Shown: positions 1 through 46,133 of the stretch, piece by piece
Layout of the letters: every line of letters starts with the position of its first letter
How positions within the stretch are numbered: position 1 is the stretch's first letter
Source of the DNA: Alphaproteobacteria bacterium
Lineage (GTDB): Bacteria > Pseudomonadota > Alphaproteobacteria > Acetobacterales > Acetobacteraceae
DNA: 46,133 nt
Direction of reading: 5' to 3'
Assembly (NCBI GenBank): GCA_016869735.1
Contig: VGDL01000029.1
Location: 1 to 46,133, forward strand
Position numbers and translations under genes: made by a program
The notes under the pieces: generated by a model
The model's input: the letters and a program-made list of their open reading frames with translations, nothing else
What the model was told of the DNA's origin: nothing
The model's database searches: none

Positions 1-1
1 C

Positions 2-184
2 AAAACCCTGAAACGTGACTATGCCCGCGTGAACCCAAGGCCAGACGCCATCTCGGTCCTCCAGCAGCTGCCAGCATGGTTCGAGGATTACAATAACATC
101 CACCCGCATTCGGGCTTGCGCATGCGCTCGCCACGTGAGTTCATAGCAAGCAAGTTATCCAACCAAGCCGAGTGTCCGGTTTGA
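2..184 (+). CDS. IS3-family transposase OrfB, C-terminal end (partial)
   Basis: This is the C-terminal 60 residues of a DDE integrase-core transposase, the enzyme that cuts and joins the ends of the element. The visible segment has the hallmark tail of IS3-family OrfB: LKRDYARVNPRPDA, then WFEDYNNIHPHSGL and the SPREFI motif. These resemble the IS2/IS3 subgroup. The catalytic D, D and E residues are upstream of the window. The TGA stop lies inside the terminal repeat, as is common in this family. Partial at the 5' side only because of the window edge. Confidence 0.85.
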   Translation, partial: KTLKRDYARVNPRPDAISVLQQLPAWFEDYNNIHPHSGLRMRSPREFIASKLSNQAECPV

Positions 185-198
185 TAGGGGCAAGTCCA
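173..198. repeat. IS right terminal inverted repeat
   Basis: A 26-base sequence running from TGTCCGG to GGGGCAAGTCCA overlaps the transposase stop codon. Read from the outside in, it begins TGGACTTGCCCC, which is typical of IS3-family ends. The partner repeat is outside the window, so this is judged on sequence resemblance alone. Confidence 0.6.
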
Positions 199-392
199 AC
201 TGGGTTTATGAGCGTGTCTCAAGCGACCGTGTGTATTCTGCCAGCGGTGGAGGTGCCGGTATTCCGCTGATCGCTGGTGTGAGTGGAAGTTCAGGCGTTT
301 CACGAACCTCTCAGCGCACATTGACAGTCGTTATTCGCTTTGATGAAAGGCGGCTGGTTCGTGACTTTTCCTATCGGTCAAGCAGCTTCTAA
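199..392 (+). pseudogene. 3' remnant of an IS-interrupted gene (possible BamE/SmpA-like protein)
   Basis: An open frame without a start codon runs directly from the IS end to the TAA at 390-392. It encodes about 64 residues starting NWVYERVSSDRVY, followed by a Gly/Ser-rich stretch, then TLTVVIRFDERRLVRDFSYR and SSSF at the end. The pattern W-x-Y, then a hydrophobic beta strand, then F-D-E-x-x-L-V-x-D-F resembles the C-terminal half of BamE/SmpA/OmlA-type outer-membrane lipoproteins. That is a resemblance, not a firm assignment. It ends 5 bases before the first of two lipoprotein genes, so the three were probably one envelope operon before the insertion. Absence of a start codon and the junction at the IS end mark it as a disrupted gene. 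Confidence 0.6.
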
Positions 393-397
393 ACGTC

Positions 398-856
398 ATG
401 AGGGTCACAGGCTTAGTCTGCTTCGCCTTAACGATTGTGTTGGGTGGCGCCGGCTGCGCCCCTCAGGGCGAACGGCACGCGGCCGCCCTTGGTCCAACTG
501 AATCTATAACCAATCTGCGCGCGATCCAGTCACGCCGCTTCGATACCGTGAACACGCGACTCCTGTTGCAAGCATCCATCGGCGTCCTACAGGATATGGG
601 ATACACGGTGACGGAGTCGCGCGAGGAATTCGGCGTGGTCGTTGGATCAAAAGCGACACCTGTGCCTGTAAGAGTTCAAATAGTAATACGCCGCCTGCCG
701 GAGCAAGCTGCAAGTATCGCCCGTGCCACATTTCAATTTCCAATGCCCCCGCAAATGGCAGGCTTCATGCCGGAGACAAGGACCGATGTACAACTTTACA
801 GAGAGTTTTTCGAAAAGCTCTCTCAATCCGTTTTCCTGACAGCCCATGACATTTGA
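398..856 (+). CDS. Small lipoprotein of unknown function (paralogue 1)
   Basis: A 152-residue predicted lipoprotein. The N-terminus is a short hydrophobic signal (MRVTGLVCFALTIVLGGAGC) with a lipobox at GGAGC, so Cys20 would be lipidated. The mature part contains a conserved core: RRFDTVNTRLLLQASIGVLQ, then DMGYTVTESREEFGVVVGSK, ending with a helix around REFFEKLSQSVFL. The same landmarks recur in the next gene (FDT, A-x-x-x-LQD-x-G, FF-E-LS-x-x-(V/L)-(F/Y)-L), so the two are tandem paralogues. The genes overlap by 11 bases, which suggests translational coupling. Base composition is visibly less GC-rich than the rest of the window. I recognise the type as an uncharacterised proteobacterial lipoprotein family but not a named function. 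Confidence 0.8.
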   Translation: MRVTGLVCFALTIVLGGAGCAPQGERHAAALGPTESITNLRAIQSRRFDTVNTRLLLQASIGVLQDMGYTVTESREEFGVVVGSKATPVPVRVQIVIRRLPEQAASIARATFQFPMPPQMAGFMPETRTDVQLYREFFEKLSQSVFLTAHDI

Positions 857-1289
857 TCCTTTTCGTCCCGCGCTTCTGCCCATAATGCTGCTGGCATCGC
901 TGATGCCAATGATCGCGGCGTGTCAGATGGATAGTCGCCAACAGGTATTGGCAACTTCAAATACCCAGGCTGCGCAACGTGCAATTTCCACCCGAAGCTT
1001 CGATACCGGAGATCAGCCTCGTGTTTTCCAAGCCACAATCGCTGCCCTGCAAGATCTGGGCTTTGTAGTTGATCGTGCAGACGCCGTGCTGGGCACAGTG
1101 AGCGCTACACGCTATGGCGGCAACCTAATTCGCCTGACCGTTAGTCTTCGCCAAATCTCGCCACGACAGACTGTTGTTCGTGCCTCGGGACAAATCAATC
1201 AGGTAGCACTCTCAGACCCTGAACCATTTCAGCGTTTCTTTGAAGCACTCTCGCAGGCGCTATACTTGGCAGCCAATCCGATTGAATGA
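846..1289 (+). CDS. Small lipoprotein of unknown function (paralogue 2)
   Basis: A 147-residue predicted lipoprotein, tandem paralogue of the preceding gene. The signal region runs to a lipobox IAAC at residues 23-26, so Cys26 is the probable lipidation site. The core repeats the sister's pattern: STRSFDTGDQPRVFQATIAA, then LQDLGFVVDRADAVLGTVSA, and a C-terminal helix FQRFFEALSQALYL. The start at 846 overlaps the previous gene. The next in-frame ATG at 885 would leave only a 12-residue signal, so the earlier start is preferred although no good ribosome binding site is visible. Probably anchored in the outer membrane, working with its sister and the disrupted upstream gene. Function unknown. 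Confidence 0.8.
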   Translation: MTFDPFRPALLPIMLLASLMPMIAACQMDSRQQVLATSNTQAAQRAISTRSFDTGDQPRVFQATIAALQDLGFVVDRADAVLGTVSATRYGGNLIRLTVSLRQISPRQTVVRASGQINQVALSDPEPFQRFFEALSQALYLAANPIE

Positions 1290-1308
1290 GTTTGCGCCAC
1301 TCATTCAA
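1282..1308. terminator. Hairpin between convergent genes
   Basis: A perfect 9-bp inverted repeat, TTGAATGAG / CTCATTCAA with a 9-base loop, overlaps the stop codon of the lipoprotein gene and lies 13 bases from the end of the convergent kinase gene. No strong U-tract follows on either strand, so it may be a weak bidirectional terminator or an RNA 3'-end stabiliser. Confidence 0.45.
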
Positions 1309-1320
1309 AGCGTTTCCAAG

Positions 1321-2232
1321 CTACTTCCCCGCCAACATCGCCTCCACCATCGCGCGATAGGGTGTTGCCCCATCGCGTGCGCGCAATCCGCCCGCAGCTG
1401 AGGCAAAGCGCAGCGCGGCTTCCGCCCCCATTCCCTGAGCGATGGCCAGGGCATAGGCGCCGTGAAAGACATCGCCCGCGCCGGTGGTATTGGTGGCCTC
1501 TACCGGGAAGGCCGGGATTTCCTGCGGTGCCGCCATGCCGGGTGCGAGCCATAGCGTGCCTTTCTCGCCGCGCGTCACGGCGGCGAGCTTCACGGGGCCT
1601 GAGGCCAAGGCGCGGCGCAGCCCTTCTTCCGGCGCGCAACCAGGCGCGAAATTCTGCAAGCCGGTGACCGAGAAAATCGCGTGATCCACGCGCGGCACCA
1701 AATCCACCAGAATGCGTGTTTCGCTTTTCTCGCCATCCAGCACCACGGGAATGCCAAGCCGCCGCGCCTCGGTGGCTGCTGCGGCGACACCTTCGGGCCA
1801 GCGTGGATCGCAACAAAGCGCACCGGCGCCGGCAAGGGTTTCCAAGGGCAGCCAGCCGGGGTCTATCCCCAGATCAGCGCCGCGAAAGCCGATGATGGTG
1901 CGCTCCCCATGGCGGTCCACCAGCACGGCGGAAACCGGGCTCCGCCCTCCCGCCACGCGCTTGAGGCCGCCGGTGCCCACGCCATCGGCTTCCAAAGCGG
2001 CGGCGAGCAAGGGCGCGTTTAGATCATCGCCAACCCGGCCCCAGAAATCCGCACGGCCACCAAGGCGCGTCACCGCAATCGCCGCATTGGCCGCCATGCC
2101 GCCGGCATTCAGCACATAGGAACGGGCGGCGATTTTCGCGGGCGGTTGGGGTATATCCTCCACTCGGAACACATGATCGGCGACAACATTGCCAAGGCAG
2201 ACAACACGCGGCGGGGGAAGGGGTGCGGCCAT
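1321..2232 (-). CDS. PfkB-family carbohydrate/nucleoside kinase
   Basis: A 303-residue ribokinase-like (PfkB) sugar kinase that transfers phosphate from ATP to a sugar or nucleoside hydroxyl. Near the N-terminus it has CLGNVVADHVF followed by the substrate-binding glycine segment NAGGMAANAAIAVTRLGG (about 42-59). The C-terminal signature NTTGAGDVFHG (about 248-258) contains the catalytic base Asp254 and the anion hole. The start at 2232 (MAAPLPPPRVVCLGN) was chosen because the longer frame upstream has no family similarity and runs over the divergent gene. The start codon overlaps that of the divergent pseudouridine synthase by two bases. The exact substrate cannot be read from sequence; a sulfofructose- or ribokinase-type enzyme is possible. 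Confidence 0.85.
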   Translation of the reverse strand: MAAPLPPPRVVCLGNVVADHVFRVEDIPQPPAKIAARSYVLNAGGMAANAAIAVTRLGGRADFWGRVGDDLNAPLLAAALEADGVGTGGLKRVAGGRSPVSAVLVDRHGERTIIGFRGADLGIDPGWLPLETLAGAGALCCDPRWPEGVAAAATEARRLGIPVVLDGEKSETRILVDLVPRVDHAIFSVTGLQNFAPGCAPEEGLRRALASGPVKLAAVTRGEKGTLWLAPGMAAPQEIPAFPVEATNTTGAGDVFHGAYALAIAQGMGAEAALRFASAAGGLRARDGATPYRAMVEAMLAGK

Positions 2233-2938
2233 GATGGGCCATAGCCTGTCACGGCAGGACCGTCTTGGCCAAGTGCCGCCCGAAATCGCGTCCCGCATCC
2301 TGCTGCTACGCGATGATGCGCTGGTGCTGAACAAGCCGGCGGGGCTTGCGACACATCGCGGGCCGCGCGGCGGTGCCTCGGTGGAGGATTGGTTGCCGGC
2401 GTTGCAAATGGGAAGGCGCCATTTGCCGCAACCGGCGCATCGGCTGGATCAGGATACGGCGGGCTGCCTGGTGCTGGGGCGCACAAAGCCGGCCTTGGCG
2501 GCGCTTGGCGCCATTTTCGCCAAGGGGCTGGCGACCAAGATCTATTGGGCGGTGGTGCAGGGCGGCCCGGCAGAGGATGCGGGGGAGATTGCCTTGCCCA
2601 TCCGCAAGATCAGCACGCGCGCACAGGGGTGGCGGATGGAAGCGCATGCGGATGGGCTGGCATCGCTCACACGCTGGCGCTGCCTGGGGCGCGGTGCTGG
2701 CATGGCCTGGCTGGAATTGGCGCCTGAGACCGGGCGCACGCATCAATTGCGCGTGCATTGCGCGGCGATGGGCTGGCCGATTTTGGGTGATGCGCTTTAC
2801 GGCGCGGGAGGGGCGGGCGGCTTGCATTTGCTGGCGCGGGCCATTGCGCTGCCGCTGGAGCCGCCCTTGCAGGCAGAGGCGCCGCCACCGCCGCATATGG
2901 AAGGGGCGTTGCGCGGATGTGGCTGGCAAGGCGGGTGA
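2231..2938 (+). CDS. RluA-family RNA pseudouridine synthase
   Basis: A 235-residue enzyme that isomerises uridine to pseudouridine in rRNA or tRNA. Diagnostic segments are LVLNKPAGLATHRG near the N-terminus, the catalytic motif HRLDQDTAGCLVL (the Asp of RLD is the nucleophile), and GRTHQLRVHCAAMGWPILGD, the uridine-pocket motif. There is no N-terminal S4 domain, so it resembles the short RluA/TruC/RluE-like forms rather than RluC or RluD. Start 2231 is preferred because a purine-rich stretch (GGGGAAGGGG, 2213-2222) lies 8 bases upstream; ATG 2234 is an equal alternative. Its stop is followed at once by the remains of a receptor gene. The target position in RNA is unknown. Confidence 0.85.
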   Translation: MMGHSLSRQDRLGQVPPEIASRILLLRDDALVLNKPAGLATHRGPRGGASVEDWLPALQMGRRHLPQPAHRLDQDTAGCLVLGRTKPALAALGAIFAKGLATKIYWAVVQGGPAEDAGEIALPIRKISTRAQGWRMEAHADGLASLTRWRCLGRGAGMAWLELAPETGRTHQLRVHCAAMGWPILGDALYGAGGAGGLHLLARAIALPLEPPLQAEAPPPPHMEGALRGCGWQGG

Positions 2939-2944
2939 AAGCGG

Positions 2945-3586
2945 TTAGGGGAGCTTCCCTATGATCCCAAAAAATCCTTCCGCGCCATTATTCGCATCAC
3001 GCGCCAGCCGCTGCTGATTGTGGCGCGGCGCGGCGGGCGTTTTGCTGATTTGCCGAGCGTGATTGAAGCAGCCAAGCGCGCACCCGGCGCCATTCCGCAT
3101 GCCTCATCCGGCCAGGGTTCGATTTATCATGCGGTGTTTGTGCTTCTCTCACGCGCGGCGAATATTGAATTGCTGCATGTGCCCTTCACCGGCGGTGCGC
3201 CAAGCTTGCAGGCGTTGATGGCGAATACAGTGGAATTGGCCGTCCTCGCGCCGGAAGAAATGGCGGGGCTTGCCAATGCCGGCGAAATCCGCCCGCTGGC
3301 GGTGGCCTCCGCTGCGCGCATTCCGGGCTATCCGGATGTGCCGACCTTGCGCGAATTGGGCTTTGATGTGGTGATCGAAAACATGAAGGGGCTGAATGCG
3401 CCGGCTGGTTTGCCGGACGCAATCTACACCAGCCTGCATGATCGCTTCCGCCAGGGCATGCAGGCGCCTGCATGGAAAACCTTTCTGGATCGTACCGGCG
3501 CCATGGATGGCTATCTGGATGGCCCTGGCTATCAGCGCGCCATAGATAATGTGCTGGATTCGCTAAAGGCGGCTTTGGCCAAATAA
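2945..3586 (+). pseudogene. N-terminally truncated tripartite tricarboxylate transporter receptor (Bug/TctC family)
   Basis: The frame encodes the C-terminal two thirds of a Bug/TctC periplasmic binding protein, a family that captures carboxylates and other small organic anions for TctAB transporters. Homologous text starts at about 2951 with ELPYDPKKSFRAIIRITRQP and continues with VIEAAKRAPGAIPHASSGQG, HVPFTGGAPSLQALMA and GLNAPAGLPD, ending normally at 3586. Family members are about 320 residues with a signal peptide. Here about 210 remain and the signal peptide and first lobe are missing, cut off just after the stop of the preceding gene. The first possible start is GTG 3020, inside the domain. 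No TctA or TctB gene is nearby. Probably a deletion relic, though expression of a fragment cannot be excluded. Confidence 0.75.
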
Positions 3587-3588
3587 GC

Positions 3589-4845
3589 CTAACGCGCGCT
3601 GGGGATCACACTATCCCCAGCCCTGCCTTCCAGCACCGCATCAAACAGTTTGATCTGTTGCGGCAGGCAGATAGTTTTCAGGTCATAACGTTCCAGCAAG
3701 GTCCGCCGCGCGGCCTTGCGGATCGGCTCATACTGATCCGGCTTTGCCAAAGCCTGCACCACGGTTTCGGCCAAAGCTTCCGTGTCATAAAACGGCACCA
3801 GCAACCCGTTCACGCCATGTTCGATCACTTCCTGCACAGGCGGTGTCGCGGAGCCGATCACCAAAGCCTCACACCCCATAGCCTCAATCATGGACCAGGA
3901 CAAAACGTAAGGATATGTAAGATAGACATGCGCGCGCGTGATGCGAAATAGCGCAAGCAAAGCCGGGTGCGGAATGCGGCCGGTGAAATGCAGCTGGGTC
4001 AAATCCAGCTTGTCGCCCAATTCTTCCAGCAGATGTGCGCGCCAGGGGCGGCCATCCTTGGGTTTTTCGCCATAGCCGCGCGCCTCGCCGCCGACCAGCA
4101 CCACTTGCGCTTGCGGGCGGCGCTCCGTGATTTCCGGCAGGGCGCGCATGAAAACATCAAAGCCGCGATAGGGTTCCAGATTGCGGGAGACATAGGTAAT
4201 CACCTCATCACCGCGCGTAATCACGCTGCCATTGGGCAGTTTCACATGATGCGCGCCGGCGGGTGTCGCCACGTCGCTATTCACCCCTTCATGCACAACG
4301 GAGATTTTGCGGCGGAACACCTCGGGGTAGCGCCCGCGCTGGAAATGCGTGGGGCTGACACCCCAATCCATCGCCTCAAGCGCCGGGGTTTGCGGCAGGT
4401 TCAACATCCGCGTGCGCGCGGCCTCATCCAATTCCACCTTCTGCGCCGGGTTGAAGCCGATATCGCCGCCTGAGGTGGTGAAGTGGAATTCGCAATACTG
4501 CAGCAGCTTCGCATTCGGGAAGATGTCGGCGAGGAACATGCCCTCCCCCCAGCCCGGATGGCAGCAGATGATATCGGGGCGGAAGCCTTTGCTCCGCAGA
4601 TCAACCAAGGCCCGCGCGACATTTTGCGCGCGCCGCACAGCGGCTTCCATGGGGCGCAGATATTGATGCGTCTTGTCGCCAGCGCCTTGCGGTTCCGGGT
4701 AGCGGATATGGGTGATACCAGGCAGCGAGATATTCTCCCGCTCCCCAAGGCCAATCACCCGCGCACCCGGGCGTGCGGCAATCACCGGCGCCAAATGGCG
4801 ATACTGGCCGGGGAAATTCTGGTGAATGAATAGCGCCCGAACCAA
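3589..4845 (-). CDS. Glycosyltransferase family 4
   Basis: A 418-residue GT-B fold glycosyltransferase that moves a sugar from a nucleotide-sugar donor to a glycan or small acceptor. The N-terminal acceptor domain begins with LFIHQNFPGQYRHLAP, a typical GT4 opening. The C-terminal donor domain contains EVITYVSRNLEPYRGFDVF, LHFTGRIPHPALLALF and SWSMIEAMGCEALVIGSATP followed by EVIEHGVNGLLV, which carries the conserved acidic residues contacting the donor sugar. It stands alone, convergent with the receptor remnant and divergent from the SDR gene, so the pathway (exopolysaccharide, lipopolysaccharide or a glycoconjugate) cannot be inferred. Confidence 0.85.
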   Translation of the reverse strand: MVRALFIHQNFPGQYRHLAPVIAARPGARVIGLGERENISLPGITHIRYPEPQGAGDKTHQYLRPMEAAVRRAQNVARALVDLRSKGFRPDIICCHPGWGEGMFLADIFPNAKLLQYCEFHFTTSGGDIGFNPAQKVELDEAARTRMLNLPQTPALEAMDWGVSPTHFQRGRYPEVFRRKISVVHEGVNSDVATPAGAHHVKLPNGSVITRGDEVITYVSRNLEPYRGFDVFMRALPEITERRPQAQVVLVGGEARGYGEKPKDGRPWRAHLLEELGDKLDLTQLHFTGRIPHPALLALFRITRAHVYLTYPYVLSWSMIEAMGCEALVIGSATPPVQEVIEHGVNGLLVPFYDTEALAETVVQALAKPDQYEPIRKAARRTLLERYDLKTICLPQQIKLFDAVLEGRAGDSVIPSAR

Positions 4846-4968
4846 ACAGTCACATCCTGAAACGAACCGCTGTTAAATCGGCCATTTGCCGGGCGCGCGC
4901 AATTGCCCCCTTGGCGGGGCGGCACCAAGCGCCGAGAATGGCACCTGATCAGGAAAGAGAGGCCCGTC

Positions 4969-5718
4969 ATGACATTCGATTTCACCGGCAAGAAGGTTCT
5001 GGTCGCAGGCGGCAGCCGCGGCATTGGGCGGTCCATCGCGCTTGGCTTTGCCGCCGGCGGGGCCGCGGTTTCCATCTGTGCGCGCGGCGCCGCAGGGCTC
5101 GAGGCTACGCGTGCCGAAATCGCTGCCCATGGCGTGCAGGCCCATGCGATGCCGGCAGACCTCGCCAATCAGGCCGAAATCGAAGCCTGGGTCGCCGCTG
5201 CCGCTGCCGCGCTTGGGGGGGTGGATGTGCTGGTGAATAATGCCTCGGGCTTTGGCATGGCCGATACGGAAGACGGCTGGCAGAAAAGCCTGGATGTCGA
5301 TGTGATGGCGACAGTGCGCGCGTCCCGCGCGGCGCTCCCATTCCTGAAGGCGGCCAAGGGGTGCATTGTGAATACCACCTCCATCTCCGGGCTTGGGCCT
5401 TCGGTGCGCACGCCGGCCTATGCGGCGGTGAAGGCGCTGGTGATCAATTACACGGCATCCCAGGCGGCCAGCCTCGCCAAGGATGAGATTCGCGTGAATG
5501 CCATTGCGCCGGGGTCCATCGAATTTCCGGGCGGCATGTGGGAAGAACGCAAAACGACCGACCCCACGCTTTACGGGCGCATCCTGGCGAGCATCCCCTT
5601 CGGCCGGTACGGCACGCCGGAAGAAGTGGCCAATGCGGCGCTTTTCCTGGCCTCACCGCTGGCGGGCTGGATCACGGGGCAGACCCTGGTGGTGGATGGC
5701 GGCCAGACCCTGAGCTGA
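4969..5718 (+). CDS. Short-chain dehydrogenase/reductase (SDR)
   Basis: A 249-residue NAD(P)-dependent oxidoreductase of the classical SDR type. The dinucleotide motif is AGGSRGIGRSIALGF (Gly14-Gly20), the NNAG-equivalent is NNASGFG, and the catalytic residues are Ser138 in NTTSISG with Tyr151 and Lys155 in YAAVK. The C-terminus GWITGQTLVVDGGQTLS is standard for the family. The first residue was set at 4969, where AGGAAAGAGAGG lies 6 bases upstream; the frame extends further 5' but without family similarity. Arg17 after the glycine loop suggests an NADPH preference. The substrate is unknown, and katG follows on the same strand after 171 bases. Confidence 0.88.
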   Translation: MTFDFTGKKVLVAGGSRGIGRSIALGFAAGGAAVSICARGAAGLEATRAEIAAHGVQAHAMPADLANQAEIEAWVAAAAAALGGVDVLVNNASGFGMADTEDGWQKSLDVDVMATVRASRAALPFLKAAKGCIVNTTSISGLGPSVRTPAYAAVKALVINYTASQAASLAKDEIRVNAIAPGSIEFPGGMWEERKTTDPTLYGRILASIPFGRYGTPEEVANAALFLASPLAGWITGQTLVVDGGQTLS

Positions 5719-5871
5719 GGGATGATCCATCGGGTGAATTAAAAACTTCAAAATTATGAGTTGGACAGCTTGCCGGGGCTGGCTTAGTCACTCCGGCAGA
5801 GTGCCAGAGGGGTCTGTGAAGGGCCGGCTTCGGCGCCATATCAGCGGGGCGGGCTTTGACCCGAACCATAG

Positions 5872-8094
<2,223 letters not shown>

Positions 8095-8119
8095 GGTTGC
8101 GTTCCAGAAGTTTTGAAGG

Positions 8120-8149
8120 GGGCGCCGGTCACAAGCCGGCGCCCTTTTT
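8120..8149 (+). terminator. Rho-independent terminator of katG
   Basis: A perfect 9-bp stem, GGGCGCCGG / CCGGCGCCC, with a 7-base loop TCACAAG is followed by five T residues. It begins 26 bases after the katG stop codon. This separates katG from the amidase module downstream. Confidence 0.9.
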
Positions 8150-8216
8150 CATGCTTGACGCTTGGGAAGGGCCGAGGGACGCTTCAGCGTGACGAAGCCC
8201 GTCTTGGGAGAGCCCG

Positions 8217-8411
8217 ATGCCCGAACCCGATCCCGAAATGGAATTTGATATCGCGTTGGCGCGCGCCGGCGTGATTGTGCCACCGGAACGGCGTACCGCG
8301 ATGATGGAAGGCTTTCGCGCCTGGTGTGAAATGCGGAAGCTGCTGAATGAACCCATGCCGGTGGCAACTGAACCGGCTTTCGCGCTGACGCAGCCAATGG
8401 GGCCAAGATGA
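8217..8411 (+). CDS. AtzG-like (DUF4089-type) small amidase partner
   Basis: A 64-residue protein whose stop codon overlaps the amidase start by four bases (ATGA). Its central part, ALARAGVIVPPERRTAMMEG, followed by a helix and a Pro-rich tail ending in EPAFALTQP, matches the pattern of AtzG-type proteins. These are GatC-like subunits that wrap the amidase AtzE in the cyanuric-acid pathway and its relatives. A second small gene with the same layout precedes the second amidase at 12450. The start is supported by GGGAG 6 bases upstream. The role as a stabilising or assembly subunit is inferred from position and resemblance; no catalytic residues are expected. Confidence 0.6.
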   Translation: MPEPDPEMEFDIALARAGVIVPPERRTAMMEGFRAWCEMRKLLNEPMPVATEPAFALTQPMGPR

Positions 8412-9799
8412 GCAGCCACGTTCCCTCCCTCGCGGAAGCCTCGGCAGGCATTGCCGCCGGGACGCTTTCACCTGTGGCGCTCACGGAAGCAGCGCTGGCG
8501 CGCATTGCGGTACTTGATCCGAAGCTGAATGCCTTCATCACCATCACGGCGGATCGCGCGCGCCGCGCGGCGGCAGCGGCTGAGGCCGAGATCAAGGCCG
8601 GCAAAAGGCGCGGGCCGCTGCATGGCATTCCCTATGCGCTCAAGGATATTTATGACGTTGCAGGCGTGCGCACTACGGCGCATTCCAAGCTGTTGATGGA
8701 CAATGTGGCGCGCGAAGACGCTGCCTCCACCGCCAAGCTGGAAGCGGCCGGCATGGTGCTGCTGGGCAAGCTTTCGACGCATGAATTCGCCCGCGGCGGC
8801 CCCACTGATGTGCTGCCTTTCCCCAACGCGAAAAACCCTTGGAACACCGCGCATTTCGCTGGCGGGTCGAGCAGCGGTTCCGGTGTTGCGGTGGCCTCTG
8901 GCATGGTGGGGCTTGCCATGGGGAGCGATACGGCTGGGTCCATTCGCCTGCCCGCCACATTTTGCGGCATTGTCGGGCTGAAGCCGACCTATGGCGTCAT
9001 CAGCCGGCGCGGCGTGGTGCCGCTTTCCTTCACGCTGGATCATGCCGGGCCACTGACGCGCTCGGTCGCAGATTGCGCGCTGGCGATGCAAGTATTGGCC
9101 GGGTATGAACCGGGCGATCCAGGATCAGCGCGCGAAGCCGTGCCTGATTACAGCGCGAATTTACGCAAGGGCGTTGCCGGGCTGACCATTGGCCGCGCAC
9201 GCGCCTATGACATTGAAGCGGGCGTTGATGCGGAAGTCATGGCCGCCGTGGATGCAGCCGCCGAAAAATGGCGCGCCTTGGGTGCCAAGATTGTTGATGT
9301 GGTGCTGCCCAGCAAGCGGCGCATGGATGCCTGCATTCAAACCATTCTGATCGCGGAAGGTTTTGCCATTCATGGCGAATGGCTCCGCACCCGCCCGCAG
9401 GATTATGGCCGCGTCACGCGCGAACGGCTGATGATGGGCGCTTTTGTCACCGGCGGAGAATATGTTCAGGCGCAGCGCCTGCGGCGGATCATCACAGCTG
9501 AGGTGGATGCGGTGCTGGCCGGTTGCGATGCGATTCTGTGCGCCGGCAACCCAACCGCCGCGCCACGCGTGGTGGATGTGGATGAAGGACCCTTCCGCAA
9601 ATCCCACCCCATCACTGGCCCTTTCAACGCCACCGGGCATCCGGCGCTGGCGCTGCCTTGCGGCTTTGGCGCTTCTGGCTTGCCGCTTGGGTTGCAATTG
9701 ATCGGGCGGAATTATGGGGAAGCCATGCTGTTCAGGATCGCGCAGGCTTACGAACAGGCAGCAGAGTGGGGCGCGCGGCGGCCTGAACTGGGCGTCTGA
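8408..9799 (+). CDS. Amidase-signature hydrolase (AtzE/GatA-like), copy 1
   Basis: A 463-residue amidase-signature enzyme that hydrolyses a C-N amide bond. The Ser-cisSer-Lys triad is complete: Lys79 in PYALKD, Ser154 in AGGSSSGSG and nucleophile Ser178 in GSDTAGSIR, with spacing like that of GatA. Substrate-pocket segments CGIVGLKPTYGVISRRGVVP and FTLDHAGPLTRSVAD are typical of AtzE/biuret- or ureide-hydrolase-like members rather than of tRNA amidotransferase, and no gatB or gatC is near. It is translationally coupled to the AtzG-like gene. A homologous pair lies 4 kb downstream. The substrate cannot be named from the sequence. Confidence 0.88.
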   Translation: MSSHVPSLAEASAGIAAGTLSPVALTEAALARIAVLDPKLNAFITITADRARRAAAAAEAEIKAGKRRGPLHGIPYALKDIYDVAGVRTTAHSKLLMDNVAREDAASTAKLEAAGMVLLGKLSTHEFARGGPTDVLPFPNAKNPWNTAHFAGGSSSGSGVAVASGMVGLAMGSDTAGSIRLPATFCGIVGLKPTYGVISRRGVVPLSFTLDHAGPLTRSVADCALAMQVLAGYEPGDPGSAREAVPDYSANLRKGVAGLTIGRARAYDIEAGVDAEVMAAVDAAAEKWRALGAKIVDVVLPSKRRMDACIQTILIAEGFAIHGEWLRTRPQDYGRVTRERLMMGAFVTGGEYVQAQRLRRIITAEVDAVLAGCDAILCAGNPTAAPRVVDVDEGPFRKSHPITGPFNATGHPALALPCGFGASGLPLGLQLIGRNYGEAMLFRIAQAYEQAAEWGARRPELGV

Positions 9800-9952
9800 T
9801 CAGGCGCTTCGGCGCATGGCAGCACCGCCGCTGGCCGGTGCTTTCAATTCCTGCGCCAATATCCAAACCCGCCCGGCATCCATGCGGGTTTCTGGGTCAT
9901 TCAATAACCGGTCAAGCTCGGCCAATTTGCGGGCCAATTCACTATCGGACAT
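9800..9952 (-). CDS. Conserved-looking 50-residue hypothetical protein
   Basis: A 50-codon frame on the minus strand starting MSDSELARKLAELDRLLNDP and continuing with a second helix around DAGRVWILAQELKAP. Amphipathic, acidic-to-neutral helices with a leucine heptad suggest a small helical protein. A GGAG motif lies about 9 bases upstream of the ATG. Its stop codon directly abuts the end of the convergent amidase gene. It sits 119 bases downstream of the HMG-CoA-lyase-like gene on the same strand, so it could be the last gene of that operon. I do not recognise the family; codon use is normal for the window, which supports a real gene. Confidence 0.5.
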   Translation of the reverse strand: MSDSELARKLAELDRLLNDPETRMDAGRVWILAQELKAPASGGAAMRRSA

Positions 9953-10071
9953 GCGCCAACTCCAGCAAGCCTGTTCAAGAAATCAGGCACGGTTCTTATG
10001 GCCCGCAAAAGCGTCCGAAAAATGGAGGAATTCCGGCCGCGCCATGATTTCGCGCAGCCGGCAACCCCCGC

Positions 10072-10974
10072 TCAGGCCGCGAGCCGTGCCGCGCGCACGC
10101 CGCGCATCCGCCCGCCGGGAATGGCGCCCTTGATCGCCGCTGCCATATCGGCGGCCGCCAACAGGCTGTTCCAGGTGACGCCGGTTTCAACCCCCATGCG
10201 GCGGAACATCCAAACCACGTCTTCCGTCGCGACATTGCCGGTGGCGCCAGGCGCGAAGGGGCAGCCACCAATGCCGCCTGCGGCGCTATCAATCACGCGA
10301 CAGCCGGCAGCATAGGCCGCGGCCACATTGGCCACACCCATGCCGTAAGTGTCATGGCCATGGAAGGCAAAGCGATGCCCCCAGGCGCCCTGCGCTTTCT
10401 CAAAAATCCGCCGCACCTGATCGGGGCTGGCATTGCCCGTGGTATCCGCGAGCGCGATTTCCATGCTGGGGTCCAGCGCCACAATGCGTTCCACCCAATC
10501 CAAAGCCTCGGCATCCTCCACCACGCCATCAAAGGGGCAATGAAAGACGCAGGACAGGTTGAAGCGAATGAGCGTGCCCTTCGGCGTATCGCGCACCAAG
10601 GATGCCAGTTCGGCAAAGCTTTCTTCGCGCGTGCGGTTGAGATTGGCCTTGTTGTGTCCCGCCGTTGCCGACATGAAAAAGCCAAGCCGTTCCGCGCCCC
10701 CGGCAAGCGCCGCATCAAAGCCGCGCCTATTGGGCACCAGCACGGTGCTTTCCAAGCCCGGCAGCGTCTTGGCAAAGGCCAGCACCGCCGCCGTATCCGC
10801 CATTTGCGGAATCGCCTTGGGCGACACGAAGGAACCGATTTCCATCCGCCTGAGGCCCGCATCATACAGCGCCTGAATGAGCGCGATTTTCACCTCGGTC
10901 GGCACGAAATCGCCGGTGATGGACTGAATCCCGTCACGCGGGGCGACTTCGCTGATGGTCACCTTGCCGGTCAT
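10072..10974 (-). CDS. Hydroxymethylglutaryl-CoA lyase family protein
   Basis: A 300-residue TIM-barrel lyase that cleaves 3-hydroxy-3-methylglutaryl-CoA, or a related 3-hydroxyacyl-CoA, to acetyl-CoA and a keto acid. Visible hallmarks are EVAPRDGIQ with catalytic Arg13 and Asp14, metal ligands His205 and His207 in FHGHDTYGMG, and the active-site loop GIGGCPFAPGATGNVATED with Cys238. All catalytic positions are retained and the length is normal. It overlaps the CaiB-type gene by four bases (ATGA), so the two form one leftward operon: CoA transfer onto an acid, then C-C cleavage. This combination fits citramalyl-CoA-like or dicarboxylic acyl-CoA catabolism as well as leucine degradation. No other leucine-pathway genes are present. 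Confidence 0.88.
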   Translation of the reverse strand: MTGKVTISEVAPRDGIQSITGDFVPTEVKIALIQALYDAGLRRMEIGSFVSPKAIPQMADTAAVLAFAKTLPGLESTVLVPNRRGFDAALAGGAERLGFFMSATAGHNKANLNRTREESFAELASLVRDTPKGTLIRFNLSCVFHCPFDGVVEDAEALDWVERIVALDPSMEIALADTTGNASPDQVRRIFEKAQGAWGHRFAFHGHDTYGMGVANVAAAYAAGCRVIDSAAGGIGGCPFAPGATGNVATEDVVWMFRRMGVETGVTWNSLLAAADMAAAIKGAIPGGRMRGVRAARLAA

Positions 10975-12170
10975 GCCTGCTTCTCCTTCGCTTCACCGAG
11001 TAATTCACCAAACACATGGTCATTATGCGCGCCCGCCGCCGGGCCTGGCCAGCGCACCACATCCTGCGGCGCCACGCCATCAAAGCGGAAGGGCGCGGCC
11101 GGGTGCAGCACCTGGCCCAAAAGCGGGTCCGCCACTTCCACCACCCAGCCGCGCTCGCGGAAATGCGGGTCATTGGCGCAATCGGCCATGTCATACAGGC
11201 GGGAACAGGGCACTTCGGCCGCTTCCAGAATGGCCTCGGCTTCCGCGGCGGGTTTCGTGCGGGTCCAGGCAGCGATGGCGGTATCGAGTTCCGCAACATT
11301 TTCGCAACGCAGCCCATTGGTGGCGAAGCGCTCAGCCTCGGCCAATTCGGGCCGGCCAATCGCGGCCATCAGGCGGCGGAAGATCAAATCCGAATTGCCG
11401 GCCACACACAGCCATTTGCCGTCGGCGCAGGGGTAGGTGTTGGTGGGGGCGGCGGTCTTGATGGCAGCGCCCTGCGGCTGACGCACCCAGCCGAATAGCC
11501 CGTATTCCGGCAGCATCCCTTCCATGAGGGAAAACACGCTGCTGACCAAATCCACATCCACCACGCGGCCCTTGGCATTGGGGTCGCCCTTCACCGCCCA
11601 GCAGGCAGAAACCACGGCAAGCGCACAGTAAATCCCGGCCAGATCATCGCTGATGGAAACCCCGCAGCGCGGCGGCGGCAGCGCCTGTTCACCGGGATGG
11701 CCGGTAAGGTGCCTGAGGCCCCCCATGGCTTCGCCGATCGCGCCAAAGGCGGGCTTGTCCTTGTAAGGCCCATCCTGGCCATAGCCGGAAATCCGCCCGA
11801 TCACGAGGCGCGGGTTTTCCCGGTGCAGTTCCTCTGGCCCCAGGCCGATGCGTTCAAGGTAGCCGGCGCGGAAATTTTCGATCAGCCCATCGGCGCGGCG
11901 GAGCAGCGCGATCAGCTTCGCGCGATCCTCGGGCTTTTTCAGATCAAGCGTGACGCTGAGCTTGTTCCGCCCATGCACGCTGAACCAGACGGCATTGCCA
12001 TTGATATTGCTGCCCCAACCGCGCACCGGGTCCCCGCCCGGCGGTTCCACCTTGATCACCTCAGCGCCCAAATCCGCGAGCAGGCGCGTGGCGAAAGGGG
12101 CAGCGATGTAATGGCCAAGCTCCACGAGCTTGAGGCCGGCAAGCGGGAGGTTCGGGGCGGGGGCGGACAT
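10971..12170 (-). CDS. CaiB/BaiF (family III) CoA-transferase
   Basis: A 399-residue family III CoA-transferase that moves CoA between carboxylic acids through an aspartyl-CoA thioester. Landmarks are GLKLVELGHYIAAPFATRLL, DLGAEVIKVEPPGGDPVRGW, DLKKPEDRAKLIALLRRADG, and the catalytic Asp175 or Asp176 in GVSISDDLAG. It also has the C-terminal cluster EVPCSRLYDMAD and LLGQVLHP. The start at 12170 gives the normal family N-terminus. First gene of a leftward operon with the lyase; the pair probably activates and then cleaves a branched or hydroxylated dicarboxylic acid. Its promoter should lie within 12171-12437, the divergent region shared with the second amidase module. Confidence 0.88.
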   Translation of the reverse strand: MSAPAPNLPLAGLKLVELGHYIAAPFATRLLADLGAEVIKVEPPGGDPVRGWGSNINGNAVWFSVHGRNKLSVTLDLKKPEDRAKLIALLRRADGLIENFRAGYLERIGLGPEELHRENPRLVIGRISGYGQDGPYKDKPAFGAIGEAMGGLRHLTGHPGEQALPPPRCGVSISDDLAGIYCALAVVSACWAVKGDPNAKGRVVDVDLVSSVFSLMEGMLPEYGLFGWVRQPQGAAIKTAAPTNTYPCADGKWLCVAGNSDLIFRRLMAAIGRPELAEAERFATNGLRCENVAELDTAIAAWTRTKPAAEAEAILEAAEVPCSRLYDMADCANDPHFRERGWVVEVADPLLGQVLHPAAPFRFDGVAPQDVVRWPGPAAGAHNDHVFGELLGEAKEKQA

Positions 12171-12343
12171 GGGGTGGGTGTTAGCGGAGAATGGGCGCGC
12201 GGGAAATCGGCGCCATCGAAACCGAACAGCAATCTTTTGCCGCTAGTCTTCAACATGTCGCTGGACTTGAAGCGATCTAGTCTCTCCCATCACGCGCCGC
12301 GACTTAAAGGCAGCGCAACATCCCGCATTATGGATGCCCCCCT

Positions 12344-12375
12344 GGGGTGAAGTCTTCGGACTTCACCCCGTTTTT
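12344..12375 (+). terminator. Orphan UUCG terminator-type hairpin (attenuator or small RNA end?)
   Basis: A perfect 11-bp stem, GGGGTGAAGTC / GACTTCACCCC, closed by a TTCG tetraloop, is followed by G and five T residues. It has the form of a strong intrinsic terminator on the plus strand. However, it lies between divergent genes, with no upstream plus-strand gene to end. It precedes the start of the second AtzG-like gene by 75 bases. Possible readings are a leader attenuator of that operon, the 3' end of a small RNA starting at about 12200-12300, or a remnant. Confidence 0.7.
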
Positions 12376-12449
12376 GCGATGAATCCAGGGTTCCAGAAGC
12401 CCCGCTTTTGCGGCAGGTTATCCCTCGAAGCATGGGGGCGATGATCGCA

Positions 12450-12641
12450 ATGACCGAAGAAGAAATACTGGCCCGCGCGGCGGGCATCACCACCGGGCTC
12501 AAGACCCACCCCAAGGAAGTGGCGGAAGCCATCGCTGCGTCCCGCCGCATGGCTGGGGCTTTCACGCGCCCTGCCAATGAAACCGCCGAACCCATGCCAG
12601 CCTATGCCGCGCCGCTTCCCGCCAAGGGGTCACGCGCATGA
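12450..12641 (+). CDS. AtzG-like small amidase partner, copy 2
   Basis: A 63-residue protein upstream of, and overlapping by four bases, the second amidase gene. The order, size and helix-plus-Pro-rich-tail layout match the gene at 8217: ILARAAGITTGLKTHPKEVA, then SRRMAGAFTRPANETAEPMP. Sequence identity between the two copies is low, so similarity rests on architecture and position as much as on residues. Start 12450 was chosen over ATG 12441 and 12432 because the GGGGG run at 12435-12439 is suitably spaced from it. Probable GatC/AtzG-like subunit of the downstream enzyme. Confidence 0.5.
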   Translation: MTEEEILARAAGITTGLKTHPKEVAEAIAASRRMAGAFTRPANETAEPMPAYAAPLPAKGSRA

Positions 12642-14032
12642 AGGCCTTGCATGAGCTTTCGCTGACCGAAGCTTCTGCCGGCATTGCGCGGCGGCGTTTC
12701 TCCCCTGTCGAATACCTTGATGCCCTGCACGCACGCGCCAATGAGGTAGGCGGCAAGGTCAACGCCATTGTGCGCCCGCTATGGGATGAAGCCCGCGCGC
12801 AGGCGGTGAAGGCCGGGCGGCGCATCGCCCGCAGCGGGCCGCGTTCCGCGTTGGATGGCCTGCCGGTCGGGCTTAAGGACATTATTGATATCGCGGGGCA
12901 TCCCACCAGCTGCCATTCACGCATCCTGCTCGATAATCAGAAAAGCGCCGATGCGGCGGTGGTGGCCAGGCTGCGTGCGGCGGGGGCGATTTTCCCGGCC
13001 AAGCTCGCAACCCATGAATTTGCCATCGGCGGCCCGGCCTTTGACCTGCCCTTCCCACCCGCGCGCAACCCCTGGAATACGGCGCATCACCCGGGCGGGT
13101 CATCTTCCGGTTCCGGCGCCGCCGTGGGCGCCAATATCCTGCCCGCCGCGCTCGGCACCGATACGGGCGGTTCCGTGCGCCACCCCGCCAGCCATTGCGG
13201 CATTGTCGGCATGAAGGCGACTTATGGGCTGGTATCGCGTCGCGGCGTTTTCCCGCTGGCCTTCACGCTTGATCATGTGGGGCCCATGACGCGCACGGTC
13301 GCCGATAATGCGTTGCTGCTTGGCATGATGGCGGGGCATGATCCGGCTGATCCAGGTAGTGCGGCGCATAAGCCTGAAAACTATGCGCGGCAGATGAAGA
13401 AGGGGCTCCGCGGCCTCACCATCGGCTATGTGCGGCATTTTCACGAGAAGGATCAGCCAGCTTCCGCTGAAATGGCCACCGCGCTTGATGCCGCGGCAAA
13501 GCTGCTCGCCAAGGAAGGGGCGAAGATCAAGACCATCACCCTGCCCTCGCTCACGGAATTTGCCGGCGTCAATCGCGCCATTCTGATGTCTGAAGCCGCG
13601 GCCATTCATGGCAAATGGCTGCGCGAAAGACCGGGCGATTACGCCAATATCACGCTGCGGCGCCTGCTGCCGGGGCTTTTCATGCGTGCCGAGGATTACG
13701 TGCAGGCACAGCGCCGCCGCCGCGAATTGGTGGCCGCAGTTGAAGCGGCATTTGCAGAGGTTGATCTGCTGCTGACCGCATCTTCCATGGATGTCGCCTG
13801 CAAGATTGATGACGCCGAGGCAGTGGAACTCACCTATCCGCGCCAGGCACGCACGCCCTTCAATGTCACGGGCCATCCGGCCATGACCATGATGTGCGGT
13901 GTTTCCAAAGCGGAAGGCCTGCCGCTTTCTTTGCAATTGGTGGGGCCAAGCTTTGGGGAGGCTGCCATCTACCGCGCCGCCGCCGCTTATGAACGCGCCG
14001 CACCTTGGAAGGATTTGCGCCCAGCGCTGTAA
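12638..14032 (+). CDS. Amidase-signature hydrolase (AtzE/GatA-like), copy 2
   Basis: A 464-residue amidase-signature enzyme, clearly paralogous to the copy at 8408. Its triad is intact: Lys80 in PVGLKD, Ser155 in PGGSSSGSG and nucleophile Ser179 in GTDTGGSVR. Shared blocks include RNPWNTAHHPGGSSSGSG, CGIVGMKATYGLVSRRGVFP and FTLDHVGPMTRTVAD, plus IHGKWLRERPGDY in the C-terminal half. Pocket residues differ from copy 1 (GGSVRHPASH here versus AGSIRLPATF), so the two probably have different substrates. It is translationally coupled to its own small partner. The following glycosyltransferase gene starts 9 bases later, possibly on the same transcript. Confidence 0.88.
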   Translation: MKALHELSLTEASAGIARRRFSPVEYLDALHARANEVGGKVNAIVRPLWDEARAQAVKAGRRIARSGPRSALDGLPVGLKDIIDIAGHPTSCHSRILLDNQKSADAAVVARLRAAGAIFPAKLATHEFAIGGPAFDLPFPPARNPWNTAHHPGGSSSGSGAAVGANILPAALGTDTGGSVRHPASHCGIVGMKATYGLVSRRGVFPLAFTLDHVGPMTRTVADNALLLGMMAGHDPADPGSAAHKPENYARQMKKGLRGLTIGYVRHFHEKDQPASAEMATALDAAAKLLAKEGAKIKTITLPSLTEFAGVNRAILMSEAAAIHGKWLRERPGDYANITLRRLLPGLFMRAEDYVQAQRRRRELVAAVEAAFAEVDLLLTASSMDVACKIDDAEAVELTYPRQARTPFNVTGHPAMTMMCGVSKAEGLPLSLQLVGPSFGEAAIYRAAAAYERAAPWKDLRPAL

Positions 14033-14040
14033 TCGCACGC

Positions 14041-15564
14041 ATGTTGCAGGCAGGATTCATTGATCGGCGCTGGCGCCACCCCGCGCTGTTGCCTCTGTTC
14101 TTTTTCGCGCTTGCGCTTTTGTTGCGGAGCTTTTCCTTCGTCGCCGCCGTGATTGATACGGATGAGGGGCTTTATATGCTCCAGGCGCGGGAATGGCTGC
14201 GCGGCGGCTGGCCGCTGGTCGCGGTATGGGATATGCACCCGGTGGGGGCGCCTGCGATTTTTGCAGTCACCATGGCGCTTTTCGGCGATAGCATTTGGGT
14301 GCTGCGGGTGCTTGGCGCAGCTTGTGTCGCGGCAACAGCTTCGGCCCTTTTCCATGCCGTGCGCTATGCGGGCGGATCGCCCGCCTTGGGGCTTGCGGCC
14401 GGCGTTCTTTACATCGCGCATAGCGGGCTTCTGGGCGGGCTTGCCACCAATACGGAAATTCTTTTTGCCCCCTTGATTAGTTGGGCCATGGCGCTTGGCC
14501 TGCGCTGCGCGGTGGATGCTTTGGAACGCAGCAAGGCGCCGCGCTGGCGTGATTTGGCGATGATGGGGGTGCTGATTGGCTTCACGCTCACGATCAAGCC
14601 GGTCACGTTTTTTGAAGGCTCGCTGGCCTGGTTGATCTTGATGCTGCCCGCGCTTCGGCTGGGGCTGATCAGCCTGCCACGCCTGGCTACCATGGCCGTG
14701 GCTTATGCGGCGATCTGCGCCACGCCCACCCTGCTTTTTGCCTTGGCCTATGCGCTGCGCGGTGAGTTTCACTACTTGTTGGAGGGTGCCTTCCTGGCCC
14801 CGCTGCGATATGCGGGCTCAAGGCTGAGCGCGGCGGATTCCTTCCGCTTCGCGCTGGTGGCAGCCTTGTTGCTGCTTTGGGCCTTTCTGCTGACGCTGCC
14901 TGCCATCATCCGCCCGCGCAATCGCCAAGGGCCACTTTCGCGGCTCAGGCAATTCGGCATGATCTGGTTTGTGGCGGCGACATTCGCTGTTGTCCTGCCC
15001 GGGCAATTCTATCAGCATTACTTCCTGATCTGGTTATTGCCGCTTTCGGTGCTGGCGGCACTCGGCGCGCGGCAATTGGCGCGGTATTTGCGCCCAGGCA
15101 TGGTCGTGATCGGCTTTCAATTGCTGATCGGTGCGGTGGCTTTGGATGCCTGGCGCGTGGCCGCCCTGCCCCGGCTTGATCGTGGTATCGGCCTTGGCGC
15201 GCCTGATCCCGTGCGGCGCACTGCCGCTGCCGTGCGCGCGGAAATAGACCCGAATGACCCGATCTGGGTCGTGAATTATCACCCGGTGGTCTATGTGCTG
15301 GCCGATGCTGCCGTGCCCACGCGCTTTGCCTTTCCGGCGCATCTGGCGGGGCCATTTTATCGCGTGACGGGGATCGATTCCTACGCGGAAATCACGCGCA
15401 TCCTGGAAAGCCATCCGCGCGTTCTGGTGATTGATCGTGGCTGGTGGCCCAATGTGCGCCGCCGTGCTGCGATATTGATCGAAGCCGCGCTGGATGAGCA
15501 ATATGAATTGGTGGCAACTGTCCCGGAAGAACGTGGGGCAGTTGAAATCTGGCGCTTGCGATAA
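14041..15564 (+). CDS. Membrane GT-C fold glycosyltransferase (ArnT/PMT-like)
   Basis: A 507-residue polytopic membrane protein of the dolichyl-phosphate-mannose/ArnT-like glycosyltransferase class (GT39/GT83 type). It transfers a sugar from a polyprenyl-phosphate donor on the periplasmic side. After the first membrane span the GT-C acidic motif appears as DTDEG (39-43) before YMLQAREWLRGGWPLVAVWD. About ten or more hydrophobic spans follow, for example around ALGLAAGVLYIAHSGLLGGL and FALVAALLLLWAFLLTLPAI. A soluble C-terminal domain of about 130 residues ends the protein. The start at 14041 (MLQAGFIDRR) avoids overlap with the amidase. Acceptor and sugar are unknown. Confidence 0.8.
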   Translation: MLQAGFIDRRWRHPALLPLFFFALALLLRSFSFVAAVIDTDEGLYMLQAREWLRGGWPLVAVWDMHPVGAPAIFAVTMALFGDSIWVLRVLGAACVAATASALFHAVRYAGGSPALGLAAGVLYIAHSGLLGGLATNTEILFAPLISWAMALGLRCAVDALERSKAPRWRDLAMMGVLIGFTLTIKPVTFFEGSLAWLILMLPALRLGLISLPRLATMAVAYAAICATPTLLFALAYALRGEFHYLLEGAFLAPLRYAGSRLSAADSFRFALVAALLLLWAFLLTLPAIIRPRNRQGPLSRLRQFGMIWFVAATFAVVLPGQFYQHYFLIWLLPLSVLAALGARQLARYLRPGMVVIGFQLLIGAVALDAWRVAALPRLDRGIGLGAPDPVRRTAAAVRAEIDPNDPIWVVNYHPVVYVLADAAVPTRFAFPAHLAGPFYRVTGIDSYAEITRILESHPRVLVIDRGWWPNVRRRAAILIEAALDEQYELVATVPEERGAVEIWRLR

Positions 15565-15577
15565 TCAGCAGGGTGAA

Positions 15578-15605
15578 GGCGTCACCAGAAATTACTGGTG
15601 ACGCC
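15578..15605. terminator. Hairpin between convergent genes
   Basis: A perfect 11-bp inverted repeat, GGCGTCACCAG / CTGGTGACGCC, with the loop AAATTA fills most of the 46 bases between the convergent glycosyltransferase and carD genes. No clear T-run follows on either strand, so it may act as a bidirectional terminator only in part, or as an mRNA 3' protector. Confidence 0.55.
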
Positions 15606-15610
15606 ATGCT

Positions 15611-17305
15611 TCATTCAGCCTCAGTGGCCGGCGCGGCGGCTTCCTTGGATGCGGAATCGCGTGACCCAGCCGCGCCGGAACGCAGCACCACGATCAGCTT
15701 TTCAATCGCCGTTGCCTTATCGCAGCGGTCAATCGCCGCGGCTTCGGCAGCCAGCCGGTCCAAAGCCAATTCATAGATCTGGCGTTCGCTGAAGGATTGG
15801 TCGGGCTGGCCGGCATTGCGGAACAGGTCGCGCACCACTTCAGCAATCTGCACCGGATCGCCCGAATTGATTTTCGCTTCATATTCCTGCGCACGGCGTG
15901 ACCACATGGTGCGCTTGATGCGTGCGCGGCCCTTCAGCGTATCCATGGCCGGCTGGAAGCTTTCCGTGGTGCAAAGCTTGCGCAGCCCCGAAGATGACGC
16001 CTTGTTAACCGGCACACTGAGTTTCATGCGGTTTTCCTCAAAGGTCACTTCAATGACCTGCAAGGAATAGCCAGCCGCTTCCACCGTGCGGATGCCCTGC
16101 ACCGTGCCCACGCCATGGGTTGGATAGACAACGTAATCGCCTGTCTTGAATTCCTGTTTCGGGGCGGCAGGCGGTTTGGGCGAAGACGACATCGGCATTC
16201 CAGGACGAGGCGGGCCACCGCCCGGCGGGCGCATCCCCAATTGAACATTCGGGCGCATGGTGGGCGGCGGCGGAGACAGCGGGGAAATGCTGGGCGGCGG
16301 CGCCGGCCGCGGTGCGGGCGCGGGGGAAGGCGGGGTGACCATGGCCACCGCCGGCGCTTGTGCCAGCCCTGGCCGAGGCAGGGTTTCGGGCGCTGCAGTC
16401 GCGGGGCTTGGCGCTTCCTTAGGGTCGGAGGAAGCCGCGGGGGGGGCCTCGACCTTGGTACCACCGGCAGGGGCGGACTTGGCCTTGGATTTGGTCGCGG
16501 GCTTGGCAGCAAGCGGCGCGGCGGCGGGGGCGTCAGCCGCCGGGGCAGCGGGCTTGGCCGGGTTTGGTACATTGGCCTTGGCAGGTGCCTCAGCGGCGGG
16601 GGGTGCAGGCGGCTTCGCGGGCTTGGCCAGCGCTTCAGGGGCTGGCGCCACAGGAATGGCGACGGGCTTTTCCACCTTGGCGGGCGCTGCGGGTTTGGCA
16701 CTGGGCGCCGCCGCTTTCGGCTTGGCGGGCGCTGCGGGTTTGGCACTGGGCGCCGCCGCTTTCGGCTTGGCGGGCGCTGCGGGTTTGGCACTGGGCGCCG
16801 CCGCTTTCGGCTTGGCGGGCGCTGCGGCGGCAGGCTTGGCGGCAGCCTTGGGCGCCGGCTTTGGTGCCGGTTTTGCAAACAACTTAGGCGCTACCTTAGG
16901 CGCTACCTTAGGCGCTACCTTAGGCGCTACCTTAGGCGCTACCTTAGGCGCTACCTTAGGCGCTACCTTAGGCGCTGCCTTGGGCGCTGGCTTGGCCGCT
17001 GGCTTGGCCGCTGGCTTGACGGCGGCTTTGGGCGCCGGCTTCGCTGCGGGTTTCGCGGCAAGCTTGGGGGCAGGCTTCGCCGCCGGCTTGGCTGCGGGCT
17101 TCGTCGCTGCTTTGGGAATGGGCTTCTTCACAGGTTTCGGCGCCACCTTCTTACTGGGCTTCGCGGTCGCCTTTGCCTTGGCGGAGGATTTCTTCGCGGC
17201 CGGCTTGGCGGCTGATTTCGCCTTGCTGGTGGGCTTCTTCGCCGCGGGGCGGGCCGGCTTGGCGCTGCCCTTGGCGGGCGCCTTGGACACTGGCTTGCGT
17301 GTCAT
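15611..17305 (-). CDS. carD: CarD-family RNA polymerase-binding regulator with a giant basic low-complexity N-terminus
   Basis: A 564-residue protein. Residues about 385-541 are a complete CarD/CdnL domain: FKTGDYVVYPTHGVGTVQGI starts the RNA-polymerase-binding Tudor-like part, and GRARIKRTMWSRRAQEYEAK with DPVQIAEVVRDLFRN forms the helical DNA-contacting part. The Trp in RTMWSRR probably corresponds to the residue that CarD inserts at the promoter bubble. Alphaproteobacterial CarD proteins are normally about 160-170 residues. Here about 384 residues rich in Ala, Lys and Pro precede the domain, with SAKPAAKKP-type, PKVA and KPKAAAPSAKPAAP repeats, like histone H1 or AlgP-type tails. The start is supported by GGGAG about 10 bases upstream. 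The frame stays open throughout both DNA repeat tracts, so the extension appears genuine. Likely an essential transcription-initiation factor with an added nucleic-acid-binding tail. Confidence 0.9.
   Translation of the reverse strand: MTRKPVSKAPAKGSAKPARPAAKKPTSKAKSAAKPAAKKSSAKAKATAKPSKKVAPKPVKKPIPKAATKPAAKPAAKPAPKLAAKPAAKPAPKAAVKPAAKPAAKPAPKAAPKVAPKVAPKVAPKVAPKVAPKVAPKVAPKLFAKPAPKPAPKAAAKPAAAAPAKPKAAAPSAKPAAPAKPKAAAPSAKPAAPAKPKAAAPSAKPAAPAKVEKPVAIPVAPAPEALAKPAKPPAPPAAEAPAKANVPNPAKPAAPAADAPAAAPLAAKPATKSKAKSAPAGGTKVEAPPAASSDPKEAPSPATAAPETLPRPGLAQAPAVAMVTPPSPAPAPRPAPPPSISPLSPPPPTMRPNVQLGMRPPGGGPPRPGMPMSSSPKPPAAPKQEFKTGDYVVYPTHGVGTVQGIRTVEAAGYSLQVIEVTFEENRMKLSVPVNKASSSGLRKLCTTESFQPAMDTLKGRARIKRTMWSRRAQEYEAKINSGDPVQIAEVVRDLFRNAGQPDQSFSERQIYELALDRLAAEAAAIDRCDKATAIEKLIVVLRSGAAGSRDSASKEAAAPATEAE
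16682..16816. repeat. 45-bp tandem repeat, three perfect copies, inside carD
   Basis: Three head-to-tail identical 45-base units (16682-16726, 16727-16771, 16772-16816) plus the first 11 bases of a fourth. Each codes on the minus strand for the 15-residue block that includes KPKAAAPSAKPAAP. Unit length is a multiple of three, so gain or loss of copies would keep the frame. Confidence 0.95.
16884..16979. repeat. 12-bp tandem repeat, eight copies, inside carD
   Basis: Eight consecutive copies of TTAGGCGCTACC, the first seven identical and the last with one A-to-G change. They encode the tetrapeptide APKV/PKVA repeatedly on the minus strand. Perfect copies at the DNA level imply recent expansion by slippage; copy-number change keeps the reading frame. 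Confidence 0.95.
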
Positions 17306-17427
17306 GAGAATGGGACTCCCAACGCAGAACCCGGATCAGCGCGACCCGGTCGAGAATGCAGACCATCACCCCCGGCAGTCACCTGGGCAGAACCAGTGCT
17401 GGAAATGACGAAAACCTTTAATAACAC

Positions 17428-17469
17428 AAAAAACGCCCGGGGTCATCCGCCCAGCAGGCCCTTGGGCGG
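17428..17469 (-). terminator. Possible fdxA terminator
   Basis: Read on the minus strand, downstream of fdxA, a 7-bp stem CCGCCCA / TGGGCGG is followed by a CCCGGGCG segment and then six T residues. A CGCCC / GGGCG pairing brings the stem next to the T-run. The pairing is imperfect, so this is a moderate candidate. It lies within the 216-base gap between fdxA and carD, which must also hold the carD promoter. Confidence 0.4.
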
Positions 17470-17521
17470 GAATTCATGACCGTTGCGGTCAGATAGTTGA
17501 CGAGTTTTGGAAAAAATTCCC

Positions 17522-17854
17522 TCAGGGCTTGCCAGGATTGGGGCTGAGCAGCGCCTTCTTGTCGGGCTTGTCCTTCCAATCATCGGCATCTGCCGGCGCT
17601 TCGCCCTTGCGGGTGATATTGGGCCATTGCTGGGCGTAATCCCGGTTCAATTCTACCCAGGGGGTCGCCTTGTCGTCGCTATCGGGCAAAATCGCCTCGG
17701 CCGGGCATTCCGGTTCGCAGACGCCGCAATCAATGCATTCATCCGGGTGGATCACCAGCATGTTTTCGCCGACATAGAAGCAGTCCACCGGACAGACTTC
17801 CACACAATCCATGTATTTGCAGTTGATACAATTTTCGGTGACGACATAGGTCAC
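17522..17854 (-). CDS. fdxA: 7Fe (3Fe-4S/4Fe-4S) ferredoxin FdxA
   Basis: A 110-residue seven-iron ferredoxin, a cytoplasmic electron carrier. The N-terminal half shows Cys9, Cys12, Cys17, Cys21 and Cys25 ([19 protein letters not shown]) and the second cluster motif is Cys40, Cys43, Cys46 and Cys50 ([13 protein letters not shown]). Length and the acidic C-terminal tail with [16 protein letters not shown] are typical of alphaproteobacterial FdxA. Gene order S4 protein - fdxA - carD on one strand is the common arrangement in this class. Physiological partner not evident. Confidence 0.95.
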
Positions 17855-17930
17855 TGGCGCGATTCCCTGGTGCTGAGCCTGTCCAAAACCGCCTTCAAAA
17901 TGGCCGCAGACAGGAAATTAGACAAGGTGG

Positions 17931-17957
17931 CCTGACGCATATCTATTCTGCGTCAGG
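17931..17957 (-). terminator. Hairpin at the end of the S4-protein gene
   Basis: A perfect 9-bp inverted repeat, CCTGACGCA / TGCGTCAGG, with a 9-base loop overlaps the stop codon of the S4-domain gene. Only a weak T-rich stretch follows on the minus strand. It may limit read-through into fdxA. Confidence 0.45.
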
Positions 17958-18243
17958 AAAGGACCTCATAAAGGGTCTGCGCTTCTGTGGCCGGGCCGCG
18001 CCGTTCCGCCAGGGCCAATACGCGCCAGAGAATGATCTGCCCCGACGCCCCCTGCCCGACCGAGAGCGTCAGCACATCGCCGGGTCGCAGCTTGGCATGG
18101 GGCTTGTCGGTTGGCAGGCGATTGATGCGCACCACGCCTTTTTCCACTTGGCGGGCGCATTCTGCCCGGGTCTTGCGGAAGCGCGCGCACCAAAGCCAGG
18201 CATCCAGCCGCTGATAATCCCGCCCTTCCGCCTCGGCCACCAC
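17953..18243 (-). CDS. S4-domain RNA-binding protein (Hsp15-like)
   Basis: A 96-residue protein consisting of one S4 RNA-binding domain: QRLDAWLWCARFRKTRAECA, then QVEKGVVRINRLPTDKPHAK, LRPGDVLTL. This is the pattern of Hsp15/HslR, which binds free 50S subunits carrying nascent chains, and of short S4 proteins conserved in Alphaproteobacteria. A GTG start at 18243 is used; a second GTG follows directly. It begins 10 bases after the helicase stop on the same strand, so the two are probably co-transcribed, and both act on RNA. Confidence 0.85.
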   Translation of the reverse strand: MVAEAEGRDYQRLDAWLWCARFRKTRAECARQVEKGVVRINRLPTDKPHAKLRPGDVLTLSVGQGASGQIILWRVLALAERRGPATEAQTLYEVLS

Positions 18244-18253
18244 GGCGCGCTGT

Positions 18254-21106
18254 TCAGTCCTTCTTGAGCTTCAGTGCGGCCAGCACCGAAAAGGGGCTAT
18301 CGGGACGCGGCATTGGGGGCAGGGCTGCGCGGTCCTCTCGCGGCGGCCGAGGGCCGCGCGGGCGGTCATTGCCGCCCTTATTGCCGTAATGCTGGCGCTG
18401 CTGCTGTTGCTGACCGCCTTCGGGCTTCGGGCGCCGATCCGGGCGTTGATCGGGCCGGCGGTCAGGGCGCTGCTGCTCGGGCGGCGCCTGGTCGGGCGCG
18501 GCACCTTCAGCCGGCTTGTCGTCTTGCCGGCGATGATCCGGGCGGGGGCCGCGACGATCCGGGCGCAGGTCATCCCGGCGGGGGCCATGCTGGCGCGGTT
18601 CAAAGCGGGGCGCGCGTTGCTGGCCAATACGCGCGGGCGCGGGCGGGCCAAAATTCTTTTCATCGAGCGTTTCGGCGGGGATCAGCCGAAAGCCCATCGC
18701 TTCCAACACCGGGGCAAGGTTTTCGCCCTTGATGCCCAGGCGGCTTGCCAGATCGCCCGGCAGCAGCGCGGGGGATTTGCGCGTGAGGTGCCCCAATTCG
18801 CCGGCGATGCGTTCCGCCACATCCAGGCGGAGCAAGACGGGGCCAGCGGGCAGCCAGCCCATGGTTTCGGCAAAGCCGCGCGGCCAATCGGCGGGCGGCG
18901 CCACCGCAATCAAACCGCCGGAGGGCAGTTTTGGCGTTTCAATGCCCCTCAGCAGGGACCAAAGCTGCGCCCGCAGCGCCATGGCGCGTGGCTTCAAGGC
19001 TTCCGGCACGTAAAGCGCGTAACGCCCGGCGCGGATGCCTATGCCCTTCAGCTTCTGGCGCAGATCAGGGCGGATTTCACTATCCGTTGCCCCCATGGCC
19101 AGGCCCAATTCTTCCCGCAGGCGAAAGGCCGGGCCGCGCAGCGTATTGTCTTCGGCGGCTTTTTCCTCGGCGGTGAAAATCGCGCCCAGATCGCGCTTCA
19201 CCAAAGCCTCAATCCAGGTGGCCAGACGCGCACGAATACGTTCACGCTGCGCGCCATCCAGAAATTCGGAAGGCAGCACTTCAATCAGCGGCTTGCCGGG
19301 TTCTGAACCGGATTTCAGCTTGGCCACTTCCGCGATATCGCCAAGCCCAGCCGGCATATTGGGTGCGTGGGAATAGGCCCAGGTGACGCCATGCTGCGGC
19401 GTGATCGCAAAAGCCTCATCCTTCGCGGATTCCAGCATGGTGACGCGGCGCGGGATTTCCGCGCCAAGCGCACGGCGCGCAGCACGCAGCACAACGCGGC
19501 GTTCTTCTTCCTTCACCGTCGCCGCATCGGGTTCAAACAGAAAGCCCTTCACATGGCCGACCGGATGGCCTTCCACGACCACTTCACCGCGGCGCGTGAC
19601 GGCGGAAAGCAATTCCTCATCGCTTTCATCAAGCGCGCGGATCAGATGCGCGGCGCGACGATCCACAAAGCGCGCGGTCAGGCTTTCATGCAGCGCGTCG
19701 GAGACCGTGTCTTCAACGCGCCGCGCTTCAACTTGCAATCCGGCGGCATCATCCAGCCAATCGGCGCGCGCCGCGACATAGGACCAGACGCGAATGGCCG
19801 AAAGGCGGGCCATCAGCGTATCCAGATCACCTTCCGCCATGCCGAGTTGCGCGAGCGATGACGCCACCCAATCGCGCGGCAGCCGCCCCTCACGCGCCAA
19901 ATGCGTGAAAATGCGCGCGCAAAGCCTAGTGTGGCTATCATCCGCAAGCTTGCGGAAATCCGGCACCTGGCAGGCTTCCCAGAGCAAACGTACGCGTGAT
20001 GCGGTATCCGCCAGGCCGCGAATTTCTTCTTCCCGCACCAGCATGGAAAGCGTGATGTGGTCCACCGCATCATGGCCCTTGGCTAGGCCCGGCTGCGGTG
20101 CCGGTGCGCCGAGGGTATCAAGCAAGGTTTCGACCGAGGAGAAATCCAGATCTGAATTGCGCCACGCCAAGGTTTTCAGCGGTTCAAAGGCATGGGTTTC
20201 GATCTGGGTGACGATCTCATCATCCAGAACCGGAGCCTCTGCCGTGGTGCCAAAGGTGCCATCGCGCATGCCGCGCCCGGCGCGGCCGGCGATTTGCGCG
20301 ATTTCCTGCGCTGTCAGGGCACGCGGCTGATGACCATCAAACTTATTGAGTGCGGCGAGCGCGACATGGTCCACATCCATATTAAGGCCCATGCCAATCG
20401 CATCCGTCGCCACCAGGAAATCCACTTCCCGGTTTTGATAAAGGGCGACCTGCGCATTGCGGGTGCGCGGCGAAAGCCTGCCCATCACCACCGCGCAACC
20501 GCCACGCCGACGGCGCACCGCTTCGGCAATGGCGTAGACTTCCTGCGCGCTGAAGGCGACAATGGCGGAACGTGCCGGCAGGCGGGAAAGCTTGGCGGGG
20601 CCCGCGTAAGTCAGTTGCGAAAGCCGCGCGCGGGTTTCAATTTCCGCGCGCGGGATCAGACGGCGCAGCAAGGGCGCGATGATCTCGGCACCCAGGAACA
20701 TGGTTTCCACCATGCCGCGCGCATTCAGCAGCCGATCAGTGAAGATATGCCCGCGATCCGGGTCCGCGCAGAGCTGGATTTCATCAACCGCGAGGAATTC
20801 CACCGGCCGATCCAGCGGCATGGCTTCCACGGTGCAGGCGAAATACTTCGCCTCAGGGGGCACGATTTTTTCCTCGCCGGTAATCAGGGCGACGTAGCGT
20901 TCGCCCTTCATCGCCACCATGCGATCATAGTTTTCACGCGCCAGCAGCCTGAGCGGAAAGCCGATACTGCCCGAGGCATGGGCGAGCATCCGCTCAATCG
21001 CGAGGTGGGTCTTGCCGGTATTGGTCGGGCCAAGGATGGCGCGAACCCTGGGTTCGAACATGCGGGGGTCACTGTCCAAGAAAGAAAACGTGGAGTTCCG
21101 TGGCAT
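18254..21106 (-). CDS. SUV3-like DExH RNA helicase with Arg/Pro/Gln-rich tail
   Basis: A 950-residue superfamily 2 helicase related to mitochondrial SUV3. Motif I is GPTNTGKT (26-33), motif II is the variant DEIQ (108-111), motif V lies in LVATDAIGMGLNMD, and motif VI is QIAGRAGRG (271-279). SUV3-type C-terminal helical parts follow. In mitochondria the enzyme unwinds RNA for degradation by PNPase; a similar RNA-turnover role is assumed here. Residues about 823-950 form a low-complexity tail rich in Arg, Asp, Pro and Gln, with RPDRRPDQRPDRRPKP and a QQQQQ run, closing with SPFSVLAALKLKKD. Such a tail is suited to RNA binding. First gene of the leftward helicase - S4 - fdxA group. An alternative start is Met16. 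Confidence 0.9.
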   Translation of the reverse strand: MPRNSTFSFLDSDPRMFEPRVRAILGPTNTGKTHLAIERMLAHASGSIGFPLRLLARENYDRMVAMKGERYVALITGEEKIVPPEAKYFACTVEAMPLDRPVEFLAVDEIQLCADPDRGHIFTDRLLNARGMVETMFLGAEIIAPLLRRLIPRAEIETRARLSQLTYAGPAKLSRLPARSAIVAFSAQEVYAIAEAVRRRRGGCAVVMGRLSPRTRNAQVALYQNREVDFLVATDAIGMGLNMDVDHVALAALNKFDGHQPRALTAQEIAQIAGRAGRGMRDGTFGTTAEAPVLDDEIVTQIETHAFEPLKTLAWRNSDLDFSSVETLLDTLGAPAPQPGLAKGHDAVDHITLSMLVREEEIRGLADTASRVRLLWEACQVPDFRKLADDSHTRLCARIFTHLAREGRLPRDWVASSLAQLGMAEGDLDTLMARLSAIRVWSYVAARADWLDDAAGLQVEARRVEDTVSDALHESLTARFVDRRAAHLIRALDESDEELLSAVTRRGEVVVEGHPVGHVKGFLFEPDAATVKEEERRVVLRAARRALGAEIPRRVTMLESAKDEAFAITPQHGVTWAYSHAPNMPAGLGDIAEVAKLKSGSEPGKPLIEVLPSEFLDGAQRERIRARLATWIEALVKRDLGAIFTAEEKAAEDNTLRGPAFRLREELGLAMGATDSEIRPDLRQKLKGIGIRAGRYALYVPEALKPRAMALRAQLWSLLRGIETPKLPSGGLIAVAPPADWPRGFAETMGWLPAGPVLLRLDVAERIAGELGHLTRKSPALLPGDLASRLGIKGENLAPVLEAMGFRLIPAETLDEKNFGPPAPARIGQQRAPRFEPRQHGPRRDDLRPDRRGPRPDHRRQDDKPAEGAAPDQAPPEQQRPDRRPDQRPDRRPKPEGGQQQQQRQHYGNKGGNDRPRGPRPPREDRAALPPMPRPDSPFSVLAALKLKKD

Positions 21107-21159
21107 GATGCGGCGCGCTTGTCCATGGTGGCGGCAGCGGGCAGGCTGGCGGGCCTGTG

Positions 21160-22287
21160 ATGAACCCCGCCACCCGCTTCGCCCTGATCTTTGCCGCGCA
21201 ATTCGCGGCCTTCGGCGTGATGATGCCGTTTCTGCCGCCGCTATTGCTGGCGCGCGGGCTGACGCCGGCTGATCTGGGCACGGTTTTGGCGGCCGGTAGC
21301 GCGCTTAAATTGCTGGCAGGGCCGCTAGGAGGGCGGGTTGCGGATTGGCTAGGTGATCCCAGGCTGGTGCTGATTTGCTGCACCAGCGCGGCGGCGATTT
21401 GCGCGGCGGGTTTTGGGTTGGCCGCCGGATTCTGGGCGCTGCTGTTGGTTAATCTGGCGCTGGCAGCGGCGTTGGCGCCAACCACCGCGCTTGCTGACGC
21501 GATGGCGCTGCGCGCGGCAAAGGGGCCGCCCGGCTTTGATTATGGGCGCGTCCGCGCGGCGGGATCCGCCAGCTATATCCTGGCCGCCGTGGCCGCTGGC
21601 GCGCTGGTGGGCGTTTTGGGCGCGGGGAGCGCTGCCTGGCTGATTGCCGCCATGCTTGGCCTTGGCGCGGCAGCGGCCTTTCTGCTGCCGCGCGCCGAGG
21701 GCTTCGGGCGTGGCGGTGCCAGCGGCTTTCGCGCGGCACTCGCGCTGCCTTGGCTGAGGCGCCTGATGCTGATTGCCGCGCTGATGCAGGGCAGCCACGC
21801 GGCCTATTACGCCTTTGGGTCCATCCATTGGCAGGCTTTGGGCTTCAGCGCCGGGGTGATTGGCCTGCTTTGGGCCTGGGGCGTGGTGGCAGAGGTGGCG
21901 CTATTCATGTGGGGGCGCGGCCTGGTCGAAAGGCTTGGCGTGCGCGGGTTGATTTTGCTCGCCGCCGTGGCCGGCCTGGTCCGTTGGCCGATCATGGCGA
22001 TTAGCGAAAGCCTGCCGCCGTTGATTTTCGCGCAGGCGCTGCATGCGCTGACTTTTGGCGCCATGCATCTGGCGGCGATCCGGCTATTGCAGGAACGTGT
22101 GCCGGCGAGCCTGGGGGGCACGGCGCAGACGCTGCTGGGCGCTGCCGTGGGGGCGATGACGACGCTGCTGACGCTGGCGTCTGGCCCTGGTTATGCGGCG
22201 CTGGGGGCAGCGATATTCTGGGCCATGGCGGGGCTTTGTGCGGTGGTGGCGGTTTTGGTGGGGCTGGGTAGCCTCAGCCGCAAGTGA
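21160..22287 (+). CDS. MFS transporter (MFS_1-like)
   Basis: A 375-residue major facilitator with about 12 hydrophobic segments in the inner membrane. The N-terminal half has FAAFGVMMPFLPPLLLARGL and, in loop 2-3, GPLGGRVADWLGDPR, the G-x-x-x-D-(R/K) type signature. The layout resembles the HcaT/nucleoside-permease-like branch of MFS. The start is ATG 21160 (a GTG lies one codon earlier). It is divergent from the helicase gene with a gap of 53 bases. The 3' end overlaps the convergent inhibitor gene by 14 bases. Substrate unknown. Confidence 0.85.
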   Translation: MNPATRFALIFAAQFAAFGVMMPFLPPLLLARGLTPADLGTVLAAGSALKLLAGPLGGRVADWLGDPRLVLICCTSAAAICAAGFGLAAGFWALLLVNLALAAALAPTTALADAMALRAAKGPPGFDYGRVRAAGSASYILAAVAAGALVGVLGAGSAAWLIAAMLGLGAAAAFLLPRAEGFGRGGASGFRAALALPWLRRLMLIAALMQGSHAAYYAFGSIHWQALGFSAGVIGLLWAWGVVAEVALFMWGRGLVERLGVRGLILLAAVAGLVRWPIMAISESLPPLIFAQALHALTFGAMHLAAIRLLQERVPASLGGTAQTLLGAAVGAMTTLLTLASGPGYAALGAAIFWAMAGLCAVVAVLVGLGSLSRK

Positions 22288-22567
22288 TCTGCGTCACCAC
22301 GCCGTTTTCGATCAGCACCGTCGCGCGGTCCATCCGGTAATCCCGCGTCATGGGCGTATTCGGCCCGCCCCTGCGCACCGTAGCGATGCCCGGCAGGACT
22401 TGCAGCGCCGCGCGCACATCCTCAGGCGCTTTGCCGAGCAGCGCGGGAAAGCGCGCCTGATGCGCCGCGCAGCCAGGCATGGGTGAGGTTTGGGATTGCG
22501 CCGAGGCCACACCGGCCAGGCCAGCGCCGATCAGGGCGGCAAGGGCAACAAATGGGACAAGGCGCAT
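22274..22567 (-). CDS. Secreted protease inhibitor of the I78 type
   Basis: A 97-residue exported protein. Signal peptide: MRLVPFVALAALIGAGLAGV followed by ASA and cleavage before QSQ. The mature domain has a Cys near its start (PGCAAHQ), a charged middle (VRRGGPNTPMTRDYRMDR) and ends VLIENGVVTQITCG. This is the pattern of peptidase inhibitor I78 proteins, which end in D-Y-R-x-D-R ... G-x-(I/V)-x-x-x-x-C-G. The two cysteines probably form a disulfide. The start at 22567 is favoured by the AAAGGAA ribosome binding site and by the signal peptide. Likely protects periplasmic proteins from serine proteases; the target is unknown. Confidence 0.75.
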   Translation of the reverse strand: MRLVPFVALAALIGAGLAGVASAQSQTSPMPGCAAHQARFPALLGKAPEDVRAALQVLPGIATVRRGGPNTPMTRDYRMDRATVLIENGVVTQITCG

Positions 22568-22702
22568 GGCGGGGTTCCTTTCGCTGCGAGCGGAGAATTT
22601 AAGCAGCACTTCATGGCGATTTCAGGGTGATGCCTGCCACATTGCGGCGCGGCCTTACCCCCGGCATTCTGGGTGCCTCCATCCCTGCAAGGAACCTAGC
22701 CC

Positions 22703-23389
22703 ATGGCTCAGCCGCTTTCGATCATGTCCACCCTGGCGCTGCAGGGCGTGCTTGACGTGCTGGCGCCGCTTTGGGCCACGACCAACCCAGCCCCCGCCAT
22801 GGTGTTTGACCCGACCAAAAGCATTTCGCAGCGCATCGCCGATGGGGTGCGGGGCGATATCGCGATCCTGACCGCCGCGGCGGTAGATGATTTCATTGCC
22901 AAGGGGGTTTTCGCAGCAGGCAGTCGCCGTGATCTGGCGCTGTCCCATATTGGTGTTGCGGTCGCCGCCGGTGCGAAGCGGCCCGATATCAGCACGCCGG
23001 ACACCTTTCGCGCGACGCTGCTGGCGACACCATCACTCGCCTATTCCCGCGCGGGTGCCAGCGGGTTGTTCTTCGCGGGGCTGATTGAACGGCTTGGCAT
23101 CGCGGCGGAGGTGAACGCGAAGGCCACCGTGATTCCGCAGGGCTTTACCGGTGAATTGCTGAAGCGCGGCGAAGTGGCACTCGCCATTCAGCAAGTCAGC
23201 GAATTGATGACCGTGCCGGGGATAGACATTATCGGCACGCTACCCACTGAGATTGGCGAGGTGATGACTTTCTCCGCCGCGATTTTCGCTGAGGCGCCGC
23301 AGCCGGAAGCCGCGCGCGCTTTCATGGAATTTTTGGTGCAGGGTGCGGATGCCAGCTTGCTTCGCGCCAAGGGTTTGGAGCCGGTTTAA
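22703..23389 (+). CDS. ModA-like substrate-binding-domain protein without signal peptide
   Basis: A 228-residue periplasmic-binding-protein fold related to molybdate-binding ModA. Visible segments are LALQGVLDVLAPLWATTNPA, DIAILTAAAVDDFIAKGVFA, DLALSHIGVAVAAGAKRPDI and GASGLFFAGLIERLGIAAEV. The first residues (MAQPLSIMSTLALQG) enter the first beta strand directly and there is no signal peptide. The ribosome binding site AAGGAA 8 bases upstream fixes this start. No ABC permease or ATPase gene is adjacent. Such signal-less relatives occur in other Alphaproteobacteria and may sense a ligand in the cytoplasm; their role is unknown. The last four bases overlap the convergent monooxygenase gene. 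Confidence 0.75.
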   Translation: MAQPLSIMSTLALQGVLDVLAPLWATTNPAPAMVFDPTKSISQRIADGVRGDIAILTAAAVDDFIAKGVFAAGSRRDLALSHIGVAVAAGAKRPDISTPDTFRATLLATPSLAYSRAGASGLFFAGLIERLGIAAEVNAKATVIPQGFTGELLKRGEVALAIQQVSELMTVPGIDIIGTLPTEIGEVMTFSAAIFAEAPQPEAARAFMEFLVQGADASLLRAKGLEPV

Positions 23390-25026
23390 CGGGTTAGCGC
23401 AAACCCCTCATACCCCTTATCGGCAACCTCATCACAAATCCGCCGATACCGCGCCATGCCGCCGATATAGGGCATGAAGACGCGCGGCTTGCCCGGCACA
23501 TTGGCGCCGAGATACCAGGAATGCAGCGTTTTCGTGAAAAGCGTGCGGTTGGCCACTTCCTGCACCTGCACCATCCAATCATCCACCGCATCGGGCTTGG
23601 CTTCAATGCGCGTCTGGCCAGACTTCCGCATATCCGCGATACAGCGCGTGATCCAATCCACATGCTGTTCGATGGCGACAGGCATATTGGTCAGCACGGA
23701 AGGGCTGCCAGGCCCGGTGATGGTGAACAGATTGGGGAAGCCAACGACTTGCAGTCCAAGATAGCTGCGCGGGCCTTCGCGCCACACATCGCGCAACGCC
23801 ATATCGCCGCGCCCGCTGATGTTCAGATTGAATAGCGGCCCGGTCATGGCATCAAAGCCGGTAGCAAAGACAATAATGTCCAGCGGATATTCGCCCTTGC
23901 TGGTCTTCACGCCGGTGGCGGTGATGCGTTCAATCGCTTCCGCGCGCAAACTCACCACATCAACATTGTCGCGGTTATAGGTTTCGAAATAGCCGGTATC
24001 AATCGGCGGGCGCTTGGTCGCGAAGCCGTGGTCAATATCCGAAAGGATCGCGGCCTTGGCGGGATCCTTCACGATCTGGCTGATTTTTTTCTTGAGGAAG
24101 TCTGAAACGATCCTATTCGCTTCCTCATTCGTCAGCACATCGCGGAATTCAGCGCGGAGCCGAAGCCCGCCCCTCTCCCAGGCTTTCTCAAAAATCTCAT
24201 TCCGTTCTTCATCGGATACATCCAGGACGGAGCGATCCGCGATGCGCCAGGGGTGGCCATTGACGGTGGAACGCATCACGTCGCGAATTTCGGCGAAATT
24301 CTCCCGCACATATTTCTTGAAATCATCGGTCAGCGGCGCATTGCGCGCGGGGATGGAATAATTCGCGGTGCGCTGAAACACGGTCAGGTGCTTGGCGGCA
24401 GCGCTAATCACAGGAATGGCCTGAATGCCGGTGGACCCGGTGCCGATCACGCCAACGCGCTTGCCCGTGAAATCCACACCCTCATGCGGCCATTCGCCGG
24501 TGTGGTACCATTTGCCCTGGAAATCCGCGATGCCATCAATCTTCGGCAGATTGGCCGAAGAAAGGCAGCCGACAGCAGTGATCAGATAGCGCGCGGCGTA
24601 ATGCCCGCCCTGTTCGGTCTGCACATGCCAAAGGTTTTCTGCTTCATCATAGCGCGCTGCCACGACCCGCGCGCCAAAGGTAATGTCGCGCTTCAAATCA
24701 AGCTTATCCGCGGCGTAATTCAGGTAGCGCAGAATCTCCGGCTGGCTCGGGTAGCGTTCGGACCATTCCCAGCCCTGCACCAGCTCATCCGAGAAGTGAT
24801 AGCAATAGCTATGGCTTTCGGAATCGCAGCGCGCCCCTGGGTAGCGGTTCCAATACCAGGTGCCGCCCACGCCATCACCCGCTTCCAGCACATGGGCGGA
24901 AAGCCCGAGGCGGTCCCTGAGCGAATGGAGCTGATACATGCCGGCGAAACCGGCGCCGATGATCAGCGCGTCATAAAGCCTGGCGTTGGTTGAGGTGGCG
25001 GCAAGCGGGACTACGGCATCAAGCAT
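23386..25026 (-). CDS. Baeyer-Villiger-type flavin monooxygenase
   Basis: A 546-residue FAD- and NADPH-dependent monooxygenase of the cyclohexanone monooxygenase type, which inserts oxygen next to a carbonyl to give an ester or lactone. It has the FAD motif IIGAGFAGM (Gly24-Gly29), the Baeyer-Villiger fingerprint FQGKWYHTGEWP (169-180) and the NADPH motif GTGSTG (195-200), then ATGFDAMTG in the C-terminal part. The substrate cannot be deduced; steroid, cyclic ketone or aryl ketone are typical. It stands alone, with a 174-base divergent gap to folE. Confidence 0.9.
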   Translation of the reverse strand: MLDAVVPLAATSTNARLYDALIIGAGFAGMYQLHSLRDRLGLSAHVLEAGDGVGGTWYWNRYPGARCDSESHSYCYHFSDELVQGWEWSERYPSQPEILRYLNYAADKLDLKRDITFGARVVAARYDEAENLWHVQTEQGGHYAARYLITAVGCLSSANLPKIDGIADFQGKWYHTGEWPHEGVDFTGKRVGVIGTGSTGIQAIPVISAAAKHLTVFQRTANYSIPARNAPLTDDFKKYVRENFAEIRDVMRSTVNGHPWRIADRSVLDVSDEERNEIFEKAWERGGLRLRAEFRDVLTNEEANRIVSDFLKKKISQIVKDPAKAAILSDIDHGFATKRPPIDTGYFETYNRDNVDVVSLRAEAIERITATGVKTSKGEYPLDIIVFATGFDAMTGPLFNLNISGRGDMALRDVWREGPRSYLGLQVVGFPNLFTITGPGSPSVLTNMPVAIEQHVDWITRCIADMRKSGQTRIEAKPDAVDDWMVQVQEVANRTLFTKTLHSWYLGANVPGKPRVFMPYIGGMARYRRICDEVADKGYEGFALTR

Positions 25027-25200
25027 GGCGGGTTCTTCTGGTTGTTCATGGGCTTGGCAAGGCTAACCCACACGGGCGCCTGGCGCCAAGCGGGTCCAAA
25101 TCCTTGCCTTTCCGGCAACCCCACCCACATGGATCCATGAAGGCGTTCCAAGGCCCCATGGCTTCCGGCGCCCCCTCAATCTTAGGGAAAGACCAATACC

Positions 25201-25845
25201 TTGAATATTCAAACTCCTGCCTCTGGCCTCACCACGGCCAATGCCTCTCTGGAGCCTCGCCCGTCCCGCGCGGAAGCCGAAGCCGCTGTGCGCACCCTGC
25301 TGCGCTGGGCCGGTGATGACCCGGACCGTGAAGGTCTGGTGGATACCCCCGCGCGCGTTGCCCGCGCCTATGAGGAATTTTTCGCCGGGTATGAGACAGA
25401 CCCGGTGGATTTGCTCGCGCGGTCCTTCGAAGAAACCGATGGCTATGATGAAATGGTGATCCTGCGCGACATCCGCATGGAAAGCCATTGCGAACACCAT
25501 ATGGTGCCGATCATTGGCCGCGCGCATATCGCCTATCTGCCGCAGGGCCGCGTGGTTGGCATCAGCAAGCTGGCGCGCGTTTTGGAGGTTTATGCAAAGC
25601 GCTTGCAGATTCAGGAAAAACTCACCGCCCAAGTCGCGAACACCATCGAACAGGTGCTGAAGCCGAAAGGTGTCGCCGTGGTGATTGAAGCGGCGCATCA
25701 ATGCATGACCACGCGCGGCATCCACAAGCCGGGTGTGACCATGGTGACCAGCCGCATGCTCGGCGCCTTCCGGGATGATGCCAGCACGCGGCGCGAATTT
25801 CTGGCCATTATCGGTGGCCAGCGTTCGAACGTGATCGAAGGCTAA
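25201..25845 (+). CDS. folE: GTP cyclohydrolase I
   Basis: A 214-residue GTP cyclohydrolase I, which converts GTP to dihydroneopterin triphosphate, the first step of folate/pterin synthesis. Zinc ligands are Cys97 and His100 in [11 protein letters not shown] and Cys168 in [10 protein letters not shown]. Catalytic and GTP-contact blocks [20 protein letters not shown] and [12 protein letters not shown] are intact. The start is TTG at 25201; no ATG or GTG exists in frame before the conserved domain. A GGGAAAG motif lies about 10 bases upstream. A TTG start suggests modest translation. Confidence 0.95.
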
Positions 25846-25849
25846 ATCC

Positions 25850-26440
25850 TTAGTGTCTTAGGGCGGGGATCAGCGACGCCAGCATCAGCACCGCCATGGC
25901 GATGTTGAATGCTCGCAATCCCCGCCCGGGGCGCAGCACGCGCCCCGCCCCCGCGCCAATCACGCCCCAAAGCCCAGCACTGGGTATGCCTACCGCGGCG
26001 AAAACCAGCGCAATCAAACTGATTTGAGGCAGCAAATCCTCCCCCGGCCGGGTGAAGGCCGGGATGGCGGCCAGAATGATCATCCAGGCCTTTGGGTTCA
26101 CCCATTGCAACAGCACCGCGCCCAGAAAGCCGAGTGGCGGGCGCGCCGACCCTGCCCCCGGCGCCCCGGCGCGCGCGATCTTCCACGCAAGCCACGCAAG
26201 CGAGGCCGCACCGCCCCATTTCACCACCTGATGCAAAAAGGGGCTCGCCATCAGGGGCAACGCTAGGCCCAGGCCCGCCAGCCAGATCATCGCCGCAAAA
26301 CCAAAGGCACTGCCCAAGACATGCGGCACCACGGCGCGCAGCCCGTGATTGGCCGCCGATGCCGCGACCATCAGCGTATTCGGCCCCGGCGTAGCGGAGG
26401 TGGCAATGGCAAAGCCAAGCAAAGGCAGCAGCGCTTCCAT
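25850..26440 (-). CDS. LysE/RhtB-family exporter
   Basis: A 196-residue inner-membrane exporter of amino acids or related metabolites, with about six membrane spans. The LysE signature is near the N-terminus: FAIATSATPGPNTLMVAASA. Later conserved pieces are GAASLAWLAWKIAR and GFLGAVLLQWVNPKAWMIIL. Length is typical. Converges on folE with a 4-base gap. The substrate is not predictable. Confidence 0.88.
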   Translation of the reverse strand: MEALLPLLGFAIATSATPGPNTLMVAASAANHGLRAVVPHVLGSAFGFAAMIWLAGLGLALPLMASPFLHQVVKWGGAASLAWLAWKIARAGAPGAGSARPPLGFLGAVLLQWVNPKAWMIILAAIPAFTRPGEDLLPQISLIALVFAAVGIPSAGLWGVIGAGAGRVLRPGRGLRAFNIAMAVLMLASLIPALRH

Positions 26441-26525
26441 GGAGCCATATTAGGTCAGCAATCCTGACCTGTCACGCCCCCGCCTCACTTGACCCCCCAC
26501 CAAGCCCGCGCGCATGAGGATGGGA

Positions 26526-26918
26526 ATGCGCTTCACCACCCCACCAAGCCCCGAAGACCTGATTGAATTGGCCGAGGATGCGCTTGCCGCCATCCCGAAG
26601 CCGTTGCGCGATCTGCTGAAGGGCGTTGCCATCCTGGTGGATGACATCGCGGAGGAGGAAATGCTCCGCGAACTCGGCATCGAAAACCCCTATGAGCTGA
26701 CAGGGCTTTATCTTGGCGTGCCGCTCACCGAAAAAAGCAGCGCCGCAACACCGGCAGAACCAGACCGCATCCTGCTATTCCGCGAACCCATCCTGCTGGA
26801 ATGGGTCGAATCCGGGGAAGATTTGTTCCGCCTGGTGCGGAACGTACTGATCCACGAAATCGGCCATCATTTCGGCTTTTCAGATGAGGATATCGAGAGG
26901 TTGGAAGAAGGGGACTAG
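26526..26918 (+). CDS. Small metallopeptidase-like (zincin) protein
   Basis: A 130-residue protein of the possible zinc metallopeptidase family PF06262. The motif HEIGHHFGFSDED supplies the HExxH zinc ligands, a third His and acidic residues. It starts MRFTTPPSPEDLIELAEDAL, followed by the typical LVDDIAEEEMLRELGIENPY and LTGLYLGVPL. ATG 26526 is preferred because GAGG (26516-26519) is well placed for it; two earlier in-frame ATGs, 26514 and 26520, have no ribosome binding site. Proteolytic activity in this family is assumed, not shown. A palindromic repeat follows 13 bases after the stop and may double as a terminator. Confidence 0.82.
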   Translation: MRFTTPPSPEDLIELAEDALAAIPKPLRDLLKGVAILVDDIAEEEMLRELGIENPYELTGLYLGVPLTEKSSAATPAEPDRILLFREPILLEWVESGEDLFRLVRNVLIHEIGHHFGFSDEDIERLEEGD

Positions 26919-26931
26919 AACTGAACAAGAA

Positions 26932-26996
26932 GGGGGTTTTGCCCCCTGCCCCCGCCGGGGTGGCCGTGCCACCCCGGACCACGCCGTTATTCGTGA
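26932..26996 (+). repeat. Palindromic (REP-like) intergenic repeat, left copy
   Basis: Starts with GGGGGTTTTGCCCCC, then a GC-rich run containing GGGGTGGCCGTGCCACCCC, itself a near-perfect hairpin, and ends at GGACCACGCCG. The reverse complement of 28085-28139 is nearly identical. Together the two inverted copies bracket the HEPN-like gene. Confidence 0.85.
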
Positions 26997-27016
26997 GGCT
27001 TGGAGAAAGCACCTAA

Positions 27017-27937
27017 CTAATCGCCAAACTCCGCGACGAGCCTGTCAATGCAGCGGCTTCGGAGTCTGTGCAATACATCTTGGTTGCTTGCTTCGGCCTG
27101 CTCAAGCAATTCAGGAAAATCCTCTTTCAGCAAGTCTAGGGAGTTCGGGTCCTTCGGCGGCAAGCCCACTGGGCCCCGCGCCTGCTCTGAAAATCCAAAA
27201 AAGCAGAACAATTCGATCAGGCGCAAAATGTCTGGACTCGGGTTTCTGGACCATCCGCAACCCATCTTTTCAATAATTCTTCGAAACACAATGCGGCGCG
27301 TGTCCTCGTGAATTTTCTGCCCAAGATGGGATATGTAGTTGAGTTCAGTCCGAACAAAGCTGGCGGGAGGATTTATTGGCTGTCCGATTTTCACGTTCCA
27401 GTATTTGAACTTGTTGCGTTTTTTTGCTGGGACCAACGCACCATAATGCGCTATGGCATTTCGCAGAAGCACCAGATCCTCGACATGCGAAATCTCTTCC
27501 TTTGGTATAGGCTCGAAGTCGACAAGCTGAAAAAAATTCGTGTTCCAGCTCTTTGAGCTTAGAGACCTGAATTCGTGCTCGATTTGTTTAGGCTTCCAAT
27601 TTTGGAATTCCAGAAAATCACGGCGAATAAAATGATCCTCGCTTAACTGGTGGATCAAATCTCGCCCAAAATGCTCCAGCGCCACTACACCCCAAAAAAG
27701 CCCCAGAGTCGCGAAAGGTTGACGAAGCTGAAGGATGCCATCTTTGATACGCCTCCTTTCTTGGTCAGGTTCTTTTTCCAGATCGTAAGGGGCGGGCCAA
27801 TCCAAGAGCCGCTGCGCCTGACTGATTCGATAGCCAAAAATCCCCAATGGAGATTTCACAGGAAAGGGCGTCCATTCGCCCACAAGCGCCGTCGGGAAAT
27901 CAATTTTTGGTGCCGACTCAGTGTTGGATGTATTCAT
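27017..27937 (-). CDS. HEPN-like protein of unknown function in an atypical insert
   Basis: A 306-residue protein I cannot assign to a named family. The central segment EDLVLLRNAIAHYGALVP holds an R-N-x3-H motif (Arg159, Asn160, His164), the R-x4-6-H active-site pattern of HEPN ribonuclease domains. It is preceded by helices around LGLFWGVVALEHFGRDLIHQ (79-98) that fit a HEPN bundle. The N-terminal part is rich in Trp, Pro and Tyr; the C-terminal part is helical with LLKEDFPELLEQAEASNQDV and lacks recognisable motifs. Base composition and codon use are clearly less GC-rich than both neighbours. The gene sits alone between inverted palindromic repeats, without a partner antitoxin or nucleotidyltransferase. 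HEPN proteins often act in toxin-antitoxin, abortive infection or RNA processing; that role is inference here. Confidence 0.7.
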   Translation of the reverse strand: MNTSNTESAPKIDFPTALVGEWTPFPVKSPLGIFGYRISQAQRLLDWPAPYDLEKEPDQERRRIKDGILQLRQPFATLGLFWGVVALEHFGRDLIHQLSEDHFIRRDFLEFQNWKPKQIEHEFRSLSSKSWNTNFFQLVDFEPIPKEEISHVEDLVLLRNAIAHYGALVPAKKRNKFKYWNVKIGQPINPPASFVRTELNYISHLGQKIHEDTRRIVFRRIIEKMGCGWSRNPSPDILRLIELFCFFGFSEQARGPVGLPPKDPNSLDLLKEDFPELLEQAEASNQDVLHRLRSRCIDRLVAEFGD

Positions 27938-28084
27938 GAATCATCCCTTTGTTTGTACGGTAGCCATCCTCCACGCCAGCGCTTGATCAATTTGTGGTCG
28001 CCAACAGCGATTTGTCTCGCGGCGGTGCGTAACCTCGGGGTCAGACGCAGACACATCTATGTGGAAAGGTTTGTACCCGGTCCC

Positions 28085-28139
28085 GGCGGGGTCCGGGGTG
28101 GCACGGACACCCCGGTGGGGGTCAGGGGGCAAAGCCCCC
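28085..28139 (-). repeat. Palindromic (REP-like) intergenic repeat, right copy
   Basis: Read on the minus strand it runs from GGGGGCTTTGCCCCCTGACC through ACCGGGGTGTCCGTGCCACC to CCGGACCCCGCCG, almost the same as the left copy at 26932 on the plus strand. It lies in the 216-base gap between the HEPN-like gene and maeB, nearer to maeB's 3' end. I see no other feature in that gap. Confidence 0.85.
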
Positions 28140-28153
28140 GGCCTCCCCCCGAT

Positions 28154-30427
28154 TCACCCTTGCCTATTCGCCTCAGCCACCGCCAATGCTGTCAGGTTCA
28201 GAATCCCACGAGCGGTCACACTTGGCACCAGCACATGCACGGGTTTTTTCATGCCGAGCAGAAGCGGGCCAAGTTGCAGCCCATCGGTGGCGGCCTTGGC
28301 CAGGTTGAAGGCGATATTGGCGGCGTCAATGCCGGGCATGGCCAGCAGATTGGCTGCGCCCGTCAGTTTGCCATCGGGCACGGCTCGGTCGCGGATGGCC
28401 GGCACCAAGGCGGCATCGGCGTGCATTTCGCCATCCACTTCCAAGCCAGGGTCACGCGCCTGGATAAGCTTCAGGGCTTCGCGCATCCGCCGGGCTGAGG
28501 GTGCGTGGGACGCACCGAAGGAAGAATGGGACAGCAATGCGACTTTCGGCTGCAAGCCAAAGCCGCGCACCTGTTCGGCTGCTAGTAGTGTCATTTCCGC
28601 GATCTGCGGGGCCGAAGGTTCCACGCAAAGATGCGTGTCCACCACGAATAGATGCTCGCCATTGCGGGTAATCAGGCCGGAAAGTGCATAAACCCGCCCG
28701 ACATCATCGCGCTTGCCGATAATATCCAGCACGTGATGCCACTGATCCATCCAATCCTGCGTGCCGCCGCACAGCGCGGCATCCACCAGGCCGGCTTCCA
28801 GCAATAGGGAAGCGGCAACGGCGGTGCGCGTTGCCACACGCCGCCCAGCGGCATCGGGCGGCACGCCGCGGCGGGAGACTTTGCGGCGATATAGTTCCAC
28901 CAACGGGCCGAAGATTTCCGTATCGCGCGCAGGGTCCAGCACCTTCACGCTTTCGCCGACCGACATACGCAGCCCCAAGGCTTCGCAGCGCGCGGCGATG
29001 ATATCGGCGCGGCCAATCAGGAAGGGTTCGGCAATGCCTTCATCCAACACGGATTGCACGGCGCGGAGCGTGCGTTCATCCTCACCTTCCGCATAGGCGA
29101 TGCGGCGCGGGCGTTTGCGCGCGGCCTCGAACACTGGGCGCATGAGATTGCCGGAACGGAAGACATTGCGTTCCAGCCGGCGGCGATAGGCAGCGAAATC
29201 TTCAATCGGGCGGGTCGCAACACCGCTTGCCATGGCGGCGCGCGCAACGGCCGGGGCGACTTCAAGAATCAGGCGCGGGTCAAAGGGTTTCGGAATGATG
29301 TAATCGGCCCCAAAAATCGGCGCCTGCCCGCCATAGGCGGCGGCGACAACTTCGGATGCTTCAACGCGGGCAAGTGCGGCAATGGCATCCGCTGCCGCGA
29401 CCTTCATTTCCTCATTGATGGTGGTGGCGCCGACATCCAGCGCACCACGGAAGATGAAGGGAAAACACAGGACATTATTGACCTGGTTCGGATAATCCGT
29501 CCGCCCCGTTGCCACAATCGCATCCGGGCGCGCGGCACGCACCGCTTCGGGCAGGATTTCCGGCTCAGGGTTCGCAAGCGCCAATACCAAGGGGTTGGGT
29601 GCCAGCAGCTTCAGCCATTCCGGCTTCAAAACACGCGGCGCGGAAAGGCCAAGGAAGATATCGGCGCCGGGCAGCGCATCCTGCAGGGTGCGAGCATTCG
29701 TCTCAATGGCCCATTTGGCCTTATAGGGGTCAAGGTCCTCGCGCCCCTTATGCACCACGCCGCCAATATCGCAGATGGTGACGTTTTCGCGCTTGAGGCC
29801 CATGGCGACCAGCAGATCAAGGCAGGCCAAAGCCGCCGCACCGCCGCCGGTATTGACCAGGCGCACATCTTCCAGCCGCTTGCCTTGCAGCAAAAGCCCG
29901 TTGCGCACGGCAGCCGCGACAATAATCGCCGTGCCATGCTGGTCATCATGAAAAACCGGGATGCGCATGCGTTCGCGCAGCCGGCGTTCCACTTCAAAGC
30001 ATTCGGGCGCCTTGATGTCTTCCAGGTTGATGGCGCCGAAGGAGGGTTCCAGCGCGGCAATCACCTCGATCAGCTTGTCGGGGTCGCGTTCGTCAATTTC
30101 GATGTCAATCGAATCAATGCCGGCGAATTTCTGGAACAGAACCGCCTTGCCTTCCATGACGGGCTTGGACGCGAGCGCGCCGATGGCACCAAGGCCCAGC
30201 ACCGCCGTGCCATTGGAAATCACCGCCACCAGATTGCCGCGCGCGGTGTAGTCAAAGGCAGCGCGCGGGTCGGCGGCTATTGCCTCACAGGCCGCAGCAA
30301 CACCTGGCGAATAGGCTAGGCCAAGGTCGCGTTGGGTTTCCATCCGCTTGGTCGGCGTGATGGAAAGCTTCCCGGGGCGGGGCAGCCGGTGGTAATCCAG
30401 CGCGGCTTTGCGGAAATCATCATCCAT
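28154..30427 (-). CDS. maeB: NADP-dependent malic enzyme (malic/phosphotransacetylase-like fusion)
   Basis: A 757-residue MaeB-type malic enzyme that decarboxylates malate to pyruvate with reduction of NADP. The catalytic half has Tyr39 in [14 protein letters not shown], Lys94 in [13 protein letters not shown], metal ligands Glu136 and Asp137 in [14 protein letters not shown] and Asp161 in [10 protein letters not shown], and the cofactor loop [15 protein letters not shown]. From about residue 430 a phosphate-acetyltransferase-like domain follows ([20 protein letters not shown] onward). It lacks proven transferase activity in the family and serves acetyl-CoA regulation. ATG 30427 was chosen because AAGG lies 8 bases upstream and the family N-terminus fits; the frame extends further 5' but into the tRNA. 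The gene starts 40 bases after the tRNA-Leu 3' end on the same strand. Confidence 0.95.
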
Positions 30428-30467
30428 GATGGCTACCTTACCCGGCAACACCCGAAAGGGTGAGATA

Positions 30468-30553
30468 TGGTGCGGCCAAGAAGATTCGAACTTCCACGGG
30501 GTTGCCCCCACCAGCACCTCAAGCTGGCGCGTCTACCATTCCGCCATGGCCGC
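30468..30553 (-). tRNA. tRNA-Leu (anticodon GAG)
   Basis: An 86-base class II tRNA on the minus strand. The acceptor stem GCGGCCA / TGGCCGC pairs perfectly, followed by A and an encoded CCA. The anticodon arm CCAGC-TTGAGGT-GCTGG gives anticodon GAG, reading Leu CUC/CUU. A long variable arm (GGGG-CAA-CCCC) and the T-loop TTCGAAT are present. A short CACCC-TTTC-GGGTG hairpin follows between the tRNA and maeB. Confidence 0.95.
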
Positions 30554-30583
30554 AAACCAGGTAGAAGGCGGGCGCTATAGCCG

Positions 30584-31246
30584 ATGAATGCGCTGCCATC
30601 AACGCCCGCCCTTGAATGGGAAACCCTGCCGGGCCTCACCCCCTATGCCGAGACACTCTCGCGCATGGAAAGCCGCGCCGCGGCCATCAGGGCGGGGACG
30701 GCCGGGGAGGCTGTGTGGCTGGTGGAACACCCACCCAGCTATACGGCTGGCACATCGGCCCGCGCTGAGGATTTGCGCGATGCCCGCTTCCCGGTGTTTG
30801 AGGCCGGGCGCGGCGGGCAATGGACCTATCACGGGCCGGGGCAGCGGACGGGGTATGTGATGCTCGATCTGCATCGCCCCCATGGCGGCATCCCGGCGCG
30901 CGATGTGCGGGCCTTTGTGGCGGGGTTGGAAGATTGGATGATCCGGACGCTGGCGCATTTCGGCATACAGGGCGAAAGGCGCGAAGGGCGCGTTGGGATT
31001 TGGGTGGCGGATCGCGCGATCGGGCAGGAAGCCAAGATCGGCGCTATTGGGGTGCGCGTGACGCGCTGGGTGTCCTGGCATGGCGTGGCCCTGAATGTGG
31101 CGCCCGATCTGGCGCATTTCGGCGGTATTGTGCCCTGCGGGATAGCGGAACATGGCGTGACCAGCCTGCATGCCTTGGGCATTCCGGCCAGCATGGCGGA
31201 AGTGGATCAGGCGCTGCGCCAGGCTTGGGGGCAGGTTTTCGGCTGA
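30584..31246 (+). CDS. lipB: Octanoyltransferase LipB
   Basis: A 220-residue enzyme that moves octanoate from acyl-carrier protein to lipoyl domains, the first step of lipoate synthesis. The signature [20 protein letters not shown] (75-94) is complete. Lys151 in [10 protein letters not shown] and acyl-thioester Cys185 in [15 protein letters not shown] are the catalytic pair. It starts 31 bases from the divergent tRNA-Leu and has no obvious ribosome binding site. The pentose-isomerase gene follows after 67 bases. Confidence 0.95.
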
Positions 31247-31313
31247 AGCCCAGGCTGCGAATCGCAGGATTTTCCTTTAAGGCGTCTTCTCCCGGCCATT
31301 GGAGCGCCCCGCA

Positions 31314-31781
31314 ATGCCTATCCCCATCGCCTCTGACCATGCCGGCCTCCCGCTGAAACAGGCGCTGAAGGCCGCTTTGGAAGCCGAGGGGCTGGCGTTT
31401 GACGATTTGGGCACGCATGGCGCTGAATCGGTGGATTACCCGGATTTCGCCCATGCGGTGTGTGACCGCGTGGCGGGGAGCGATGGCTTCGGCATTCTGG
31501 TCTGCGGCACCGGGATTGGCATGGCCATGGCGGCCAATCGCCACCCCGGCATTCGCGCCGCTGTCTTGCATAACGCGACCGAAGCGCGGCTGACGCGTGC
31601 CCATAACAACGCCAATATCGCCTGCCTCGGCGCCCGCATGGTGGGGATTGAAGTGGCGCTGGATGCCATCCGGGCTTTTTTGGCCTCTCCTTTCGAAGGC
31701 GGGCGGCATGTGGGGCGGGTACAAAAACTCGACCCGGTGCTTGCCAAGCAGGGCACCGCAGGCGCAAAAACAACGCCATGA
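31314..31781 (+). CDS. rpiB: Ribose 5-phosphate isomerase B
   Basis: A 155-residue isomerase interconverting ribose 5-phosphate and ribulose 5-phosphate. Hallmarks are [14 protein letters not shown] at the N-terminus, [12 protein letters not shown], the phosphate loop [13 protein letters not shown] and [14 protein letters not shown] 31314 is preceded by GGAG 10 bases upstream, better than the in-frame TTG 31299. Its stop overlaps the glyA start (ATGA), opening a chain of coupled genes; the product supplies ribulose 5-phosphate, which RibB in the same operon uses. Confidence 0.93.
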
Positions 31782-33115
31782 GAACCCCATTCCCCGCCCT
31801 GGTCCGTGCGCCGGAAGGCCTCGGCGCCGCCCCGCCCCCCGCTGGCTTCTTCACCGCGAGCCTGGCTGCATCCGATCCCGAAATCGCCGCCGCCGTGGCG
31901 CAGGAATTGGTGCGCGAACAGGATGGGATTGAACTGATCGCGTCTGAAAACATCGTCTCCCGCGCTGTGATGGAAGCGCAGGGTTCGGTGATGACGAATA
32001 AATACGCTGAAGGCTATCCGGGCCGGCGCTATTATGGCGGGTGTGAGGCAGTGGATATCGCGGAAAGGCTCGCGATTGAACGCGCCTGCAAGCTGTTCGA
32101 TTGCGGATTTGCCAATGTGCAGCCGCATTCGGGCGCGCAGGCCAATCAGGCGGTGTTCCTGGCGCTGTTGCAGCCGGGCGATTGCTTCATGGGGCTTGAC
32201 CTGGCCGCCGGTGGGCATTTGACGCATGGGTCACTCGCGAACCTGTCCGGCAAATGGTTCAAGCCGGTGCCCTATACGGTGCGGCGCGAAGACCAGCAGA
32301 TTGATATGGCGGAAGTGGCGCGCATTGCGCGGGAAGCGAAGCCGAAGCTGATCATCGCCGGCGGCAGCGCCTATGCTCGCGTGTGGGATTTCGCCGCCTT
32401 CCGCGCCATTGCCGATGAAGTCGGTGCCTATTTCATGGTGGATATGGCGCATTTCGCGGGGCTGGTTGCCGGTGGCGCGCATCCTTCGCCCTTCCCCCAT
32501 GCGCATGTTGCGACCACCACCACGCATAAGACCTTGCGTGGCCCGCGCGGTGGCATGATTTTGACGAATGACGAAGCGTTGGCGAAGAAATTCAACAGTG
32601 CCGTTTTCCCCGGCCTGCAAGGCGGGCCGCTGATGCATGTGATCGCGGCCAAGGCGGTGGCGTTCGGGGAAGCGCTGCGTCCGGAATTCCGCACCTATTC
32701 GCGCCAGATTGTCGCCAATGCCAAGGCGCTGGCGGGTGAATTGCAGGCACAAGGTTTGGATCTGGTGACGGGTGGTACCGACAATCATTTGTTGCTGGTT
32801 GATTTGCGGCCCAAGAAGCTGACCGGGAAGGTGGCGGAAGCCGCGCTTAATCGCGCGCATCTGACCTGCAACAAGAACGCCATTCCCTTTGACCCCGAAA
32901 AGCCGATGGTGACATCGGGTGTGCGCCTTGGCACGCCCGCCGGCACCACGCGCGGCTTTGGGGAAGCGGAATTCCGCCAGATCGGCAAACTGATCGGTGA
33001 AGTGCTGGATGGCGCGGCGCGGGCCAATGATGAAGCCGGCAATAGCGCGGTGGAAGCTTCGGTGAAGGCGCGGGTGATGGAACTCTGCCATCGCTTCCCG
33101 ATCTATCCGGCATGA
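31778..33115 (+). CDS. glyA: Serine hydroxymethyltransferase
   Basis: A 445-residue PLP enzyme converting serine and tetrahydrofolate to glycine and methylene-tetrahydrofolate. Conserved blocks are [61 protein letters not shown] and the PLP-lysine motif [14 protein letters not shown] with Lys251. About 23 residues precede the usual family start at [13 protein letters not shown]; the overlap with rpiB makes this start likely. The end overlaps nrdR by four bases. Confidence 0.97.
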
Positions 33116-33567
33116 AGTGCCCCTTCTGCGGATTTGAGGATACGCAGGTCAAGGATAGCCGCCCGGCGGAAGACAGCGCGGCCATTCGCCGCCGCCGCGC
33201 CTGCCCGGAATGCGGCGCGCGCTTCACGACGTTTGAGCGTGTGCAGCTCCGTGAAATTACCATCATCAAGACCGATGGGCGGCGTGTGCCGTTTGAACGG
33301 GAAAAGCTGGCACGTTCGATCCGCGTTGCCTTGCGCAAGCGCCCGGTGGATGAGGACCGGATCGAAAAACTGGTGAATTCCATCCAGCGCCGACTGGAAA
33401 CCGAAGGCGAAAGCGACATTCCTTCCAACAAGATCGGGGAGATTGTCATGGAAACGCTGAAGGAACTGGACCAGGTGGCCTATGTGCGCTTCGCCAGCGT
33501 CTATCGCAATTTTGGCGAGGCGAAAGATTTTCAGGCTTTTCTCGGTGAATTGGGGCGGAAGGAATAG
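33112..33567 (+). CDS. nrdR: Transcriptional repressor NrdR
   Basis: A 151-residue repressor of ribonucleotide reductase genes. The zinc ribbon is [18 protein letters not shown] plus [14 protein letters not shown], and the ATP-cone domain begins VIKT-like at [20 protein letters not shown] and includes [13 protein letters not shown]. It binds dATP/ATP and NrdR boxes upstream of nrd operons. Start overlaps the glyA stop (ATGA). The next gene, ribD, follows after 33 bases, a common order in Alphaproteobacteria. Confidence 0.97.
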
Positions 33568-33600
33568 CGCTTATCCGGCGCTGACCCAGATGATGCCGCG

Positions 33601-34704
33601 ATGAATGATGATCTGCTTCACATGCGCGCGGCTTTGGCCCTGGCGCGGCGGGGGCTTGGCAATGCCTGGCCGAACCCGGCGGTCGGCTGTGTGCTGGTGA
33701 AGGATGGCCGCGTGATTGGCCGCGGCTGGACGCAGCCCGGCGGTCGCCCGCATGCGGAAACCGAAGCGCTGCGCCGTGCTGGTGAGGCGGCGCGCGGTGC
33801 CACAGCGTATGTCACGCTGGAACCCTGTTCCCATCACGGTCGCACGCCACCCTGTTGCGAAGCACTCGCCGGGGCAGGCATTGCCCGCGTGGTGATGGCG
33901 ATGCGTGATCCTGACCCGCGCGTGAATGGCCGCGGGCTGGCCATGCTGCGCGGTGCGGGCATCGTCGTAGAGGAAGGGCTTTTGGAGGCCGAAGCCCGCG
34001 CGCTCAATGCCGGGTTTTTCCGCCGCATCCAGGCCGGCATGCCGGTAGTGACGCTGAAGCTGGCCTCAACGCTTGATGGCCGTATCGCCACCGCTTCCGG
34101 TGAAAGCCGCTGGATCACGGGGCAAGCCGCACGGCGCGAAGTGCATGCGCTGCGTGCGCGGCATGATGCGATCCTGGTCGGTTCCGGCACGGTGCTGGCC
34201 GATGATCCGGACCTGACCTGCCGCATCCCAGGCATGGAGCGTGTGCCGATGCTGCGCGTGGTGGCGGATGCCAGGCTGCGCACGCCGGAAGCCTCTCGGC
34301 TGGTGCAGGGCGCGGAGCTGGCGCCAGTGCTGATCATCACTGCGCCCGGCCATGCGCCGGCCGCGCAGGCACCCTTCATGGCTGCCGGGGCGGATATTGT
34401 GACCGTGCCGGCCCATGCGGCTGGCGGGCTTGATCTGCCTTCCCTGCTGCGCGCCCTTGGCCGGCGCGGCGTGACGCGCGTGCTGGCCGAAGGCGGCGCA
34501 GGGCTGGCGGCGGCGCTGCTCCGCCAGGGCTTAGTGGATCGGCTGGTCTGGTTTCATGCGCCCGCCGTGATGGGCGGTGATGGGCATCCGGCGCTTGAGG
34601 GCTTGCGTCTTGCCGCGCTCAGCGCCATGCCTCGTTTTCGTCGCACGGCGCAAAGGGCGCTGGGCGATGATATGCTCTCTGAATTCGAACGGATCGAGGA
34701 TTAG
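33601..34704 (+). CDS. ribD: Bifunctional riboflavin deaminase/reductase RibD
   Basis: A 367-residue enzyme for steps two and three of riboflavin synthesis. The N-terminal deaminase domain (about 1-145) has PNPAVGCVLV, zinc ligand His51 with catalytic Glu53 in RPHAETEAL, and Cys76 and Cys85 in EPCSHHGRTPPCC. The C-terminal reductase domain contains LKLASTLDGRIATASGESRW, VGSGTVLADDPDLTCR and VLAEGGAGLAAALL. Full length. It ends 4 bases before ribE. Confidence 0.96.
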   Translation: MNDDLLHMRAALALARRGLGNAWPNPAVGCVLVKDGRVIGRGWTQPGGRPHAETEALRRAGEAARGATAYVTLEPCSHHGRTPPCCEALAGAGIARVVMAMRDPDPRVNGRGLAMLRGAGIVVEEGLLEAEARALNAGFFRRIQAGMPVVTLKLASTLDGRIATASGESRWITGQAARREVHALRARHDAILVGSGTVLADDPDLTCRIPGMERVPMLRVVADARLRTPEASRLVQGAELAPVLIITAPGHAPAAQAPFMAAGADIVTVPAHAAGGLDLPSLLRALGRRGVTRVLAEGGAGLAAALLRQGLVDRLVWFHAPAVMGGDGHPALEGLRLAALSAMPRFRRTAQRALGDDMLSEFERIED

Positions 34705-34708
34705 CGCC

Positions 34709-35320
34709 ATGTTCACCGGTATCGTCACGGCCCTTGGCACGGTCAGAGAGGTTCAGCCGATTGGCGGCGGGCATGATTTGCGGCTCGTGATGGGCGTGAC
34801 GCCGGATTTTTTGCGTGATCCCATCCCGGCGGTGCTCGGCGCTTCCATTTGCTGTTCGGGCGTGTGCCTGACGGTGGTGCAGTTGTCAGCGGATTCCTTC
34901 AGCGTGGATGCCTCGGCCGAAACGGTCGCCAAAACCACTTTGGGTGGCTGGAAGAAAGGCTCCAAGGTCAACCTGGAACGGGCACTGCGCCTTGGCGATG
35001 AATTGGGCGGGCATTTGGTATCCGGCCATGTGGATGGCGTGGCGGAGGTGATTTCGGCAACCCCCGAAAATGCCTCGGTCCGCTGGCGCTTCCGTGCGCC
35101 GCAGGCTTTGGCGCCCTTCATCGCGCCCAAGGGATCGGTCGCGCTTGATGGCGTTTCACTGACGGTGAATGAGGTTGACGGCGCGACCTTTGGCGTCAAC
35201 ATCATCCCCCATACCGCCGCGATGACAGGCTTTGGCACGCTCCAGCCCGGTGATCGCGTCAATATCGAAATAGACACGCTGGCGCGTTACGTCGCCCGCA
35301 TGATGGAGTTCAGGGCATGA
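34709..35320 (+). CDS. ribE: Riboflavin synthase, alpha subunit
   Basis: A 203-residue enzyme that dismutates two 6,7-dimethyl-8-ribityllumazines to riboflavin. It starts with the invariant MFTGIVTALGTV and has two lumazine-binding repeats: CSGVCLTVVQL with the later LGGHLVSGHVDGVAEV, and VALDGVSLTVNEVDG with NIIPHTAAMTGFG. ATG 34709 is preceded by GAGGA at 8 bases, and a longer frame upstream runs inside ribD. Overlaps the ribBA start (ATGA). Confidence 0.96.
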   Translation: MFTGIVTALGTVREVQPIGGGHDLRLVMGVTPDFLRDPIPAVLGASICCSGVCLTVVQLSADSFSVDASAETVAKTTLGGWKKGSKVNLERALRLGDELGGHLVSGHVDGVAEVISATPENASVRWRFRAPQALAPFIAPKGSVALDGVSLTVNEVDGATFGVNIIPHTAAMTGFGTLQPGDRVNIEIDTLARYVARMMEFRA

Positions 35321-36456
35321 CTTCCAATACGGCGCAAACCGCCATCCGCACTTCCTTCTCGGAATTCATCTCTCCGACTGAGGAATTGCTGGAAGAAGCG
35401 CGTCGTGGGCGCATGTTCATCCTGGTGGATGATGAAGACCGCGAGAATGAGGGCGATCTCGTGATCCCCGCGCAATTCGCGACGCCGGATGCGATCAATT
35501 TCATGGCGCGTTATGCGCGCGGCCTGATCTGCCTTTCCATGACGCGCGCGCGGGTTGATCAGCTGGGCCTGCCGCTGATGGCGCAATCCAATGGCACGCG
35601 GCATCAAACCGCCTTCACCGTTTCCATCGAAGCGCGTGATGGCGTGACCACTGGGATTTCGGCTGCGGATCGCGCGCGCACGGTCGCGGTTGCGATCAAT
35701 CCTGAATTGGGGCGTGAGCATATTGTCACCCCCGGCCATGTCTTTCCGCTGGTGGCGCGCGAAGGCGGCACTTTGGTGCGCGCGGGCCACACGGAAGCGG
35801 CAGTGGATTTCGCGCGGCTTGCGGGGCTCAATCCCTCCGGCGTGATTTGTGAGATCATGAATGATGACGGCACCATGGCGCGCATGCCGGATCTGGTGGC
35901 CTTTGCGCAGCATCATGGGCTGAAGCTTGGCACCATCGCCGATCTGATCGCGCATCGCCGCCGGACGGAAAAGCTGGTGCGCAGTGTTGAGGAAGGTGAG
36001 GTTGAACAGGCCATCGGCGGCACCTGGCGCGCCATTGTCTATGAAAGCACGGCTGCACCCGGAGAACATCTGGCGCTGGTCAAGGGTGATGTCAGCGGCG
36101 ATGCGCCCGTGCTGGTGCGCATGCATGCGGCGTCGCTGTTCCGCGAAATTGTCTCGGGCCGCGGGCTTGGCGATTTGCATGCGGCAATGCGCATGATTGA
36201 AGCCGCAGGGCGCGGTGTGGTGGTGCTGCTGCGCGATCCGCGCCCCGATGCGCTTTCCATTCGCCTGAAGCGCGGGCCGAGCCATGCGATTGCGCCGGAG
36301 ATTCGCGATTACGGCATTGGCGCGCAAATCCTGGATGATTTGGGCGTGAAGCGCATCATTCGGCTTTCGAATAATCCGCGCCCGCTGATCGGGCTTGAAG
36401 GCTATGGGTTGCAAGTACTGGAAACCCGGCCCCTTCCTTCGGAGAAAACGCCATGA
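35317..36456 (+). CDS. ribBA: DHBP synthase fused to an inactive-looking GTP cyclohydrolase II domain (RibBA/RibBX)
   Basis: A 379-residue fusion. Residues about 20-215 form an intact 3,4-dihydroxy-2-butanone-4-phosphate synthase: [50 protein letters not shown] and [12 protein letters not shown]. It makes the four-carbon donor from ribulose 5-phosphate. Residues about 225-375 align in order with GTP cyclohydrolase II ([16 protein letters not shown], the [11 protein letters not shown] region). However, the three zinc cysteines of the SECLTGD...RCDCG region are absent ([20 protein letters not shown] here), and the QEGR(G/N) segment is replaced by LLRDPRPD. The second domain therefore cannot be a normal cyclohydrolase II. 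Such RibBX-type fusions are known in Proteobacteria. Confidence 0.93.
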
Positions 36457-36935
36457 GCACGATCAATTCCCCCACCAAGGGCCGCGCGCATCTGGCGGGC
36501 GATGCGCCGCGCATTCTGGTAATCCAGGCGCCCTATTACCGCAATGTTGTCGAAGGCATGCGGCTTGGCGCCATGGCGGTGTTTCAGGATTTGAAGGCCG
36601 AGGTGGAAACCGTGGATGTTGCCGGCGGGTTTGAATTGCCCGCCGCGCTGCGCATGGCAATGAAGGCCAGGCGCCGCTGGGATGGCTATTTGCTTTTGGG
36701 CTGCGTGGTGAAGGGTGAGACGGATCACTACACCTTCATCTGTGACGCGATCTGCAAGGGTGTGATGGATCTGGCGGTGGAAAATGGCGCGCCGATTGGC
36801 TTTGGCTTGCTGACGGTGGATAGCCTGGCGCAGGCGGAAGCGCGTTCGCGCCCTGATCGCATGAATAAGGGAATTGAAGCGGCGCATGCGCTGGTCGCGC
36901 AAATCGCCCTGGCGCGAGGTTGGGGGCTGGCATGA
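36453..36935 (+). CDS. ribH: 6,7-dimethyl-8-ribityllumazine synthase
   Basis: A 160-residue lumazine synthase that condenses the RibB product with the pyrimidine from RibD. Conserved pieces are ILVIQAPYYRNVVEGMRLGA, VAGGFELPAALRMAM, GCVVKGETDHYTFICDA with the catalytic His, and FGLLTVDSLAQAEARS. Starts within the ribBA stop (ATGA) and its own stop overlaps the nusB start in the same way. Confidence 0.96.
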   Translation: MSTINSPTKGRAHLAGDAPRILVIQAPYYRNVVEGMRLGAMAVFQDLKAEVETVDVAGGFELPAALRMAMKARRRWDGYLLLGCVVKGETDHYTFICDAICKGVMDLAVENGAPIGFGLLTVDSLAQAEARSRPDRMNKGIEAAHALVAQIALARGWGLA

Positions 36936-37426
36936 AGGCCGAAAGGCGCGCGCCTGCGCGCCCACGTACCGGCGCCCGCGTTGCCGCGGTGCAGGCGCTA
37001 TTCCAAAGTGAGCATACGGGTGAAAGTGTTGAAACAGTCGCGGATCAATTCATCCGCCACCGTATCGGCGCGCCCAGCGGCCCAATTGAATTTGAAGAAG
37101 GCGGCGTGCCGGAAGCACATATTCCACTGTTCCAGGCGATCCTGAAGCAAGTCGCGGATAACGCCGAAGCCGCTGATGCCGCCATTATGGATTGCTTGCA
37201 AAAGGGTTGGACTCTGGATCGGCTTGACCCCGTATTGCGCGCCTTGCTGCGTGCGGCAACAGGTGAGCTGATGCAGGCGCATGAACCGCCGGCGCGTGTG
37301 GTGATCAACGAATATTTGGATATCGCGGCGGGTTTCCTGGATGAGGAAGCAACCCGCTTTGCCAATGGCATGCTGGATACGCTGGCGCATCGGCTGCGCC
37401 CGGCGGATTTCGCACCAGGCGCCTGA
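36932..37426 (+). CDS. nusB: Transcription antitermination factor NusB
   Basis: A 164-residue all-helical factor that with NusE (S10) binds boxA RNA and promotes rRNA antitermination. Visible segments are ARVAAVQALFQSEHTGES at the start, then WTLDRLDPVLRALLRAATGE, VVINEYLDIAAGFLDEEATR and FANGMLDTLAHRL, the family C-terminal signature. ATG 36932 overlaps the ribH stop (ATGA). Co-location with ribH is a common bacterial arrangement. Confidence 0.95.
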   Translation: MKAERRAPARPRTGARVAAVQALFQSEHTGESVETVADQFIRHRIGAPSGPIEFEEGGVPEAHIPLFQAILKQVADNAEAADAAIMDCLQKGWTLDRLDPVLRALLRAATGELMQAHEPPARVVINEYLDIAAGFLDEEATRFANGMLDTLAHRLRPADFAPGA

Positions 37427-37434
37427 AGCGCGCC

Positions 37435-38400
37435 ATGGGCCTGCCCCGCGAATTTGTCCTGATCGCGCGGCATTTCCGACCGCTGGCGGGTGAGGGCGCG
37501 CTCGATCTGAGTGACGATGCCGCGTTGCTGACGCCGCCCGCGGGGGAGCAATTGGTGCTGGCGGCCGATGCGCTGGTGGAAAGCGTGCATTTCCTGCCCA
37601 ATGATCCGCCCGGCATGATTGCGCGCAAATTGCTTCGGGTGAATCTATCCGATCTTGCGGCGATGGGCGCGGCGCCGCTTGGTTATCTGATGACCACGGC
37701 CTTTAGGCGCGGCACGCCTGATACCTGGATTGCGGATTTCGTCGCGGGCCTCGCGGAAGATCAGCAGCGGTTTGGCTTGGCGGTATTGGGCGGTGATACG
37801 GTGGCCACACCCGGCCCCGCCTGTTTTTCGCTGACCATTATCGGAGCCGTGCCGCCAGGGCAGGCTTTGCATCGGCGTGGTGCGCGCATTGGTGATGAGA
37901 TTTGGGTCTCCGGCAGTATTGGCGATGCCGCGCTGGGGTTGCGCGTGCTGCAAGGCAAACTCCCTGCCGATGCGGAAGGGCATTTGGCGCAGCGTTATCG
38001 CTTGCCGGAACCGCGCTTGGCCTTGGGGCAGGCATTGCGCGGTGTGGCGCGGGCGGCGATGGATGTCTCGGATGGGTTGGTGCAGGATTTGGGGCATCTT
38101 TGCCGCGCGGCGGGATGCGGGGCAGAGATTATCGCTGATGCTGTACCGCTTTCCCCCGCTGCGCGCGCCGCGCTTGCTGCCGATGCAGCGCTGCTGCCGC
38201 TGATCCTGACCGGTGGCGACGATTACGAATTGCTCTTTGCCGCCGCGCCTGAAGATGCTGAAGCGGTGCAGGCCGCCAGCATCAAGGCCGGCGTACCGGT
38301 GGCGCGGCTTGGGCGTTTTGTGGCGGGTGATGGCGTTGTGGTGCGTGATGGCTCAGGTGTCGCCATCACGCTGCCACAAGGTGGCTGGAGCCATTTCTGA
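37435..38400 (+). CDS. thiL: Thiamine-monophosphate kinase
   Basis: A 321-residue ATP-dependent kinase making thiamine diphosphate from thiamine monophosphate. It shows SDDAALLTPPAGEQLVLAAD, the metal-binding LVESVHF, RKLLRVNLSDLAAMGA, LAVLGGDTVATPG, MDVSDGLVQDLGHLCRAAG and LILTGGDDYELLFA, all in family order. Starts 8 bases after nusB, the last gene of the operon; a flavin-reductase gene converges on it with a 6-base gap and no clear terminator. Confidence 0.95.
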   Translation: MGLPREFVLIARHFRPLAGEGALDLSDDAALLTPPAGEQLVLAADALVESVHFLPNDPPGMIARKLLRVNLSDLAAMGAAPLGYLMTTAFRRGTPDTWIADFVAGLAEDQQRFGLAVLGGDTVATPGPACFSLTIIGAVPPGQALHRRGARIGDEIWVSGSIGDAALGLRVLQGKLPADAEGHLAQRYRLPEPRLALGQALRGVARAAMDVSDGLVQDLGHLCRAAGCGAEIIADAVPLSPAARAALAADAALLPLILTGGDDYELLFAAAPEDAEAVQAASIKAGVPVARLGRFVAGDGVVVRDGSGVAITLPQGGWSHF

Positions 38401-38406
38401 TTTGAA

Positions 38407-39039
38407 CTACTTATCCCGCTGCCCCGGCGCGTAACCGCCGCCATCGGTGGGGCGCAGCGCTTCGAACATTTCTGTCACCGCGGCGTAATCGCGATACCCG
38501 CAGCGCGCGAGCGGCTGCACCTTGGCGGTGTCAAACCGGCCATCGGTGATAAACGCCTCATCTATATGCACGCCGACCACCTGGCCGATGATGATCCAGC
38601 CCTTGAGCGGCGCGCCATTCACGTCCTGCAATTGCATGGAATGCGTCACCTTGCATTCCAAGGCGGCCGGCGCGGCAGCCACGCGCGGTGCCTTCACAAT
38701 GCGGCAGGGCGCGGTGGCAAGGCCGGCGGCTTCGAATTCGCTGACACCTTCGGGCAGTGTGTCTGAGGAGATGTTCATCGCATCAAACAAGGGCCGGGTG
38801 CAAAGGTTGAAGACAAACTCCCCGGTGGCAATCGCGTTCGCCGCGCTGTGCTTCATGCTTTCGCTGGTAAAGGCCAGCATGGGCGGGCTGGAATGCACGG
38901 CGTTGAAAAAGCTGTAAGGCGCCAGATTGGGCCGGCCTTGTTTGTCGAGGCTGGAAATCCAGCCAATCGGGCGCGGCGCGATAATGGCCTTGAAGGGATC
39001 ATGCGGCAGGCCATGGCCCAGATGCGGCTCGTAGAACAT
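38407..39039 (-). CDS. Flavin reductase-like (split-barrel FMN-binding) protein
   Basis: A 210-residue protein of the flavin-reductase/DIM6-NTAB group. Features are the N-terminal IIAPRPIGWISSLDKQGRPN, APYSFFNAVHSSPPMLAFTS, a GEFVFNL segment and the C-terminal VQPLARCGYRDYAAV. It binds FMN and may deliver reduced flavin to a monooxygenase or act as an oxidoreductase itself. No partner oxygenase is adjacent, and the role is unspecified. Confidence 0.85.
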   Translation of the reverse strand: MFYEPHLGHGLPHDPFKAIIAPRPIGWISSLDKQGRPNLAPYSFFNAVHSSPPMLAFTSESMKHSAANAIATGEFVFNLCTRPLFDAMNISSDTLPEGVSEFEAAGLATAPCRIVKAPRVAAAPAALECKVTHSMQLQDVNGAPLKGWIIIGQVVGVHIDEAFITDGRFDTAKVQPLARCGYRDYAAVTEMFEALRPTDGGGYAPGQRDK

Positions 39040-39211
39040 GCGAAAGCCTTTCTTGCGGTCGCATCTGCTGTAACCCTGACGGCGGATTCAGGGAAGCGTT
39101 GAGTATTTCCCGGCCAAGCCTATGGGTGATCTAGTAAGGCTGTGCCTCATCCACATTTCTGCCAAAGTACGAGTGGTGACAAAAGGGACCTGCCCCCCTA
39201 GCTCTACAGTC

Positions 39212-39769
39212 ATGAGCGCCCAAATCCTCCTCATCCGCCACGGACAATCCACTTTCAACGCGATATTCGACCGAGCCAATGTCGATCCGATGCACTTCGA
39301 TGCGCCGCTCTCGCCCCATGGCAGGCAGCAGGTTGATCTCGCCCGGCAAAAATTGGCAATGCTGCCGCCACCAGACTTGGTGATCTGCTCGCCACTCACG
39401 CGGGCAATAGAAACTACGCTTGGGCTTTTCGGGAATTCTGAAATACCCATCACCGTAACCTGCCGTCATCGAGAGCGATTAGGGAATAGTTGTGATGTCG
39501 GGCGCCCGCCTAGCGTGCTGGCCACCGCGTTTCCAATGCTATCATTCGAGCATTTGCGTGACCCATGGTGGCATCAAGGCGAACCAGATAAGCGGGGAGT
39601 ACCGGTCGAGCCCGAGGAGATTTTTTTGAGGCGCGTAGAAGAATTCCGGACTTGGATGGGCGCCCAGCATGGGCGCTTGGCTGTCGTCGGACATGGGACG
39701 TTTTTCCATCGCCTCACTGGAGTGCATTTCGAAAACTGCGGGATGGTTGATTGGAACCCAAGCTCTTAG
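39212..39769 (+). CDS. Histidine phosphatase superfamily protein, atypical composition
   Basis: A 185-residue phosphoglycerate-mutase-like phosphatase. The catalytic motif LIRHGQS with His10 starts the protein; DLVICSPLTRAIETTLGLFG is the second arginine/serine block, and RLAVVGHGTFFHRLTG holds the second His. Start ATG 39212 was chosen because the longer frame adds 30 residues before the invariant N-terminal strand. No good ribosome binding site is visible. The DNA from about 39100 to 39890 is less GC-rich than its surroundings, which suggests acquisition. The substrate is unknown. Confidence 0.8.
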   Translation: MSAQILLIRHGQSTFNAIFDRANVDPMHFDAPLSPHGRQQVDLARQKLAMLPPPDLVICSPLTRAIETTLGLFGNSEIPITVTCRHRERLGNSCDVGRPPSVLATAFPMLSFEHLRDPWWHQGEPDKRGVPVEPEEIFLRRVEEFRTWMGAQHGRLAVVGHGTFFHRLTGVHFENCGMVDWNPSS

Positions 39770-39899
39770 CCGTCCGGTCCAGCCGTTTTACTGCGTTCTG
39801 ACCCGAAAGAATGGCTCCGCCAATCTTCTTGGCTGTATTTCGCACTTTCGTGAACGATTTTGCATGGCTTGAAACTGTTCCAGGGTGCAAAGGTGGGCG

Positions 39900-40790
39900 A
39901 TGAACCCGAAACTCATCCTGGGGCTGGCCTTCGGCCTTGCTTCCGCCCTGATCTGGGGCGGCCATGCGGTGGTGGCGCGCCCCGTATTGGCGGATGGCAG
40001 CTTCGGCAGTTTTGATCTGGCGGCGTTTCGCTACGGTGTCGGCATGATGGCGCTGCTGCCCTTTGCCTGGGCGGCGCGAGCCACGCTGCTGCGGCTTGGG
40101 CTCAAGCGCATTCTGTTGCTCGCGCTGTTTGGCGGCGCGCCCAATCTGCTGCTGTTCCTGGTGGCGCTGGTCTATGCGCCCGCTTCACATGGCGGGACGA
40201 TTGCGCCCATGACCTCACCCATTGTGGGGGCGATCCTTGCGATACCGCTGCTGAAGGAATGGCCCACGCGCGGGCGGGCCTTGGCGCTGACTGTCATGGT
40301 GATAGGCGTGCTCATGATCGGCTGGGATGGCGTGATGGGGGATTACCCCGGCGCCTGGCGCGGCGATTTGCTGCTGATGGCATCCGGCGCCACCTGGGCA
40401 GTGTTTACCCTGCTGCTGCGCCGCTGGCAGGTGCCGGCCATTTCCGCCACGGCGGCCATCACTATTGTCTCGGGCCTTGCGATCCTGCCCTTCTGGCTGC
40501 CGCTGCGCGCGGCCGAGGTATTCGCCATGCCGGCGGGGCTGGTGCTGTTCCACCTGATTGCTCAGGGGCTGGTGCTGGGCTGTGTGGCGATGTTCTTCTT
40601 TGCCCGCGCGGTGGAACTGCTGGGGGCAACGCGGGCGGCGACACTTTCCGTCATGGTGCCGGTGGTGGCGCTGCTATTGGCGGGGCTTTGGTTGCGCGAA
40701 CCGCTATCCCTGCTGCAAATTCTGGGGGCGGGCTTGGCCGTTGCCGGGATGCTCGCCGCGGTGCTGTTCACCGGAAGGAAAAGCGCATGA
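39900..40790 (+). CDS. DMT-superfamily (EamA) transporter
   Basis: A 296-residue inner-membrane protein with ten predicted spans arranged as two EamA repeats: LAFGLASALIWGGHAVVARP opens the first and GDLLLMASGATWAVFTLLLR the second. Conserved pieces are AASHGGT-like PASHGGTIAPMTSPIVGAIL and EPLSLLQILGAGLAVAGMLA. ATG 39900 has the ribosome binding site AAGGTGGG. Probable exporter of small metabolites; substrate unknown. Confidence 0.85.
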   Translation: MNPKLILGLAFGLASALIWGGHAVVARPVLADGSFGSFDLAAFRYGVGMMALLPFAWAARATLLRLGLKRILLLALFGGAPNLLLFLVALVYAPASHGGTIAPMTSPIVGAILAIPLLKEWPTRGRALALTVMVIGVLMIGWDGVMGDYPGAWRGDLLLMASGATWAVFTLLLRRWQVPAISATAAITIVSGLAILPFWLPLRAAEVFAMPAGLVLFHLIAQGLVLGCVAMFFFARAVELLGATRAATLSVMVPVVALLLAGLWLREPLSLLQILGAGLAVAGMLAAVLFTGRKSA

Positions 40791-40811
40791 ATGCCATGAG
40801 CAGTTTTCAAG

Positions 40812-40870
40812 CCAAGTGGAATCACTTGGCGACTCGGAAAATGCGATCAAATAAAAGGCTAGAGCATGTC
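40812..40870. repeat. Intergenic palindrome-containing element
   Basis: Holds a perfect 7-bp inverted repeat CCAAGTG-GAAT-CACTTGG (40812-40829) followed by AAAATGCGATCAAATAAAAG and CTAGAGCATG. From memory this resembles short intergenic repeats found in many copies in alphaproteobacterial genomes, but only one copy is seen here. It lies in the 120-base gap before the flavoprotein gene and could also contribute to transcription termination or a promoter. Confidence 0.45.
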
Positions 40871-40910
40871 TGGTGAGCTGATGCGAAGCAGGCATGCCCT
40901 AGGAACGCCG

Positions 40911-42197
40911 ATGCCCCCCAGCCTTTGGGCCGCCACTGCGCCCGCGCCCCCCGTAACGGAACCGCTGCTGGGCGAGGCGCGCACGGGCGTTGCGGTGGTG
41001 GGTGCTGGCTTCACCGGGCTATCGGCAGCGCTGCATTTGGCCGAAGCCGGCGTGCCGGTGACCGTGCTGGAGGGCGCAGAAATCGGCTGGGGCGCTTCCG
41101 GGCGCAATAACGGCCAAGTCATTCCCAATATGTCGCGCCTTGATCCCGATGCGATTGTGGCGAGTGTCGCGCGCGAACACGGCGGGCGCGACAAGGGCGA
41201 GGAATTGGTCGGGCTGATCCGCGACAGCGCATCCCTGGTATTTGACCTGATCCGCAAGCACGACATCCAGGCCGAGGCAGTAAAAAATGGCTGGATTCAG
41301 CCGGCGCATCGGCCTTCGCGCATGAAGCTCGCCGCATCGCGGGTGGAACAATGGGGCCGCCGCGGTGCGCCGGTGCGCATGGTGGATCGGGCGGAGATGG
41401 CCTCCCTCGCCGGCACAGACTACTGGCATGGCGGGTGGGAGAATAAGACCGGCGGGCGGATCAATCCGCTGGGCTATGCGCGCGGCCTGGCGGCGGCGGC
41501 GATGCGTGCGGGGGCGGTGGTGCATACCGGCAGCCCGGTGCGCGCGATCCGCCAGGAACCCAGCGGCTGGGCGGTGGAAACCCCGCGTGGCGTATTGCAT
41601 GCGGAACGCGTGATCATCGCGACCCATGCCTATACGGGCGATTTCTGGCCGGGGTTGAAGCACAGCATTGTGCCGGTGCGGTCATACCAGATGGGCACAT
41701 CGGTACTGTCGGATAATGTGCGGAAATCCATCCTGCCGCAGGGGCATGCGCTGTCGGATACGCAGGGTGATCTGTATTTCTATCGCTTCGATGCGAATGG
41801 CCGGCTGGTGACCGGTGGCGGCTTGATCGTGCCCTTTGGCTGGGAAGGGCGCATTCGCGCGCGCATCACGGAACGGGTGAAGCGCGTTTTTCCGCAGATT
41901 GGCGATGTGCAATTCGATTACATCTGGTGGGGTTATGTCGCCGCCACCGATGACAAGATGCCGCATGTCTATGAATTGGCGCCGGGCGTGCTGACCTGGA
42001 CCGGCTGCAATGGCCGCGGCGTGGCTTTGGCGACGGCGCTTGGGCGCGAATTGGCCAGGGCGAGCAATGGCACGGCCTTGGCCGATATTGCCGCGCCGGT
42101 CGAAAAGAAGCTCCGCCGCATTGCCGGCCATGAATTCCGCGCCTTTGGCATTGCCTGGACCATGGCGCAGAATCGCTTGCGTGATGGGCGGGATTGA
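40911..42197 (+). CDS. FAD-dependent amine oxidoreductase (DAO / PuuB-like)
   Basis: A 428-residue flavoprotein of the D-amino-acid-oxidase-fold group, close in form to gamma-glutamylputrescine oxidase. It begins PPSLWAATAPAPP, then VAVVGAGFTGLSAALHLAEA with the FAD-binding Gly31-Gly36, IGWGASGRNNGQVIPN, and near the end WTGCNGRGVALATALGRELA. ATG 40911 is preferred over an ATG at 40866: AGGAA lies 5 bases upstream, the family N-terminus fits, and the earlier start lies in the intergenic repeat. Likely oxidises an amine or imino acid, perhaps in polyamine use. Confidence 0.85.
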   Translation: MPPSLWAATAPAPPVTEPLLGEARTGVAVVGAGFTGLSAALHLAEAGVPVTVLEGAEIGWGASGRNNGQVIPNMSRLDPDAIVASVAREHGGRDKGEELVGLIRDSASLVFDLIRKHDIQAEAVKNGWIQPAHRPSRMKLAASRVEQWGRRGAPVRMVDRAEMASLAGTDYWHGGWENKTGGRINPLGYARGLAAAAMRAGAVVHTGSPVRAIRQEPSGWAVETPRGVLHAERVIIATHAYTGDFWPGLKHSIVPVRSYQMGTSVLSDNVRKSILPQGHALSDTQGDLYFYRFDANGRLVTGGGLIVPFGWEGRIRARITERVKRVFPQIGDVQFDYIWWGYVAATDDKMPHVYELAPGVLTWTGCNGRGVALATALGRELARASNGTALADIAAPVEKKLRRIAGHEFRAFGIAWTMAQNRLRDGRD

Positions 42198-42206
42198 CCC
42201 GCCTGT

Positions 42207-42234
42207 TTGCTGGTTCTGTGCCGCTGCTGATAAA
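42207..42234 (+). promoter_or_regulatory. Possible sigma-70 promoter of the fumarase operon
   Basis: TTGCTG and GATAAA separated by 16 bases lie 61 bases upstream of the fumarase start, in the only gap before that gene. Match to the consensus is partial and no independent evidence exists. Confidence 0.25.
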
Positions 42235-42295
42235 AGGTTTCTTGAAAAACGCGGCCATCGAGCCGCGAATAGGTTGATGGTTGGAGAGAAAGCCA

Positions 42296-43957
42296 ATGAC
42301 ACCGCCGCTTGATGCCGCCGCCCCGGCGCGCCCGGAAAATTTCCGCTATTCGCCCATGTTTCCGCTCGGCGCCGATACCACGCCCTGGCGTAAGCTGCCG
42401 ATTGAAGGCATCTCCACCATGCAGGTGGAAGGCAAGACCGTTTTGAAGGTGAAGCCCGCCGCGCTGGAAGCCCTCGCCTTCCAGGCCTGCAAGGATGTGT
42501 CCCATTTGCTACGCCCGGCGCATCTGGCGCAGCTTGCAAAGATTCTGCAGGACCCGGAAGCGAGTGCGAATGATCGCTTCGTGGCACTCGACCTTTTGAA
42601 AAACGCCAATATCGCCGCCGGCGGTGTTTTGCCCATGTGCCAGGATACCGGCACCGCGATTGTCTTCGGCAAAAAAGGCCAGCGCGTTTGGGTGGAAGGC
42701 GATGAGGAAGAAGCGCTGTCCTACGGCGTGCATCGCACCTATACGGAGACCAATCTGCGCTATTCGCAAATGGCGCCGATCACGATGTATGAGGAAAAGA
42801 ATACCGGCAATAATTTGCCTGTCGAGTTTTCCATCATGGCGCAGCCCGGCGAGTATCACGCCGATGAACTGCATTTGATGTTTGTGCTGAAAGGCGGCGG
42901 TTCCGCCAACAAGACCTTCCTGTTCCAACAAACCCGCGCCGTGCTGAACAAGCCGAAGCTGCTCGCGTTTCTGGAAGAGAAGATCAAGACACTCGGCACC
43001 AGCGCCTGCCCGCCTTATCATTTGGCGATTGTCATTGGCGGCACCAGCGCGGAAGCGACGCTCAAGACCGTGAAGCTGGCCAGCACGAAATGGCTGGATG
43101 CGCTGCCGAATTCGGGTGATCTTTCCGGCCATGCCTTCCGCGATACGGAGCTGGAAGCGGAAGTGCATAAGCTCACGCAAAACCTTGGCATTGGCGCGCA
43201 ATTCGGCGGCAAGTATTTCTGCCATGATGTGCGCGTGGTGCGGCTGGCGCGGCATGGCGCGAGCCTGCCGATTGGCATTGGCGTTTCCTGTTCGGCAGAT
43301 CGGCAGATCAAGGCGAAGATCACGCCGGAAGGCGTTTTCGTCGAAGATCTGGAACATGACCCGGCGAAGTATTTGCCGGAAGCAACCGCCGATATCCTGA
43401 ATGGGGAGGTGGTGAAGATCGACCTGTCGCGCCCCATGAGCGATATCCGCGCCACCCTGTCCAAATACCCGGTGAAAACCCGCGTCAGCCTGACCGGCAC
43501 CATGGTGGTCGCGCGTGACATTGCGCATGCGAAATTGCAGGAACGGCTCGATGCCGGGCAGGGTCTGCCGCAATATATGAAGGATCACCCGGTTTATTAC
43601 GCAGGGCCAGCGAAAACGCCGACCGGCATGGCAACAGGTTCCTTCGGCCCGACCACGGCAGGCCGGATGGATTCCTATGTGGAAGCCTTCCAGCGCGCCG
43701 GCGGTTCCATGGTGATGCTGGCCAAGGGCAATCGTTCCAAGGCTGTGTTGAATGCCTGCAAGAATTACGGCGGCTTTTATCTTGGTTCGGTCGGTGGCCC
43801 GGCGGCGCGCCTCGCGCAGGACTGCATCAAAAAGGTCGAAGTGCTGGAATACCCGGAACTTGGCATGGAAGCAGTCTGGCGGATTGAGGTTGAGGATTTC
43901 CCGGCCTTCATCGTCATGGATGACAAGGGCAATGATTTCTATGAGGGGCTGGAGTGA
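42296..43957 (+). CDS. fumA: Class I (iron-sulfur) fumarate hydratase
   Basis: A 553-residue oxygen-sensitive fumarase that interconverts fumarate and malate in the TCA cycle. The 4Fe-4S cysteines are apparent as Cys115 in [14 protein letters not shown], Cys238 in [15 protein letters not shown] and Cys332 in [11 protein letters not shown]. The N-terminal alpha and C-terminal beta domains are fused, as in FumA/FumB; the latter includes LSLTGTM-like [15 protein letters not shown] and [14 protein letters not shown] 42296 has the GGAGAGAAAG ribosome binding site; a TTG 15 bases upstream is less likely. Start of a close-packed rightward cluster. Confidence 0.95.
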
Positions 43958-44202
43958 GCGCCACAGAGGATCGTCGCCTGCCGGCGCGTTTCACACTGCC
44001 GGTGACGGGCTTTATCCTCACGGGGATCATGACCATTGTGATCTCCGGCGTCTCAACGCTGCTGGCTTTGGGGCTGGGGGCAGAGTTTCTCGCGCGTTGG
44101 CCGGTGGCCTGGATTTCATCCTGGATCATCGCCTTTCCAACCGTGTTGGTGGTGCTGCCGATGGTGCGGCGGATTGTCGCGCGCGTCGTCGCTCCGCCGT
44201 GA
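43954..44202 (+). CDS. DUF2798-type small membrane protein
   Basis: An 82-residue protein with two membrane spans: [20 protein letters not shown] and [20 protein letters not shown], joined by [13 protein letters not shown]. This layout matches the DUF2798 family. GTG start overlaps the fumarase stop by four bases, so it is translationally coupled. Function unknown; probably an inner-membrane protein. Confidence 0.8.
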
Positions 44203-44215
44203 AAGGATCAAGCAG

Positions 44216-44473
44216 ATGCTGGCATTGAGACCAAATTGCGAATGCTGCGGGTGGGATTTGCCCCCCGAAAGCCGTGATGCGCTGATCTGTTCCTTTGAAT
44301 GCACCTGGTGTGTGGATTGCGCGCGCACAAAGCTACCCGGTGGGCTTTGCCCGAATTGCGGCGGGGAATTGCTGCGCCGCCCGATCAGACCGACGGATAA
44401 ATTGGCTAAGTTTCCAGCCTCCACCGAACGCAAATTCCGCCCGGAAAAATGCGGCGGACCAATCACCGCGTGA
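44216..44473 (+). CDS. DUF1272 zinc-ribbon protein
   Basis: An 85-residue protein with cysteine pairs typical of DUF1272: MLALRPNCECCGWDLPPES, then ICSFECTWCVDCA and GLCPNCGGELLRRPIRP. The eight or so cysteines probably bind zinc. ATG 44216 has AAAGGA 8 bases upstream and matches the family start. Function unknown; small size and metal site suggest a binding or accessory role. Confidence 0.85.
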   Translation: MLALRPNCECCGWDLPPESRDALICSFECTWCVDCARTKLPGGLCPNCGGELLRRPIRPTDKLAKFPASTERKFRPEKCGGPITA

Positions 44474-44488
44474 CAGGGACATAAAGCC

Positions 44489-44881
44489 ATGAATGAACGT
44501 CGCTTGATTTCCTCCGGCTCCAGATTCGAAGCAGAAATCGGCTATTCCCGCGCGGTGGTGGATGGCGATTATGTCTGGGTGTCCGGCACCACGGGCTATG
44601 ATTACGCCAGCATGACCATCGCGCCCGATGTGGTGGCGCAAGCCGAACAATGCTTCGCCAATATCAGCCGTGCCTTGTCCGAAGCTGGCTGCACTTTGGA
44701 TGATGTTGTGCGCGTGTTGACGATTGTGCCGCGGCGGGAAGATTGGGAGCCCTGCTGGCCAGTCTTTCGCAAGCATCTCGGCAAGGCGCGCCCGGCTTCC
44801 ACGCTGATCCATGCCGGGCTGCAAACCGATATCATGCGCATTGAAATCGAAGTGACGGCGCGTTTGCCGAAGAAAGGCTGA
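44489..44881 (+). CDS. RidA/YjgF family protein
   Basis: A 130-residue RidA-superfamily protein. Segments are GYSRAVVDGDYVWVSGTTGY, QAEQCFANISRALSEAGCTL, DDVVRVLTIVPRREDWEPCW and the end LIHAGLQTDIMRIEIEVTAR. RidA proper removes reactive enamines formed by PLP enzymes using a conserved Arg; here an Arg is present near the end (IMRIEIEV), at about the expected place. It could be a RidA subfamily member tied to amine catabolism. Starts 15 bases after the zinc-ribbon gene. Confidence 0.85.
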   Translation: MNERRLISSGSRFEAEIGYSRAVVDGDYVWVSGTTGYDYASMTIAPDVVAQAEQCFANISRALSEAGCTLDDVVRVLTIVPRREDWEPCWPVFRKHLGKARPASTLIHAGLQTDIMRIEIEVTARLPKKG

Positions 44882-44886
44882 ACATC

Positions 44887-45288
44887 ATGCGTTTCGCCGT
44901 GGACCGATTGGATCATCTGGTCATTACCTGCCGCGATGTGGAAATCTCCGCTTCCTGGTATCAGCGTGTGCTGGGGATGGAGCGGGAGGAATTCGGCCCG
45001 CATCGCCGCACGTCACTCCGCTTTGGTGGGCAGAAGATCAATCTGCGCCCGGCAAGTGCTACGCAGCAAGAATGGTTCACTGGGGCCGCGGGCGGCGTGC
45101 CGGGGACGGATGATCTTTGTTTCATCGTCACCATGAAGGCGGATCAGGTGGCGGAATATCTGCGCGCCTGTGGTGTGACAGTGGAAGTCGGCCCAGTTGC
45201 AAAAGCAGGTGCGCTTGGGCCGATCATGTCAGTTTATTGCCGCGATCCCGATGGCAATTTGATCGAGATCGCGAGTTATTCAGGCTGA
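44887..45288 (+). CDS. VOC-superfamily (glyoxalase-like) protein
   Basis: A 133-residue vicinal-oxygen-chelate protein with the two beta-alpha-beta-beta-beta halves: RLDHLVITCRDVEISASWYQ in the first, with the metal His, and IMSVYCRDPDGNLIEIASYS in the second, with a Glu ligand. Likely a metal-dependent lyase, isomerase or dioxygenase; the substrate is unknown. Ends 9 bases inside the convergent amidohydrolase gene. Confidence 0.85.
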   Translation: MRFAVDRLDHLVITCRDVEISASWYQRVLGMEREEFGPHRRTSLRFGGQKINLRPASATQQEWFTGAAGGVPGTDDLCFIVTMKADQVAEYLRACGVTVEVGPVAKAGALGPIMSVYCRDPDGNLIEIASYSG

Positions 45289-46133
45289 CCCGCGCGGCAA
45301 TAGCTGTTCCGCCAAGGTCGCCCAATAGGAAGCGCCGACGGGCAGAATATTGTCGTTGAAATCATAAAGCGGGTGATGCACCTGCGCTTCCTGCGGCCCG
45401 CGCCCGCCGCCCAACATCAGATAGGCGCCGGGCTTGGCATTCAGCATGAAAGCAAAATCCTCGCCGCCCATGGTGGGCTTTTGCATGGGCTGCACGCGCG
45501 CTTCCCCCTGCACCGCACGCGCGGCCTTGGCAGCCAGATGCACGCTTTCCACTTCATTGATCGTCGCCGGATAGGCGCGGGCGAATACCGCCGTGGCGGT
45601 GGCGCCCATGGCGGCGGCAATGCCTGTCACGGTTTCCTTGAAGCGGCGTTCCAGCAAATCCCCGATCTCAGGCGCGAACCAGCGCGCGGTGCCCAACATC
45701 CGCACGGTCTCCGGGATTACGTTGAAGGTATGCCCGCCGGTGATGTGGCCAATGGTGATCACGCCGGCTTCCACCGGTTCAACATTGCGCGCGACGATGG
45801 ATTGCAGCGCCTGCACAATGGCGGCTGCCACCACAATCGGGTCCGTGCCATTATGCGGCATGGCGCCATGCGCGCCTTTTCCAGTGATGTTCACTTCAAG
45901 ATTGGCGACCGCCGCCATCACCGGGCCTTCGCGCCACAGAAAGGTCCCTTCCGGCGCGCCGGGCCAATTATGCATGCCGAAAACGCGTTCCATCGGGAAA
46001 CGCGTAAACAGCCCTTCCTTCACCATCAATTCGCCGCCCGCCAGGTTTTCTTCCGCCGGCTGGAAAATCACATAGACGGTGCCATCGAAATTGCGGGTTT
46101 CGGCAAGATATTTCGCCGCCCCCAGCAGCATGG
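45280..46133 (-). CDS. M20-family amidohydrolase (HipO-like), C-terminal part, cut by window edge
   Basis: 284 codons of a zinc-dependent M20 peptidase/amidohydrolase, hippurate-hydrolase type. The 5' end lies beyond 46133; the first visible Met (46131) is internal, within the usual H-T-x-M-L-L-G-A motif. Visible conserved parts are VIFQPAEENLAGGELMVKEG with the general-base Glu, GMHNWPGAPEG, the dimerisation domain opening GKGAHGAMPHNGTDPI, and PTMGGEDFAFML near the end with a metal-ligand region. Hydrolyses N-acyl or amide bonds of amino acids; specific substrate unknown. Confidence 0.9.
   Translation of the reverse strand, partial: MLLGAAKYLAETRNFDGTVYVIFQPAEENLAGGELMVKEGLFTRFPMERVFGMHNWPGAPEGTFLWREGPVMAAVANLEVNITGKGAHGAMPHNGTDPIVVAAAIVQALQSIVARNVEPVEAGVITIGHITGGHTFNVIPETVRMLGTARWFAPEIGDLLERRFKETVTGIAAAMGATATAVFARAYPATINEVESVHLAAKAARAVQGEARVQPMQKPTMGGEDFAFMLNAKPGAYLMLGGGRGPQEAQVHHPLYDFNDNILPVGASYWATLAEQLLPRGSA

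Follow-up and report, generated by a model that had tools for sequence, protein, structure and literature searches.

The only CarD/CdnL protein found in the genome of an Acetobacteraceae bacterium carries a long histone H1-like tail in front of its CarD domain, and comparison with related genomes indicates that N-terminally tailed CarD is a recurrent architecture in alphaproteobacteria. The gene lies on the minus strand of the window, which is the whole stretch of DNA analysed here (contig VGDL01000029.1, 46,133 nucleotides). The open reading frame (ORF) and its domain features are as follows.

15611–17305, minus strand: carD/cdnL ORF with N-terminal tail, 564 aa (ORF list; CarD domains by Pfam)
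15974–16150, minus strand: CarD RNA-polymerase-interacting domain PF02559, residues 386–444 (Pfam)
15698–15946, minus strand: CarD C-terminal helical domain PF21095, residues 454–536 (Pfam)
15902–15904, minus strand: Trp468, at the position of the Trp in solved CarD proteins (alignment)

The ORF begins with ATG and has the coordinates given by an earlier sequence-only reading of this DNA. That reading placed a complete CarD domain at the C-terminus, which was confirmed, as both Pfam domains were matched above their curated cut-offs: CarD_TRCF_RID (PF02559) at residues 386–444 (E 4.1e-13, 49.6 bits versus a cut-off of 23) and CarD_C (PF21095) at residues 454–536 (E 6.5e-21, 74.6 bits versus a cut-off of 23.1). 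Trp468 is invariant in all 39 aligned rows, the window's sequence among them, and the corresponding Trp is reported to be required in other CarD proteins (PMC8407463). The closest solved proteins by sequence are Myxococcus CdnL and CarD proteins from other bacteria. In the predicted model, residues 1–390 lack secondary structure; block pLDDT values are 42–58 in the tail (one block reaches 66) and 84–95 over residues 381–540. In the fold search, the leading hits were CarD structures, both isolated and within polymerase complexes; the top matches 4l5g_A, 8hvr and 6edt had TMt values of 0.86–0.90, and some other CarD entries were lower, such as 4kbm with 0.58. The tail is thus predicted to be unstructured, and the CarD domain is predicted to keep the CarD fold and the key tryptophan.

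This ORF encodes the CarD/CdnL of the genome, a factor that binds RNA polymerase and acts in initiation. The genome, which is 99% complete, gave a single match to the CarD_C profile and no second CarD, so the housekeeping job presumably falls to the tailed form. The only other PF02559 match lies within a 1158-aa frame, which fits what Mfd would give. CarD has been proposed to activate transcription initiation generally in alphaproteobacteria (PMC8407463). The earlier description of CarD as essential was too general, as CdnL is reported not to be essential in Caulobacter (PMC5324124). The protein resembles alphaproteobacterial CdnL, for example that of Caulobacter, in its two Pfam domains, conserved Trp, single copy found and predicted CarD fold. 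It differs in length, with 564 residues owing to the tail versus 160–200 reported for standalone CdnL (PMC4374960). The 28 residues from CarD_C to the protein end (15614–15697, minus strand) finish with ATEAE and without the AA/VA ending that is reported in more than 80% of alphaproteobacterial CdnL and tied to proteolysis in Caulobacter (PMC5324124).

The tail comprises residues 1–383 and consists of 31% Ala, 26% Pro and 17% Lys (74% K+A+P), with a net charge of +65. The sequence-only reading had described a long Ala/Lys/Pro tail similar to histone H1 and AlgP; this holds for the composition, and the length is 383 residues instead of the 384 given. The repeats that it named were also found, as a 12-bp unit (PKVA) and a 45-bp unit. 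Alignment with close relatives, here called sisters (14 copies sharing the start MTRKPVSK, with two identical pairs, hence 12 distinct sequences including the window's), divides the tail into three parts and locates the repeats.

17108–17305, minus strand: tail part 1, residues 1–66, conserved lysine-rich start, net charge +22 (sister alignment)
16349–17107, minus strand: tail part 2, residues 67–319, variable K/A/P repeats, net charge +37 (sister alignment)
16157–16348, minus strand: tail part 3, residues 320–383, conserved proline-rich linker, net charge +6 (sister alignment)
16883–16988, minus strand: 12-bp tandem repeat (PKVA), 8.8 copies (tandem repeat; sister alignment)
16676–16827, minus strand: 45-bp tandem repeat, 3.4 copies with 100% matches (tandem repeat; sister alignment)

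Part 1 is the most H1-like part of the tail. Of the 12 aligned sister sequences, only the window's has the 12-bp array. The 12-bp and 45-bp arrays together correspond to about 55–60 residues absent from the other 11 sisters, whose tails have 299–335 residues versus 383 in the window's copy, so the two arrays about explain why the window's tail is longer. Among the window's 151 ORFs of at least 100 aa, only the carD ORF contains a 60-aa stretch with at least 60% K+A+P and 10% K. No globular linker-histone domain was matched by Pfam in the protein at E up to 1, and the RGRP motif is absent from the tail. An origin of the tail as a copy of another protein was not supported: a search of its own genome with the tail returned only itself at E up to 10, with 150 of 508 candidates scored and with bias corrections that may hide composition-only matches. 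Separately, a 950-aa ORF of the window that reads as helicase-like (18254–21106, minus strand) has a long low-complexity C-terminal tail rich in Arg, Gln and Pro.

The sequence-only reading had argued that the tail is expressed because its frame stays open. The frame is indeed open; the argument is weak, since antisense frames of 366 aa (16115–17215) and 383 aa (16257–17408) are also open across the tail tract, and in several sisters these antisense frames are likewise nearly or wholly free of stops. An open frame was therefore rejected as evidence of expression. Conservation among the sisters is more informative. The start MTRKPVSK is conserved in the 12 distinct sequences, and a further sister (L099) has the same start in frame. 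Two leader elements are conserved upstream.

17316–17320, minus strand: GGGAG, similar to a ribosome-binding site, 10 nt before the ATG (conserved in 12 sister sequences)
17331–17349, minus strand: leader hairpin of 7 pairs directly before GGGAG (conserved in 12 sister sequences)

In the hairpin, one pair is changed on both sides in 4 of the 12 sisters, and one pair is broken in 1 of the 12. The differences between sisters fall mostly at codon position 3. The dN/dS was 0.20 for residues 1–66, 0.22 for residues 67–319 and 0.067 for residues 320–383, versus 0.020 for CarD (residues 384–530) in the same sister set; these are pooled pairwise estimates made without a tree, with an unsure alignment over residues 67–319, and L099 and the copies cut by contig ends were excluded. 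The conserved start together with the low dN/dS along the tail indicates that the tail genuinely belongs to the protein, and the comparison of sequences shows its reading frame to be conserved and under protein-level constraint. Translation starting just before the CarD domain, which the earlier reading had named as the case against itself, is contradicted by the constrained first 66 codons and the conserved start. A single-genome oddity or an assembly artefact was likewise rejected by the sister survey and by the genus, family and class surveys given below. The only known RNA family found in the window at gathering thresholds was a tRNA at 30471–30553, and promoter and terminator scans gave counts close to those of shuffled sequence.

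CarD_C was found in 34 of the 35 genomes of the genus. Thirty copies, the window's among them, were obtained as loci; contig ends cut 4 of these, and 26 are uncut. All 26 uncut copies are tailed, with 156–391 residues when the open frame is read from its first ATG, a count that may be too long. In several copies a start further inside the frame is likelier (MTRK or MKxxAR type), giving for example 343 instead of 391 residues in L099 and 156 instead of 226 in L084, and tails of at least 155 residues where such a start was seen. The net positive charge per residue is 0.15–0.21 in the 26 uncut copies despite sequence divergence. Named neighbours of the window's genome include Roseomonas and Neoroseomonas. 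In a quick tree the window's copy falls in a clade with an SH-aLRT of 99; it holds 34 rows, with some organisms represented twice, and 24 of the rows are basic-tailed.

Across the family, CarD_C was found in 289 of 297 genomes and 89 of 91 genera. One copy per genus was tabulated for 88 genera; the three missing are g18 and g46, with no match, and g84, with a degraded match. A long basic K/A/P tail was present in 20 genera, a long K/A/P tail with little or no charge in another 20, some other extension of at least 50 residues in 16, and fewer than 50 residues in 26, and 6 genera were left without a class. A divergent CarD domain with less than 55% identity to the window's was found in 24 of the 88 genera, and 20 of these 24 have the short form. 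The comparison of N-terminal length across Acetobacteraceae CarD proteins that the sequence-only reading had proposed was thus carried out, with lengths from fewer than 50 to 383 residues, and this range indicates that the tail is no oddity of the window's genome. Two side observations were made in the family. Some CarD extensions are acidic, with a net charge of -21 (g7; L178/L020) or -16 (L190). In the divergent clade (L157–L169, L209–L215), most rows have a common leader, some 35 residues long with a KGG(M/V)TD-type core, which is possibly a separate functional motif.

Outside the family, tailed copies recur. A class sample of 134 genomes had CarD_C in 119, of which 116 are non-family genomes. 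A tail was scored as H1-like when at least 50 residues precede the domain with K+A+P of at least 42%, K of at least 8% and a net charge of at least +0.10 per residue, thresholds that were fixed after the first 11 of the 20 passing copies had been seen. By first ATG, at least 20 of the 116 non-family genomes, from 18 families, have an H1-like N-terminal tail. This is a lower bound because only open frames of at least 230 aa were fetched, which covered 41 of the 116 genomes; a second match in G421, under the cut-off, was left out. Three further copies with basic tails were not counted, one without an ATG (L239) and two just under the thresholds (L255 and L264). Several tails are plainly H1-like, for example L231, L233 and L265. 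The distance from domain start to protein end is 161–183 residues in all 20 copies, so none of them has a long C-terminal tail as well.

A single origin of the tail was not supported. At a minimum, the tail state changed 17 times on a tree of 168 rows scored with a looser class definition, where L165 and L170 counted as basic probably because of an upstream open frame and were later classed otherwise, and 20 times on a 76-row tree with 69 rows scored and 7 not; both trees are quick and poorly resolved with long branches, so the counts are rough. At least 20 state changes on such a tree nevertheless make repeated gain and loss likely. Some short forms begin with a few lysines (MAKK, MSQKQK), which suggests that tails may grow from a short basic leader. 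In L245, from the one-contig genome G329, the H1-like carD tail appears split between frames within repeats, and the tail frame is open in L231 (G443) of the same genus; the split is either real variation or an assembly error, the latter a concern that the sequence-only reading had raised for the repeat tract of the window's gene.

With a predicted CarD fold and an invariant Trp468, the domain is taken to act as a normal CarD and the tail as a tether. The folded domain would dock on the RNA polymerase beta lobe and wedge at the -10 element like other CarD proteins, and the tail would rest on nearby DNA without sequence specificity. Such a tether could raise the local concentration of CarD and its bound polymerase on the nucleoid and slow the loss of CarD from promoters. 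In-frame repeat slippage would alter tail length and charge, which would explain the variation of the tail between relatives. By analogy with the C-terminal HMGA/H1-like domain of myxobacterial CarD, the most likely role of the tail is to hold the CarD–RNA polymerase complex on nearby DNA. In M. xanthus CarD, histone H1 or the H1 tail is reported to substitute functionally for the disordered basic DNA-binding domain (PMC8156234), and without this C-terminal domain the protein is reported to be less effective (PMC8156234, PMC4374960). KPAA-repeat peptides of AlgP are reported to bind DNA (PMC9239181), and lysine repeats to stabilise topoisomerase I on DNA (PMC7398561). From the present analysis, the conserved start and leader, the dN/dS values, the disorder model, the CarD fold matches, the single CarD_C match of the genome, the steady charge density in the genus and the recurrence outside the family were counted in favour. 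On these grounds, a CarD/CdnL with a long disordered N-terminal polycation acting as a non-specific DNA tether is a reading that we consider about evenly balanced between right and wrong. Many relatives have short, weakly charged or acidic tails, so the tether cannot be needed for CarD function family-wide. An N-terminal extension is also not automatically harmless, as Caulobacter CdnL was apparently impaired by an N-terminal FLAG tag (PMC5324124). A shortage of other nucleoid proteins was not supported as the reason for the tail, since the genome has four HU/IHF-type matches. More tentatively, with the balance leaning against it, alphaproteobacteria may have repeatedly made CarD nucleoid-anchored through an N-terminal H1-like tail grown from a short basic leader, and a length adjusted by slippage may set the activation of CarD-dependent promoters (rRNA and others).

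The tail may instead be low-complexity drift, a tolerated slippage product of a high-GC tract with little or no function. In favour are the 12-bp and 45-bp tandem repeats, the former private among the aligned sisters, and the wide range of tail lengths and charges across the family, where many genera are missing the basic tail. The higher the GC of the CarD domain DNA, the lower the lysine content and charge of the tail (rho -0.80 and -0.75), so mutation bias shapes the composition. However, dN/dS values of 0.07–0.22 and the conservation of the first and last tail parts argue against a tract without function, as does the charge density in the genus. Relative to their own CarD domains, 40 of 40 tails favour Lys over Arg, a count biased by picking tails partly on lysine, and lysine-rich tails occur even where the CarD domain DNA has only 31–44% GC (L265, L263, L261). 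We consider drift unlikely.

The polycation might also act by clustering RNA polymerase with nucleic acid in a condensate, or by binding polyphosphate and thereby pulling CarD off promoters in starvation. AlgP is reported to sit on polyphosphate granules and to space them through its KPAA-repeat tail (PMC9239181), and the window's genome has a polyphosphate kinase match; for these reasons such roles are live rivals of the DNA tether. The kinase is no special pointer, however, as it was also found in 7 of 14 control genomes, and we regard this explanation as quite doubtful. The least probable account is that of two products, in which a start inside the Pro-rich linker yields, beside full-length CarD, a short CarD doing the standard job: an in-frame Met lies at most 30 residues from the domain in all 14 sister copies inspected and at most 62 residues away in 12 of 13 other genus copies, but at most 30 residues away in only 3 of those 13, and the constraint on the first 66 codons means that the full-length product is made regardless.

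The tethering reading has precedents in known systems. Fusion of CarD to an H1-like region is already known from myxobacteria, at the C-terminus and in the CarD/CarG branch. As described there, the CarD domain is joined to a disordered, basic, K/A/P-rich region (PMC8156234, PMC9304148), which in Anaeromyxobacter CarD is H1-like and C-terminal (PMC9304148). In contrast, the basic region is N-terminal (residues 1–383) in the window's protein. Myxobacterial CarD is reported to work with CarG at ECF-sigma promoters, and M. xanthus has a separate CdnL for housekeeping (PMC4374960, PMC8156234), whereas here the tail is on the only CarD found. AlgP and PhaF of Pseudomonas share long KPAA-type repeats and predicted disorder with this tail; their tails are described as C-terminal, that of AlgP behind a helical N-terminal domain, and the host is not an RNA-polymerase-binding factor (PMC9239181). 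Actinobacterial topoisomerase I with its lysine repeats (PMC7398561) and HupB also have an H1-like tail on a DNA-acting protein, with other host proteins and, as far as described, C-terminal tails.

No description of an N-terminal H1-like tail on CarD was found in the literature covered, which is partial and leaves most subscription journals outside. The available text of the papers on alphaproteobacterial CarD mentions no tail (PMC8407463, PMC5324124), and the word 'extension' is absent from that of the Caulobacter CdnL paper (PMC5324124). What is apparently new is thus the N-terminal form on the only CarD of an alphaproteobacterium, together with its recurrence. If a sizeable share of alphaproteobacteria has a polycationic CarD tail, models of promoter activation without a tail are incomplete for them. 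A simple truncation could then test whether bacteria have a counterpart to the tethering of transcription machinery by histone tails. If the tail does anchor CarD, a tail of the chromatin type would in these bacteria be linked to RNA polymerase itself. The recurrence also provides a natural comparative experiment, as the tails of near relatives may be long and basic, weakly charged, acidic or absent. At least five genomes of the genus (G002, G007, G033, G012 and G015) have a second, short CarD paralogue (L223–L227), which shows 44–47% identity to the window's domain and accompanies the tailed copy, an arrangement that resembles the pair of CarD and CdnL in Myxococcus.
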